Shown: piece after piece, positions 1 through 50,183 of the stretch
Numbering within the stretch: position 1 is the first letter of the stretch
How the letters are laid out: each line of letters starts with the position of its first letter
Source: Pseudonocardiales bacterium
Lineage (GTDB): Bacteria; Actinomycetota; Actinomycetes; Mycobacteriales; Pseudonocardiaceae
Length of the DNA stretch: 50,183 nucleotides
Reading direction: 5' to 3'
Assembly (NCBI GenBank): GCA_019241525.1
Contig: JAFAWY010000019.1
Span: forward strand, 1-50,183
The notes under the pieces: generated by a model
Seen by the model: the letters and a program-made list of their open reading frames with translations, nothing else
Database searches by the model: none
What the model was told of the DNA's origin: nothing
Position numbers and translations under genes: made by a program

Positions 1-454
1 CTAGGGCTCGTTCCCACCGTACTGGGCTACGACGGCCGGCTGCAGTTGTTGCACGAGGAGGATGCCCTGGCGGTCCTCAAGCGAGCCACCTGTGCACGGC
101 TACCCGGTGTTTTCAACGTTGGTGGCGACGGAGTGCTACTGCTGTCCCAAGCAATCCGGCGGGCGGGCGCGATTGCGGTGGCGGTGCCTGGACAGGCTGT
201 AGGGCACCGTCGCGCGGCTGCTGCGGGCCGTCCGGCTTGCCGATTACCTACCGGAACAGATGAAGTTTCTCAGCTTCGGTCGAGCGCTCGACACGACCAG
301 GTTGCGCACCGAGTTCGGATTCACGCCACGGTGGACGACCGTCCAGGCCTTCGATGACTACGTGCGCGCCCGGGCTTTGCGCCCCGCCATCGATCCGGAG
401 TGGGTCGCTGCGGTGCAGCGGCGCCTGCTTGGGTTCGCGGCCCAGCTGCGGTAG
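1..454 (+). pseudogene. NAD-dependent epimerase/dehydratase, frameshifted 3' part (galE2-like)
   Basis: The C-terminal half of an extended SDR sugar-nucleotide epimerase; the 5' end lies outside the window. Frame 1 reads a typical epimerase strand-turn (GVFNVGGDGVLLLSQAI) up to about position 205. The family sequence then continues in frame 2 (VARLLRAVRLADYLPEQMK, then DTTRLRTEFGFTPRW, which is the substrate-domain end of such epimerases) to a TAG at 452-454. One base gained (or two lost) near 200-210 explains the switch. The gene lies 6 bp upstream of a plsC-like gene, the same order as galE2-plsC in mycobacteria. A sequencing error cannot be excluded, but the next two genes are also broken. 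Confidence 0.75.
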
Positions 455-460
455 CTGGCG

Positions 461-1390
461 GTGACTGAAGTGCCGCAGGGACAATTGATCCCGCTATGTG
501 GCAAGGCAGGTAGCCGAGCGCAGGCACAGGGCGTAGCCGCAGTCGAACCGCAGTGGTACCAGGAATTGTCTGATCTGCTGGCGTTTACCCGCAGGCGTAT
601 GAGTGGCGACTATGCCGTCGACGAGTTCGGTTCGACCCTGATCTCGCTGCCCATGTGGTGCTGCCGCTGTTGCGCCCGTTGTACCGAACCTGGTTTCGAG
701 TCCACACAACCGGTATCGATCACCTGCCTGCCACCGGCGGTGCGCTGGTGATCGCCAACCACTCCGGGACGCTGCCCTTGGATGCCCTGATGACCGCTAT
801 GGCGGTGCACGAGGAGCATCCAGCAGGGCGGTATCTGCGGATGCTCGGTGCCGATTTGGTGTTCGGCATGCCAGTCCTCGGCTCGTTGGCGCGCAAGGCC
901 GGCCAGACCCTGGCGTGTGCGCCCGACGCGGAGCGGTTGCTGAACTCCGGCGAGCTAGTGGGGGTGTGGCCGGAGGGATTCAAGGGCCTCGGCAAGCGCT
1001 ACCGCGACCGGTACAAGTTGCAGCGGTTCGGGCGCGGCGGCTTTGTCTCCGCAGCATTGCGCACCCAGGCAGTGATTGTCCCGTGTGCCATCGTCGGTGC
1101 AGAGGAGATCTACCCGATGATCGGCGACGTCAAGCTGCTGACTCGGTTGCTCGGCATACCGTATTTCCCGGTGACCCCGCTGTTCCCGCTGTTAGGTCCG
1201 CTGGGGATGGTGCCGTTTGCCGTCCAAATGGCACATCCAGTTCGGTGAGCCGGTGCGCACCGACGCCTACGAACCCGGTGCCGCCGATGATCCGATGCTG
1301 GTCTTCGACCTCACCGACCAGGTGCGCGAGACCATCCAGCAAACCCTGCACCGCTTGCTCATCCAGCGCCAGCACCCCTTCTTCGGCTGA
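461..1390 (+). pseudogene. plsC-like 1-acyl-glycerol-phosphate acyltransferase with two frameshifts
   Basis: A lysophospholipid acyltransferase-family protein of the kind that follows galE2 in mycobacteria. The GTG start at 461 opens a frame reading SGDYAVDEFG. A one-base deletion near 631 moves the reading to another frame, which carries the acyltransferase motifs: NHSGTLPLD (the H(X4)D catalytic box), the PEGFKGLGKR box, and RFGRGGFVSAALR. Near 1214 an extra T returns reading to the first frame, which continues GEPVRTDAYE to a TGA at 1388-1390. The two opposite indels are about 580 bp apart, so both ends share one frame and only the middle, which holds the active site, is lost. Whether it is a real pseudogene or a sequencing artefact cannot be decided from this sequence. 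Confidence 0.8.
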
Positions 1391-1411
1391 TTCCTCGTTC
1401 TTTCTTCGGGC

Positions 1412-1475
1412 GTGTCGCGCCCTGGTGCACGGTGTGTCGCATTCTGGTGTGCGCGGCGTGTTAATGCGCCTGGGC
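1412..1475 (+). repeat. 22-bp tandem repeat array, copy A, after plsC
   Basis: Imperfect tandem units at 1412-1433, 1434-1457 and a decayed third from 1458, each starting GTGTC/GTGTT and containing a GTGCAC-like half near its end. The array starts 21 bp after the plsC stop codon, behind a pyrimidine-rich stretch, in the sense orientation. The same unit recurs after serB1-like (2409-2452, minus) and after tlpA-like (17412-17479). Confidence 0.75.
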
Positions 1476-1499
1476 TTGTGCAGCGGCCGGATCCCTCTC

Positions 1500-2036
1500 G
1501 TCACGGTTCAGGTGGCCTGTACCGTGTCAACTGGTGGGCGCGGGGGCTGCCCGGAGATGCTCTGGGCTGCGGTGCTGGGCTTGAAGGAGCGCGTCTGGAT
1601 AACGACGGCCTTCTTCGCACCGCGACGCGCCCTCGTCGACGCGCTATGTGATGCGGCCGCCGGGGGGCGTCCGCATCCATTACTGGTGGACCTCACCAGG
1701 ACAAGCAGGTTGTGCGTGAGGCAGGCCACCGCTCCTATGCGAAGAATAGTCCGGTCCGGGTGCGGATCTTCGAGCATCAGCAAGCCAAGCTGCACGTCAA
1801 GGTGATCATAGTTGACGGCATATGGGAACCTCGGCTCGAGCAGTTTCGAGAATCGCTCGCTGCCGCTCAACGATGAAATCAACAGCTCTGTACAGCACGC
1901 AGACCTGGTCGGCGAGCTAGAGCGGCACTTTCATGACGATCTGATAACCTCCCAGGAACTTGACCTGTGGGACTGGAGTTGCTGGGCTAAGCGAGCCCGG
2001 GAATACGTGACCGGCCTCATTCGGCAGTCGGTGTAG
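1500..2036 (+). pseudogene. phospholipase D / cardiolipin synthase-like remnant
   Basis: Remains of the C-terminal half of a PLD-superfamily (cardiolipin synthase-type) membrane enzyme spread over more than one frame. About 1560-1690 reads LKERVWITTAFFAPRRALVD, matching the segment before the second HKD box. About 1755-1815 reads VRIFEHQQAKLHVKVIIVDG, where family members have LHAKxxxVDG, so the HKD lysine box survives in altered form. 1812-2036 continues LGSSSFENRSLPLNDEIN and a C-terminal tail to a TAG at 2034-2036. The N-terminal HKD half is not found, and stops and frame changes rule out one open gene. It is therefore decayed, not just mis-sequenced. Confidence 0.7.
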
Positions 2037-2476
2037 GTGCCTTCGCACCGCGGTGGAATCTGCTTCGCCGCTGCTGTTTCGTATGGTGAGCTTTTGGGTG
2101 CCGGCTTCCAAACAACGCTCACCGCGGGCACGGGCTGGCATCATCCGGGATATTCCCACTGACTTCGTCATTTGACAGCTGCCTGAAAGCGCAGAGTCCA
2201 TCTTCGGCCTGCCTGCGCCCCCGATAGCTGCCGCGGGCGGCGGCTGAAATTGCACAGGAACTCCACGCTGCTGCCTACCCAACATAGACAGATGATCAGG
2301 GTGCTCGGCACACCAGCAACGCATTTCCTTGCGGTTCGCACCTAGCCGCGCATAGCTTCGTCGCCCGGATCCGATGTTCGTCTGTTGGGATACCACCGTG
2401 TGCAATTCAGCGGGCACGAAAACGCGACACGCGCGGCACAAGAGCACGACACACGAAGAAGGGGGATATAGCTGGG
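2037..2476. other. gene-free spacer
   Basis: The spacer lies between the PLD remnant and the 3' end of the serB1-like gene. No ORF here resembles a protein family. The only structure seen is the 22-bp tandem repeat at 2409-2452, described separately. Some of it may be decayed coding sequence, but nothing recognisable is left. Confidence 0.5.
2409..2452 (-). repeat. 22-bp tandem repeat array, copy C, after the serB1-like gene
   Basis: Two adjacent 22-bp units read on the minus strand, 2452-2431 (GTGTCGTGC...GTGCC) and 2430-2409 (GTGTCGCGT...GTGCC). The array begins 24 bp after the stop codon of the minus-strand gene at 2477-3367, so it lies in the same orientation and at the same distance as copies A and B. 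Confidence 0.75.
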
Positions 2477-3367
2477 TCAGTCGCGCGGCCGGCGGTGGTA
2501 GGCGAGGCCCGCGGCGACTGCACCGGCGGCCATCCCGATGCCCAGCATTGACGGCACTCCGATTTTGGCAGCGCGACGACCTGTCCGGAACTCCTGGATC
2601 TCCCAGCCCCGGATACGGGCAGTCTCCCGAAGATCGGGGTCGGGATTCACCGCGACGGCAGTCCCAACCATCGACAACATCGGAATGTCGTTGGCCGAGT
2701 CGGAGTAGGCCGTGCAGCGGTGCAGATCCAATCCCTCCCGGATAGCCAACGCCCGCACCGCGGCGGCCTTGGCTTCGCCGTGCAGGATGTCGCCTACCAG
2801 CCGGCCCGTGTACACCCCGTCGACCGTCTCTGCCACGGTACCCAAAGCGCCCGTGAGCCCCAGCCGGCGAGCGATGATGGTGGCCAGTTCCAATGGTGTC
2901 GCGGTAACCAGCCAGACCCGCTGGCCGGCGGCCAGGTGCATGTGCGCCAGGGCCAGCGTCCCCGACCAGATCCGGTCGGCCATCAGTTCGTCGTAGATTT
3001 CCTCACCGACATCGACGAACTGCCGGGTAGATCTGCCCGCGACGAACGACAGGGCGTGTTCGCGGTGAGTGCGGATCTCCGCTGTGCTGAGTTCCTTACC
3101 GCCTACTCGGAACTTCAACTGCTGCCAGGCGAACGTGGTGAGTGCACCAGGGGGGAAGAATTTCCTCGCCGCCAACCCTTGCGCAAAGTAAAAGATCGAT
3201 GCGCCCCGCATCATAGTGTTGTCGACGTCGAAGAAGGCGGCCGCGGTGAGATCCGCCCCGACGTCAACTGTTGCTACGCTGAGGGGAGCGGATTCGGCGG
3301 CTACCCCGGCAACGGTATCCAGGGCTGCTTTTTCACTGCGGATGTCTTGATGGCACTGTTGCGACAT
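2477..3367 (-). CDS. HAD-IB family phosphatase (SerB1-like), membrane-anchored
   Basis: A haloacid dehalogenase-superfamily hydrolase of subfamily IB, the group that includes phosphoserine phosphatase-like SerB1 of mycobacteria. Motif I is DVDNT, with the nucleophile at about residue 47. A conserved K/R-rich segment follows, and motif III is [10 protein letters not shown] (about 225-235), which supplies the Mg-binding acidic residues. The last ~25 residues ([20 protein letters not shown]) form a probable C-terminal membrane segment. At 296 aa the length is normal, though the first ~35 residues are weakly conserved and a later start is possible. It keeps the position serB1 has near plsC in mycobacteria. 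The substrate is not evident, and phosphoserine is only one possibility. Confidence 0.85.
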
Positions 3368-3517
3368 GCCGACCCTGCCCTGATTATCGGAGTTGCTGGT
3401 CCTTCCTCATCAGTTCCGCTCACCGCCCGCAATCACCAGATTGCCCTGACGGCTTGTTCTGAGCAACCAAACAATAAGGATCGATTTAATATCCTTAAGG
3501 TTGACTGGGGTTAACGG

Positions 3518-4729
3518 CTACCCAGGAGGCAGCAAGCGTGGCTGCAAAATCCATGGTGGTAGTGGCGTCGCGGGTGGCTGAGATTCCTTACCTGGCAAGG
3601 GCCGCCACGGCTCCGGCTGCAACGGCTTCGACCCGGGCTGGCTGGGGTTCGATAGCACACTGCCGGGGTTGCGGGTGGACGGCAACTTCGGGGTGGTGTG
3701 CCCACCGGGCGCAGGCACCGGCACCGCATTCGCCGACGGAGGGTTCAGCAACGGATTGGGTGGTGTGACTGCGGGGGGCTGGTTCGGCTGGGACGTAACC
3801 GGCACCTCCGGAAGGGGCGCGACCGCAGACGTTCCATCTACCGGGAGCGGCTTGCATGCATCCCGAGCTGGCATCAAGCCCAAGTCGTCACGAGTCCCGG
3901 TGGTGATGGTGACGCAGTGGGATCGGTCATTCAGGGTAGATGCCCTTGTGATGATCCGGTCGAGGAGAGCCAGGCTGGTGTCCACCCGAGCACTGGTCGG
4001 AAGTGACAATGCAGCGCGCACGGCGCTTAGCCGAGTTTTCTGCTGCTCGGCCCAACCACGCAGGTCGGTCAGGCTGCCGCGCTGGCCGTTGAATGCCAGG
4101 CCGGTGAGCAGGCGCGCGCCAGCCGTGGCGTCCGAGTCGAAATCATCCAACGCCCTGAGGAACTTGCTCTGCCCTGCGGACCAGTTACCGGCGGAGTCAG
4201 CTTGATCCGCCATGATCTCGATCTCGTTGACCCGAGCGCTGGCGAATTCCAAATGCTTGAGCGCCTTGGGCTGGTCACCGAACGTCAGTCCGAGTTCGGC
4301 GGACTCGGCGGTGCGCTTGAAGCTGTACAACGCGTCACCGGGTAGCGCGTCGCGGGAGAGGAGCAGACTCATTCCCGACAGCGACATCAGCAGGCACAGC
4401 GCTGCTGCCGCAGCGACCACCAGCCGTCCGCGGGTTTGATCTGGAACCCAACGCCGACCGCTGGCGACACGCATCGGCAAGACAGGGCTGGTGCCGTCGT
4501 GAACCACGGAACTGAATTCCGTCATCACGCGCCGACGCATCCGGTCCCGTTCCTGCTCAGTGGGACCAACGTTGGCGCCTACCTGGCACAACGCCGTGGC
4601 GATGGTGAGCTCGCGCTGCAGAGTCAGATCGGAGACATCGCGCATGCCACTGTCCACGGCGCGGGCAAAAGCCTCATGCTCTTGACCATCGCTAGGTCGT
4701 CCCCCGGATGTGCGCGTCGTCCTCACCAC
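3518..4729 (-). CDS. DUF5667 membrane protein, probable regulator paired with the ECF sigma factor
   Basis: About 403 aa starting at the GTG at 4729; the frame stays open further upstream to 4894 but that part looks non-coding. The N-terminal ~100 residues are soluble. Next comes one membrane segment (RLVVAAAAALCLLMSLSGM), then the DUF5667 signature ALPGDALYSFKRTAES with its helical extension. The C-terminal ~120 residues are rich in Pro, Ser and Asn (cell-wall spacer type). DUF5667 proteins typically sit beside ECF sigma genes in actinobacteria, and this one lies 94 bp downstream of such a gene on the same strand. An anti-sigma or sensor role is inferred from this pairing and topology; no zinc-binding anti-sigma motif was seen. 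Confidence 0.75.
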   Translation of the reverse strand: MVRTTRTSGGRPSDGQEHEAFARAVDSGMRDVSDLTLQRELTIATALCQVGANVGPTEQERDRMRRRVMTEFSSVVHDGTSPVLPMRVASGRRWVPDQTRGRLVVAAAAALCLLMSLSGMSLLLSRDALPGDALYSFKRTAESAELGLTFGDQPKALKHLEFASARVNEIEIMADQADSAGNWSAGQSKFLRALDDFDSDATAGARLLTGLAFNGQRGSLTDLRGWAEQQKTRLSAVRAALSLPTSARVDTSLALLDRIITRASTLNDRSHCVTITTGTRDDLGLMPARDACKPLPVDGTSAVAPLPEVPVTSQPNQPPAVTPPNPLLNPPSANAVPVPAPGGHTTPKLPSTRNPGSVLSNPSQPGSKPLQPEPWRPLPGKESQPPATPLPPWILQPRLLPPG

Positions 4730-4823
4730 CTTCGGACCCTTCGGCCATGTCCCTGGGAGCAACGAGCGGCCTTGCCTGTAGTTACGCCCGAGCCGGCGGT
4801 GGTGGGGTGAACGAACGTGATGG

Positions 4824-5663
4824 TCATCGCAGTCCCTCTGGCAACAGCTGCGCCAGCCTGCGAACCGCCCGGTGTTGCAGCGCTTTGACCGCACCCTCGT
4901 TACGGCCCATCACCGCAGCGGTCTCCGAGACCGACAATCCCTGCATGAACCGCAGCATTATGCATTCCTGCTGGTCGCGACCCAGCTGAGCGACGCAGCG
5001 CATGAGTTCGGTGGCGGTGGCTTCTTCAACCACTTCGTGCTCGGGGCCGCGGTCATCTGCGCTCGAATCGAGGATGTCGGCGGTGGTCATCTCCAGCCGG
5101 TAGCGGCTGGACTTGACGTGGTCAAGGACCAGGTTACGCGCAATGGTGACGAACCATGCCCCTACGTCACGGCCCTGGTAGCTCACCGAGGAGATGCGTC
5201 GCAAAGCTCGCAGGAAGGTCTCGCTGGTGAGGTCCTCGGCCAGCGGGCGATCACCAACCCGGAACAGGACAAACCGGAAGACCACATCGACGTACCGGTC
5301 GTAGAGCTGCCCGAAGGCAGCTTGATCGCCTTGCTGGGCGGCTGCGACAAGCTCCCACGCCGCAGTGTCGACTTCCGCTGCGGCGGGGGGCTCGGCGGTG
5401 CTGGCGCTCCCCTCGACCTGATCCACATTCGTCGCGCTCGAATCTGGCGCGCTCTGGTCCGGGATCGGGGTGCTGGGACGGGCGAACCTCACGCGATCAG
5501 GCTCGACGTTCGGCAGCAGGCCATCGCAGGTCGGCCCTGGAGTTCTGAGGGCCATCTCGGTTGCGGCATCAGCCACTCCTCGATCGCTCGTGTGACCGTT
5601 GAGGTCATCTCCTCGGCTTCGGGCGTGCGGAAGCATACGACGGCGATCCGCTACGTGCTGCAC
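4824..5663 (-). CDS. ECF-family RNA polymerase sigma factor
   Basis: Carries sigma region 2 (AAFGQLYDRYVDVVFRFVLF, then DLTSETFLRALRRI) and region 4 (LGRDQQECIMLRFMQGLSVSETAAVMGRNEGAVKALQHRAVRRL), the two domains of extracytoplasmic-function sigma factors. A disordered ~100-residue N-terminal extension rich in Pro, Ala and Ser precedes them, as in BldN-type developmental sigma factors of actinobacteria; that resemblance is an impression only. The start is uncertain: 5663 is the longest option, and an internal ATG at 5555 (MALRTPG) is equally plausible. It lies directly upstream of the DUF5667 gene, probably in one transcript. Confidence 0.88.
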   Translation of the reverse strand: MQHVADRRRMLPHARSRGDDLNGHTSDRGVADAATEMALRTPGPTCDGLLPNVEPDRVRFARPSTPIPDQSAPDSSATNVDQVEGSASTAEPPAAAEVDTAAWELVAAAQQGDQAAFGQLYDRYVDVVFRFVLFRVGDRPLAEDLTSETFLRALRRISSVSYQGRDVGAWFVTIARNLVLDHVKSSRYRLEMTTADILDSSADDRGPEHEVVEEATATELMRCVAQLGRDQQECIMLRFMQGLSVSETAAVMGRNEGAVKALQHRAVRRLAQLLPEGLR

Positions 5664-5757
5664 CTCCTAGGCTGCGCACAGTAGGTAGCTGGTGTAGGAG
5701 GTCCGTTTGAGTCACTGCCTGCTACCCACCCGGTGCGGGGGATGGCACGCTTGCTGG

Positions 5758-5997
5758 ATGCAGCACGAGGTGACGTTGCTGGTCCGTAGGGAATGCCATG
5801 CCTGCGCAACAGCGCGAGAGGATATCTCTCGGATCTGTGCCGAACTGGATGTTCCGTGGCACACCACCGACGTGGACGCCGACCCCGAACTTCGGGCTGA
5901 GTACGGCGACCGGGTGCCCGTGATTCTCATCGACGGCCGTGAACACGGCTTCTGGGCTGTGCAGGAGCAACGCTTACGAGCAGCACTGCGCAAGTAG
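5758..5997 (+). CDS. glutaredoxin-like thioredoxin-fold protein
   Basis: A 79-residue thioredoxin-fold protein starting at the ATG at 5758 (MQHEVTLLVRREC). The CHAC active-site motif (CxxC) follows the first strand, and VPVILIDGREHGFW is the cis-proline loop with its following strand. The family is a thiol-disulfide oxidoreductase acting in the cytoplasm; the physiological reductant is unknown. The gene corresponds in position to the small glutaredoxin gene just upstream of hemA in mycobacteria (there Rv0508). An upstream in-frame start at 5707 exists but adds residues not expected in this family. Confidence 0.82.
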   Translation: MQHEVTLLVRRECHACATAREDISRICAELDVPWHTTDVDADPELRAEYGDRVPVILIDGREHGFWAVQEQRLRAALRK

Positions 5998-6043
5998 GCG
6001 GCCAGTGCAGGTGAACTGACGTGATCGAACTTCGAAACGGTCG

Positions 6044-7627
6044 ATGCGCGAACGGGCAGGCATGACGTCGACCCGGTTAGTGAGCTCGATAGCCGCTCCG
6101 GTGGCGGCTACGGTGGGTCTGCTGTCGATGGCCGCGGGGTTGGCGCTGGGCCACCTGGTGGGCGTGTTGATCTCGCCGACCGCCTCACCGTTCCTGGCCG
6201 TGGGCAGTAGCGCTATCGATCTTGCACCAGCGTGGCTCAAGGAATTCGCAGTCAGCACATTCGGCAGTTACGACAAGATCGCTCTGCTGGTCGGCATGGC
6301 CGTGGTGATCGCCGTGGTCGGAGTGACGGCGGGTCTGATTTCCCGGCGCTCTGCGGTTCCGGGCCTGATGCTGTTCGGGGTGCTCGGCCTGATCGCCAGT
6401 GTCGCCGCGGGGACGCGTCCCGCCGCAGGATCGTTTGACCTGCTTGCCCCGCTGGCTGCGCTGATCGCCAGTGCCGGCACTTTTGTCGTGCTACACCGCC
6501 TGGGCCGGCTGACTACGGCGAAAAGCGGGGATCACCCGACAGATGCCAGCCTGCCGGCGCCAGTTCCCCGCCGTGCGCTGCTTACCAGCTCGGCGGTGGT
6601 TGCGGTGGGTGCCGGGCTCGCCGCGGCCGGCGGCCAGTTGCTGGCCAGGCGGGGTGAAGTCGAAGCTTCTCGCCAAGCGGTCGGACGGATCGTGCCTACG
6701 GCGCCCGCCACGCAGATCCCTCGTGGCGCAGACTTCGCCAGTGACGGCTCGCCGACCTTTATTACGCCGAATCGGGACTTCTACCGGGTGGACGTCAATC
6801 TGACGGTGCCGCAGTTACGCGCCGAGGACTGGCGGTTGCGTATCCATGGCATGGTCGACCGGGAATTGACGCTGTCTTTCCGGGAATTGACTTCGCGGAT
6901 GCTGATCGAGCTCCCCGTGACCATGACGTGCGTGTCCAACGAGATCGGCGGGCACTACATTTCCACTGCTTACGTCACCGGGGTGCTGCTTGCCGACATC
7001 CTGGCCGAGGTCGGTGTGCAACGCGGCGCTGACCAGGCGTTAAGTACCAGCGTCGACGGATGGACGTGTGGCACGCCAGCTGCTGCCCTGAGTGATCCAG
7101 GCGGCAAGGCCATGCTGGTGATAGCGATGAACGGTGAGCCGCTGCCGGTTGAGCACGGCTTCCCGGTGCGGATGGTGGTGCCTGGCCTGTATGGCTACGT
7201 CTCTGCCACCAAGTGGATCACCGATCTGGAGCTCACCACTTTCGCTGCGCGGCAGGCTTACTGGCTGCAGCGGGGCTGGGCGCAACGAGCGCCGATCAAG
7301 ACGATGTCCCGGATCGACAGTCCCGGCGCCTTCGCACGAGTCGGTCCCGACACCCCCGTCACTGGCGTCGCGTGGGCGCCGACCCGCGGCATTTCTCAAG
7401 TCGAGGTGCGCATCGACCACGGTGCGTGGCAACCCGCGGAGTTGTCGACCGAAGTCAGCGTGGACACTTGGCGGATGTTCCGGCTGCGTGGCCGGTGGGC
7501 GCCGGGCGCTCACGTGGCCGAAGTCCGCGCTACGGACAAAAAGGGATATACCCAGACCGCGGACCTGGCTTCCCCTATCCCGGACGGCGCCACTGGATGG
7601 CACTCGGTACAGTTCACCGTCCAATGA
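6044..7627 (+). CDS. membrane-bound molybdopterin oxidoreductase (sulfite oxidase-type fold)
   Basis: A 527-residue protein. The first ~200 residues hold about five membrane segments (e.g. APVAATVGLLSMAAGLALG, IALLVGMAVVIAVVGVTAGL, ALLTSSAVVAVGAGLAAAGG). These are followed by an oxidoreductase molybdopterin-binding domain (about 245-410) with MTCVSNEIGG, where Cys296 would be the molybdenum ligand. The end is a Mo-co dimerisation, immunoglobulin-like domain (VTGVAWAPTRGISQVEVRID to the C-terminus). Family members transfer oxygen atoms or reduce sulfoxides and face the outside of the membrane; the substrate here cannot be told. The start is either 6044 or the ATG at 6062. No molybdenum cofactor genes are in the window. 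Confidence 0.85.
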   Translation: MRERAGMTSTRLVSSIAAPVAATVGLLSMAAGLALGHLVGVLISPTASPFLAVGSSAIDLAPAWLKEFAVSTFGSYDKIALLVGMAVVIAVVGVTAGLISRRSAVPGLMLFGVLGLIASVAAGTRPAAGSFDLLAPLAALIASAGTFVVLHRLGRLTTAKSGDHPTDASLPAPVPRRALLTSSAVVAVGAGLAAAGGQLLARRGEVEASRQAVGRIVPTAPATQIPRGADFASDGSPTFITPNRDFYRVDVNLTVPQLRAEDWRLRIHGMVDRELTLSFRELTSRMLIELPVTMTCVSNEIGGHYISTAYVTGVLLADILAEVGVQRGADQALSTSVDGWTCGTPAAALSDPGGKAMLVIAMNGEPLPVEHGFPVRMVVPGLYGYVSATKWITDLELTTFAARQAYWLQRGWAQRAPIKTMSRIDSPGAFARVGPDTPVTGVAWAPTRGISQVEVRIDHGAWQPAELSTEVSVDTWRMFRLRGRWAPGAHVAEVRATDKKGYTQTADLASPIPDGATGWHSVQFTVQ

Positions 7628-7764
7628 GGATGCGCCGAGTACGGCAAAAAAATGTGTCTAATTTGTAATCAGCAGTGGTGCAGTACGGCATCGTCGATTA
7701 CCGGAAGTTGGACCCGTGATGCCCGGGCAAACCGGGCTTGCTGCGATGAGGAGTTGAGATCGAG

Positions 7765-8451
7765 TTGAGGAAGATCCAGCGGCTGGTCGCGGTTGGTGCC
7801 ATGGCGGCGCTGGCCGCCGTCGTGGGCGCATGCAGCAACGCGCAGGCGCCGGCTACCGGAAATCAAGCTTCTGCACCGGCCAGCGAGCCGGCTGAGACGA
7901 GCTCCGCTGCGCCTACACCCACGGGCAGTGGCGTCACCAAGATCAGCGATATCTTTGGGCCGGCCTGCGACCAGGTACCCAAGGACGGTCCTGGCTCACC
8001 GCAAGGCATGGTCAACGACCCAGTGGCCACCGCGGCCGGCCACAACCCGCTGCTGACCACCTTTACGAAGGCCCTGACCGCCACCAACCTGGCAGACACG
8101 TTGAACAGTGCTCCAGAGCTGACCGTGTTCGCGCCGGCTGATCCGGCGTTCCAGGCGTTAGAGGCGCAGCATCCAGGCATCCTCAAGGACCTGACCACTG
8201 CTCCGGACGTGGCATCGCCGAACAGCAAGCTGGCCAAGATCGTGACCTACCACGCGGTCGGCAAGCGCTACGACGCCGCGGGAATCGTGCAGGCGGGCAC
8301 TCTGGACAGCCTGGAGGGCGCCAGGATCAAGATCGGCGGCAGCGCCACGGCGCCGACCGTGAATGGGGCGACAGTGTTGTGCGGCAACATTCCTACCAAG
8401 AACGCCACCGTGTTCATAATTGGTCAGGTGCTGTCGCTGCCGGCATCCTAA
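7765..8451 (+). CDS. fasciclin-domain lipoprotein (MPT70/MPT83-like)
   Basis: A 228-residue exported protein with a TTG start after a purine-rich stretch. The signal peptide ends in a lipobox, AAVVGAC, followed by a low-complexity Ala/Pro/Ser/Thr linker (about 25-52). One FAS1 (fasciclin) domain follows: NPLLTTFTKALTATNLADTL, ELTVFAPADPAFQAL, then KIVTYHAVGKRY, and it ends in NATVFIIGQVL. It would be lipid-anchored on the outer face of the membrane, with an adhesion or envelope role by family analogy. FAS1 lipoproteins often sit beside molybdopterin oxidoreductases in actinobacteria, as here. A decayed paralogue follows. Confidence 0.9.
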   Translation: MRKIQRLVAVGAMAALAAVVGACSNAQAPATGNQASAPASEPAETSSAAPTPTGSGVTKISDIFGPACDQVPKDGPGSPQGMVNDPVATAAGHNPLLTTFTKALTATNLADTLNSAPELTVFAPADPAFQALEAQHPGILKDLTTAPDVASPNSKLAKIVTYHAVGKRYDAAGIVQAGTLDSLEGARIKIGGSATAPTVNGATVLCGNIPTKNATVFIIGQVLSLPAS

Positions 8452-8505
8452 AGGATCGATACGAGGTCTCCATAAAGCGTCGTTACCCGGCTGGAGCTAC
8501 TACTC

Positions 8506-8543
8506 GTCAGGGGCGGTTTCCGTCAATGGAATCCGCCCCTGAC
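8506..8543 (+). terminator. strong hairpin after the fasciclin gene
   Basis: The arms GTCAGGGGCGG and CCGCCCCTGAC pair perfectly over 11 bp, and the stem extends inward with a single mismatch around a short loop. No T-run follows. Its place 55 bp past the stop codon fits a terminator or mRNA-stabilising hairpin. Confidence 0.65.
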
Positions 8544-8545
8544 GT

Positions 8546-8936
8546 ATGTTGCGAACAATCCGGATCGAGGCCTCGTTCAGAGGCATCGTTCCAATCGTCG
8601 CGCTAGGGGTAATTGCTGTTGTCCCCACCGATATCGACGCTGTCTGGACGCGCCTGGTAGCGGTGATTAATGCACCGCGCCGGATTCGGCGTCGCCGGGT
8701 GGCCGGCTGGCAAAGATCTTCAAGTGCTACGTGGTTGATCAGTGCGACGAGGCCCAGGTGCTCGCCCAACCCCGGACTGTGGCCACCCTGGAAGGCACAA
8801 AGGTCGACGTTGCCGGCACGCCGTCCGCGCCGCGGTAACCGGCGCACCGGTGCTGTGCGGCAACGTTCCCACCCGCAATGCCACTGTGTTCCTCATCGAG
8901 CAGGTGCTACGCCGCCGATCACCAAACGGCACCTAA
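8546..8936 (+). pseudogene. decayed second fasciclin-domain gene
   Basis: Pieces of a paralogue of the preceding gene in more than one frame. 8546-8620 reads like a worn signal peptide (ASFRGIVPIVALGVIAVVP) with no lipobox. 8700-8836 reads LAKIFKCYVVDQCDEAQVL, then ATLEGTKVDVAGT, and hits a stop. 8830-8936, in another frame, reads GAPVLCGNVPTRNATVFLIEQVL, nearly identical to the C-terminus of the intact copy (VLCGNIPTKNATVFIIGQVL). The central FAS1 core is missing. This indicates a tandem duplication followed by deletion and frameshift. Confidence 0.8.
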
Positions 8937-8940
8937 CTAC

Positions 8941-8967
8941 AGGGGCGGTCTCGCTGCGGACCGCCTC
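8941..8967 (+). terminator. hairpin after the fasciclin pseudogene
   Basis: The arms GGGCGGTC and GACCGCCTCT form a stem around a short loop, just after the stop of the dead fasciclin gene. It resembles the hairpin after the intact copy, suggesting the terminator was duplicated together with the gene. Confidence 0.5.
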
Positions 8968-9001
8968 TGCCGCGTACCGAGATCCCCGAAAGATCGCAAC
9001 T

Positions 9002-9030
9002 TTGTTCCTGCGTTCACAAGCGGCTACCGT
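9002..9030 (+). promoter_or_regulatory. putative rex promoter with Rex operator
   Basis: The sequence TTGTTCCTGCGTTCACAA (9002-9019) matches the Rex operator consensus TTGTGAA-N4-TTCACAA perfectly in its right half and at the outer four bases of its left half. It overlaps a possible -35 (TTGTTC, 9002-9007) that is 17 bp from a possible -10 (TACCGT, 9025-9030). Position and overlap suggest that Rex represses its own operon. The call rests on one site with three mismatches. Confidence 0.5.
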
Positions 9031-9103
9031 GGACGCCTGGCAAGACAGCGGTGCCTCTCGCCCCGACCCGATCCGCCACCGGTGATCTGAAAGGAAGCCA
9101 CGC

Positions 9104-9829
9104 GTGACGGTGCACCAGCACGGCCGGTACAGCACGCCGGTTGAGGACCTGCCTTCTCGGGCCGTACCCGAAGCGGCGGTCGGTCGTCTCGCGATCTACC
9201 TGCGGGTACTCACCTCGATGATCGAGCAGGGTGTCACCACGATGTCCAGCGAGGAGCTCGCCGGTGCAGCCGGGGTGAACTCGGCGACATTGCGCAAGGA
9301 TCTGTCCTATGTGGGCTCCTACGGCACCCGTGGGGTGGGCTATGACACCGCGAAGTTGGTGGAACATATCGAGCAGCTGCTCGGACTGACCCGCCACCAC
9401 AGCGTCGCGGTGGTCGGGATCGGCAATCTGGGCCATGCACTGGCCAACTACGGCGGGTTCCCGGACCGGGGTTTCCCGGTTACTGCGTTATTCGACGTCG
9501 ATGAGGATCTGGTAGGCATCCCGGTTGGTGGGCTGCCTGTCGACCACGTCAACACCATTCCGGAGGTATGCGCGGAGCGGGAGGTGACCATCGGGGTGAT
9601 CTGCACCCCGGCGAGCGCCGCCCAAATCGTCTGTGACTTGCTGGTGGCCGGCGGCGTCCGGTGCATCCTTAACTTCGCTCCGGTGATGTTGCAGGTACCT
9701 AGTGATGTCGAGGTACGCCGGGTAGATCTTGCGGTGGAGTTGCAGATCCTGTCGTTTTATCAAGCACGCCGATCGCCAGGCCCGCGAGCGGGCGCCGCGC
9801 CGGTCGATCCTGTTGCGGTGATCCGATGA
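9104..9829 (+). CDS. rex: redox-sensing transcriptional repressor Rex
   Basis: A 241-residue homologue of the NADH/NAD-sensing repressor. It has an N-terminal winged helix ([20 protein letters not shown], then [24 protein letters not shown]), the characteristic [11 protein letters not shown] turn, and a C-terminal Rossmann domain with [14 protein letters not shown] around residue 103. The GTG start at 9104 follows AAGGAAG. Rex represses respiratory and fermentation genes when NADH is high. Its stop overlaps the hemA start by 4 bp (ATGA), so rex and hemA are translationally coupled, and Rex probably controls haem synthesis by controlling its own operon. Rex is absent from Mycobacterium, so this is a clear difference from that locus. 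Confidence 0.95.
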
Positions 9830-11181
9830 GCCTGCTGGTCGTCGGATTATCCCACCGCAGTGCGCCGGTCGACGTATTGGAGCGGGTCGCGGTGTCCGCA
9901 GCGGACGCCGGCAAGGTGCTGAGTCAACTGCTGGAACGCGAGCACGTCGCGGAAGCGTTGCTGCTGTCCACCTGTAACCGCGTCGAAGTCTATGCGGTGG
10001 TGACCGCCTTCCACGGTGGGCTGGCCGACATTACTGACGTACTGGCGGGCCAATCCGCGGTTGCGCTGGACGAGCTGTCTGATCACCTGTACGTGCACTA
10101 CGCGGCGGCCGGTGTGGAGCACTTGTTCTCGGTGGCCGCAGGGCTTGATTCCATGGTGGTCGGCGAGCCACAGATCCTCGGCCAACTGCGCAGCGCCTAT
10201 GCCGGGGCGGAACAGGCGGGCAGCGTCGGCCGGGCGTTGCACGAGGTGGTGCAGCAGGCGCTGCGGGCCGGCAAGCGGGTGCATGCCGAGGCCGGCATCG
10301 ATGCTGCCGGTGCATCGGTGGTCTCCGCTGCGCTGGCCGCGGTAGCGGCCGAGTTGGCCGCGGCCGGTGGGGGAGGGCTGACCGGTCGACGGGTGCTGGT
10401 GCTCGGCGCCGGCTCCGTAGGCGGTCTGGCTGCCGCTGCCCTGCGCCGGGCCGCGGTGGCCGAAATCGTGCTGGCCAACCGTACCGAGGCGAGCGCGCAG
10501 CGGCTGGCCGCGCTGTGTGAAGCCGACGGAACCCCGGCCCGGGCGGTGGGATTGCACGAAGTGACCGGTCTGCTGGCCGAGGTCGATGTGGTGATGTGCT
10601 GCACCGGTGCCACCGGTGCAGTGCTCGGTGTCGACCAGATCGCCAGCGTCGCGGGTAGTCGCCGCAACCCGCTGGTGGTGTGTGATCTGGGACTGCCTCG
10701 CAACGTCGAGCCTGGGGTAGGGCAGGTGCCCGGTATCACCTTGCTGGATCTCAGCACGGTGGCAGAGCGGCTCGAGCATGAGGGGTCTGGATCAAGTGCG
10801 GTCCGCACCGCGCACGAGCTGATTGCCCAGGAGGTGCGCGATTACCTGGCGGCCCAGCGGGCCGCCGAGGTCACGCCGACGGTTGCCGCGTTGCGCAAGC
10901 GAGCCGCTGAGGTGGTGGACGCGGAACTGCTGCGGCTGGCGGGCCGGTTGCCAGACCTCGATGCTGCGGTACGCGATGAACTGTCCCGGACTGTGCATCG
11001 CGTGGTGGACAAGCTGCTGCACGCCCCCACGGTTCGAGTTAAGCAGCTCGCCGAGGCCGGTGGCGGTGAGGCTTACGCCGCCGCCCTGCGCGAGCTGTTC
11101 GAGCTCGATCCGCAGGCCGCAGCCGCGATCGCGGCGCCGATCCGCCCGGCCTCAGGCGGCGAGCCGTCCGGGAGCCCGTGA
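9826..11181 (+). CDS. hemA: glutamyl-tRNA reductase
   Basis: Reduces glutamyl-tRNA to glutamate-1-semialdehyde with NADPH, the first step of C5-pathway haem synthesis. At 451 aa it is full length for actinobacteria. The N-terminal catalytic domain carries [12 protein letters not shown] with the nucleophilic Cys50. The NADP-binding domain has [20 protein letters not shown] (from about 186), and the C-terminal dimerisation helices are present. The start overlaps the rex stop (ATGA at 9826-9829). The stop overlaps an ATG at 11181, where hemC normally begins, but hemC itself is not there. Confidence 0.96.
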
Positions 11182-11351
11182 TGACCGTGCTGCATTGCTC
11201 CGCTGGGTCTTATTCCGTTGGGCCCCATTTCTGTGGAGAGCTGACCGATGCCGGAAATCTCGGCCGCGTAATTGCGGCCGAGTTGGGAGGATCTGGCTGC
11301 GGCGCGCTGGGTGATCGACCCAGCGCTGCGCGACCAGGTCCGACGGCCTGA
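11181..11351 (+). pseudogene. short ORF in the place of hemC, possible deletion remnant
   Basis: An ORF of 56 residues starts with ATGA overlapping the hemA stop, the junction expected for hemC (hydroxymethylbilane synthase), and ends 19 bp before hemD. HemC normally needs about 310 residues. Residues 20-38 (ELTDAGNLGRVIAAELGGS) loosely resemble the C-terminal helix region of HemC proteins (…LGR-AAEL-GA…); nothing resembles its N-terminus or cofactor-binding Cys loop. The simplest reading is an internal deletion that left the first codons and the tail, with further drift. The resemblance is weak and the ORF might be non-coding. Confidence 0.45.
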
Positions 11352-11370
11352 GTGGGAAACGAGTAGGTAA

Positions 11371-12900
11371 ATGAGCGTTGTCAGCAAGACCACCGGACGG
11401 ATCGCCTTCGTCGGTGCCGGTCCCGGTGATGCCGGATTGCTCACCGTGCGGGCGCAGCATCTGCTGAGCTGTGCCGAGCTGCTGGTGACCGACCCAGATG
11501 TGCCCGCCGACGTGTACGCCAGGGCGGCCACGGACGCCGAAGTCCGGCCCGCGGTAGGGGAACCCACCGAGGTGGCCAAGGAACTGATCGCCGAGGCCAA
11601 GAACGGGCAAGTCGTGGTGCGGCTGGTTTCCGGAGATCCGCTCACCGCCGACGCCGTCGTTGCCGAGACACACGCCGTTGCCCGCAGCGCGGTGCCCTTT
11701 GAGGTGGTGCCCGGAGTGCCCGCAGCTACCGCGGTACCGGCCTTCGCCGGAGTCCCGCTGGGATCGAGACACACCGAAGCTGACGTCCGCGCGGGCGTCG
11801 ACTGGGCGGCGCTGGCGGCGGTACCGGGCCCGCTGGTGCTGCACGCCACCGCGTCACACCTGGCAGAGACCGCTGCGGCGCTGATCGAACACGGGGTGGC
11901 GCCGCAGACCCCGGTAGCGATCACCGCCGCGGGCACCATGCCGACCCAACACACGGTCGAGACCACGCTGGCGTCACTGTCCGGTGAACTCGGCGAGCTT
12001 GCCGGGCCGCTGGTGGTGACTGTCGGCGAGGTGGTCGGGCAACGGACGAAGCTGTCCTGGTGGGAGTCTCGCGCGCTGTATGGCTGGAAGGTCCTCGTGC
12101 CCCGCACCAAGGAGCAGGCCGGGGCGATGAGCGAGCGCCTCGCGGTGCACGGGGCGGTGCCGGTGGAGGTCCCGACGATCTCTGTTGAGCCGCCGCGGTC
12201 CCCGGCACAGATGGAGCGGGCAGTCAAGGGACTGGTGGACGGCCGTTACCAGTGGGTGGTGTTCACCTCCACCAACGCGGTGCGCGCGGTATGGGACAAG
12301 TTCGCCGAGTTCGGGCTGGACGCTCGCGCCTTCGCCGGCGTGAAGATCGCCTGCGTGGGTGAGGCCACCGCGGAGCGGGTGCGCTCGATGGGTATCGTGC
12401 CGGAGCTGGTGCCCTCGGGCGAACAGTCCTCCGAAGGGCTGCTGGCCGACTTCCCGCCGTTCGACGATGTCCTCGACCCGGTGGACCGGGTGCTGCTACC
12501 GCGCGCGGACATTGCCACCGAGACGCTGGCCGCCGGGTTGCGCGACCGCGGCTGGGAGATCGACGACGTGACGGCCTACCGGACGGTGCGGGCCGCGCCG
12601 CCGCCGGCCGAGACCCGTGAGATGATCAAGACGGGTGGCTTCGACGCGGTGTGCTTCACCTCCTCGTCTACGGTGCGCAATCTGGTGGGTATCGCCGGCA
12701 AGCCGCATGCCCGCACGATCGTCGCCTGCATCGGCCCGGCCACCGCGGAGACCGCCGTCGAGTTCGGCCTCCGGGTTGACGTCCAACCCGAGGTTGCCCA
12801 CGTCGGCTTCTTGGTTGACGCTCTAGCCGCCCACGCCGCCCAACTGCGTGCCGCCGGCGCACTGCCCCCGCCCCGTAAAGCCAAAACCCGGCGCCGCTAG
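11371..12900 (+). CDS. hemD: fused SUMT-like domain / uroporphyrinogen-III synthase
   Basis: A 509-residue fusion typical of actinobacterial hemD. Residues ~8-245 are a tetrapyrrole methyltransferase-like domain ([48 protein letters not shown]), and residues ~255-500 are uroporphyrinogen-III synthase ([62 protein letters not shown]). The second domain closes hydroxymethylbilane to uroporphyrinogen III, and the first may be only partly active. It lies 189 bp after hemA, where hemC should be. Its substrate is the HemC product, so an intact hemC is expected elsewhere or haem synthesis would fail. Confidence 0.93.
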
Positions 12901-12920
12901 CCCGTCCCTACTCTCTTCTC

Positions 12921-12986
12921 CTGCAGTCTGGGTGCAGAGTGGGGTTATTCGAGGCCTCAAACCAGCAGTCTGCATCCAGACTGCAG
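12921..12986. repeat. 18-bp-arm inverted repeat between hemD and hemB
   Basis: CTGCAGTCTGGGTGCAGA (12921-12938) pairs with TCTGCATCCAGACTGCAG (12969-12986) with one G-T mismatch, around a 30-nt loop. It lies 20 bp after the hemD stop and 33 bp before the hemB start. It could be a terminator, an attenuator or an operator. No T-run follows, so a simple intrinsic terminator is not obvious. Confidence 0.75.
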
Positions 12987-13019
12987 TCGGTCCGGAGGAC
13001 AGCGTCGGAAGGAACTGTG

Positions 13020-13991
13020 ATGTACCCGAGCAGCCGGCCGCGGAGGTTGCGGGCGACGGCGGCGATGCGGGGCCTGGTACGGGAGACGGCGGTGGCGTCC
13101 CGCCAGCTGGTGCTGCCGGTGTTCGTCAAGGAAGGTGCCACTGAGCCGGTGCCGATCCCGTCCATGCCGGGCGTGGTGCAGCACACCCGGGACTCGCTGC
13201 GCAAGGCCGCAGTTGACGCGGTCGCCGCGGGGCTGGGTGGGATCATGCTGTTCGGGGTGCCGGCCAACCGGGACGCCACCGGCTCCGGCGGCATCGATCC
13301 GGAGGGAGTGCTCAACACTGCCTTGCGTGACGTGCGCGCCGAGGTCGGCGACGACATCGTCATTATGGCGGATACCTGCCTGGACGAATTCACCGATCAT
13401 GGGCACTGTGGCGTGCTGGACGGGGCAGGCCGGGTGGACAATGACGCCACGCTGGCGCTGTATGCACAGATGGCTGTCGCGCAGGTGCAGGCCGGCGCGC
13501 ATGTGGTTGGTCCCAGCGGCATGATGGACGGCCAGGTCGGAGCCATCCGGACTGCACTGGACGACGCCGGCTACCCCGACGCAGGGATCTTGGCCTACAG
13601 CGCCAAGTACGCCTCGGCGTTTTACGGGCCGTTCCGGGATGCCGTGGAATCCGCCCTGCTGGGAGACCGCCTGGCATACCAGCAGGACCCGGCCAACGCT
13701 CGGGAGGCGTTGCGGGAAGTGGCGCTGGATCTCGCTGAGGGCGCCGACATCGTGATGGTCAAGCCGGCGCTGTCCTATCTTGATGTCGTGCGTGCGGTAG
13801 CCGAGGTCTCCGACGTCCCGGTGGCTGCGTACCAGGTTTCTGGCGAATACTCGATGGTCGAGGCAGCAGTCGCCTGTGGTTGGCTGGATCGGCGGCGCGC
13901 CGTCCTGGAGACACTGACGTCGATCTGCCGAGCCGGTGCCGACCTGGTACTGACGTACTGGGCCGTGCAGGCCGCGACCTGGTTGCGTTGA
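13020..13991 (+). CDS. hemB: delta-aminolevulinic acid dehydratase (porphobilinogen synthase)
   Basis: Condenses two 5-aminolevulinate molecules to porphobilinogen. The protein has 323 aa and its ATG at 13020 is preceded by GGAAGGA. The metal-site loop reads [18 protein letters not shown], the Cys/Asp variant usual in actinobacteria instead of the three-Cys zinc site. The active-site lysines lie in [15 protein letters not shown] and [10 protein letters not shown]. The frame stays open upstream to 12939 through the inverted repeat, but that part is not protein-like. It is third in the hem cluster after hemA and hemD. Confidence 0.95.
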
Positions 13992-14022
13992 CCGACTACC
14001 GACCCGACTACTGGGACGTAGC

Positions 14023-14511
14023 ATGACAATGATCCAGCCGAGCCAGCCGTCCTCGAACGCGCCAGCTCGAGGTCCGCGGCCAAGCAGTGTGGACATCTCC
14101 TTCTGGCTCTGGATCACCTACCTGAGTATCGGCGCGATCAACTCCGTGATCGGGTTCGTCCAGCGCGACCGCAACCGTGCCGATGCGCTCAACGCGGTGA
14201 TGGCCCAGTACCCGACTATGGATCGCTCGATGATCGAAACTGTGGCGACCATGGTTGTGGTGGGGGTGGTCGTGCTCGGGCTGTTGTTCGTCGCGGCCTG
14301 CGTCAGCTTCGCGTTACTCACCCGCGCGGGGCGCAACTGGGCCCGGGTGCTGCTCACCGTGGTTGGCAGTATGAGCGTGCTGTTCCTGATCGGCCCGGTA
14401 GTCACCCCGCTGCAAGCCCTCTTCCAGATCTCCCTGCTCGCTGCGGCGATCGTGATGATGTACCAGCGGTCGGCGAACGACTGGTTCCGCCCCCGACGTC
14501 CCGCTGTGTGA
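14023..14511 (+). CDS. small membrane protein, unknown function
   Basis: A 162-residue protein with a polar Pro/Ser-rich N-terminus (about 30 residues) and about four hydrophobic segments: FWLWITYLSIGAINSVIGFV, then VATMVVVGVVVLGLLFVAAC, then VLLTVVGSMSVLFLIGP, then LFQISLLAAAIVMMYQ. It ends NDWFRPRR. This pattern, and the distance to hemB, match the uncharacterised membrane protein found after hemB in mycobacteria. No catalytic motif is visible. It is on the same strand as hemB, 31 bp downstream, and so likely co-transcribed. Confidence 0.75.
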   Translation: MTMIQPSQPSSNAPARGPRPSSVDISFWLWITYLSIGAINSVIGFVQRDRNRADALNAVMAQYPTMDRSMIETVATMVVVGVVVLGLLFVAACVSFALLTRAGRNWARVLLTVVGSMSVLFLIGPVVTPLQALFQISLLAAAIVMMYQRSANDWFRPRRPAV

Positions 14512-14599
14512 CCGCTGCTGATCATGGCCTCCAAGGTGTTGGCGATCATCGATAGTCCCCGCTGACTACCCGCCGGCAGCGTCATGGCAGGGTTCGGCT

Positions 14600-14866
14600 G
14601 TGGAACTAGTCACGCCGTCACGCCGTCACGCTCTGCCCGCCACGGTGGTCGTGGCCGAGGTGGTGGCAGCGCTGTTGCTCGTGGGACTGGCATGGTGGTG
14701 CTGGCATCGTGGCGTGATCGTGACGGTGCGACGCGGTGTCGCGATGAATCGCATCGAGGGCCGCTGGTGGGCGCTGGCCACAGGAGAGGTCACGCTCGCC
14801 GGGTTAGTCCTGCTGGACGCCGCTCGGCGGGTGATAGCTGAGTCATCACCACAGCACGGTGGGTAA
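14600..14866 (+). CDS. small two-segment membrane protein, unknown function
   Basis: An 88-residue protein from the GTG at 14600. It has two hydrophobic segments ([22 protein letters not shown] and [20 protein letters not shown]) separated by a basic stretch with MNRIEGRWW. Mycobacteria have a similar short membrane protein between hemB and hemL. Its end overlaps the longest possible hemL start by 8 bp. The function is unknown. A competing frame from 14584 is rich in Arg and Gly with no family features and is rejected. Confidence 0.65.
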
Positions 14867-16196
14867 CGGAGAGGATGGACGCGCAACAGACGTGATCGCC
14901 ACCGAGTCAGCTCGGCTTTTCGACCGGGCCAGTGCCGTGATTCCCGGTGGGGTGAACTCCCCGGTCCGGGCCTTTCGCGCGGTCGGCGGGACACCGCGGT
15001 TCATGGTTCGCGCAGCGGGTGCCTACCTGTGGGATGCCGACGGCAACCGCTACGTCGATCTGGTGTCGTCGTGGGGACCGATGATCCTGGGCCACGCGCA
15101 CCCCGCGGTGGTGGACGCCGTGCGCGCGGCGGCGGGCCAGGGCCTGTCGTTCGGCACCCCCACTGCTGGGGAGATCGAGCTTGCCGAGGAAATCGTGCGC
15201 CGGGTGGAGCCGGTTGAGCAGGTGCGCCTGGTCAACTCGGGCACGGAGGCGACGATGAGCGCGATCCGGCTCGCCCGCGGCATCACCGGTCGCTCGGTGG
15301 TGGTGAAGTTCGCCGGGCACTACCACGGGCATGTCGATGCGCTGCTGGTCGCTGCCGGTTCCGGGGTGGCGACTTTCGGGTTGCCCAGTAGCCCGGGGGT
15401 CACCGGAGCGCAAGCAGCGGACACGGTCGTGCTGGCTTACAACGATGTGGCGGCTCTGGACGCGTTGTTCGCCGCCCGGGGTTCCGAGATCGCGGCTGTC
15501 ATCGCCGAGGCGGCCGCTGGAAACATGGGTGCGGTGCCGCCCGACCCGGGTTTCAACGCCGCGCTGCGCCAGCTGTGCCACGCGCATGGCGCGTTGCTGA
15601 TCCTGGATGAGGTGATGACCGGGTTCCGGGTCTCGCCCGCCGGCTGGTTCGGGCTCGAGCAGGTGCCGGCGGATCTGTACACGTTCGGCAAGGTGATGTC
15701 CGGGGGGCTGCCCGCAGCTGCGTTCGGGGGTTCTGCGGAGCTGATGGCCTACCTGGCACCGGCCGGGCCGGTGTACCAGGCCGGCACGCTATCCGGCAAT
15801 CCCGTGGCGGTGGCAGCTGGGTTGGCCACGTTGCGCGCCGCAGACAGGGAGGTGTATGCGCGGCTCGATGCTGCGGCCGCGCGGCTGGCGGTGCTGCTGG
15901 ATGAAGCAATGACTGCGGCCGGTGTGCCGTACTGCGTGCAGACGGCAGGCTCTTTGCTCAGCGTGCTGTTCACTGACGGCGGTCCGGTGCGCGACTACGC
16001 CGGTGTGCAGGCCACCCAGACCTGGCGGTTCCCGGCGCTGTTCCACGCCCTGCTGGAGCGTGGTGTCTACGCCCCGCCCAGCGCATTCGAAGCCTGGTTC
16101 GTATCCGCGGCGCTAGACGATGAGGCGTTTGAGGTGATCGCCGCCGCACTGCCGGCCGCAGCTCGGGCTGCTGCCGGCGCAGCGGAACCGGCATGA
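14859..16196 (+). CDS. hemL: glutamate-1-semialdehyde 2,1-aminomutase
   Basis: A PLP enzyme converting glutamate-1-semialdehyde, the HemA product, to 5-aminolevulinate. It is full length at 445 aa, with [11 protein letters not shown] and [19 protein letters not shown] near the substrate pocket, LDEVMTGFR for the cofactor ring Asp, and [17 protein letters not shown] holding the Schiff-base lysine. The start is either GTG 14859 or GTG 14892 ([10 protein letters not shown]); the later one lies nearer to conserved sequence and has GGAGAGG upstream. The stop overlaps the next start (ATGA). Confidence 0.95.
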
Positions 16197-16804
16197 GCCG
16201 CACCGTGGTGCACCTGCTGCGGCATGGCGAGGTGCACAACCCCGAGCGGATCCTCTACGGGCGCCTACCCGGTTTTCGGTTGTCCGAACGCGGTCTGCGT
16301 CAGGCCGAGCAGGTCGCTGAGTACCTGCGCAACTACGACATCGTGTACGTGGCAGCCTCGCCCCTGCTGCGTGCTCAGCAGACGGCGGCTCCGATCGCGG
16401 CGATGCACGGCTTGGACGTCGTCACCGACGAGGGGCTGATCGAAGCGGGCAATGTTTTCGAGGGCAGGCGGGTGTCGGTCGGCGACGGGGCGCTGCGCGA
16501 TCCGCGGTCATGGCCCAAACTGCGCAACCCGTTCCGGCCCTCCTGGGGCGAGCCGTACCGGGACATCGCGGATCGGATGCTGGCCGCCGTCCACCGGGCC
16601 CGGCGGCATGCTGCCGGGCATGAGGCGTTGTGTGTCTCGCATCAGCTGCCGATCTGGACCTTGCGCCGGCATTTGGATCAGCGGCGGCTGTGGCACGACC
16701 CGCGACGCAGGCAGTGCTCCCTGGCATCGTTGACCAGCCTGGTGTTCGCCGGTGATGCCCTGGTGGAGGTGGTCTATTGCGAGCCCACAGTGAGCGGCGT
16801 GTGA
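16193..16804 (+). CDS. histidine phosphatase (phosphoglycerate mutase) family protein
   Basis: A 203-residue member of the histidine phosphatase superfamily. It has the RHG motif ([17 protein letters not shown]), [16 protein letters not shown] for the second Arg, and [15 protein letters not shown] with the second catalytic His. It matches the PGM-like gene that follows hemL in mycobacteria (Rv0525). Its real substrate is unknown, and true phosphoglycerate mutase activity is unlikely from length and context. It overlaps hemL by 4 bp and the next gene by 4 bp, so it forms a tightly coupled run leading into cytochrome c maturation. Confidence 0.88.
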
Positions 16805-17388
16805 GATACCTGCTGCGGGCTGTCGCGATGACCATTGCGGTCGCCGTGCTGTCAGCCGGCTGTGCCACCGGCCCCGACGCAGTGGCGCGTGGTGGCACCT
16901 TCGAATTCGTCTCCCCGGGTGGCAAGACCGACATCTTCTACGATCCACCGGCCAGCCGGGGCACGGTGGGCGAGTTGTCGGGGGACAGCCTGACCCAGCC
17001 CGGGACGACGGTGTCGCTGGCGAACTACCCCAACCAGGTGGTGGTACTCAATATCTGGGGTTCGTGGTGCGGTCCGTGTCGGGCCGAGGCCGCCGAGCTG
17101 GTTCGGGTGGCGGGTACGACGGCGGGTCAAGGCGTGCAGTTCCTCGGTATCGACGTGCGGGATAGCCGGGAGGCCGGGGCGGATTTCTCCCGCGACTTCG
17201 GCCTGACCTACCCGTCCATCTTCGATCCCCCGGGTAGGACGCTGTTTGCGCTGGCCGGCTTGCCGCGTTCGGTGGTGCCGTTGACCATCGTGCTGGACCG
17301 TCACCACCGGGTCGCCGCACTCTTCCTGCATGCCATGCACGCCCAGGACCTCCAACCGGTAGTGCAGCGCATCGCCGCAGAGCGCTAA
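16801..17388 (+). CDS. TlpA/ResA-like thiol-disulfide oxidoreductase lipoprotein
   Basis: 195 residues from GTG 16801, which overlaps the previous stop (GTGA). It has a signal peptide with lipobox LSAGC (Cys at about 20) and a thioredoxin fold with VVVLNIWGSWCGPCRAEAAEL holding the WCGPC active site. FLGIDVRDSREAGADF and LPRSVVPLTIVLD supply the later strands and the cis-proline region. The protein would be lipid-anchored outside and keep apocytochrome c cysteines reduced, receiving electrons from CcdA, the next gene. This is the order seen in mycobacteria (Rv0526-ccdA-resB-ccsA). The 22-bp repeat array follows its stop. Confidence 0.9.
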   Translation: MRYLLRAVAMTIAVAVLSAGCATGPDAVARGGTFEFVSPGGKTDIFYDPPASRGTVGELSGDSLTQPGTTVSLANYPNQVVVLNIWGSWCGPCRAEAAELVRVAGTTAGQGVQFLGIDVRDSREAGADFSRDFGLTYPSIFDPPGRTLFALAGLPRSVVPLTIVLDRHHRVAALFLHAMHAQDLQPVVQRIAAER

Positions 17389-17411
17389 TCCGTTCTCGCC
17401 CCCTCCCTGGC

Positions 17412-17479
17412 GTGTCGGGCCCTCGCGTCGCGCGTGTCGCGCTCCCGTGCACCGTGTGTCCGGCCCTCAGGTACACCGC
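17412..17479 (+). repeat. 22-bp tandem repeat array, copy B, after the tlpA-like gene
   Basis: Units lie at 17412-17433, 17434-17455 and 17456-17479 (22, 22 and 24 bp). Each starts GTGTC, and the second carries the full GTGTCGCGC...GTGCAC pattern. The array starts 23 bp after the stop codon of the TlpA-like gene, behind a C/T-rich stretch, in the sense orientation, like copies A and C. Confidence 0.8.
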
Positions 17480-17547
17480 ATTCCCGGACCAGCCACGCCC
17501 AACCGCGTCTGGGGTTGATAGCCGTGGAGAGCGCCTCTAGCAGGGGT

Positions 17548-17588
17548 TGGCGGTACTTGAAGAGCTACCGACGCCTAGGCTGGGCGGC
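17548..17588 (+). promoter_or_regulatory. ccdA leaderless promoter with shared upstream motif
   Basis: The motif TTGGCGGTACTTGAAGAGC followed by TACC (17547-17569) lies just upstream of an actinobacterial -10, TAGGCT (17576-17581). The GTG start at 17589 is 7 nt after the -10, so the transcript should be leaderless. The same motif (TTGGCGGTACTTGAGGAGC then CACC) precedes the -10 of menH at 37413-37445, and an inverted copy lies at 36580-36602. Confidence 0.7.
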
Positions 17589-18344
17589 GTGGGGCTCACG
17601 GGGGTCACCGTGTCGGGACCGCTGCTGCTGGCGACCGCGCTGGCGGTACTGGCTGGCGCGGTGAGTTTCGCCTCACCGTGCGTGGTCCCGCTGGTGCCCG
17701 GATATTTGGCCTACCTCACCGGGCTGGTCGGCGCTGAGGGCCAAGGGCCCCACCGGGGCCGGGTGGTCGGGGCGGTGGCCCTGTTCGTGCTCGGCTTCTC
17801 GGCGGTGTTCATCGCCAGCGTCGTGACAGTACTGGGCATCGCTGATCGGCTCGCCGTCAACCAAATTGTTTTGCAGCGGGTCGGCGGCGTGATCACCATT
17901 GCGATGGGACTGGTGTTCGTCGGCCTCATCCCGTCACTGCAGCGTGAGCTGCGTATCCATCCCCACCCGGGGCTGGGCCCCCGGCACGTGCTGGGTGCCC
18001 CCGTACTGGGCGCGGTCTTCGGACTGGGCTGGACGCCATGCCTCGGACCGACCCTCGCCGGGGTGGTCGCGCTGGCCGTGGGCACTCCCGGTGGTGGGCT
18101 GGCGCGTGGGGTGCTGCTGGTCATCGCCTACTGCCTGGGCTTGGGCATCCCTTTTCTGCTCTTGGCCTGGGGAGCCGGGCGCGTCGTACAGGCAGTGGCA
18201 TGGTTACGCGCGCATGTGCGCGGGGTACAGCTGGCGGGCGGTGCGCTACTCGTCGTCGTGGGCCTGCTGCTGGTCACTGGGTTGTGGGCAGAGCTCATTG
18301 CGATCCTCCGTGGGCCGGTTGCCGGATTCGAGACACCGCTTTAG
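17589..18344 (+). CDS. ccdA: cytochrome c biogenesis protein CcdA
   Basis: A 251-residue polytopic protein (about six membrane segments) that carries reducing power from cytoplasmic thioredoxin across the membrane to the TlpA/ResA-like protein. VSFASPCVVPLVPGYLAYLTGL holds the first conserved Cys, and GLGWTPCLGPTLAGVVALA holds the second. The leaderless GTG at 17589, placed 7 nt after TAGGCT, is chosen as the start; a TTG 42 bp upstream would put the promoter inside the gene. Its stop directly abuts the resB start. Confidence 0.93.
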   Translation: MGLTGVTVSGPLLLATALAVLAGAVSFASPCVVPLVPGYLAYLTGLVGAEGQGPHRGRVVGAVALFVLGFSAVFIASVVTVLGIADRLAVNQIVLQRVGGVITIAMGLVFVGLIPSLQRELRIHPHPGLGPRHVLGAPVLGAVFGLGWTPCLGPTLAGVVALAVGTPGGGLARGVLLVIAYCLGLGIPFLLLAWGAGRVVQAVAWLRAHVRGVQLAGGALLVVVGLLLVTGLWAELIAILRGPVAGFETPL

Positions 18345-19952
18345 ATGACTCAGGCCAAACCCGTCACCGCCGTGCTGCGCAACACCTGGCGTGGGCTGAC
18401 CAGCATGCGCACGGCGCTGATGCTGCTGTTCCTCCTGGCAGTGGCCGCGCTGCCGGGAGCACTGCTGCCCCAGTACTCGCTGAACCCTCAGCGGGTGCGC
18501 ACCTACTCCGAGCAGCACCCAACCCTGGCGCCAGTGCTCGACCGGCTCGGTTTCTTCGACGTGTTCGCCAGTCCCTGGTTCGCGGCGATCTACCTGCTGC
18601 TGTTTGTCTCCCTGGTGGGCTGCGTCGTGCCGCGCAGCATCGACTACGCCCGGCAGCTGCGCAAGGCTCCCGTGATCACCCCCCGGAACCTGGCGCGGCT
18701 GCCCCACCACGCCCGGGGCGAAACCGAAGTCGCTCCTGGCGAGGTGATTGCGGCCACGCAGCGACGGCTGCGCGGCTGGCGCATCGCTGTACGTGACGAG
18801 CCCGGTGGTGTCCAGACAATCTCCGCCGAGCGGGGCTACCTTCGGGAAGCCGGCAATCTCGTCTTCCACCTGGCGCTGTTGGGGTTACTGGTCGCCTTCG
18901 CGATCGGCAAGCTGGTGGGCTACCAGGGCCAAGTGATCGTCCTCGCCAACGGCTCGCAGTTTTGCAACTCGGGCCCGCTGGCCTACGACTCGTTTCGTCC
19001 AGGGCGGTCCGTCGACGGCACCGCGCTGACCCCGTTTTGCTTGCAGGTCAACGGTTTCACCGCGACGTACCTGCCTACCGGGGAGGCGGAAGACTTCCGC
19101 GCCGCGCTGCTCTACCAAGGCACCGACGACCTTGCCGCCGGTACATGGCATCCGTACCAGCTGAAGGTCAACGAGCCGCTGCGGATGGGCGGTACCCGGG
19201 TCTACCTGATCGGCCACGGCTACGCGCCCCAGTTCACCGTCACCTTCCCTGATGGCCAGCAACGCAGCGCCGCTGTGCAATGGGCACCCGTCGAGCTGGG
19301 CACCATGCTGTCGGAGGGTACGACCAAATTCGACCCGCCCGGGGTGACCGACGATGCGGAGCGGCGCACCCGCCAACTCGCCATCACCGGGCTGTTCGCG
19401 CCCACCGCGGCACTTCGGGGATCATTGCTGTCGTCGAGCTTTCCCGCTCTGCTTGATCCCGCTGTGGCGATCGACGTTCTCAAGGGCGATCTGGGTAACA
19501 ACTCCGGCCGCGGCCAGTCGATCTTCTCGATCGACCAGTCCATGGTCGACTCCGGACGCTTGAAGCAGGTGGCGCGCAGTAACCTCGGCCCTGGCGAGCA
19601 ACTCGCCTTGCCCGACGGCACCATCGTGCACTTCGACGGCGTGACCCGGTTCGTGTCGCTCCAGGTTTCCTACGACCCGGCGCAGCCATGGGTCCTCACG
19701 TTCGCGGTCCTGGTGCTCGGTGGTCTGGGACTGTCGTTGGCGGTGAAACGGCGCCGGTTCTGGGCACGCGTTACACCAGGTGGAGCGGACAGTACCGTGG
19801 TTGAACTGGGCGGGCTGGCTCGTACCGAGGCCGCCGGATACGGCGAGGAATTCGACCGGATTGCTGCCGACCTGCTGCCACCGGAGACGGCGCGCCCACC
19901 GGTGGCAGCCGGGGCACCTGGGCCGCCCCGGACGTCGAGGGAAGGAAGGTAA
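18345..19952 (+). CDS. resB: cytochrome c biogenesis protein ResB
   Basis: A 535-residue ResB-family subunit of the System II haem lyase. The N-terminal membrane segments (TALMLLFLLAVAALPGALLPQ, PWFAAIYLLLFVSLVGCVV) are followed by a third (LVFHLALLGLLVAFAIGKLVGY). A large extracytoplasmic domain spans about 190-440, and a last segment is WVLTFAVLVLGGLGLSLAVKR. A hydrophilic C-terminal tail follows. Its start follows the ccdA stop with no gap, and ccsA begins 3 bp after its end, so the three genes form one operon. With CcsA it exports and ligates haem to apocytochrome c. Confidence 0.93.
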   Translation: MTQAKPVTAVLRNTWRGLTSMRTALMLLFLLAVAALPGALLPQYSLNPQRVRTYSEQHPTLAPVLDRLGFFDVFASPWFAAIYLLLFVSLVGCVVPRSIDYARQLRKAPVITPRNLARLPHHARGETEVAPGEVIAATQRRLRGWRIAVRDEPGGVQTISAERGYLREAGNLVFHLALLGLLVAFAIGKLVGYQGQVIVLANGSQFCNSGPLAYDSFRPGRSVDGTALTPFCLQVNGFTATYLPTGEAEDFRAALLYQGTDDLAAGTWHPYQLKVNEPLRMGGTRVYLIGHGYAPQFTVTFPDGQQRSAAVQWAPVELGTMLSEGTTKFDPPGVTDDAERRTRQLAITGLFAPTAALRGSLLSSSFPALLDPAVAIDVLKGDLGNNSGRGQSIFSIDQSMVDSGRLKQVARSNLGPGEQLALPDGTIVHFDGVTRFVSLQVSYDPAQPWVLTFAVLVLGGLGLSLAVKRRRFWARVTPGGADSTVVELGGLARTEAAGYGEEFDRIAADLLPPETARPPVAAGAPGPPRTSREGR

Positions 19953-19955
19953 GCG

Positions 19956-20906
19956 ATGCCAATCAGCCCCGTCCTGGCGTCTTACAGCGACCTCGCCTAC
20001 GGCACCGCGCTCGTGCTCTACCTGTTTGCCATGGTTCTGCACTTCATCGAGTACGCCGCCGCGCGAGTCCCAGCCACCGCACTCGTAACAACGGTCGCTA
20101 CGGATAGTGACGGATCGGTCGCCACGCTGGTTAGTCCCAGCAGCGTGCCGCCACGGGCAACGGCCGCGCGCATCGGCCGTTGCGCGGTAGCCCTCACCGG
20201 GCTCGCGGCGCTGGTGCACGCCGCCTCACTCGCCCTGCGCGGCGCTGCGATCGGCCGAGTGCCGTGGGCGAACATGTACGAGTTCATCTCAGCGCTGTGC
20301 TTCGTCGCGGTGGCCGGCTGGCTGGTCATGCTGTACCGGCAACGATGCACCGCGACGGCGTTGCCACGGCTGGGCGGCTTTGTCCTGCTGCCTGTCGTAG
20401 TGTTGATGTTCTTGGGCGGCACGGTGCTCTACGCGCAGGCTGCGCCGCTGATCCCACAGCTGAACTCCTACTGGATCACCATCCACGTCTCTGCTGCGAT
20501 CACCGCGACGGGAATCTTCCTGGTCTCCGGGGTAGCCAGCCTGCTGTACCTGCTCGCCACCCGGACTGGCTCACGGCTCGGCTCCCGGCTGCCCGATACC
20601 GCGATCCTGGACCGGGTGGCCTACCGCACAGCAGTGGTGGCCCTGCCCGTCTGGACTTTTGCGATCATCACCGGCGCGATCTGGGCAGAGGCCGCGTGGG
20701 GTCGTTACTGGGGTTGGGACCCCAAGGAGACGTGTGCCCTGGTCGCCTGGGTGGTTTACGCGGGTTACCTGCATGCCAGGGCGACAGCCGGATGGCGCGG
20801 CCCCGGGGCCGCGTGGATTAACGTGGCCGGCTTCGGGGTGATGCTGTTCAACTTGTTCTTTATCAACATCGTCATCGCCGGATTCCACTCTTACGCCGGG
20901 ATCTGA
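19956..20906 (+). CDS. ccsA: cytochrome c biogenesis protein CcsA/CcsB (haem lyase subunit)
   Basis: A 316-residue polytopic protein with the WWD-type haem-handling signature AAWGRYWGWDPKETCALVAWVVYAGYLHAR (about 247-275). Conserved histidines lie in membrane helices (MVLHFIEYAAAR near the N-terminus, YWITIHVSAAITATG). It partners ResB in covalent haem attachment. The ATG at 19956 is preceded by GGAAGGAAG. The naming differs between species: ccsA in plants and mycobacteria, ccsB elsewhere. Confidence 0.95.
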   Translation: MPISPVLASYSDLAYGTALVLYLFAMVLHFIEYAAARVPATALVTTVATDSDGSVATLVSPSSVPPRATAARIGRCAVALTGLAALVHAASLALRGAAIGRVPWANMYEFISALCFVAVAGWLVMLYRQRCTATALPRLGGFVLLPVVVLMFLGGTVLYAQAAPLIPQLNSYWITIHVSAAITATGIFLVSGVASLLYLLATRTGSRLGSRLPDTAILDRVAYRTAVVALPVWTFAIITGAIWAEAAWGRYWGWDPKETCALVAWVVYAGYLHARATAGWRGPGAAWINVAGFGVMLFNLFFINIVIAGFHSYAGI

Positions 20907-20935
20907 CCCAAGCGCCAGCTACGGCAAGGTACCGG

Positions 20936-21103
20936 TCAGCGTTCCTCACCGGGCTGCTGACGCCTGCTGCTCAGACCCCGGAGGAACTCCGGGTCATCAT
21001 CCGGTGCGAGCACTGAGCGCGCTGCCGGGCGCTGCGGGCGCAACGCCTTCCAAAGCAGCACGGACATGCCCGCCATGCCGACCGCCGCAAGCACGTACTG
21101 CAC
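20936..21103 (-). CDS. small one-segment membrane protein
   Basis: A 55-residue protein that begins with GTG at 21103 after a strong ribosome site (GAGGAGGAAG). It has one hydrophobic segment (VQYVLAAVGMAGMSVLLWKAL) followed by a basic turn and an acidic stretch (APDDDPEFLRGL). It lies tail-to-tail with ccsA, ending 30 bp after it. The ribosome site, the clean membrane helix and the conserved-looking tail favour a real gene. The function is unknown. It may be co-transcribed with bldC, 76 bp upstream on the same strand. Confidence 0.6.
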   Translation of the reverse strand: MQYVLAAVGMAGMSVLLWKALRPQRPAARSVLAPDDDPEFLRGLSSRRQQPGEER

Positions 21104-21179
21104 TCTCAGCTTCCTCCTCGCGTCGCCACTAAGCCTAGTAGCGTGCCGTGCGGCCGGCGAGCTTGCCTCGCTGAAGTTC

Positions 21180-21419
21180 TTAGCCGGCGTTCTTGCGCGT
21201 CGCCCGGTCCGCGGAGCGATCGAGTGGCGCCGGCGTGGTCAGTGACGCAAGCAATGCCCGGACTTCGGTCTCTCGGAAACGCCGATGGCCGCCCGGGGTC
21301 CTGATCGAGCCGATCCGGCCGGCGGAAGCCCACCGGGTGACAGTCTTCGGATCTACCCGGAACAGTGCAGCCACCTCCCCGGGAGTGAGCAGACGTTCAG
21401 CGCTCTGTGGCTGGGACAT
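21180..21419 (-). CDS. bldC: BldC-like MerR-family DNA-binding protein
   Basis: A 79-residue protein that is almost entirely one winged-helix domain: LLTPGEVAALFRVDPKTVTRWASAGRIGSIRTPGGHRRFRETEVRALL. This is the hallmark of BldC, the small MerR-like developmental regulator of Streptomyces, which binds direct repeats cooperatively without an effector domain. Very similar proteins occur across actinobacteria. The symbol is assigned by this similarity. The upstream 250 bp separate it from a divergent stress gene. Confidence 0.88.
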   Translation of the reverse strand: MSQPQSAERLLTPGEVAALFRVDPKTVTRWASAGRIGSIRTPGGHRRFRETEVRALLASLTTPAPLDRSADRATRKNAG

Positions 21420-21616
21420 GACGGGCCTCCCCGGAGCTCGCCGACCTCACATAAGGACCTACCGGAGTATCGTGACAGGTCGCCCGCCAGGTACTCGAAC
21501 GGTTCTGTATAGGTAAAGCGTCGGTAATGGGATGAATCCTCCCAAATCGCGTCCTCACCAGCCCATCACGGTTGTCTGACGGCCTTCTGCCATGCGGGAG
21601 TGCCCTGGTAGCGGCG

Positions 21617-21642
21617 GTTTGACGCCCGAGGTGGACGGGTAC
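21617..21642 (+). promoter_or_regulatory. sigma-B/SigF-type promoter of the small stress gene
   Basis: GTTT (21617-21620), a 16-bp spacer, then GGGTAC (21637-21642). This matches the general-stress sigma consensus of actinobacteria (GTTT-N15 to 17-GGGTAT/C, as for SigF of mycobacteria and SigB of Streptomyces). It lies 36 bp before the ATG at 21678. Confidence 0.7.
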
Positions 21643-21677
21643 TCCCTAGGAGATTCCCCCCACGGAGAGGAGCGATC

Positions 21678-21848
21678 ATGGCTGAAGACCGGACCCAAGC
21701 GCCGTCGGCGGAGGAGCTGAAGAACCGCTTTGACGAGCTCGGTGACAAGTCGAACCTGGGCGCAGGCGAAAATGAGCCCGACCCTGCGACCGCGGAGAAC
21801 CCGCCCCAAGACATCAAGCCAGGAGACCAGAAGAGGGTGCAGACCTGA
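21678..21848 (+). CDS. small hydrophilic protein, probable stress-induced
   Basis: A 56-residue, highly charged protein without Cys or Trp (MAEDRTQAPSAEELKNRFDE, then NLGAGENEPDPATAENPP). It is too short for most gene callers but has a strong ribosome site (GGAGAGG, 8 bp upstream) and the SigF-type promoter above. A perfect bidirectional terminator follows 29 bp after the stop. It converges on a csbD-like stress gene. The composition suggests a disordered hydrophilin-like protein; the exact function is unknown. Confidence 0.7.
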   Translation: MAEDRTQAPSAEELKNRFDELGDKSNLGAGENEPDPATAENPPQDIKPGDQKRVQT

Positions 21849-21877
21849 TCAGCTCTGGGTAGCCCTAGGGAGAAAGA

Positions 21878-21911
21878 TTGGCCCCTGACCGGATTTCCGG
21901 TCAGGGGCCAA
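21878..21911. terminator. bidirectional terminator hairpin
   Basis: A perfect 16-bp inverted repeat: TTGGCCCCTGACCGGA (21878-21893), a 2-nt centre, then TCCGGTCAGGGGCCAA (21896-21911). It lies between two convergent genes, 29 bp after one and 19 bp after the other, and serves both strands. Confidence 0.85.
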
Positions 21912-21930
21912 CTCTTGCCGCATCTACCTA

Positions 21931-22104
21931 CTACTTCTTGAATATGTCTTTGATCTTCTCGCCGGCCTGCTTGATGTTGCCTTTGGCCTGGTCCATCTGG
22001 CCCTCAGCGACGAGCTCCTCGTCATCAGTGGCCCGGCCGATGGTCTCCTTGCCCTCGCCCTTCATCTCTTCGGCCTTGTTTTCGATCTTATCGTCAATAC
22101 CCAT
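21931..22104 (-). CDS. CsbD-family stress-response protein
   Basis: A 57-residue protein with the CsbD pattern: MGIDDKIENKAEEMKGEGKE, then DDEELVAEGQMDQAKGN and KQAGEKIKDIF. CsbD proteins are small, charged, general-stress (sigma-B) proteins of unknown biochemical role. The ATG at 22104 is preceded by GAAGGAGAA. It lies 52 bp downstream of a tandem pair of envelope proteins on the same strand whose first gene has a SigF-type promoter, so it probably belongs to the same stress operon. Confidence 0.9.
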   Translation of the reverse strand: MGIDDKIENKAEEMKGEGKETIGRATDDEELVAEGQMDQAKGNIKQAGEKIKDIFKK

Positions 22105-22156
22105 CACGTTCTCCTTCAGTAGTGCCTGGCCCCCCGCCGGACGGCGGAGCGCCCCC

Positions 22157-22771
22157 TCATGCCGACAGCAGCCGTTGAAAGAACTCGCGGTATCGCTGGA
22201 AGCTCATCCGCAGGTCTTCGGTCGAGGTCGGGTCGCTGATCTGGCCACGACGGACATTCTCGTGGATTTCCTGGAGCGTCCGGTCGACGAGCACGCTCGC
22301 CTCATGTACCGCCCGCTGCGGGTCATCGACGAAGGTTCCCTGCACCTGCTGCCACTCGGCGCGCAGGCCGGCCGGGTCATTGAGCAGTCCCACCCGCTCA
22401 GCGCTGTCGTCCGCCGCTTCCTGGTCGATGCGGCGACGACCCATCTGGGTTTCCTCGGCTGCGGCTGGAGGGCTCTCGGCAGTGCCCGGAGTCGTCTCAG
22501 CGGCGGCTGGGATGGTGGTCTCACCGGCGGCGGGGGTGGTGGTCTCACCGGCGGCGGGGGTGGTGGTCACAGCGGCGGCCGGCGTGGTGGTCTCACCGGC
22601 AGCTTCGGCGGGTGTGTTGGGCGGCGGAACGTCGTGCCCGGCGTCGCTAGGCGCGGTGTTTTCGCGATCATCGGAGTCCAGCGCGCGGCTCAGCTCGCTG
22701 TCGATGAAGCGGCGGACGCGTCCGCCCAAACCCTCTCCCTGTGGTTGTTCGTGTTCTTGTCGGACGTTCAT
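22157..22771 (-). CDS. acidic protein with Thr/Pro/Ala repeats, paralogue of the next gene's tail
   Basis: 204 residues from the ATG at 22771, which follows GGGAGGCAGGAG; the longer open frame upstream overlaps the neighbouring gene and is discarded. The N-terminus (residues 1-30) is charged. Residues ~45-100 hold near-perfect repeats of an 8-residue unit (GETTTPAA). The last ~95 residues hold W-Q-VQ-TFVDDPQRAV-EAS-LVD and a C-terminal MSFQRYREFFQRLL. That end domain is the same as in the protein encoded just upstream on the same strand, so the pair arose by duplication. No signal peptide is visible. The function is unknown, with a stress-related envelope role inferred from its neighbours. 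Confidence 0.8.
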   Translation of the reverse strand: MNVRQEHEQPQGEGLGGRVRRFIDSELSRALDSDDRENTAPSDAGHDVPPPNTPAEAAGETTTPAAAVTTTPAAGETTTPAAGETTIPAAAETTPGTAESPPAAAEETQMGRRRIDQEAADDSAERVGLLNDPAGLRAEWQQVQGTFVDDPQRAVHEASVLVDRTLQEIHENVRRGQISDPTSTEDLRMSFQRYREFFQRLLSA

Positions 22772-22826
22772 CTCCTGCCTCCCTGGGCCTCTCGCTGGGG
22801 CATCTTGCGGCGACCTCTGGGACTGC

Positions 22827-23375
22827 TTAGCGCTCGTGCACCAGCTCTTCGAACAGTGCCCGGTAGTGCACGAACGCCTGGCGCATTTCCTCGGTGTCCC
22901 CGGCGTGCCCGTCCGTCCCAGGATCCGCTGTTCGACGTTGGCGGGCGGCATGCGCGGCGCGGTAATGCTCAACCACTTCAGGATGGTCGGCGGCGACCAG
23001 CTCGGCGCGCTCATCAAAGTCAGCCACTGGGTAGCCACGGTCCTGCATCACATCGGTGACCAGCCGGTCTGCCTCATCCAGCGCGCGGCCGGGCTGGTCT
23101 ACGAAATCGGTCTGGACTGCCTGCCAGCGTTCGGTGTAGCGATCGCGGGCCGCGGCATCGAGCTGCCGGATGTCCAGCTGATCTCGCCGGTTGGCCACCT
23201 CGCGCAGGTGCCGACGCGCTTCCCGTTCATTGCCCCGAGCAGCTACTTCCCGGTCATACTCCGGGCCGAACCGTTCCTGCAGCTTGACCCCGCTACGCCA
23301 GCGGGCAGCCATCGCCAGCAGCACGATAACCGCGAATACGACGACCCCCAGGATGATCCAACCAACGGTGTTCAT
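22827..23375 (-). CDS. membrane-anchored coiled protein, stress operon
   Basis: 182 residues from ATG 23375 (an in-frame ATG six codons upstream is possible). There is one N-terminal membrane segment (VGWIILGVVVFAVIVLLAMAA), then a long charged helical region with ERFGPEYDREV and EREARRHLREVANRRDQLDI. The end domain, ERWQAVQTDFVDQPGRALDE with a closing MRQAFVHYRALFEEL, is shared with the downstream paralogue. This architecture is common in uncharacterised actinobacterial proteins. A SigF-type promoter lies 36-61 bp upstream of the start. Confidence 0.82.
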   Translation of the reverse strand: MNTVGWIILGVVVFAVIVLLAMAARWRSGVKLQERFGPEYDREVAARGNEREARRHLREVANRRDQLDIRQLDAAARDRYTERWQAVQTDFVDQPGRALDEADRLVTDVMQDRGYPVADFDERAELVAADHPEVVEHYRAAHAARQRRTADPGTDGHAGDTEEMRQAFVHYRALFEELVHER

Positions 23376-23410
23376 GTCATGCCTCCACGCCATTACTTGC
23401 TTACCCGGGA

Positions 23411-23436
23411 ATACCCCCTGGTCAGGACTGCTACAC
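23411..23436 (-). promoter_or_regulatory. sigma-B/SigF-type promoter of the stress operon
   Basis: On the minus strand GTGT (23436-23433), a 16-bp spacer, then GGGTAT (23416-23411). The -10 is a perfect match and the -35 fits GNNT. It lies upstream of the membrane-anchored protein gene and has the same spacer length as the promoter at 21617-21642 on the other side of the cluster. Confidence 0.6.
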
Positions 23437-23523
23437 CCGCTTTACCCGATTGGCCCATTTCGACCGGAGTGGGCACCGGCCGTCGCGGCACAGCGCACTG
23501 CTGCGCGGTTAAGCTCGAATGCT

Positions 23524-23808
23524 GTGGGGACGCCGCAGACTGCACCGACCGGCTCGGCGCTCGTCCGGGACGTGGTGCTCTATACCGCCGCGCGGTTGGC
23601 CATGGTGGCCATCATGGCGTTGTTGCTGGTGCTGGCCGGAGTCCCGTTGCTGGTGTCGGTCCTGCTCGCATTGGTGGTGGCGGTGCCGCTGTCGATGCTG
23701 CTGCTCGGCGCATTGCGGGCCCGGGTGAACGCTGGTCTGGCGGCGCAGGGGGCCCGCCGACGGGCCGAGCGTGATCGTCTACGCCAGCAGCTACGCGGCG
23801 ACTCGTGA
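23524..23808 (+). CDS. DUF4229-type small membrane protein
   Basis: 94 residues from GTG 23524. There are two membrane segments (LYTAARLAMVAIMALLLVLA and VSVLLALVVAVPLSMLLLGAL), then a basic charged tail (RRRAERDRLRQQLRGDS), which is the DUF4229 pattern. A TAAGCT -10 element ends 8 nt before the GTG, consistent with a leaderless message; the much longer open frame upstream is antisense to another gene. It converges with menA, as a similar gene does in mycobacteria. The function is unknown. Confidence 0.7.
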   Translation: MGTPQTAPTGSALVRDVVLYTAARLAMVAIMALLLVLAGVPLLVSVLLALVVAVPLSMLLLGALRARVNAGLAAQGARRRAERDRLRQQLRGDS

Positions 23809-23826
23809 ATGCCGGCAGCGGTGTGC

Positions 23827-24696
23827 CTAGAAGGCCAGCGCGGTCCCGGTTGTCATGGCCCACACCAGCATGGCCAAGCCCGTATCGCGCAGTACGGGGA
23901 TCAGCTCCAGGCCAGTCGCCCCACCCCTGACGCGGCGCAGTGCGGGCACCACGAAAATCAGCGCGAGCAGGCCAGCCAGGGCGGTCCACCGGCCTACCGC
24001 CAGGACGAGGGTGACGGCAAAGGGGACGGCGACCAGTGCGGTGTAGAGCGCGCGCGTTCGCTGATCGCCTAGGCGTACCGCCAGGGTGCGCTTGGCGGCC
24101 AGCTCGTCGGTGGGGATGTCGCGCAAGTTGTTCGCGACCAGTACTGCGCTGGACGTTGCCCCGACCGCGACGGCGGCCAAGCCGCCGGTGAGGCTGATCC
24201 GCCCGCTGACGACATACTGGGTGCCGAGCACTGCAACCAGGCCGAAAAAGACGAACACGGCCAGCTCACCGAGCCCCGCATAGCCATAAGGTCGAGGTCC
24301 ACCGGTGTAGCACCACGCGGCGGCGACGCAGGCGGCGCCGAGTATCAGCAGCCACCACTGTCGCGCTAGCGTGACCAGCACCAGCCCGGCCACCCCAGCG
24401 ACCGCGAAGCTGATCAGCGCAGCCGTGCGCACCGCGCCCGGGGCCGCGACCCCGGATCCCACCAACCGCATCGGACCGACCCGGACGGTATCCGTGCCGC
24501 GGACACCGTCGGAGTAGTCGTTGGCGTAGTTGACCCCGATCTGCAGCGCCAATGCCACCAGCAGAGCCAGCACCGCCCGGGCCCAATGGGACGCGCCCAG
24601 CGCGGCCGCCGCGCCCCAGCCCGCCAGCACGGGGGCGACGGAGTTCGGCAACGTGCGCGGTCGCGCCCCCTGCACCCACTGCGCAACGCTGGCCAC
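23827..24696 (-). CDS. menA: 1,4-dihydroxy-2-naphthoate polyprenyltransferase
   Basis: A UbiA-family integral membrane enzyme that attaches the isoprenoid tail to dihydroxynaphthoate to give demethylmenaquinone. It has 289 aa and about eight membrane segments. The first Asp-rich motif is [15 protein letters not shown] (about 54-68), with the second around [24 protein letters not shown] (about 188-211). The GTG at 24696 is the start; it lies 6 nt after a TAGGGT -10, so the message is probably leaderless. That -10 overlaps the stop codon of the upstream gene. Confidence 0.95.
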
Positions 24697-24702
24697 GAGC
24701 CC

Positions 24703-24708
24703 ACCCTA
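24703..24708 (-). promoter_or_regulatory. menA -10 element inside the upstream stop codon
   Basis: TAGGGT (24708-24703 on the minus strand) lies 6 nt before the menA GTG. Its first three bases are the TAG stop of the upstream secreted-protein gene. Its spacing matches other leaderless starts in the window. Confidence 0.6.
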
Positions 24709-26067
24709 CGGGGTGGTGCAGGGCTCAGCGGACAGTTTCCGGACGTTCTGGTCGGCTGGCTGCTTGGGCGCGGCCGCCGGGGCTGCTCCGGTTGCTTTCA
24801 CGGCCCGTTCGGTAGCTCCTTTAGCGGCCCCTGGGCCCGGTTGAGCACTGACGTGGGCGGCGGGGATGTACTGCTTCGGGCCAATCCGGAGCCACTGGTC
24901 GGTGCTGCCCTGGTTGCCAGTGACGGGCTCGCCCCGGACAGCGCATTGGACCATCAACTCGGCCCCTTGGGCGGCCAGCCCTACCGTCGGGTATTTCCCG
25001 CTGGGGCCGCTGCGCACCGGCAGGATCGGTAGCTGGACAATCGCTGGTGATCCCGCCTGGACCCACAGGTAGCTCACGGTGACCCAGCTGTTGTCACGCA
25101 GCCCCAGACCATCGAAGAAAGTGCCATCCGCGAGATCGATGCCCGCCGGGTTGCGCACTTTTCTGCCGAACTGGTCGGTGCCATCGTGGTACCCGTCACT
25201 GTAGGCGGCCTGGGCCTGGGGTTGCCCCTGCGGGAGGTCAGCCCAGGACTGGCGCGTGTCCGCGGAACTCCAGTAATCATCAGTGGTGTTCCACGGCCCG
25301 ACGTCCCACACCGGCGCCCACTCGCACCGGCCGTTAGCCGCGCAGATCTTCACCGTGTAATCGCCCGAGTCGCGGGGCGCCAGCCCCCGCCGCGAGGGCA
25401 GCGCGACGAAATGGTCTCGTTCCCGAATCACATGGCCGTTGGCCGTAGTCGCCCCGACCAGCCCCTCGCGAGTCGCAAACACCCGGTAGCTGGGAGCAGC
25501 GGGGGACCGGGCGGCCAGCAGTTGCATGCCCGGCTTGGCGGTCAGCCGCACCGATCTGACGACGGGACTTGCGCTCCCCTTGACGGCGCGCAGCACGACC
25601 CGGGCCTGCACGGCGGTCACCGCCGCGCCCAGCCTCGCCGGTGCCGGTGCAGCGGTCGGGACCCATTCGGTCCATGATCCGTCGCCACGAGTGCCACGCA
25701 CATCCACCGCCACGGAGGAGCCAAGGGGCTGCTCGGCGGCGACCTGCGCCACCACCTGGCTGCTGAATTGGGCCAGCGGCTGCACGGCGGTGATCAGCAT
25801 GCCCTCGGAGCGGTCAGACCGCAGGCTCGCCGGACCAGTCGAGAGCGAGTCCAGCCGCAAGCCTCCGCCATCGAACCGGACGTTCGTGTCGCCGGCACCC
25901 GGCCTCAGGTCGGCGAACCAGGTGGTGATCTTCTCAGCGGGCACTGCCGCCGCGCTGCCTTGCGCGAGTGCCGGGTGGTTCATACCCACCAGCCCACCGA
26001 GTACCGCAACGACGGTCAGGGCGATCAGTAGCGCGGCAGCGCGGACGTAAGGACGAGCCGGCGTCAC
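24706..26067 (-). CDS. secreted protein with SH3-like end, unknown function
   Basis: A 453-residue exported protein: an N-terminal signal peptide (AAALLIALTVVAVLGGLVG, cleaved after ALAQG), then a beta-rich region (about 40-190) resembling carbohydrate-interacting or sandwich domains with SWTEWVP. A middle segment holds DYTVKICAANGRCEWAPVWDVGPWNTTDDYW (about 235-265), with a Cys pair likely to be disulfide-bonded. An SH3-like region holds SGPSGKYPTVGLAAQGAEL and QWLRIGPKQYIPAAHV (about 360-415). A Pro/Ala/Lys-rich tail follows. Such proteins may bind peptidoglycan or exopolysaccharide. No catalytic triad was seen. It ends within the menA promoter. Confidence 0.75.
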   Translation of the reverse strand: MTPARPYVRAAALLIALTVVAVLGGLVGMNHPALAQGSAAAVPAEKITTWFADLRPGAGDTNVRFDGGGLRLDSLSTGPASLRSDRSEGMLITAVQPLAQFSSQVVAQVAAEQPLGSSVAVDVRGTRGDGSWTEWVPTAAPAPARLGAAVTAVQARVVLRAVKGSASPVVRSVRLTAKPGMQLLAARSPAAPSYRVFATREGLVGATTANGHVIRERDHFVALPSRRGLAPRDSGDYTVKICAANGRCEWAPVWDVGPWNTTDDYWSSADTRQSWADLPQGQPQAQAAYSDGYHDGTDQFGRKVRNPAGIDLADGTFFDGLGLRDNSWVTVSYLWVQAGSPAIVQLPILPVRSGPSGKYPTVGLAAQGAELMVQCAVRGEPVTGNQGSTDQWLRIGPKQYIPAAHVSAQPGPGAAKGATERAVKATGAAPAAAPKQPADQNVRKLSAEPCTTP

Positions 26068-26214
26068 GAATGCTCCTGACGGTCGAAGGCAGGCGTATCT
26101 GCTGTGACTGTTGTGACTTCTGTTAATTAGCGAGGCTTATGGTTATCCAGGGAACCCGGATGCTGCGCCGCCGTCCATACCCAGAGTGGGTGAACGCGCA
26201 CAGACTGTGCTGGA

Positions 26215-27339
26215 TCAGCGATTGCGTGCGGTGAGCAGACTGCGGACGGCTCTGCGATCAGGTTTGCCGACGCCGCGCAGCGGGAGCGCGTCCAGCAGGA
26301 CGATCTCCTTGGGCACCTGCGCCCCCGTGAGCAGGCGGCGGGCCGCAGCACGCAACTCGCGGGGGTCGGGTGGGTGCCCGGGGTCAGCAGGTGTCACAGC
26401 GGCGGTAACCCGCTCGCCCCACTCCGGGTCCGGCACGCCAACCACGCAGGCTGCGGCGACCCCGGGCAGGCTGGTGAGCACGGCTTCCACGTCGGCTGGA
26501 ACTACGTTGAGTCCACCGGTGACGATCACGTCGTCAGCTCGTCCGAGTACTCGCAGACGCCCCTGGGAGTCGAACTGCCCCCGGTCGCGGGTGCGGAACC
26601 AGCCATCGTGGAACGCTTGCGCGGTTGCTTCTTTCGCGTCGAGGTATCCGGTGGCCAGTGTCGGGCCGGCCAGCTCAACGGTGCCGTCGTTGTCTAGTCG
26701 GATCTGGATTCCGTCCAACGGCCACCCGTCGTAGACACAGCCACCCGCGGTCTCAGTCATCCCGTACGTGGTCACCACCACCACGCCGGCTGCGCGAGCC
26801 CGCCGCAGCAGGTGCTCCGGTGTTGCCGCACCGCCCAGCAACACTGCGTCGAAGCCGGCAAGCGGCTCGGGATCGGTATCCAGGAGCCGGCTCAGCTGGG
26901 TGGGCACCAACGCGGTGTAGCACCGCCCGTCCTCGCTGATCAGCCGATGTGCGGCAGCGTTGAACGCGAGGGGATCAAAACCGCCATGCAGATTCACGAT
27001 TGTGGGACGGCAACCCGCCAGCGCCGCCCGGACCAGAATTTGCAGCCCCGCAACGTGGTGAGTAGGCAGCGCGAGCAGCCAGGCGCCGGCACCTCCCAGC
27101 CGGGTGTGGGTGGCGGCAGCCGAGGCGATCAGCGCGGCTGCGTCGAGCTGCACCCATTTGTGCGGTCCGGACGAGCCTGAGGTACCGACGACTGCCTGAC
27201 CGGCACCCGGGCCCCGCAACGGCGACGCTTGCCCGGGTCCCAACGGTGCCACTGCCTCGCCGCCGGCCAGCATCACCCGGACCGCTTCGTCCAGAGTTCG
27301 GACCGCTTCGGGCGAACCGTCACAGCGGATCACTCGCAT
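26215..27339 (-). CDS. menE: o-succinylbenzoate-CoA ligase
   Basis: An adenylate-forming enzyme that activates o-succinylbenzoate with ATP and CoA in menaquinone synthesis. At 374 aa it has the short form usual for actinobacterial MenE. It contains the phosphate loop VVGTSGSSGPHKWVQL, then LALPTHHVAGLQILVRAAL, TYGMTETAGGCVYDG (motif A5), and WFRTRDRGQFDSQGRLRVLGRADDVIVTGGLN. It ends with KPDRRAVRSLL, in which the C-terminal catalytic lysine is K in GVGKPDRR. It lies 147 bp upstream of the secreted-protein gene on the same strand, which in turn precedes menA. Confidence 0.93.
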   Translation of the reverse strand: MRVIRCDGSPEAVRTLDEAVRVMLAGGEAVAPLGPGQASPLRGPGAGQAVVGTSGSSGPHKWVQLDAAALIASAAATHTRLGGAGAWLLALPTHHVAGLQILVRAALAGCRPTIVNLHGGFDPLAFNAAAHRLISEDGRCYTALVPTQLSRLLDTDPEPLAGFDAVLLGGAATPEHLLRRARAAGVVVVTTYGMTETAGGCVYDGWPLDGIQIRLDNDGTVELAGPTLATGYLDAKEATAQAFHDGWFRTRDRGQFDSQGRLRVLGRADDVIVTGGLNVVPADVEAVLTSLPGVAAACVVGVPDPEWGERVTAAVTPADPGHPPDPRELRAAARRLLTGAQVPKEIVLLDALPLRGVGKPDRRAVRSLLTARNR

Positions 27340-27673
27340 CGCGGCACCGCGCGAGATGCGCTCAGTTCAGCACCGAGTTCGGCAACTCCAGCGCGCAGCG
27401 GGTCCCCCTCCCGATCGGACTCGGCTGATCTTCAACCGTACTCTCACCTACCGTCGGCCCAGACGACGGCCAGATCAGGTTGTTAATCTGGGCTGCCCGA
27501 TCCCTGCACGGCAGTATGCGAGAGCCTTCCTGCGGACGCAGTCCCCCTTTTGCCTATCCCGTTCATCGCCGTCTTCCACCAAATTCACAGATAGGCATCA
27601 GTCCGCTGCCAGGTCGCGGCGGTGTGCTCGGTGGAGCAGAACTGTCGGGATGCCGTGGAGTGGAGGCGCGTCG
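27340..27673. other. divergent intergenic region
   Basis: 334 bp between menE (minus) and the HtrA-like protease (plus). It must hold both promoters, but no convincing -10/-35 pair or operator was identified. Base composition is slightly more A/T-rich at 27480-27600. Long frames through it lack family features. Confidence 0.4.
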
Positions 27674-28918
27674 GTGAACGAGGTGGACGGCAGGGAGTAC
27701 CCAGCAACAGGTTTCGCTGTGCCACGCCTACCGGCTTCCACGCGGCGCCCGCTGCGGCCGATGATCATCCTGTTGGTCGCTCTGGCTGCCGTGGTTGCCC
27801 TCGGCGTTGGCCGTATCGCTGTGCCATCGGAGGCTGTGTCGTCATCCTCGTCTCGGGGGACACCTTCTGCGATCTCACCGCAGTGGGTGCCGCCTGCATC
27901 TTGGTCACCGCAGACCTCTTCCGGAGCTTCGAATGCAGCTCTGGATCTGTCGACCTTGGCCGCCGAGGTCGACCCGGCTGTGGTGGACATCAACACCCAG
28001 CTGAGCGTCCCGAACGGTCAAGGCGCGGGTACTGGGATCGTGTTGAGCTCGACTGGGGAGGTGCTCACCAACAATCATGTGATCAATGGAGCTACCAGCA
28101 TCACTGTGACCGATGTGGGCAATGGCCAGACCTATCCGGCGACTGTGCTGGGCTACGACTCCAGTCATGACATCGCCGTGCTGCAGCTGCGGGGTGCGTC
28201 GGGGTTGCACACCGCCTCGATCGGTGATTCCAACGGCGTCGCGGTCGGCGATCTCATCGCGGCGATCGGAAACGCCGGCGGCCGAGGCGGTACTCCCAGT
28301 GTCGCGGCGGGCACCGTGTCCGCGCTGGGCCAGACGGCCACCGTCAGCGATGACGTCACCGGCAGTGCGGAGCAGCTGTTCGGGATGATCCAGGTCGCCG
28401 CCGATGTGCAGCCCGGTGACTCCGGAGGCCCGCTGGTCAATGCTGCCGGCCAGGTCATCGGCATCGACACGGCCGGTTCAGCCGGCTCGCGGCGGCAAAA
28501 TGGCGGCAACATCGGATTAGCAATCCCGATCAACGATGCGATCACGATCAGCAGGCAGATCCAAACCGGTACGGCGTCGGGAACCGTCCACACTGGAGCC
28601 ACCGGCATCCTCGGCATCCTGATCCAGGAAGCAGGGGCTCAGACGGTGCCAGGCCACCGGGGCAGATTTGGGCACTGGTACGGCTCTGCCGGGGCTGCGG
28701 TGGCCGGTGTTGTGCCTGGCTCACCGGCAGCAGAAGCCGGGCTGACGGCCGGCGACACCATCGTGTCGCTCGACTCCGCGACGGTGGATTCCCCCGCCAC
28801 CCTCACCACCGTGCTCACTGGCCACCACCCCGGCGATGAAATGGAGCTGACCTGGATAGACGTGGCGGGCCAGCAACACACCGCAACCCTTCGCCTGGCG
28901 CCTGGACCGCCGAACTAA
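27674..28918 (+). CDS. membrane-anchored HtrA-like serine protease with PDZ domain
   Basis: 414 residues from GTG 27674, preceded by GGAGTGGAGG. There is a short cytoplasmic segment, one membrane anchor (RPMIILLVALAAVVALGVGRI) and a Ser/Pro linker. A trypsin-like domain follows with catalytic His135 (LTNNHVING), Asp166 (SSHDIAVLQL) and Ser250 (QPGDSGGPLVNAAG). A C-terminal PDZ domain (GAAVAGVVPGSPAAEAGLTA, then GDTIVSLD) completes it. This matches the mycobacterial PepA/HtrA group acting on the outer face of the membrane in protein quality control. Catalytic residues are intact. Confidence 0.92.
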   Translation: MNEVDGREYPATGFAVPRLPASTRRPLRPMIILLVALAAVVALGVGRIAVPSEAVSSSSSRGTPSAISPQWVPPASWSPQTSSGASNAALDLSTLAAEVDPAVVDINTQLSVPNGQGAGTGIVLSSTGEVLTNNHVINGATSITVTDVGNGQTYPATVLGYDSSHDIAVLQLRGASGLHTASIGDSNGVAVGDLIAAIGNAGGRGGTPSVAAGTVSALGQTATVSDDVTGSAEQLFGMIQVAADVQPGDSGGPLVNAAGQVIGIDTAGSAGSRRQNGGNIGLAIPINDAITISRQIQTGTASGTVHTGATGILGILIQEAGAQTVPGHRGRFGHWYGSAGAAVAGVVPGSPAAEAGLTAGDTIVSLDSATVDSPATLTTVLTGHHPGDEMELTWIDVAGQQHTATLRLAPGPPN

Positions 28919-28932
28919 GGCGCCGATCGGTT

Positions 28933-29277
28933 ATGGCTTGCCTGGCCGTTGAGGGCCATGACTTGGTGGTTCGGTTGAACCCGGTGGAAAAGGTTGGCGC
29001 GCTGCACGGCTCGATAAGGGTGCCGCTGACCAACGTTATTGCAGTGGAGCCGAGCAACGCAGTATGGCATGAGCTGCGCGGGCTGCGGATGCCAGGGACG
29101 GGGTTTCCAGGTGTGATCGCGCTCGGGACCTGGCGATACCGCGGTGGTAAAGATTTCGTGGCTGTGTACCGCCGCACAGGCTTGGTGATCAGGCTCGCGG
29201 ACTCAGAGTGGGACCGGCTCGTCGTGTCGAGCAGAGTCCCCCACCGGGTATGCCAGGAGATCAACGCGTCTCGCTGA
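28933..29277 (+). CDS. small beta-rich conserved protein (PH-like)
   Basis: A 114-residue protein with alternating hydrophobic strands (HDLVVRLNPVEKVGAL, SIRVPLTNVIAVE, VIALGTWRYRGGKDFVAVY, TGLVIRLADSEWDRLVV), the pattern of small bacterial PH-like domains. It starts at the ATG at 28933, 14 bp after the protease stop, so it is probably co-transcribed. The function is unknown. Its end overlaps the longest reading of the next gene. Confidence 0.65.
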   Translation: MACLAVEGHDLVVRLNPVEKVGALHGSIRVPLTNVIAVEPSNAVWHELRGLRMPGTGFPGVIALGTWRYRGGKDFVAVYRRTGLVIRLADSEWDRLVVSSRVPHRVCQEINASR

Positions 29278-29684
29278 AATCTGTTGCACCAGTCTCTTCG
29301 GCCGAATTAGCGTCCGGACGCGTGCGTACCGGTTTGCGTCGCGATCTGACAACAGCTCTCAAAGCCCGAGATCGTGTCGCCATTGCCGCGCTCCGGTCGG
29401 CGCTGGCGGCTATCGAGAACGCTGAAGCACCCGCCATTGATCAGTCGGGATCGAAAGCCGTCCAGAGCGAGCACCTCGCAGGCTCGGTCGTTGGAGCTGG
29501 CGCCGCAGAAGTGCAGCGCCGCCAGCTGACCGAGTCTGAACTGCGTGCGATCGTCGAGGCCGAGGTGCACGAGCGATTGGTCGCGGCAGCTGGGTACGAG
29601 CGGACGGGCCGTGACGACCTGGCACAGCGCCTTCGATCAGAGGTTGACGTGCTCAGCAGGTACCTGAACCAGCCCGGCAGCTGA
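29250..29684 (+). CDS. GatB/YqeY-domain protein
   Basis: A YqeY-type helical domain protein: VRTGLRRDLTTALKARDRVAIAALRSALAAIENAEA at the start of the domain, then LTESELRAIVEAEVHERLVAAAGYERTGRDDLAQRLRSEVDVLSRYL to the end. The domain is shared with the tail of the amidotransferase subunit GatB, where it contacts tRNA; the role of stand-alone copies is unclear. The start is uncertain: ATG 29250 is given, and GTG 29322 lies right at the domain boundary. It overlaps the preceding gene by 28 bp if 29250 is used. Confidence 0.75.
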   Translation: MPGDQRVSLKSVAPVSSAELASGRVRTGLRRDLTTALKARDRVAIAALRSALAAIENAEAPAIDQSGSKAVQSEHLAGSVVGAGAAEVQRRQLTESELRAIVEAEVHERLVAAAGYERTGRDDLAQRLRSEVDVLSRYLNQPGS

Positions 29685-29694
29685 TCGCCAACCC

Positions 29695-29960
29695 GGCAAG
29701 GTGCACACCCGGCCCGGGCCGGAGCAACGGCAGCCGGGCCGCCAACCTCGCGCGCTGCGGCATGTGCCTGGGTTGCCAGGGGCGCGCACCGGTCCGATTC
29801 GCATCTCGTCATGGGAAAAGCCAGAACGCCCTCGATGGCCTCCCGAGCGCACGGGTCGCCCGGGGCATGCACTTCACACAGCGGCAGGGTTCGTTCGACA
29901 CAGTCGGCGGCCAGCACGGCGCCCGTCGCCCTCGCTGAGCGTCAGAGTGCCCGGTTGACG
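29695..29960 (-). pseudogene. frameshifted remnant of a 'putative immunity protein' family gene
   Basis: On the minus strand one frame reads AADCVERTLPLCEVHAPGDP then REAIEGVLAF. The continuation SHDEMRIGPVRA is in a second frame, and LATQAHAAAREVGGPAAVAP is back in the first. Together they resemble the small helical proteins annotated as putative immunity proteins (…AECA-VLPLFE---PGD-RPR-A…, …AHAAAREA…). At least two frame changes break it, and its end is lost. The family assignment is from memory of the pattern and is moderately sure. It lies 15 bp downstream of the DUF6194 gene. Confidence 0.5.
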
Positions 29961-29974
29961 TTGCATATTCGCGT

Positions 29975-30448
29975 TCATGAGCGCCGCCGTCGCCGTTGGA
30001 CAGCTCGATCATGAGCCTCCATGAGCAGAGATCGTGCCTGGCCGGTGGTCGCCTCGCCGGGATTGAGAATGGCCACCCAGGCCTGGCTGGCATACACCGG
30101 ATGCGGAAGCGGCCGGTCCATCACGGTGTAGTCCCAGCGTGATGAGTGATCGGCGGATGCGGCGGGCGGGTAGCCGATAAGCCTTTCGAAAGCCGCACGG
30201 CCGACGGCGATGTTTAGTCGGAACACGCCGGGACGGTCGAGGTTGGATGCGGTGTCGAATCCGTCGTAGTCCTTGGTGACCATAGTGGCGAACGGCATGC
30301 GGCGGCTGGTCTGGAGCTCACCGTCGGGGTCGTAGAAGAAGAACGAGTCGCCCCACGAGATCTCGGGTGCACCATTGGCTTCACTGGCGGTGATCGCGGC
30401 GACGCCGGACAGGCTGGTCACGAACGCGATGATGTCATCCTCGGTCAT
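29975..30448 (-). CDS. DUF6194 family protein
   Basis: 157 residues from the ATG at 30448 (MTEDDIIAFVTSLSGVAAIT); the frame extends 15 codons further up, but this ATG fits the family start. It contains APEISWGDSFFFYDPDGE, RRMPFATMVTKDYDGFDTAS, and PGVFRLNIAVGRAAFERL, and it ends HPVYASQAWVAILNPGEAT, the DUF6194 pattern. Biochemical function is unknown. A decayed small gene follows on the same strand. Confidence 0.8.
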   Translation of the reverse strand: MTEDDIIAFVTSLSGVAAITASEANGAPEISWGDSFFFYDPDGELQTSRRMPFATMVTKDYDGFDTASNLDRPGVFRLNIAVGRAAFERLIGYPPAASADHSSRWDYTVMDRPLPHPVYASQAWVAILNPGEATTGQARSLLMEAHDRAVQRRRRRS

Positions 30449-31119
30449 GCGTCGGGTTCTCCTCGCAACGGCGGCGCCGCGCAGACTTGTCACGAAGGGG
30501 CCGTACCAGCACCCGTCGGAGTAGGCGCTGGTACGACGACTGGTTACCAGCTCAGCGTGACGCGGTCGCGGCTATGGTCCGTTTGTCCGCATTGCTTCCC
30601 ATAGCCGAATCGGTCCGTTGCAGGAAGAACAGACATATCCTTGACGTAATCACCAGAACGGATCAGTGACTGTGGTGGTGCTCCGGCGTGGCGCGGTCGC
30701 ATCGATCTCTTCTTGATTTCAGTCGTAGAAGGCCCAGTAGATATAAAAGATCGCCATCGCGAGGTGGAGCGAGAAGCCTCGCTAACTAGGGCCCCGCACC
30801 GGAGGCCTGTGCGGGGTGGAGGTACCCGAGCTCTGGCAGACGCTGCTTGCCTGGCTACTCGCGCACCTACATGGGTTCGTCACGCCCCGTGGCCGCTGGA
30901 CTAGGGCATGGGTTCCTACGGGCGTTGCTTGCGTGGTTGCTCGGGCAGCTGCAGTTCTCCACCCTATAAGCGCCTAAGCCGTTCGTGGTCCTCGCCCCTT
31001 GTTAATATTACCGCTGCCCCTTTTTTGGCTATCGGACTGCTTTTGTTCGCTTCGGGAAGCGGAGTCGCCGGTAGCTTCGCCCCGGAGGCATCTAGAGGCT
31101 CTTAGAGGAGTAGAAAGTA
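30449..31119. other. gene-poor spacer with a hairpin and tiny ORF
   Basis: 670 bp with no recognisable full gene. It contains a hairpin CCCCGCAC-N9-GTGCGGGG (about 30792-30816), a 12-residue hydrophobic mini-ORF on the minus strand (30719-30757, MAIFYIYWAFYD) and two related stretches encoding LLAWLL-like peptides in different frames (about 30842-30870 and 30921-30950). The 30970-31060 part is A/T-rich for this genome. These look like debris of small membrane-protein genes; nothing can be named. Confidence 0.4.
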
Positions 31120-31692
31120 GTGTATTCAGTATCTCGTTATGGTGGCGTTATGGCGTTGTTGGCGCTTGGTTTAGCGCTGGGCGGCTGCGGTTCGGTCGAC
31201 GTTAATGCGAAGCCCCCTACTTCTCCTGGCCCTCAAGGCGCGAATCCGGTGGCCTGGGTAGGCACATTTTGCGGCGGTCTCGGGGATATGGTCGCTGCGG
31301 CCGCGGCCCTGAATGCTCAGCCGACGTCTTCACAACGACAAAAGGATGCATTGCTCAACGTCGCGGACACAACCCAGCAGGCATTCACTGACACTGCCAA
31401 CAAGTTGAGCCAGCTCGGGTCGCCAGCCGTCGGCAACGGCAAACAGATTCAGAATGATGCAATAAGCTTCTTCACCACTACAGCTGCGACGCTCAGCAAC
31501 CAGCGAGCGAAACTGGCGGCGCTGGATACCAACGACCCAAACTTCATTCAGAAAGCTAACCAGCTCACTAATCCGGGTGACAACGCGACCGCCCAGTTGC
31601 AAAAAGTGACCAGTAATAGTGAGTTGCAGACCTCGTTTGGGAAGGCGCCCGAGTGTCAACGGCTGCTTGCCAGCCCTGCGCCTACGCGTTGA
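31120..31692 (+). CDS. lipoprotein, unknown function
   Basis: A 190-residue lipoprotein from GTG 31120 with AGAGGAG upstream. The short signal peptide ends in LGLALGGC (lipobox, Cys at about 23). A Pro-rich linker follows, then an alpha-helical body rich in Ala, Gln and Asn (NVADTTQQAFTDTANKLSQL, NDAISFFTTTAATLSNQRAK). There are two further Cys (one near the start of the mature domain, one near the C-terminus) that could form a disulfide. This resembles small uncharacterised actinobacterial lipoproteins. Its codon use is more A/T-rich than that of its neighbours and it is flanked by gene-poor DNA, suggesting transfer or recent arrival. Confidence 0.75.
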   Translation: MYSVSRYGGVMALLALGLALGGCGSVDVNAKPPTSPGPQGANPVAWVGTFCGGLGDMVAAAAALNAQPTSSQRQKDALLNVADTTQQAFTDTANKLSQLGSPAVGNGKQIQNDAISFFTTTAATLSNQRAKLAALDTNDPNFIQKANQLTNPGDNATAQLQKVTSNSELQTSFGKAPECQRLLASPAPTR

Positions 31693-32224
31693 TAGGCGAG
31701 CCTGCGCAGGCTTGACTGCCTGATGGTGGCCATGGCCGGTACCGCAGCGTGAGCGGCTTATCGGTCAGCCTCGAACCTCGACATCGGTCCACGGTCGACG
31801 ACTCCGGGTGTAGCCGTCGGCGGTGGGGAAGGAAGGATCGGGGCGCAGGAGCCTCCGTGACGCGCCGATTAGTGAGACTCGGCTAGAGAGCACCTTCGGG
31901 ACCGACGACCTATCCCAACCCGACGGCCGTCGGGTTGCCGTTGACGCCCCGACCCCTGGGGGCCCCCAGGGGTGGGTTGCCCGGTTGCCTGAAATGCAGG
32001 TGTACCGAACATTTCCGGTGGGTGCACGAGGGACGCACACGCAAGGTCCGGGGGTTGGCTGCATTCAAGTCGCCTTCGGTGAGCAGGCGGGTTGTCATAG
32101 TCGGACAGTAGGTAGGCGCTAGGTGCGGGGTCAGCCGCCTACCCGCAGGTCTGCGCGCAGTTAGGGCGGATCTGCGCTTCAGACCGCGTTTAGCGTGGTC
32201 CCCCGATCGGCCGAGTAAACTGTG
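31693..32224. other. gene-free spacer with twin palindromes
   Basis: Between the lipoprotein and the 3' end of menB. Open frames here read as Arg/Pro/Gly-rich shadow sequence. The notable content is the pair of perfect palindromes at 31916-31973. The 31823-32122 frame was considered and rejected. Confidence 0.4.
31916..31973. repeat. two perfect 22-bp palindromes 14 bp apart
   Basis: Palindrome 1 (31916-31937) has arm CAACCCGACGG and its exact complement. Palindrome 2 (31952-31973) has arm ACCCCTGGGGG and its exact complement. Both are perfect 11+11 with no spacer, in a region without genes. They are unrelated in sequence to each other. Confidence 0.85.
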
Positions 32225-33124
32225 CTAGTAATACCAGGGGAATGCTGACCAGTTGGGTGCACGCTTTTCCAGGAAAGCGTCGCGGCCTTCGACGGCTTCG
32301 TCGGTCATATACGCCAGCCTCGTCGACTCACCGGCGAACAGCTGCTGGCCGACCAACCCGTCGTCGATCAAATTGAAGGCGTACTTGAGCATTCGCTGGG
32401 CGGTGGGCGATTTGGCATTGATCGTGGCGGCCCAATCCAGTGCGGTTTTTTCTAGTGCCGCGTGTGCAACCACGGCGTTGACCATGCCCATCCGGTGGGC
32501 ATCTGCCGCGCTGTATTCCCGCCCGAGGAAGAAAATCTCCCGGGCGAACTTCTGACCCACTTGCCGGGCGAGGTAGGCAGAGCCGAACCCGCCGTCAAAG
32601 GAACCCACGTCCGCGTCGGTCTGCTTGAACCGGGCGTGCTCGGCTGACGCCAGGGTCAGGTCGCACACCACATGCAGCGAGTGCCCACCACCGGCAGCCC
32701 ACCCGGGTACCACCGCGATCACCACTTTGGGCATGAACCTGATCAGTCGCTGGCACTCCAGGATGTGCAGCCGGCCGACTCGGGCCGGATCAATGGTGTC
32801 TGCGGTCTGTCCGGATGCGTACTGGTAGCCCGACCGGCCGCGGATGCGCTGGTCGCCTCCCGAGCAGAACGCCCAGCCGCCATCACGTGGCGAGGGCCCG
32901 TTGCCGGTCAGCAGTACGCATCCCACGTCCGCGGTCATCCGCGCGTGGTCCAGCGCGCGGTAGAGATGGTCCACCGTGGCCGGGCGGAACGCGTTGCGCA
33001 CCTCCGGTCGGTTGAAAGCGATCCGGACCGTTCCGTGGGCCACCGCGCGGTGATAGGTGATGTCGGCGAAGTCAAAGCCTTCGACGCTGCGCCACGCGGA
33101 CGGATCAAACAGCTCGGAGATCAT
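32225..33124 (-). CDS. menB: 1,4-dihydroxy-2-naphthoyl-CoA synthase
   Basis: A crotonase-fold enzyme that closes the naphthoate ring from o-succinylbenzoyl-CoA. It has 299 aa, with FCSGGDQRIRGRSGYQ (oxyanion hole region), VVPGWAAGGGHSLHVVCDLTLAS, and QTDADVGSFDGGFGSAYLAR, all typical of MenB. It ends in FPWYY. The ATG at 33124 follows a TAGCGT -10 (33136-33131) by 6 nt, so the transcript is likely leaderless. It is divergent from the M1 peptidase. Confidence 0.96.
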   Translation of the reverse strand: MISELFDPSAWRSVEGFDFADITYHRAVAHGTVRIAFNRPEVRNAFRPATVDHLYRALDHARMTADVGCVLLTGNGPSPRDGGWAFCSGGDQRIRGRSGYQYASGQTADTIDPARVGRLHILECQRLIRFMPKVVIAVVPGWAAGGGHSLHVVCDLTLASAEHARFKQTDADVGSFDGGFGSAYLARQVGQKFAREIFFLGREYSAADAHRMGMVNAVVAHAALEKTALDWAATINAKSPTAQRMLKYAFNLIDDGLVGQQLFAGESTRLAYMTDEAVEGRDAFLEKRAPNWSAFPWYY

Positions 33125-33198
33125 GGGTGCACGCTACGCGTGCTCGTGAGCGGCGTTGCGTGCTGGAACACTGATACCTATTCACGAGGGAGGTGGCC

Positions 33199-34677
33199 GT
33201 GCGAAACCGGCTTCTGCTGATCGGACTGGCGTTGGCGGTGCTGCTGGTGGTGATCGCACTTGTCATGCCGTGGGGCGGCACGCACTCGGCACAGGCGCCG
33301 GCCTCGTCTGCCCCAACACTTCCCCCATCGTCGGCGCCGCCGGTCATGGGTGCCGAGGGAATCGGTGACCCGTATTTCCCGCTTGCGGGTAACGGCGGCT
33401 ACGACGCCACCGCCTATGACGTTCAGGTGCGCTACGACCCTGCCGCTGATCGGATCGAGGGCCATACCACGATCACCGCTCAGGCCACCGAGAACCTCTC
33501 CCGGTTCAACCTGGACCTCCGGTTGCCCGCGTCCGTTGTGACGGTGAACAACCAGCCCGCCCAGCTGCACCAGGTCGGCGGCGAGCTGCAGATCACGCCA
33601 GCCGCCCCGGTGCTGGTGGGTTCCCCGATGACGGTGGTGGTGGATTACGCCGGTGTGCCCTCGGCCATCCCGGAAGGACCCGATGACCCCTCACCATGGG
33701 TCCGTACTGCGGATGGCGCGGTCGCGGTGGGTGAACCCGACATCGCGGCCTGGTGGTACCCGTCCAACGACCACCCCTCGGACAAGGCGACGTTCACCAT
33801 CACCGCCACCGTGCCCGCCGGCTTGCAGGTGATTTCCAACGGGGCGCTGCTCGGCGGCCCGGAACCGGCTGGCCCGGGAATGGAGCAGTGGCGCTGGCAG
33901 GAAAGCGAGCCGATGGCCACCTACCTGGCCTTCGTCGCGATCGGCCATTACGACATCGTTCGCCGGGACACCCGCTACGGTCTGTACCTGGCTGCTTATG
34001 ACCACGGCCTAGCCCCGCAAGTGGCGGGCGCGGCTCGCGCCTCGGTAGAACAGACACCGGACGTTATTGATTTTCTCTCCGGGATCTTCGGCCCGTATCC
34101 ATTCCATCAGCTAGGTGGCGTGGTCCCGGATGCGCCTAACCTGCACTTCGCGCTCGAGAACCAGAGCCGACCGGTATACGGCGAAGGGTTTTTCGACGTT
34201 GGCCCGGACGTGTCGGTGGTGGTGCACGAACTGGCTCACCAGTGGTTCGGCGACAGCGTTTCGGTGCGCCACTGGAGCGACATCTGGCTCAACGAAGGCT
34301 TCGCTACTTACGCCCAATGGCTCTGGGACGAACGCCACGGTGGTCCCAGCGCCAAGCAGAGCGCCGCGATGAACTACGCCGACCATCCCGCCGATGATGA
34401 ATTCTGGCGTGTCCCTCCCGGGGCCCCCGGCAAGGCGGCCGTGCTTGACAGAGCAGTCTATACCAGGGGCGCGATGGCGCTGCAGGCGATCCGGATGGCG
34501 ATCGGGGACCAGAACTTCTTCGCCTCCTTGCGTGCCTGGGCCACCGACCGGGCAGGCAGGAACGGTTCGGTGCAGGATTTCTTGGCCACCGTCAAACGGG
34601 TTTCCGGCAAGAACGTCGATGAGGTGGCCCAAACCTGGCTGTTCGCCCCCGTCCGCCCCGCCGCCCCTCCCAGCTAA
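33199..34677 (+). CDS. exported M1-family zinc metallopeptidase
   Basis: 492 residues from GTG 33199, which has GAGGGAGG 5 bp upstream (an alternative GTG lies at 33193). There is an N-terminal signal/anchor (LLLIGLALAVLLVVIALVM) followed by a Pro/Ser linker, so the enzyme faces outward. The M1 aminopeptidase-like N-domain spans about 55-270. The catalytic site has LENQSRPVYG in the place of the usual GxMEN box, the zinc motif VVHELAHQWFGDS, and the third ligand in WLNEGFATYAQWL. The domain beyond the catalytic one is short, as in actinobacterial secreted M1 proteins. Substrate unknown. Confidence 0.9.
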   Translation: MRNRLLLIGLALAVLLVVIALVMPWGGTHSAQAPASSAPTLPPSSAPPVMGAEGIGDPYFPLAGNGGYDATAYDVQVRYDPAADRIEGHTTITAQATENLSRFNLDLRLPASVVTVNNQPAQLHQVGGELQITPAAPVLVGSPMTVVVDYAGVPSAIPEGPDDPSPWVRTADGAVAVGEPDIAAWWYPSNDHPSDKATFTITATVPAGLQVISNGALLGGPEPAGPGMEQWRWQESEPMATYLAFVAIGHYDIVRRDTRYGLYLAAYDHGLAPQVAGAARASVEQTPDVIDFLSGIFGPYPFHQLGGVVPDAPNLHFALENQSRPVYGEGFFDVGPDVSVVVHELAHQWFGDSVSVRHWSDIWLNEGFATYAQWLWDERHGGPSAKQSAAMNYADHPADDEFWRVPPGAPGKAAVLDRAVYTRGAMALQAIRMAIGDQNFFASLRAWATDRAGRNGSVQDFLATVKRVSGKNVDEVAQTWLFAPVRPAAPPS

Positions 34678-34700
34678 GCCGCCTACCCTCTCCAGCTTCC

Positions 34701-34733
34701 AACCCCGGTATTGAAGCCATACCGGGGTTTTGG
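34701..34733 (+). terminator. intrinsic terminator after the M1 peptidase
   Basis: The stem AACCCCGGTAT (34701-34711) / ATACCGGGGTT (34719-34729) has 11 perfect pairs around a 7-nt loop and is followed by TTTT. It lies 23 bp past the stop. Confidence 0.85.
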
Positions 34734-34745
34734 CGGCCTGATCAA

Positions 34746-34769
34746 CCCCGATACGTCCCCATGTCGGGG
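34746..34769 (-). terminator. hairpin after menF
   Basis: CCCCGA and TCGGGG arms (34746-34751 and 34764-34769) lie 21 bp past the menF stop on the minus strand. It is a short stem without a clear T-run; a weaker call than the neighbouring terminator. Confidence 0.45.
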
Positions 34770-34790
34770 AGATGCGGGCAGCTCAGCAAT

Positions 34791-36029
34791 TCAGTGGACG
34801 CCTTCGAGGGCGTCGCGGATGGGCACGAGCTTGGCGGCGGCTTCAGCGACTTCGGAGTCGGGGTCGGAACCCGCCACGATCCCGCAGCCGGCGAACATCC
34901 GGGCGAACCGGCCGACGACCTGAGCGCAGCGCAACGCAATGCCCAGTTCGCCGTCCCCTGCGGCGTCGACCCAGCCGACCGGTCCGGCGTAGCGCCCGCG
35001 GTCCATGGCTTCCAGCTCGCTGATCGCGCTGACCGCGGCGGGAGTGGGAGTGCCACCCACAGCGGCAGTGGGGTGCACGGCGTCGGCCAAGGTCAGTAGC
35101 GGCGGTCCAGCAGGGTGCAGCACCCCGCGCACCTCGCTGGCCAGATGCAGGACGTTGCGCAGCTCCAACACGCTGGGCGCGGCAGGCACGGTCAGGTCGG
35201 TGCAGAACGGGTTGAGCGCTTGGGCCAGCGACTCCACCGCGTAACGGTGCTCGTCACGGTCCTTCGCCGAGTCAAGTAACTCCAGCGCCAGCTCCCCGGT
35301 GTTGGTCCCGTCGTGAGGCCAGATGGTGCCGGCCAGCACCCGCGAGAGCACCTCGGTACCGCGCCGGCGCAACAGCAACTCCGGCGTGGCCCCGACGAGC
35401 TGGTCTACCGCGAACGTCCAGCATGAGGGATACCGGGCGGCCAGCCCCTGCAGCAGGAAGCGGGGATCCAGTGGCTCGTCCGCGACGGCTAGCAGATCGT
35501 GAGCGAGCACCACCTTCGCCGGTGCCGATCCATCGCGCATGCGGGAAACTGCGCGGGCCACCGCCTCGCGCCAGGCGGCGACCGGTAGCTCGCCGTCGGA
35601 ATAGCGCAACCCGCGGGGGCGCCTGACCGGCACCACCGGCCCGGTTGCGACTCCGGTCTGGAACTCCGTGACCCAGGTCGTGCCGTCTCGATGGCCCACC
35701 ACCACCCGCGGCACGATCAGCACCGAACTTCCTGGTGAGTCGTCGAAGGCCAGACTGGCGAAGGCCACCGGACCGCTGCCTGGCAGCCCGACCTCATCGC
35801 GGGTGTCCAGCTGCGCGCAGAAGGAATTCCACCAATCTTGGGCTCGTGCGAAGCGGTAGGGACCCTCGGTACATACCCGGGCCACCTCCCCCCAGGCCAC
35901 CAACCCCTCACCGGCCCGTACCCAGGCCAGCACCCCGCGCGGGGACGGCAACATGTCGAGCAGGGCAGTACCGCCCTGCACTAGATACGAGCGCACTACT
36001 AGCCGGTCGGTTAGCGGGGCGGTGGTCAC
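34791..36029 (-). CDS. menF: isochorismate synthase
   Basis: A chorismate-binding enzyme that converts chorismate to isochorismate, the entry to menaquinone (or siderophore) synthesis. It has 412 aa, with APAKVVLAHDLLA containing the conserved general-base lysine, FAVDQLVGATPELLLRR, VLAGTIWPHDGTNTGELAL, SAKDRDEHRYAVESL and LHPTAAVGGTPTPAA, and it ends near RFARMFAGCGIVAGSDPDSE. All these are chorismate-binding signatures. The placement among men genes favours menaquinone over siderophore use. The GTG at 36029 follows TACCCT by 6 nt, a leaderless start. Confidence 0.92.
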   Translation of the reverse strand: MTTAPLTDRLVVRSYLVQGGTALLDMLPSPRGVLAWVRAGEGLVAWGEVARVCTEGPYRFARAQDWWNSFCAQLDTRDEVGLPGSGPVAFASLAFDDSPGSSVLIVPRVVVGHRDGTTWVTEFQTGVATGPVVPVRRPRGLRYSDGELPVAAWREAVARAVSRMRDGSAPAKVVLAHDLLAVADEPLDPRFLLQGLAARYPSCWTFAVDQLVGATPELLLRRRGTEVLSRVLAGTIWPHDGTNTGELALELLDSAKDRDEHRYAVESLAQALNPFCTDLTVPAAPSVLELRNVLHLASEVRGVLHPAGPPLLTLADAVHPTAAVGGTPTPAAVSAISELEAMDRGRYAGPVGWVDAAGDGELGIALRCAQVVGRFARMFAGCGIVAGSDPDSEVAEAAAKLVPIRDALEGVH

Positions 36030-36105
36030 TTCGTCAGGGTATTAGGACGATCCGCATGCTGCCGCGCGCGTCGATCCCGGTAACACCAGCGCTACGCTGC
36101 GCCCA

Positions 36106-36576
36106 ATGACGGCTCTGGCTACCGGACCTGTTACCGGCGTTGCTCGACCGGCTCCCCGCCGGCAGCGCCGGTCGATCTGGTGGGTGCCGCTTGCCGTGGC
36201 CGGGCTGGTGACTGTGCTGATCGCGATGGCGCTAGCTGGAGCTGCGCTGGACGACGCCGGGATTGACGCCCGTACTGGCCACGCCACCGCCCAGGTGCTC
36301 GCGGTGACACCAATGCGGACACTGGTGCAGTTCGTCGCGCCCGATGGCCAGGTTTACCGCCCGGACGAGGGCGTTGCCTACCCGTCGGACCTGCAGGTCG
36401 GCCAGCTGGTACGGGTGGAGTACGACCTTGCCGACCCGGATCAGGTGCGGGTTGCCGGCCGCAGCTGGGTGCGCGGGCTTGGCCCCGCGATGCTCATACT
36501 CGCGGCAGTATGGTCACTGCTCGTCCCGGCCGCCTGGTGGCTGCGCCGCCGCCATCGCCGTGGCGCGCCGGCCTGA
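36106..36576 (+). CDS. DUF3592-type membrane protein
   Basis: 156 residues with an N-terminal basic stretch, a membrane segment (IWWVPLAVAGLVTVLIAMAL), a soluble beta-rich loop (GHATAQVLAVTPMRTLVQFV, VGQLVRVEYDLADPDQVRVAG) and a second membrane segment (LGPAMLILAAVWSLLVPAAWWL). This is the DUF3592 pattern of two helices around an extracytoplasmic domain. TACGCT ends 7 nt before the ATG, so the gene is probably leaderless. It is divergent from menF, with which it shares a promoter region. Function unknown. Confidence 0.75.
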   Translation: MTALATGPVTGVARPAPRRQRRSIWWVPLAVAGLVTVLIAMALAGAALDDAGIDARTGHATAQVLAVTPMRTLVQFVAPDGQVYRPDEGVAYPSDLQVGQLVRVEYDLADPDQVRVAGRSWVRGLGPAMLILAAVWSLLVPAAWWLRRRHRRGAPA

Positions 36577-36579
36577 CGT

Positions 36580-36602
36580 TGGTAGCTCTTCAACTACCGC
36601 CA
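36580..36602 (-). promoter_or_regulatory. third copy of the ccdA/menH upstream motif
   Basis: Read on the minus strand: TTGGCGGTAGTTGAAGAGC then TACC. It differs from the ccdA copy at one base. It lies directly after the stop codon of the DUF3592 gene, pointing back into it, and no -10 element follows. It can also fold as a hairpin (GTTGGTAG…CTACC). Confidence 0.6.
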
Positions 36603-36815
36603 ACCGGCCAACAGCTGCTCTCAAGTACAGCCACCCCGGCAGTCCAGGCGACCCCAGGACGCCAATCAGGGTTCTGGTAGGGGAGAACCCTCATGTGCAG
36701 CACGGCGCGCAGCGGCATCGTATGAACTATCGATCGCACAAGCTGGGCGCAGCGCCGGGACGCCCAGCCAGGAGATCGAGTGCCTGATCAATGCGTCGGG
36801 CAACTTGTAGGCGAT

Positions 36816-36848
36816 ACCCGGGTGATCATTCCCGATGATGACCCGGGT
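36816..36848. repeat. 14-bp-arm inverted repeat
   Basis: ACCCGGGTGATCAT (36816-36829) and ATGATGACCCGGGT (36835-36848) pair with one mismatch around 5 nt. The outer ACCCGGGT boxes are themselves palindromes. It could be a protein-binding site; its target is unknown. Confidence 0.65.
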
Positions 36849-36931
36849 ATCTGCTGCCTCCGACACGTTGCGGAATACGAAACTGAGGTAATTACAGCGC
36901 AGGTCGCATCCTGCATCGCTGTGGAAGTTGG

Positions 36932-37204
36932 TCAGCCGATCACCACATTCCACGATCTGATCCGCCAGGACGTCACCAACCCTTCGCGGACATAGGGATC
37001 CTGTGCTACGAAATTCTCTACAATTGAGCGGTCGTCGGTCACAAACGCCAGAACGGCGCCATCCAGCGGTTCTACGAGTGCGCCCGCCATCAACAGGACG
37101 CCTCGTTCATGCATCTCGCGGGCTAGCGCCAGATGCGCCTCTCGAAAAGGTGCGCGTCGTTCGGCGATATCGTCGACGTAATCGTAGAAGAGTAACGAAT
37201 ACAT
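36932..37204 (-). CDS. YciI-like protein
   Basis: 90 residues from ATG 37204, preceded by GGAAGGA; the much longer frame upstream is Pro/Arg-rich and rejected. The YCII pattern is clear: MYSLLFYDYVDDIAERRAPFREAHLALAREMHERGVLLMAGAL, followed by AVLAFVTDDRSIVENFVAQDPYVREGLVTSWRIRSWNVVIG. YciI-type ferredoxin-like proteins are small dimeric enzymes or accessory proteins of poorly defined role. It is divergent from menH, with 247 bp between. Confidence 0.88.
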   Translation of the reverse strand: MYSLLFYDYVDDIAERRAPFREAHLALAREMHERGVLLMAGALVEPLDGAVLAFVTDDRSIVENFVAQDPYVREGLVTSWRIRSWNVVIG

Positions 37205-37410
37205 TCTGCGATCCTTCCACGGCGGCAATGCCGGCCGGCGAGCGCTCCCCGCGGCTAGCCCAGGGCGAACCTGGTGAGCCCTGCCGCCACCCAGCGCTGG
37301 GCCCGGTCTCGGCCACCCGGCCTGAGGTGCAGGCTGGTTGGCAGGCTGCACACTCGCTGGCAAGCTGGCGTGGGACAGGCTGGTGGCGGTTAGCAGCGCC
37401 CGCAGGGGAT

Positions 37411-37451
37411 GTTGGCGGTACTTGAGGAGCCACCAGCTCTAGGGTGGCGCT
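37411..37451 (+). promoter_or_regulatory. menH leaderless promoter with shared upstream motif
   Basis: TTGGCGGTACTTGAGGAGC then CACC (37411-37433) is followed by a TAGGGT -10 (37440-37445), and the GTG start is at 37452, 6 nt later. Similarity to the ccdA promoter extends to a CAGGGG box just upstream of the motif in both. Confidence 0.7.
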
Positions 37452-38141
37452 GTGTCGAGAGCCGGGCTGGACAAGGACCCGCGCGATGTCGCGGCGATGT
37501 TCGACGCGGTGGCCCGCCGCTATGACTTGACGAACACGGTGCTGTCGTTCGGTCAAGACCGGTGGTGGCGACGGTGTACGCGGACCGCCGTGGCCGCCAA
37601 GGCGGGTGAACGGGTGCTCGATCTGGCCGCGGGCACCGCGGTATCCACCGTCGAGTTCGCCCGCGCCGGGGCGTGGAGTGTGGCCGCGGACTTCTCCCTG
37701 GGGATGCTGCGCGCAGGCCGCCATCGCCAGGTTCCGCTGGTCGGAGCCGACGCGTTGGCCCTGCCGTTCGCTGATGGGGTCTTCGACGCGGTCACGATCT
37801 CCTTTGGGCTGCGCAACGTGGCCGCTCCCGACGCCGCGCTGGCCGAGATGGCCCGGGTGACCCGGCCAGGCGGCCGGCTGGTCATCTGCGAATTTTCCCT
37901 TCCTGTCTGGGCTCCCTTTCGGACCGTCTACTTGGAGTACCTGATGCGCGCGCTGCCGGAAGTCGCGCGGCGGGTCAGTAGTAACCCGGAGGCCTACGTC
38001 TATTTGGCCGAGTCGATCCGAGCGTGGCCTTCTCAGTCCCAGCTCGCGCGCCGGGTGGCCGCCGCGGGTTGGACCGACGTCGCTTGGCGCAACCTCACCG
38101 GCGGGATCGTCGCACTGCACCACGCCACCAAACCGCGCTGA
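37452..38141 (+). CDS. menH: demethylmenaquinone methyltransferase
   Basis: A 229-residue SAM-dependent methyltransferase of the UbiE/MenG type (also named menG or ubiE), for the last step of menaquinone synthesis. It contains [20 protein letters not shown] and [10 protein letters not shown] near the N-terminus, and the SAM loop [17 protein letters not shown]. In most homologues the loop reads DLAAGTG, so one Gly is replaced here by Ala; binding should still be possible. [30 protein letters not shown] is the classical motif II/III region. The leaderless GTG is favoured by TAGGGT 6 nt upstream. Confidence 0.93.
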
Positions 38142-38349
38142 TCCACCAGCGGCTGACCGCAGTCTGGCTGGTGCACGCACTTGTTTGAAAATGACCAGGT
38201 GTTTCGGCGACCCGGTACAGCAGTCCCTCGCCAGAATCACGCACATCGAGCGCTGCGACGCCGATCACGATCCGCCTGGGGTCCCCTATCAGCGCGATTG
38301 GCTAGTCTGGTGACGTTGCGCGATATCGCCCCGCTAGCGTCAGGACACC

Positions 38350-38973
38350 GTGTATCAGCTTCGCTTGCCGATCCCCGCCCGGGTCGTTGTCCTGGTGTCC
38401 GGCATCGGGACGTTGCTGCAGGCCTTGCTTGATGCAGCTGGTCCCGATTACCCCGCCCAGATCGTCGCGGTGGGCGCGGACCGGCCGGGTGCGGGCGGGC
38501 TGCGGCGGGCTGAGAAAAGTGACCTACCCACCTTCGTCGTCGAGCTAGCTCAGCATCCCGATCGGCGATCCTGGGATGCGGCGCTCACCGAGACGGTTGC
38601 TTCGAACGCGCCAGACCTGGTCGTCACAGCCGGGTTCATGCGGCTTTTGGGTCCGGCGTTCCTGGCCCGCTTCGGTGGCCGCATCGTCAACAGCCATCCG
38701 TCGCTGCTGCCGGCATTTCCTGGCCCCCGCGCAGTAGCCGACGCGCTGGCCCACGGTGTCCGGGTGACCGGTACGACGCTGCACCTGGTAGATGCTGGAG
38801 TGGACACCGGTCCGATTGTGGCTCAGCGTGCCGTGGAAGTACTGCCCGACGACACCGAGGAGCAGCTGCATGAACGGATCAAGGTCGTGGAGCGACGGTT
38901 GCTGGTAGACGTCATTGCCGAGCTGGTCCACCACGGGTACACCGTCACCGGACGAAAGGTGTCAATTCCATGA
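38350..38973 (+). CDS. purN: phosphoribosylglycinamide formyltransferase
   Basis: A 207-residue enzyme using N10-formyltetrahydrofolate in step three of purine synthesis. It contains [18 protein letters not shown], where most PurN have SGxGSNL, so the second Ser is Thr and the Asn is Leu. [23 protein letters not shown] carries the catalytic Asn and His, and [15 protein letters not shown] the catalytic Asp. The GTG start lies 9 nt after a TAGCGT box. Its stop overlaps an ATG that opens a tiny ORF before purH. Confidence 0.9.
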
Positions 38974-39011
38974 CCGCCGACGTAATTGGTCCCGCGGAGG
39001 CGGAATTATGA
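38970..39011 (+). CDS. 13-codon relay ORF made by tandem duplication
   Basis: A 34-bp sequence (38970-39003) is repeated exactly at 39008-39041, a 38-bp period. Copy 1 opens ATG at 38970, overlapping the purN stop (ATGA), and encodes [13 protein letters not shown] before a TGA that overlaps the ATG of purH (ATGA at 39008-39011). Copy 2 is the true start of purH. Because 38 is not a multiple of three, the two are in different frames. Whether the peptide is made is unknown; the two back-to-back ATGA junctions allow ribosomes to pass from purN to purH through it. Confidence 0.65.
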
Positions 39012-40612
39012 CCGCCGACGTAATTGGTCCCGCGGAGGCGGCGTCAGTACCCGATGATGAGCGCCGACCGGTGCGCAGGGCGCTGTTGAGCGTGTCGGAC
39101 AAACGTGGTTTGGGAGAGCTGGCGACGGGGTTGCACGCGGCCGGAGTCCAGATCTTTTCTACTGGGTCGACGGCCGCGGTGATCGACGATGCGGGTGTTC
39201 CAGTAACTCAAGTCGAGGAACTGACCGGTTTCCCCGAATGTCTGGATGGTCGGGTCAAGACGCTGCATCCCGGGGTGCATGCCGGGTTGCTCGCTGACAC
39301 CCGCAAACCCGAACACCTGTCCCAGCTGCAGGCTTTGGATGTCGCGCCGTTCGAACTGCTCGTGGTGAACCTGTACCCGTTCCAGGCCACGGTGGATTCC
39401 GGTGCCGGCTTCGATGAGTGTGTCGAGCAGATCGATATCGGCGGCCCGGCAATGGTGCGCGCGGCCGCCAAGAACCACGCGTCGGTGGCCGTGGTGGTGG
39501 ATCCGGCGACCTATCGCGACGTGCTCGAGGCGGTCCGGGCGGGTGGCTTCACCTTGGCGCAGCGTCGCGCGCTGGCCGTCGACGCGTTCCGGCACACCGC
39601 CGATTACGACATCGCGGTGGCCTCCTGGATGGGATCATCAGGGCTATCGTCCGAGCCGGTGCGGTTGCCGGCCTGGGTGGGGGCGTCCTGGCGGCGGGCC
39701 GCGATGCTGCGCTACGGGGAAAACCCACACCAGCAGGGCGCTCTATACACCGCAGCGGTACCAGGTGGCTTGGCGCATGCCGAGCAGCTGCACGGCAAGG
39801 AGATGTCCTACAACAACTACGTTGACGCTGATGCCGCATGGCGCGCCGCGCATGACCACGACAGTGCCTGCGTTGCGATCATCAAGCACACCAACCCCTG
39901 CGGTATCGCCGTCTCGGCGGCCGGAGATGTCGCTGATGCGTACTGCCGGGCGCACGCCTGCGATCCGGTGAGCGCCTACGGTGCGGTAATCGCATGTAAT
40001 CGCCAGGTCACCGTGGACATGGCGGCTCAGGTCAGCAAGGTGTTCACCGAAGTGGTGGTGGCGCCGTCATACGCCGACGGCGCGCTAGATGTGCTGGCCC
40101 GCAAGAAGAACCTGCGCCTGCTGCTGGCGTCGCCCCCGCAGCGCGGCGGGATCGAATTCCGGCTGCTGTCGGGTGGGTTGTTGCTGCAGACGCGCGACGC
40201 GCTCGACGCGCCCGGCGACGATCCGGCGACGTGGACCCTGGCCACCGGTGCGCCCGTGGATGACGCCACTCTGGCTGACTTGGCCTTCGCCTGGCGCGCC
40301 TGCCGCGCGGTGCGCTCCAACGCGATCCTGCTCGCCGCGGATGCGGCGACTGTCGGGATCGGGATGGGACAGGTGAATCGGGTCGACGCCGCCCGGCTCG
40401 CGGTCAGCCGGGCAGGCGAGCGAGCAGCCGGCGCGGTAGCCGTCTCCGATGCTTTCTTTCCGTTCCCCGACGGGCTGGAAGTGCTGCTGGACGCCGGGGT
40501 GCGCGCCGTGGCTCATCCCGGCGGGTCGATCCGGGACGCCGAAGTGATCGCCGCTGCCGAGGCCGCCGGGGTGCCGCTGTACCTCACGGGCACCCGGCAT
40601 TTCACGCACTGA
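39008..40612 (+). CDS. purH: bifunctional AICAR transformylase / IMP cyclohydrolase
   Basis: A 534-residue enzyme for the last two steps of IMP synthesis. The N-terminal IMP cyclohydrolase domain has [60 protein letters not shown]. The C-terminal AICAR transformylase has [29 protein letters not shown] (catalytic Lys-His) and [19 protein letters not shown]. The start is set at ATG 39008; an upstream ATG at 38970 is out of frame. It overlaps the convergent flavoprotein gene by 11 bp at its 3' end. Confidence 0.96.
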
Positions 40613-41939
40613 CGCGCTGCGCAACTGTGGCGGTGATCAACTCCACCAATTCGTCGCGGGTGGGTCCCTCGGGTACGGGTGGGCGCCAGCCGCTGGCGTA
40701 GATCTCCCGTGCCCGGGGTTCCACCGCGGCGAGGCTGGCGGGCAGCGCGCGCATGGCCATGTACGGTCCGACGACCTTGCGCATCTCGGGATCCACTTCA
40801 GTGGCCGCCATGATCAGATCAGAGGGCAGCGGGCGGGTGAGGTCGATGTCGTGACCGGACCAGCGCCTGATCAGCTCGGCATCCCAGTACACGTGGTCGG
40901 TAAACCACGGCTTGATGTTCTCGGCGCACCAGCGGTCGAACTCGAGCGAGCAGGCGACGAAGTCGGGCTGATGCTCGTCGAGCAGGGCGAGCAACTTCTG
41001 AGCTTGCATCAGCGATGTGGCCACACCTCGCCCGAGCGCGGGGTTGGTGGTGCACACAGCGTCCCCCGCAAAGATCAGTCCGTCGACCGCGACCTGACCG
41101 GCGTCATTGAGCTGCGTCCGGTAGGTGTTATGCAACCGCCCCCCGGGCAACACCGGAGTGATCGGTTGGGCACGGCCCGGCTCGGTCCACGCCGCCAGCG
41201 AGGGGATGGCTTGCGAGGCGGCCTCGAACGCCGCCGGGAATCGTAGCGCCACCATCTGACGGTCCGTGCTGGCCCGAGCGATCAGGGTAGAGAAGGTCCG
41301 GTTGTCGTGAAGGAACACAATCGCCTGGTAACCGGGGTAGATCGCGATCATCCCGATCGGTGAGTTCACCGGCCCGTTCTCAGCGCCCGGCAACAGCTGG
41401 TACTGCCGCGACACGTAGGCGATCCCGCAGTCACCACCCTCGGCCGGTGCCCGGAAGGTCCGGGCGAGTTGGCCGGCGCGACCGGAGGCGTCGATGACCA
41501 GGTCGGACTCCACCTGGTGGCCGCCGTCGAGCCGGACACCAGCAGCGCGTCCCCGCTCGCAGCACACCTCGTCGACGTGACCGATCAACAGCGTGACACC
41601 CGGCTGTGCCTCGGCGGCGGAGCGCAGGATCCGTTCGAAGACCAGACGCCGGCAGCGCAGCCCGACCACCCGTCCGGGCTGTTCGGGCAGCATGACCGAC
41701 TCCGCTCCGGCAGCCATCAGATCGTCCCAGACTTCCGGCATCTCGGCGAGAAGAGCGTCCACGACCTGCGCACGGAAGCCATGCGGATGATGGAACTGCA
41801 TCACTCCCTTGCGGTTCCACGATCCGTCCTGCTCCGGGCCGGGATCGCGATCGATGAGCGTGACCTCATGCCCGCGACGGGCGAGGGCAATCCCGGTGTA
41901 GAGCCCGGTTGGACCCGCACCCACGATGGCTGTCCGCAA
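40602..41939 (-). CDS. FAD-dependent oxidoreductase / monooxygenase-like protein
   Basis: 445 residues with an N-terminal Rossmann dinucleotide motif ([21 protein letters not shown]) and a second FAD contact [27 protein letters not shown] (about 285-312), as in group A flavin monooxygenases and related tryptophan halogenase-like proteins. A substrate domain lies between. The C-terminal region ([20 protein letters not shown]) is distinct from the geranylgeranyl reductase MenJ, which sits near menH in mycobacteria. The substrate cannot be inferred. It is convergent with purH. Confidence 0.82.
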
Positions 41940-42119
41940 TGTCTGCTCCTTGATGACCGTGACGCGCGGTTAGCCCAAGTCGCCACATCCTCCCCAGCTG
42001 GACCGACCTAGTCGTCGATGATCGACGCCTTGCAGAATAACCTGCGGCGACCGCGACTCAGCGCCATTTACCTGGTGATTGGACAGCTGTTCGGGAACTG
42101 CTCACCTCGAAGTCCCGGT

Positions 42120-42944
42120 TTATTGGATCAACTCCACCACGGTGCCGGGTCGCAGTCCGGTCCGGTCGGCTGCTGAGCTGCCGCGGCAGGCCACTGCCAG
42201 GTGCCCCGCGGAGTCCACCAGCAAGACCAGTTCTCCCTGCGCCACATCCGCGAAGGTGGTGCCGACCAGCACCGGCTCAGTTCCGGCCGGCCACCGGAGG
42301 GTCGCCGTTGCTCCGGTGCGGAGACCAATCGCCTCAAGTTCGTCGGTCCCTGCGGCCAGCGCCACGTTGCCGAAGTGATCCACGTTCAGCACTTCGACCT
42401 GGATTCGCTGCCCGTCTACCTGGCATAGCGGTGCCGGCAGAGTGACGAGCGATTTCGGATTCACTGCGGGACCCAGGGCATCCGGCGAGACTCCGCAGGC
42501 CAGATGTGCGGCAGCCGGGGCGAAGATGTCGCGACCGTGGAATGTGGCGCTGAGCGTGGGCAGCCGGTAGGCACTGTCGGTGAGTTCATACGCTGCGCGG
42601 ACGCCGCCCAGGGTGTGCGCTGCCGGCAACAGCAGCCCGTTGTCCGGGCCGATTAAGACGGCACTGACGGCATCGCCAGCATCACCACTGACCAGCGCGA
42701 TCCCGCGCCGCCCGGTGCCGACTCCGGGATCGACGACCGCGACGTGCACAGCCGGCGGCAGCCAGCGCAGCGTGTCGGCGAGGATCACCGAGCCACGCCG
42801 CACGTCGCCCGGCGGGACAGCGTGCGTCACATCCAGCACCCGGGCGTGTGGAGCTATCCGGGCGATCACTCCGTGGCAGGCCGCGACAAACCCGTCTGAG
42901 TACCCGTAGTCGGTGCATAAGGAGATCCAGTGGAAGCCCGCCAC
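42120..42944 (-). CDS. DUF62 / SAM hydroxide adenosyltransferase family protein
   Basis: A 274-residue member of the SAM-hydrolase (DUF62, chlorinase/fluorinase-like) family: ISLCTDYGYSDGFVAACHGVIARIAP at the start, VHVAVVDPGVGTGRRGIAL, LIGPDNGLLLPAA, FHGRDIFAPAAAHLACG, and the C-terminal domain with LNVDHFGNVALAAG. These carry the conserved Asp-Arg-His triad of the hydroxide-adding type (Asp in VVDPGVGT, Arg and His in FHGRDIFAP). It would hydrolyse SAM to adenosine and methionine. It is divergent from the LexA-controlled imuA'-imuB pair. Confidence 0.9.
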   Translation of the reverse strand: MAGFHWISLCTDYGYSDGFVAACHGVIARIAPHARVLDVTHAVPPGDVRRGSVILADTLRWLPPAVHVAVVDPGVGTGRRGIALVSGDAGDAVSAVLIGPDNGLLLPAAHTLGGVRAAYELTDSAYRLPTLSATFHGRDIFAPAAAHLACGVSPDALGPAVNPKSLVTLPAPLCQVDGQRIQVEVLNVDHFGNVALAAGTDELEAIGLRTGATATLRWPAGTEPVLVGTTFADVAQGELVLLVDSAGHLAVACRGSSAADRTGLRPGTVVELIQ

Positions 42945-43009
42945 AGCGTCGAGTGTGCGCCATCCTGGCAGCGGCTGCGCTTGACGAGCTCCAGCTGCTC
43001 AGATTTACT

Positions 43010-43033
43010 GGTATCGAACATTTGTTCGATACC
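43010..43033 (+). promoter_or_regulatory. SOS box (LexA operator) upstream of imuA'
   Basis: GGTATCGAACATTTGTTCGATACC without its 4-nt centre (arms GGTATCGAAC and GTTCGATACC) is a perfect 10+10 palindrome containing the actinobacterial LexA core TCGAAC-N4-GTTCGA. It lies 76 bp before the imuA' start. Confidence 0.88.
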
Positions 43034-43108
43034 GACGCCTTCCCCGCGGCGGCTCAGGTGTGGCGGTGTCTCGGCACCTGCCGGCATTCGCTCTGGGAGG
43101 TCACGGGG

Positions 43109-43780
43109 ATGATGGGTGTGGGCGTCGCGTCGGTGCAGGTCACCCCGGCGTCGACGCTGAGTGAGCGGCTCGACGTCCCGGGCGGCCGGCCATCCTATCC
43201 GGTGATCGAACCGCTTACGGTGTTGCTACCCGGTGGGGGGCTGCGTCGCGGATCAGTGATCGCCGTACGCGGCTCACTGTTGTTGTTGCTGGCATTACTG
43301 GCTGAAGCCACTGTGCAGGGCACCTGGGCTGCGGTAATCGGCGTCGGTGATCTGGGGGTGTTGGCTGCCGCCGAGGCGGGGGTGGTGGTGCGGCGGCTGG
43401 CGCTGATTCCCCGGCCTGGGCCGGATCTGGCGCCAGTGGCTGCAGCGCTGCTTGACGGGGTGGGCTTGGTGGCGTTGGCCGGCGCGGACGGGTTACCTGC
43501 GCGAGCGCGGCAATCCCTGGCTGCCCGGGCGCGACAGCGCGGGTCGGTACTGCTCCCGCTCGGGCAATGGCCGGGCGCAGACGTCGAGCTGGTCTGCCGG
43601 GTCGAAACTTGGCATGGCGCCGAGGGAGGATACGGGCGGTTGCGTAGCCGCGAAGTGGTGGTACGCGCGGTGGGGCGCGGTGCAGCGGCCAGGCCTCGGG
43701 CTGCTCGCTTGTTGCTGCCTGGCCCCGGCGGTGCGGTGACGAAGGCGCTCAGGCACCTGGCGATCAAGGCGGTGCTCTGA
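43109..43780 (+). CDS. ImuA'-type mutasome protein
   Basis: 223 residues from ATG 43109, preceded by GGGAGG, with RecA-like topology but a degenerate nucleotide loop (VLLPGGGLRRGSVIAVRGS instead of GxxxxGKT). This is the actinobacterial ImuA' pattern, in which the ATPase is reduced. The middle (TWAAVIGVGDLGVLAAAEAGV) and the C-terminal region with ELVCRVETWHGAEG are as in ImuA'. It overlaps imuB by one base and shares its SOS box. In mycobacteria ImuA' and ImuB help DnaE2 copy damaged DNA. The longer frame upstream runs through the SOS box and is not used. Confidence 0.88.
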   Translation: MMGVGVASVQVTPASTLSERLDVPGGRPSYPVIEPLTVLLPGGGLRRGSVIAVRGSLLLLLALLAEATVQGTWAAVIGVGDLGVLAAAEAGVVVRRLALIPRPGPDLAPVAAALLDGVGLVALAGADGLPARARQSLAARARQRGSVLLPLGQWPGADVELVCRVETWHGAEGGYGRLRSREVVVRAVGRGAAARPRAARLLLPGPGGAVTKALRHLAIKAVL

Positions 43781-45420
43781 TGATGCCTGCCCGAGTAATG
43801 GTGGTGTGGTGCCCGGACTGGCCCGTGACGGCCGGGGTGGCCGCCGAAGACCTGGCTGCACGGGCACCCGCCGCTGTGGTGTCGGCGAACCGGATTGTGG
43901 CCTGCTCAGCGACAGCCCGGGCGCAGGGCGTGCGCTGTGGTCAACGCCGCCGGGAGGCGCAGGGCTGCTGCCCAGAGCTGGTCGTGCTCACCGACGACCC
44001 GGATCGGGACGCCCGGGCGTTCGAGCCGGTGGCCGCCGCGGTGGAGGGTTTGGCACCTGGCGTGGAGGTGGTGTGTCCTGGGCTGATCGCGTTGCCGGCC
44101 CGCGGCCCGGCTCGGTACTTCGGTGGTGAGGCCGCGGTGGCCGAGCGGATCGTCGACGTGATTGCTACGCAAGCCAGGGTGGAATGCCAGGTCGGCATCG
44201 CCGACGGCCTGTTCGCGGCGACATTGGCCGCGCACCGCGGCCTGCTGGTACCGCCACAAGGATCGGCCGGCTTCCTCGCCCCGCTGAGCATTACCGAGCT
44301 GCACCAGGACGCGACCGGGGTCGATCGGGCCGCGCTGGTGGACTTGTTACATCGGCTGGGACTGCGCACTCTCGGCGCGTTCGCCGCTCTGCCCGTCGAT
44401 GACATTGCTTCCCGGTTCGGCCTCGACGGCGTGCGCGCGCACCGGCTCGCCCGGGGCCTCGGTGAGCGCCCGCTGGCCCGCCGTGATCCCCCAGCCGATC
44501 TCACTGTCACCCGCCGGTTCGACCCACCGCTAGACCGGGTCGACGCGGTGGCATTCGCCTCCCGGGAACCAGCAGAGCAACTGCACGCCGCGCTAGCCGC
44601 CCGCGGCCTGGCCTGCATCCGGCTCGGTATCAGTGCCTGCACCGAGGCGGGCGAGGAGCTGCACCGGGTGTGGCGCTGTGCGGAACCGCTGACGGCCAGC
44701 GGCATCGCTGATCGGGTGCGCTGGCAGCTAGACGGCTGGCTGACTTCCCGGGACTGCCGGCCCAGCACGGGGATCACGCTGCTCCAGCTCACCCCGGAGG
44801 AGGTGATCGGAGGCCAGGCCCTGCAACGCGGGCTATGGGGGGAGTCCGGCGAGGACGACGAACGAGCCGGCCGGGCACTGGTCCGGGTGCAGGCAATGCT
44901 CGGACCCGATGCGGTCTTCACCGGAGTGATTGGCGGCGGCCGGGATCCCACCGATCGGGTACGCCTGGTGCCCTGGGGCGACGACCGGGTCCCTGCGCGT
45001 GGTGCCGAAGACCCGCTTGCGGGGTCGAGCATGTGCACCGAAGACCCGCTTGCGGGGTCGAGCATGTGCACCGCTTCTCCCTGGCCGGGACGGCTGCCTG
45101 CGCCGTCTCCGTCCCGGGTGTTTACCCGCCCACTGCCCGCAGAGGTGCTCGACGATGCCGGATGCGTTGTCGGGGTAAGTGGGCGCGGCCGGCTCACCGG
45201 TGTCCCGTACCGGATCGCGATGGATGGCAACCCGCCGCGTCGGGTGCTGGCCTGGGCCGGCCCCTGGCCAGTCGAGGAGCGTTGGTGGGAACCGGGCGGG
45301 GGACGGCGCTGCGCGCGGATGCAGGCGGTGCTCGATGTCACCGGACCCGCCGACGACCCGCTTGCCGTGCTGCTGGCCTGCGAAACGGGTCACTGGCGGG
45401 TCGAGGGAATCTACGAGTAG
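43780..45420 (+). CDS. imuB: ImuB, Y-family-like accessory protein of translesion synthesis
   Basis: A 546-residue Y-family polymerase homologue lacking the catalytic acidic residues: its first strand reads VVWCPDWPV where active polymerases have a metal-binding DxD. A helix-hairpin-helix region (LLHRLGLRTLGAFAALPVDDIASRFG) and a little-finger domain follow. At 349-353 it holds QRGLW, a fit to the beta-clamp motif QxxLW known from mycobacterial ImuB. Residues 410-431 are two in-frame copies of EDPLAGSSMCT encoded by a 33-bp tandem repeat, between VPARGA and ASPWPGRLPAP, a junction not interrupted in typical ImuB. The C-terminal domain is intact to the end. Confidence 0.92.
   Translation: MMPARVMVVWCPDWPVTAGVAAEDLAARAPAAVVSANRIVACSATARAQGVRCGQRRREAQGCCPELVVLTDDPDRDARAFEPVAAAVEGLAPGVEVVCPGLIALPARGPARYFGGEAAVAERIVDVIATQARVECQVGIADGLFAATLAAHRGLLVPPQGSAGFLAPLSITELHQDATGVDRAALVDLLHRLGLRTLGAFAALPVDDIASRFGLDGVRAHRLARGLGERPLARRDPPADLTVTRRFDPPLDRVDAVAFASREPAEQLHAALAARGLACIRLGISACTEAGEELHRVWRCAEPLTASGIADRVRWQLDGWLTSRDCRPSTGITLLQLTPEEVIGGQALQRGLWGESGEDDERAGRALVRVQAMLGPDAVFTGVIGGGRDPTDRVRLVPWGDDRVPARGAEDPLAGSSMCTEDPLAGSSMCTASPWPGRLPAPSPSRVFTRPLPAEVLDDAGCVVGVSGRGRLTGVPYRIAMDGNPPRRVLAWAGPWPVEERWWEPGGGRRCARMQAVLDVTGPADDPLAVLLACETGHWRVEGIYE
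45007..45072 (+). repeat. 33-bp hairpin repeat, two in-frame copies inside imuB
   Basis: Exact copies at 45007-45039 and 45040-45072. The core GACCCGCTTGCGGGGTC is a near-perfect inverted repeat (one bulged G, 2-nt loop). The 20-bp core (AGACC to GTCGA) matches that of the dnaE2 repeats at 18 of 20 positions, and the two mismatches face each other in the stem. Confidence 0.9.
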
Positions 45421-45484
45421 CGCACTATCAGTGAGGTCTTTATGGCAGCGTCGATCAACCTTAATCGACGGCTGTGGACAGGCC

Positions 45485-46468
45485 TCAGAGCCTGGACCAG
45501 CTATCAGGCTGGGAACCGTCGATATCAGTAAAGCCGTACTCACGAGCGAGATCGGCTGAGGTCACCGAGCGCTGATTCCACCGTGCTCGCTGAGAGTCCG
45601 TGGCAAAGTGCCGTGACCGCGCGACCGACATAGCGCGGTGACTCGGAGTTCTCGAAGCCCTCCGGCGCCGGCGGATATCCCTGGACCGAGCCGTCAAGAG
45701 CCTCGCGCCAGTTCTCCTCGGTCACGCCGAAGTTGCCCAGCATCATCTCCGAACGCAGCCATCCCGGCGTAACGGCAACGGCGGTGGCGCCATAGGGGCG
45801 AGTTCGTGGCCTTGGGAGAAGGCCAGCCGGTTCACCGCCACCTTTGCCAGGTCGTAGAACACCGAGATCCGGTACCGCTCTGCGTTGAAGGTGGTCGTGC
45901 CGTCGGTGACCTCGACAAGCAATCCACCCGGCCGGTCGATCAGCAACGGCAGCAGGTGATGGGATGTGATCAGGTGGGTGTCGATCGCCAGTCGCAGGAT
46001 GCGCAACCCAGCTTCCACGTCGTGCCGCCAGATCGGTGTGTTCCACGTCGGCGGGGGACCTTTCAGGACCTCGGCCCCCCAGATGTCGTTGACCAGGACA
46101 TCGATGTGGCCGTGGTCGTGGCGCACGCCCGCAGCCAGCTGCCGCACTTGCGTGGACTCGAGATGATCGACCTGGATCGCGATTCCGACCCCGCCAAGTT
46201 GGGTTACCAGCTCGGCGGTCTCCTCGATGGTCTCGGCGCGCGAGTAGTCCGATCGGATCGCTCTGCTCCCGCTTCTACTGCTGCGTCCAGTACAGATCAC
46301 CGTCGCACCGGCTTCACCCAAAGCGGTCGCGATGCCGCGCCCCGCGCCTCGAGTCGCGCCGGCTACCACCGCAACCCGATCACGAAGGGCGCCAGGATCC
46401 GGAGACCATGCCACAACACCGAGTCTCTCAGGCCGCACGCGACGAGACGTCGGCACGCAGCTGTGCAC
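45485..46468 (-). pseudogene. short-chain dehydrogenase, frameshifted
   Basis: A classical SDR: Rossmann start VAVVAGATRGAGRGIATALGE, DVLVNDIWGAE, then LLVEVTDGTTTFN and RYRISVFYDLAKVAVNRLAFSQG, in which Y and K of the YxxxK box are present. A frame change near 45805 moves the reading to ATAVAVTPGWLRSEMMLGNF. A second near 45590 moves it to SADLAREYGFTDIDGSQPDSW, which ends at 45485. These three pieces in order make a full-length protein of about 320 residues. It lies downstream of imuB in the opposite orientation; the neighbouring SDR is intact. Confidence 0.78.
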
Positions 46469-46498
46469 TGTGCGCGTACAGTTGCTGCCCGCCGTAGA

Positions 46499-47362
46499 TC
46501 ACTCGGGATCGAAGCTGGTGGCGCGGGACAACGGCTCCCACACCGCGATCTCGTCACGAACTGAGGCCAGGTGAGCCTGGATTCCATCGACGGCATCGCT
46601 GCCCAGGGGCAGGCGCAGCGGTGGGTGGTCAGCGGCTAGCGCGGTGAGGATGGCTGCGGCCGCCTTGGCCGGGTCGCCGGGCTGCGTGCCGTCACCGCTG
46701 GTCACATACTGCCGTGTCGGGCCGACCGTTGCGGCATATTCCGGCATGGCAGCGGACAGGTACGCCGACCCGGCGGCGAACAGCCCGGTGCGGAACGCGC
46801 CAGGCTCCACGATCAGGAAGCGGACCCCGAAGTCCACCTCCTGGCTTAGGGTCTGGGTTAAACCTTCGAGCGCGAACTTGGTCGCGCAATAGGCGCCGAA
46901 GCCCGGCGCGGTGATCTGACCACCGACACTGGACATCTGCACCACCGCCCCGCCGCCCTGGCGGCGCATATGTGGCAGCACCGCCCTGGTCAGTGCCGCC
47001 GGCCCGAAGAAATGCAGTTCGAACAGGTACCGCAGCTCCTGCTCGGTCGTCTCCTCCAGGGCTCCCACCTGGGTTCGGCCGGCGTTGTTGACCAGTACGT
47101 CGATGCGATCATGCCGGGCAATGATCTCATCGATGACCCGAGTGGCGTCCATGTCCGTCACGTCGAGAGCGATGGCGTGGGCCTGACCGGGATACGCGCC
47201 GACCAGGTCATCGAGGGCCGGCGATCGACGGGCAGCGGCGACCACGATGTCGCCGGCGTCGAGTGCGGCGGTGGCGATAGCACGCCCAAACCCGCTACTG
47301 GCACCGGTGATCAGCCAGACCCGGGGAGATCGTTGCTCGGTTTGTGCCACGAGCCCACGCAT
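46499..47362 (-). CDS. short-chain dehydrogenase/reductase
   Basis: A 287-residue classical SDR with the cofactor loop TGASSGFGRAIATAAL, DVTDMDATRVIDEI, VLVNNAGRTQVGAL, catalytic Ser in VVQMSSVGGQI and YCATKFALEGLTQTL (YxxxK). Substrate specificity is unknown; the fold is like those acting on ketones or in oxidoreductase pairs. Its start could be 47362 or a few codons further in (GTG 47347). It is 30 bp upstream of the broken SDR on the same strand, so both probably came from one operon. Confidence 0.9.
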   Translation of the reverse strand: MRGLVAQTEQRSPRVWLITGASSGFGRAIATAALDAGDIVVAAARRSPALDDLVGAYPGQAHAIALDVTDMDATRVIDEIIARHDRIDVLVNNAGRTQVGALEETTEQELRYLFELHFFGPAALTRAVLPHMRRQGGGAVVQMSSVGGQITAPGFGAYCATKFALEGLTQTLSQEVDFGVRFLIVEPGAFRTGLFAAGSAYLSAAMPEYAATVGPTRQYVTSGDGTQPGDPAKAAAAILTALAADHPPLRLPLGSDAVDGIQAHLASVRDEIAVWEPLSRATSFDPE

Positions 47363-47497
47363 ACACCCGCCCTACCGCCTGGGCAATCCGCGGTGCCACA
47401 CCTGCTGGGCACCGAATTTTTCCGGCGCGCTCGACCATCGGCGCCATGGTGGGAAGATGTGTCGGGTGACCACCACAGACGTTGATCGCTGCGGGGC

Positions 47498-48364
47498 GTG
47501 ATGCCGTCCCTGTACCAGCTGCACGCGCATGACCCAGTGGAGTCGCCTGTACTGCTCTTGGCAACGGAGAGCTGGACCGACGCCGGCCTCGGCGCCCAGG
47601 CGGCCATTGCCCAGATTCTCGGGACGGTACCGACGGATGTGCTGGCCTCGTTCGACTCGGACCGTTTGATCGACTTTCGGTCCCGCCGTCCTATCGTGCG
47701 TATCTCCGACGGAGTCGTTGAAAGCCTGAGCTGGCCCGAGATCCAGCTTCGGGTCGGCAGGGACAGTGCAGGCAGGAGCCTTCTCGTCCTGGTGGGACCT
47801 GAGCCGGACATGGCTTGGCATGCCTTTGTGGGGGCGGTGGTGGATCTGGCCACCCAGCTTGAGGTGCGGCTGGTGACCGGTGTCGGCGCTTACGCCGCTC
47901 CTGTTCCCCATACTCGCCCGGTCAGGTTGATGGCCATCGCCACCAAAGCTGAGCTCGCCGCCCAAGTCGGGGTAGTGGCCGGGACCGCTGAGATGCCGGC
48001 GGGAATCCAGACTGCGCTCCAGGAAGGGTTCGCCGGCGTGGGCATACCAGCGATCGGGGTGTGGGCGCGGGTGCCGCACTACCTGGCAGCTACCCCTTAC
48101 CCAGCGGCCGCCGCCGCTCTCGTCGAAGCGCTGGCTACCGTTACCGGGCTGGAGCTTGACAGTGGGCCATTGCATGCCGCGGCGGCCAGCATATCGGGCC
48201 AGATCGACGAGATTGTCGCGAACAACGAGGAATACCGGCTGCTGGTAAGCCGTCTCGAGGCTGCTTTCGACGACGAGCTGACTCCCCCTTCTGGCCTTCC
48301 CTCCGGTGACGAACTCGCCGCTGAACTTGAGCGCTTCCTGCGCGGCGAGCAAGACGAGCACTAG
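47498..48364 (+). CDS. PAC2-family protein
   Basis: A 288-residue PAC2 (proteasome assembly chaperone 2-like) protein, a family common in actinobacteria: LATESWTDAGLGAQAAIAQI, LVLVGPEPDMAWHAFVGAVV, VTGVGAYAAPVPHTRPV, GVWARVPHYLAATPYPAAAAALV. It ends in an acidic, helical tail (FDDELTPPSGLPSGDELAAE). It may act with the proteasome or with adjacent repair functions, but neither is shown. It is upstream of dnaE2, from which it is separated by a hairpin and an SOS box. Confidence 0.85.
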   Translation: MMPSLYQLHAHDPVESPVLLLATESWTDAGLGAQAAIAQILGTVPTDVLASFDSDRLIDFRSRRPIVRISDGVVESLSWPEIQLRVGRDSAGRSLLVLVGPEPDMAWHAFVGAVVDLATQLEVRLVTGVGAYAAPVPHTRPVRLMAIATKAELAAQVGVVAGTAEMPAGIQTALQEGFAGVGIPAIGVWARVPHYLAATPYPAAAAALVEALATVTGLELDSGPLHAAAASISGQIDEIVANNEEYRLLVSRLEAAFDDELTPPSGLPSGDELAAELERFLRGEQDEH

Positions 48365-48376
48365 GCCGGTCATGAC

Positions 48377-48399
48377 GGACAGCCGTGCCATGGCTGTCC
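48377..48399 (+). terminator. hairpin after the PAC2 gene
   Basis: The arms GGACAGCC and GGCTGTCC (8 perfect pairs, 7-nt loop) lie 12 bp after the PAC2 stop and directly before the SOS box. No T-run follows, but place and symmetry suit a terminator isolating the dnaE2 promoter. Confidence 0.6.
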
Positions 48400-48404
48400 C
48401 ACCT

Positions 48405-48442
48405 CATAGCTAGTATCGAACTTATGTTCGATACTAGCTATG
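48405..48442 (+). promoter_or_regulatory. extended SOS box (LexA operator) of dnaE2
   Basis: The LexA core TCGAACTTATGTTCGA sits inside a perfect palindrome with 17-bp arms (CATAGCTAGTATCGAAC and its complement, 4-nt centre TTAT), far beyond the usual 14-16 bp of a SOS box. A likely -10 TATGAT (48439-48444) overlaps its right edge. It lies 26 bp before the dnaE2 start. Confidence 0.88.
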
Positions 48443-48467
48443 ATCCGTTACTCACCTAGAGCTGTCC

Positions 48468-50183
48468 ATGGGCTGGAACAACCCACCGGTGCGGTGGGTG
48501 GACTTGGAACGCGTGTTATCCGGGCGGTCCGCTCCCGGTGACGGGGGAGACAGCCCGGCGTGGACACGTCACCGGGATCGCTACGAGCCCCCGCCGCTGC
48601 TCTCGCCGGCTCGATCATCGGAGACCCGACCGGGGACTCCCTACGCCGAGCTGCACTGCCACTCCAACTTCAGCTTCCTGGACGGGGCCAGCCACCCGGA
48701 GGAACTGGTCGAGGAGGCGGCCCGGTTGGGGCTGGAAGCGATTGCGATCACCGACCACGACGGGATGTACGGGGTGGTGCGCTTTGCCGAGGCGGCCCGC
48801 GAGCTGGGCGTCAAGACCGTCTTCGGCGCGGAGCTGTCCCTGGGCCTGTCCGCACCGCAGAACGGGGTACCCGATCCGGAGGGTGAGCACCTACTCGTAC
48901 TTGCCCGTGATCCCGAGGGGTACCGCAGGCTGTCCCGTGTGATCAGCCACGCCCAGATCGCCGGGCGGGAGAAGGGTAAGCCGCTCTATGACCTCGACGC
49001 GGTAGCAGCTGCCGCGGGCGGGCATTGGGTGGTGCTCACCGGTTGCCGCAAGGCAGCGGTGCGCCGAGCGCTGGAGCGCGCCGGTCGGGCCGCGGCGGCA
49101 GCGCAGCTACGCCGCTTGATCGAGCTGTTCGGCCCTGACCACGTCGCCGTCGAGCTCACCGCTCACGGCCTGGCCGAGGACACCGAGCGCAACGATGCGC
49201 TGGCCGCGCTGGCCGCAGCGCACGGGCTGGACACCGTCGCCACCACTGCTGCGCACTACGCCACCCCGTCCCGGCACCGGCTGGCCACCGTGCTGGCCGC
49301 GGTCCGGGCCCGGCGCAGCCTGGACGAGATGGATGGCTGGTTGCCCGCGGCCGGCACCGCACACCTGCGGTCCGGCGCCGAGATGGCGCAGCGGTTTGCC
49401 CGCTGGCCCGGCGCTGTCGAACGGGCCGCCGCGCTGGGCCGGGCCTGCTCGTTTGACCTGCATTTGGTGGCGCCGGACCTGCCGCCGTTCGCCGTCCCCC
49501 GCGGGTACACCGAGGCCGGCTGGCTGCGGGAGCTCACCTGGGCCGGTGCGGCCGCCCGATACGGCAGCTACGACGAGCGTCCCGGCGCCTTTCATCAGAT
49601 CGAGCACGAGCTGACCGTCATCGAGGAGAAGAACTTCCCCGGCTACTTCCTCATCGTGCACGACATCGTGGCGTTCTGCCGGCGGGCCGGGATCTTCTGC
49701 CAGGGGCGCGGCTCGGCGGCCAATTCCGCGGTCTGCTACGCGCTGGGCATCACCAGCGTCGACGCAGTGGCGATGGACCTGCTTTTCGAACGGTTCCTCG
49801 CCCCGGATCGGGACGGCTATCCCGACATCGACCTCGACATCGAATCCGACCGGCGCGAGGAGGCCATCCAGTACGTCTACAACAAGTACGGCCGGGACCG
49901 CGCTGCCCAGGTCGCCAACGTGATCACCTACCGGGCCCGCTCGGCGGTGCGGGATGTGGCCAAGGCGCTGGGTTACTCCGCAGGCACCCAGGATGCGTGG
50001 AGCAAGCAGATCGACCGGTGGGGGCCGCTGGGCCAGGCCAAGGCCGAGACCGGTGTTAATGGTTCGACCCTGCAAGCAGGTCTCACTGTTAATGGTTCGA
50101 CCCTGCAAGCAGGTCTCACTGTTAATGGTTCGACCCTGCAAGCAGGTCTCACTGTTAATGGTTCGACCCTGCAAGCAGGTCTC
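48468..50183 (+). CDS. dnaE2: error-prone DNA polymerase DnaE2 (5' part, cut by window end)
   Basis: The first 572 codons of an alpha-subunit-type C-family polymerase (complete proteins are about 1,050-1,100 aa). The PHP domain begins at about 65 (YAELHCHSNFSFLDGASHPEELVEEA, ITDHDGMYGVVRFAE). The polymerase core shows FPGYFLIVHDIVAFCR, CQGRGSAANSAVCYALGIT and PDIDLDIESDRREEAIQYV with the catalytic Asp residues. From codon 530 the reading enters four in-frame copies of VNGSTLQAGLT (33-bp repeats), inserted after GPLGQAKAETG in the variable linker that follows the catalytic aspartates. The start is ATG 48468, just past the SOS box. The repeats keep the frame open to the window end. Confidence 0.93.
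   Translation, partial: MGWNNPPVRWVDLERVLSGRSAPGDGGDSPAWTRHRDRYEPPPLLSPARSSETRPGTPYAELHCHSNFSFLDGASHPEELVEEAARLGLEAIAITDHDGMYGVVRFAEAARELGVKTVFGAELSLGLSAPQNGVPDPEGEHLLVLARDPEGYRRLSRVISHAQIAGREKGKPLYDLDAVAAAAGGHWVVLTGCRKAAVRRALERAGRAAAAAQLRRLIELFGPDHVAVELTAHGLAEDTERNDALAALAAAHGLDTVATTAAHYATPSRHRLATVLAAVRARRSLDEMDGWLPAAGTAHLRSGAEMAQRFARWPGAVERAAALGRACSFDLHLVAPDLPPFAVPRGYTEAGWLRELTWAGAAARYGSYDERPGAFHQIEHELTVIEEKNFPGYFLIVHDIVAFCRRAGIFCQGRGSAANSAVCYALGITSVDAVAMDLLFERFLAPDRDGYPDIDLDIESDRREEAIQYVYNKYGRDRAAQVANVITYRARSAVRDVAKALGYSAGTQDAWSKQIDRWGPLGQAKAETGVNGSTLQAGLTVNGSTLQAGLTVNGSTLQAGLTVNGSTLQAGL
50055..50183 (+). repeat. 33-bp tandem repeat inside dnaE2, at least four copies
   Basis: Identical units at 50055-50087, 50088-50120, 50121-50153 and 50154-50183 (the last cut by the window). 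The core GACCCTGCAAGCAGGTC is a near inverted repeat; on the other strand it reads GACCTGCTTGCAGGGTC, matching the imuB core with two covarying changes. Each unit adds exactly 11 codons and no stop. Confidence 0.9.

Follow-up and report, generated by a model that had tools for sequence, protein, structure and literature searches.

Palindromic repeats inside genes, DnaE2 included, are already known from other bacteria. For the GTAG and CGTC superfamilies of REP elements, Di Nocera et al. (2013; PMC3733652) describe palindromes of 20-40 bp with moderate copy number, which form clusters and also occur in frame inside DnaE2 and other repair genes; the CGTC type has no dedicated transposase. The palindromic elements of Rickettsia (Ogata et al., 2000, 2002), according to PMC10969869 and PMC3733652, are selfish palindromes of about 150 bp inserted in frame in unrelated genes.

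The DNA analyzed here (the window) is a whole contig of 50,183 nucleotides (C121 of genome G000, Pseudonocardiales bacterium), in which imuB and dnaE2 both carry arrays of a 33-bp repeat. With a probability of roughly 0.8, a small palindromic DNA element of Pseudonocardiaceae, REP/RPE-like and tolerated in genes, has inserted twice to give these arrays. The element resembles REPs in being a short imperfect palindrome with clusters and many copies, and the CGTC type in the absence of a dedicated transposase. However, REPs form head-head dimers, while the 33-bp units form head-to-tail arrays, have an outer dinucleotide that covaries beyond GA/GA, and were found here in a single family of actinobacteria. 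The element shares with the Rickettsia elements its presence in frame in unrelated protein-coding genes; it differs from their published description in its size, its tandem amplification and its phylum.

The ends of IS200/IS605 elements are strand-specific single-strand hairpins with guide and cleavage sequences. The bulged, strand-specific hairpin of the 33-bp unit and its short facing 5' and 3' tetranucleotides would resemble these, but no Y1 transposase was found in the genus.

The imuB and dnaE2 arrays

The features of the locus are listed in Table 1. The imuB array consists of two identical 33-bp units, the two tandem copies claimed in the first-pass annotation, and TRF delimited it as 45005-45073 (2.1 copies, 100% match). 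The dnaE2 array contains 3.9 perfect units and runs into the contig end. Because the window is the whole contig and the array is open at that end, the four cores are the minimum present, in agreement with the claim of at least four copies. The hairpin strand of this array is antisense to dnaE2, opposite to the orientation in imuB. As had been proposed, both insertions leave the reading frames open. Their supposed location in linkers between conserved domains was correct for imuB, where the array falls in a linker whose length varies among relatives, but not for dnaE2, where the array occupies a variable loop inside the PF07733 polymerase domain.

Table 1. Features of the imuB-dnaE2 locus in the window
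Feature	Position	Strand	Description
imuB-like Y-family polymerase homologue	43780..45420	+	Pfam IMS PF00817, 4.4e-15; matched over all or nearly all of its length in relatives
imuB array unit 1, type A	45005..45037	+	CCGAA + 17-bp hairpin + GAGCAT + 5
imuB array unit 2	45038..45070	+	Identical to unit 1; followed by partial CCG
Perfect inverted repeat with 18-bp arms around a 4-bp gap	48404..48443	.	Upstream of dnaE2; contains TCGAAC-N4-GTTCGA
dnaE2, cut by contig end	48468..50183	+	PHP PF02811 and DNA_pol3_alpha PF07733
dnaE2 array, type B, four cores	50054..50183	-	GTGA + 17-bp hairpin + GAACCAT + 5

Compared with the empty second imuB of the same assembly (on C148), the imuB with the array is longer by a net 66 nt, as counted in the linkers read. 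Seven imuB linkers in the genus were read (window, L084, L089, L092, L094-L096); G002, G004 and G006 (pattern unmatched) and G008 (no imuB match) fall outside this comparison. Among the linkers compared, only the window and G009 have the array; neither the second imuB in the assembly nor the linkers of G001, G003, G005, G007 and G010 carry it. Units in dnaE2 are present in G000, G001, G002, G005, G009 and G010. The dnaE2 of five genus members (G003, G004, G006, G007 and G008) carries no unit.

The inverted repeat upstream of dnaE2 is not a member of the 33-bp family. The TCGAAC-N4-GTTCGA motif in it is a LexA/SOS-box-like site.

Structure of the 33-bp unit

Between the 17-bp cores GACCCGCTTGCGGGGTC and GACCTGCTTGCAGGGTC there are two differences, at positions that face and pair with each other, so the compensatory change first noticed between the two genes was confirmed. 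The inner stem, GACC-YGC / GCR-GGTC, contains a bulged G and closes on a 2-nt loop. Beyond it, type B units have facing GA/GA followed by an outer 2-bp pair, and type A units have GAA/GA followed by one C-G pair. The outer dinucleotides of type B, which lie outside the retrieval pattern, are complementary in 27 of 30 rows. When seven rows recognized as dnaE2 or cysN homologues are removed, among them one of the three non-complementary rows, 21 of 23 remain complementary, in six dinucleotide combinations.

Covariation was analyzed in alignments A1 (type B, 30 rows) and A2 (type A, 34 rows). In A1, 98.9% of the cells were paired against 90.0% in shuffled alignments and the covariation score was 0.254 against 0.094; the respective values in A2 were 100% against 95.5% and 0.178 against 0.086, and none of 500 shuffles reached any of these values. 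Two of five measures were not outstanding throughout: further pair types were reached by 371 of 500 shuffles in A1 and 474 of 500 in A2, and pairs with a double change by 47 of 500 in A2. The folding check suggested in the first-pass annotation gave no support, as predicted energies of single units were no better than those of shuffles; these energies are uninformative, and the hairpin is supported by covariation.

Neither GTAG nor CGTC is invariant at either end of the units in A1 and A2. MITEs have terminal inverted repeats and duplicate their target site. No clear duplication was seen by eye between filled and empty cysN sites, and the signal in type A is limited to a partial ACCG at the right end. 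Unlike CRISPR arrays, the repeats have no unique spacers; the stretch between cores is short and mostly identical within one array. Since tandem copies mostly share this variable stretch, expansion appears to be local. Openness in all frames was rejected as evidence of adaptation: none of the six frames of the type A consensus is closed, which also holds for 12-23% of shuffles, and type B consensus units have no more than 4 or 5 open frames.

Distribution, insertion steps and the search for a transposase

The core was matched six times in the window against 0.06 expected, and G000 contains 18 exact cores but none of the reversed control sequence, numbers well beyond chance. At E 0.05 or better, at least 40 model matches were found in G000, at least 57 in its sister G009 and, again as lower bounds, between 2 and 11 per genome in the nine other members of the genus; the single-contig relative G012 had at least 58 at E 0.001, with no more than 150 candidates scored per genome. 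The exact tandem pattern occurred in 43 stretches among 84,980 genomes, all labelled Pseudonocardiaceae/Pseudonocardiales except one same-genus MAG labelled "Actinobacteria" and one probably mislabelled record. Viral carriage was rejected, with 0 matches of both the exact tandem and the exact single type A pattern in viral_contigs. Rfam covariance models gave no match up to E 1 in positions 44000-50183 of the window. Among the open-licence PMC papers listed, no description of the family was found, and in the accessible portion of the REP survey the words searched for actinobacteria had no match.

The comparison of copy number between relatives, which had been proposed with the original observation, revealed differences at several orthologous sites. 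The cysN start spacing is 10 nt in G003, G004, G006 and G008 (no unit), 43 nt in G002 and G010 (one unit) and 76 nt in G000 (two units), and the site is empty but 19 nt long in G001, G005 and G007; the dnaE2 site measures 34 nt in G003, G004 and G008 against 67 nt in G002. This length comparison was made without the dnaE2 of the window, L084, L121, L122 and L124 and without both G009 cysN ends. At ligA, compared without G004, three units stand against one. Differences at ligA, and at the dnaE2 sites of G001 and G005, are not clean multiples of 33. An array at a convergent junction common to G000 and G009 has a 34-bp period and five against four units. Where empty and filled sites compare cleanly, one copy adds 33 bp, and copies accumulate head to tail. 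One copy thus adds 11 residues to a protein and leaves the frame intact. We infer that filled sites reflect gain of a unit rather than loss.

The arrays resemble minisatellites (VNTRs) in being tandem and variable in copy number between relatives, but here one unit family with a conserved, structured core occurs at many loci. Ordinary tandem repeats that arose separately in each gene by slippage, and are alike by chance or by convergence at GC-rich hairpins, would account for the shared stretch within arrays. Yet unrelated sites share one conserved sequence whose borders can be defined, with sequence identity between loci, and single copies are present as 33-bp insertions, so such an origin is scarcely credible.

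The size, bulged hairpin, facing 5' and 3' tags, clusters and intragenic copies would suit a classical REP family whose hairpins are cut and pasted by a Y1 (RAYT) transposase. However, PF01797 was detected in none of the 11 genus genomes, the genome of the window included, nor in G012, and in only one of 11 distinct carriers outside the genus, with positive E. coli controls. The carrier set of 14 entries corresponds to 12 genomes (G019 and G028 are apparently the same as G360 and G358), one of which is G009. Conversely, the five genomes in which the search that covered the genus did detect PF01797 had no repeat by sequence pattern. Together with the missing GTAG or CGTC tag, this leaves RAYT mobilization unsupported and unlikely.

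Spread and expansion of the element may proceed through a single-stranded DNA hairpin. Expansion could occur by replication slippage or template switching and dispersal through the action of an enzyme.

Host genes and biological meaning

Arrays were found inside unrelated proteins such as NRPS, PKS, NuoL-like, PurL-like, HrpA, ABC transporter and others. A list chosen and labelled by hand, with rough codon scoring for gene context, contained 22 intragenic arrays in 20 proteins (leaving out L188, which has no Pfam hit, and a single-unit DacB copy). They are read in several frames, 12 in sense and 10 in antisense orientation, and all their 37 spacings are divisible by 3. Nineteen lie between or inside conserved regions; the L172 and three-unit DacB arrays are beyond the last Pfam domain, and the L189 array precedes the domain of its protein, where the sequence to the left of the array gave no coding signal.

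Many copies in the own genome are located at gene starts or junctions (cysN, ligA, scpA and a NuoK-like gene). This location, and covariation that fits RNA as well, would agree with an element acting in mRNA on stability or translation; such a role is very unlikely given the 12 sense and 10 antisense arrays in genes, although the facing GA/GA is present on one strand only.

The first-pass annotation had weighed a mobile or expanding family against an added linker with a function. As a linker, the 11-residue peptide repeats would adjust how ImuB and DnaE2 are spaced or interact in the mutasome, and their copy number would tune mutagenesis. Arrays in both partner genes of one locus and the dnaE2 units of six genomes are in line with this, as is the recurrence of repair genes as intragenic REP hosts in the literature (PMC3733652). 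In addition, of the annotated own-genome sites, just those in imuB and dnaE2 lie clearly within the body of a gene; this annotation excludes six weaker sites on C4, C16, C18, C100, C102 and C135 and the sites in L071, L074, L075, L232, L233 and L234. However, the unit peptides of the two genes differ (EDPLAGSSMCT and NGSTLQAGLTV), the imuB array is missing in the second imuB of the assembly and in the five other genus linkers read, five dnaE2 genes have no unit, and the same repeats occur in NRPS, PKS and the other unrelated hosts. A functional linker is thus very unlikely, and a mutasome-specific function was rejected as the main reading because of these hosts. With arrays in unrelated proteins, both orientations and several frames, the link to the mutasome is not special.

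The many copies, the 33-bp steps and the orthologous differences instead support a mobile or expanding family tolerated in frame, and the 33-bp repeats are best read as new actinobacterial REP/RPE-like palindromes, small mobile DNA rather than a feature of mutagenesis. Survival of intragenic insertions would be confined to loops, linkers or tails that can take up the extra peptide, and this would account for imuB, dnaE2 and the other hosts. As the two polymerase genes are the sole clear mid-gene sites annotated in the genome, insertions may have a weak bias toward dispensable repair polymerases; a similar remark is made for other REPs by Di Nocera et al. (2013; PMC3733652). More tentatively, the frame-neutral hairpin might spread without a recognizable transposase of its own and colonize coding sequence, recognized via facing N2GA / GAN2 tags around its bulged stem and moved by a host or undiscovered single-strand nuclease; it would then possibly be the smallest selfish element with genes as its habitat.

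These results add a structured, frame-neutral palindromic repeat family to the actinobacteria. In draft assemblies contigs end at its arrays, which also make predicted proteins longer, and the presence of repeats in both partners of a complex does not have to mean a function there. The series of zero, one and two units within one genus makes the movement of RAYT-less REPs directly testable.

The repeat arrays of imuB and dnaE2 and the structure of the unit

Tandem 33-bp units in both imuB and dnaE2, as described in the first-pass annotation, were confirmed by measurement. The window is one entire contig of the assembly G000 (4.72 Mb, 148 contigs, completeness 98.16%, contamination 2.71%), and six core matches were observed in it against 0.06 expected. 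Both arrays had been placed in variable linkers between conserved domains. This was correct for imuB, in which the linker varies in length among relatives, but not for dnaE2, in which the array interrupts PF07733 at a place where the PolIII alpha 2hpi alignment is also gapped.

Features of the window, with the strand of the hairpin relative to the host gene
Feature	Position	Hairpin strand	Description
Tandem array	22494-22600		24 bp x 4.5
imuB	43780-45420		Pfam-supported
imuB array	45005-45070	sense	two identical 33-bp units
Two short-chain dehydrogenase genes	45540-47362		Pfam; between imuB and a PAC2-family gene
Inverted repeat	48404-48443		perfect, 18-bp; just upstream of dnaE2
dnaE2	48468 to contig end		Pfam-supported
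dnaE2 array	50054-50183	antisense	3.9 units of 33 bp

The inverted repeat upstream of dnaE2 is a longer palindrome around TCGAAC-TTAT-GTTCGA, which resembles a LexA (SOS) box. The first short-chain dehydrogenase gene partly overlaps a second ORF and is possibly frameshifted. A second imu locus of the same assembly (L084, contig C148) has imuB, a similar gene and dnaE2 closely spaced, without the two dehydrogenase genes. The unit of the 24-bp array is GTCTCACCGGCGGCGGGGGTGGTG.

The arrays could be lined up into two main types of 33 bp in total. Type A consists of CCGAA, the 17-bp core, GAGCAT and 5 nt, and type B of N1N2GA, the 17-bp core, GA-M1M2-CAT and 5 nt. By information content, the left border is sharp and the right border weaker, with a partial ACCG retained at the right end of type A. 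The inner stem is GACC-YGC / GCR-GGTC plus one extra G. The inner and outer stems are separated by GA opposite GA, which may form sheared G.A pairs.

Of 30 type B rows, 27 had an N1N2 that was the reverse complement of M1M2; once seven homologous dnaE2/cysN rows (one failing) were removed, the figure was 21 of 23, spread over six dinucleotide pairs. None of these positions was part of the retrieval pattern. Paired cells reached 98.9% in the type B alignment against 90.0% when shuffled, with a covariation score of 0.254 against 0.094 and 0/500 shuffles attaining either value, and 100% against 95.5% in type A (score 0.178 against 0.086); the rows are related, therefore these figures are not probabilities. 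Further pair types showed no excess over shuffles in either alignment. The proposal that the stem is kept by compensatory changes was supported by covariation in both types. Predicted folding energies of single units were no better than those of shuffles.

Distribution of the family

The exact core was detected 18 times in G000 and 0 times with the reversed control, far above chance. Allowing up to three mismatches gave 51 matches, compared with 13 for the control, which means that chance explains many of the weakest ones; the paired changes GAACC..GGTTC and GGCC..GGCC were seen among the 51. A covariance model built from 52 units and applied to up to 150 candidates in each genome retrieved, at E <= 0.05, at least 40 matches in G000, at least 57 in its sister G009 and at least 2-11 in each of nine other genus members. 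At E 0.001 it retrieved at least 58 in G012, a single-contig relative of the same family in which the near-exact pattern found only 2.

The 19-bp pattern with one mismatch was positive in 17 of 61 genomes, comprising 11/11 of the genus, 4/26 other family members (G012, G019, G026 and G028) and 2/24 at order level, both with a single imperfect match. The strict tandem pattern identified 43 stretches among 84,980 named species genomes, a set from which the window's own genome is possibly absent. Their titles name Pseudonocardiaceae/Pseudonocardiales, genera of that family (membership was checked for six; Pseudonocardia and Kutzneria also belong to it) or the same-genus Centralia_MAG_342. The one exception, titled Rhodococcus rhodnii (L160 / G362, JOAA01), has a 12.4-Mb genome with 30 repeat matches and two Y1 transposases, and is probably mislabelled since this size is far above that of R. 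rhodnii. Among 296 genomes sampled across the phylum, a set with no other family member, the window's own genome alone was positive for the tandem pattern, which had 0 matches in a viral collection.

Arrays coincide with the end of the window and, in G009, with eight or more contig ends (C94, both ends of C169, C36, C229, C216, C217 and C67). They are also carried by isolate assemblies, so a single faulty assembly does not account for them.

Copy number at orthologous sites and host genes

Copy number differed between relatives when orthologous sites were compared. At the cysN start, the anchor-to-anchor distance was 10 nt in G003, G004, G006 and G008, 43 nt (one unit) in G002 and G010, and 76 nt (two units) in G000. 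G001, G005 and G007 were empty at 19 nt, and G009 had several units, its contigs ending inside the array. The dnaE2 gap was 34 nt in G003, G004 and G008 and 67 nt in G002; G001 and G005 had units plus extra length (85 and 97 nt), G010 one variant unit, and G006 and G007 none. In ligA, G000 had three units and G006, G009 and G010 a single unit each; that of G002 was degenerate, and G001, G003, G005, G007 and G008 had no unit. Lengths at ligA were not clean.

The imuB on C148 was empty, with a linker of 28 residues against 50, exactly 66 nt shorter, and imuB arrays were found only in the window and G009. The C148 locus was 77-89% identical to that of the window piece by piece over longer matches, unevenly so, with 88.7% over the dnaE2 part adjoining the array, and its dnaE2 had two units. 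It may represent a true paralogue, recombination or strain mixture.

Hosts of intragenic arrays in other genomes were two NRPS proteins (one of them with a pair of arrays), a PKS (two internal arrays and a third at the border of the retrieved sequence), ArsA, ABC transporters (including one of G009), a PurL-like protein, biotin carboxylase, a NuoL-like subunit, an HrpA-like helicase, a P-type ATPase, a sarcosine oxidase-like protein, D-Ala-D-Ala carboxypeptidase, poly(A)/CCA polymerase and a TPP enzyme. The other annotated Pfam-matched sites of G000 were close to the start or end of a gene or to a junction (ligA, cysN, scpA, a NuoK-like gene, lspA, an MnhB-like gene, M16 peptidases and others). 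Among 22 hand-picked intragenic arrays, 19 lay between or inside conserved regions and three in end regions; 12 were sense and 10 antisense, and 18 encoded one of three peptides (EDxLAGSS 9, LDPASxSS 6, STLxAGL 3), with four others. All 37 of their spacings were multiples of three: 33 measured 33 bp, two measured 30 bp, and the remaining two 27 and 21 bp.

A third subtype, with a core one base longer (GACCTGCTTGTCAGGGTC), occupies a convergent gene junction in G000 (L231, contig C73) and G009 (L247, contig C182); its period is 34 bp, and ~15 nt of its last unit overlap the end of one ORF. Given this period and a 32-bp step in L162, whose surroundings show no clear coding frame, spacing seems less strict outside genes, where 33 is still the commonest period.

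Possible mobilization and comparison with known repeats

The family is dispersed in one clade, changes in 33-bp steps, keeps its structure by covariation, is present within genes in either orientation and differs in copy number. With the unrelated host genes, these observations support the earlier suggestion of a mobile or expanding family tolerated in frame.

Y1 transposases (RAYT, PF01797) move REPs and IS200/IS605 elements. None was detected in the 11 genus genomes or G012, nor in 10 of 11 distinct repeat carriers outside the genus, the exception being the record titled R. rhodnii; several of the genomes are drafts. Five of 37 genomes had one, all five without the repeat by the 19-bp one-mismatch pattern.

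No prior description of the 33-bp Pseudonocardiaceae family was found in open-licence literature. Di Nocera et al. (2013; PMC3733652) describe GTAG and CGTC REPs, some intragenic and in frame, with DnaE2 and other repair genes among their hosts, and propose that Y1 transposases move REPs; a word search of the main text returned no mention of 'actinobacter', Frankia, Saccharo or Amycolatopsis. The present family resembles these REPs in its copies in DnaE2 and its intragenic, in-frame location, and shares in-frame copies in genes with the Rickettsia palindromic elements, the classic in-frame case as presented in PMC10969869.

The moving or slipping form would be a single-stranded DNA hairpin, and the units may survive inside genes through frame neutrality plus tolerant sites.
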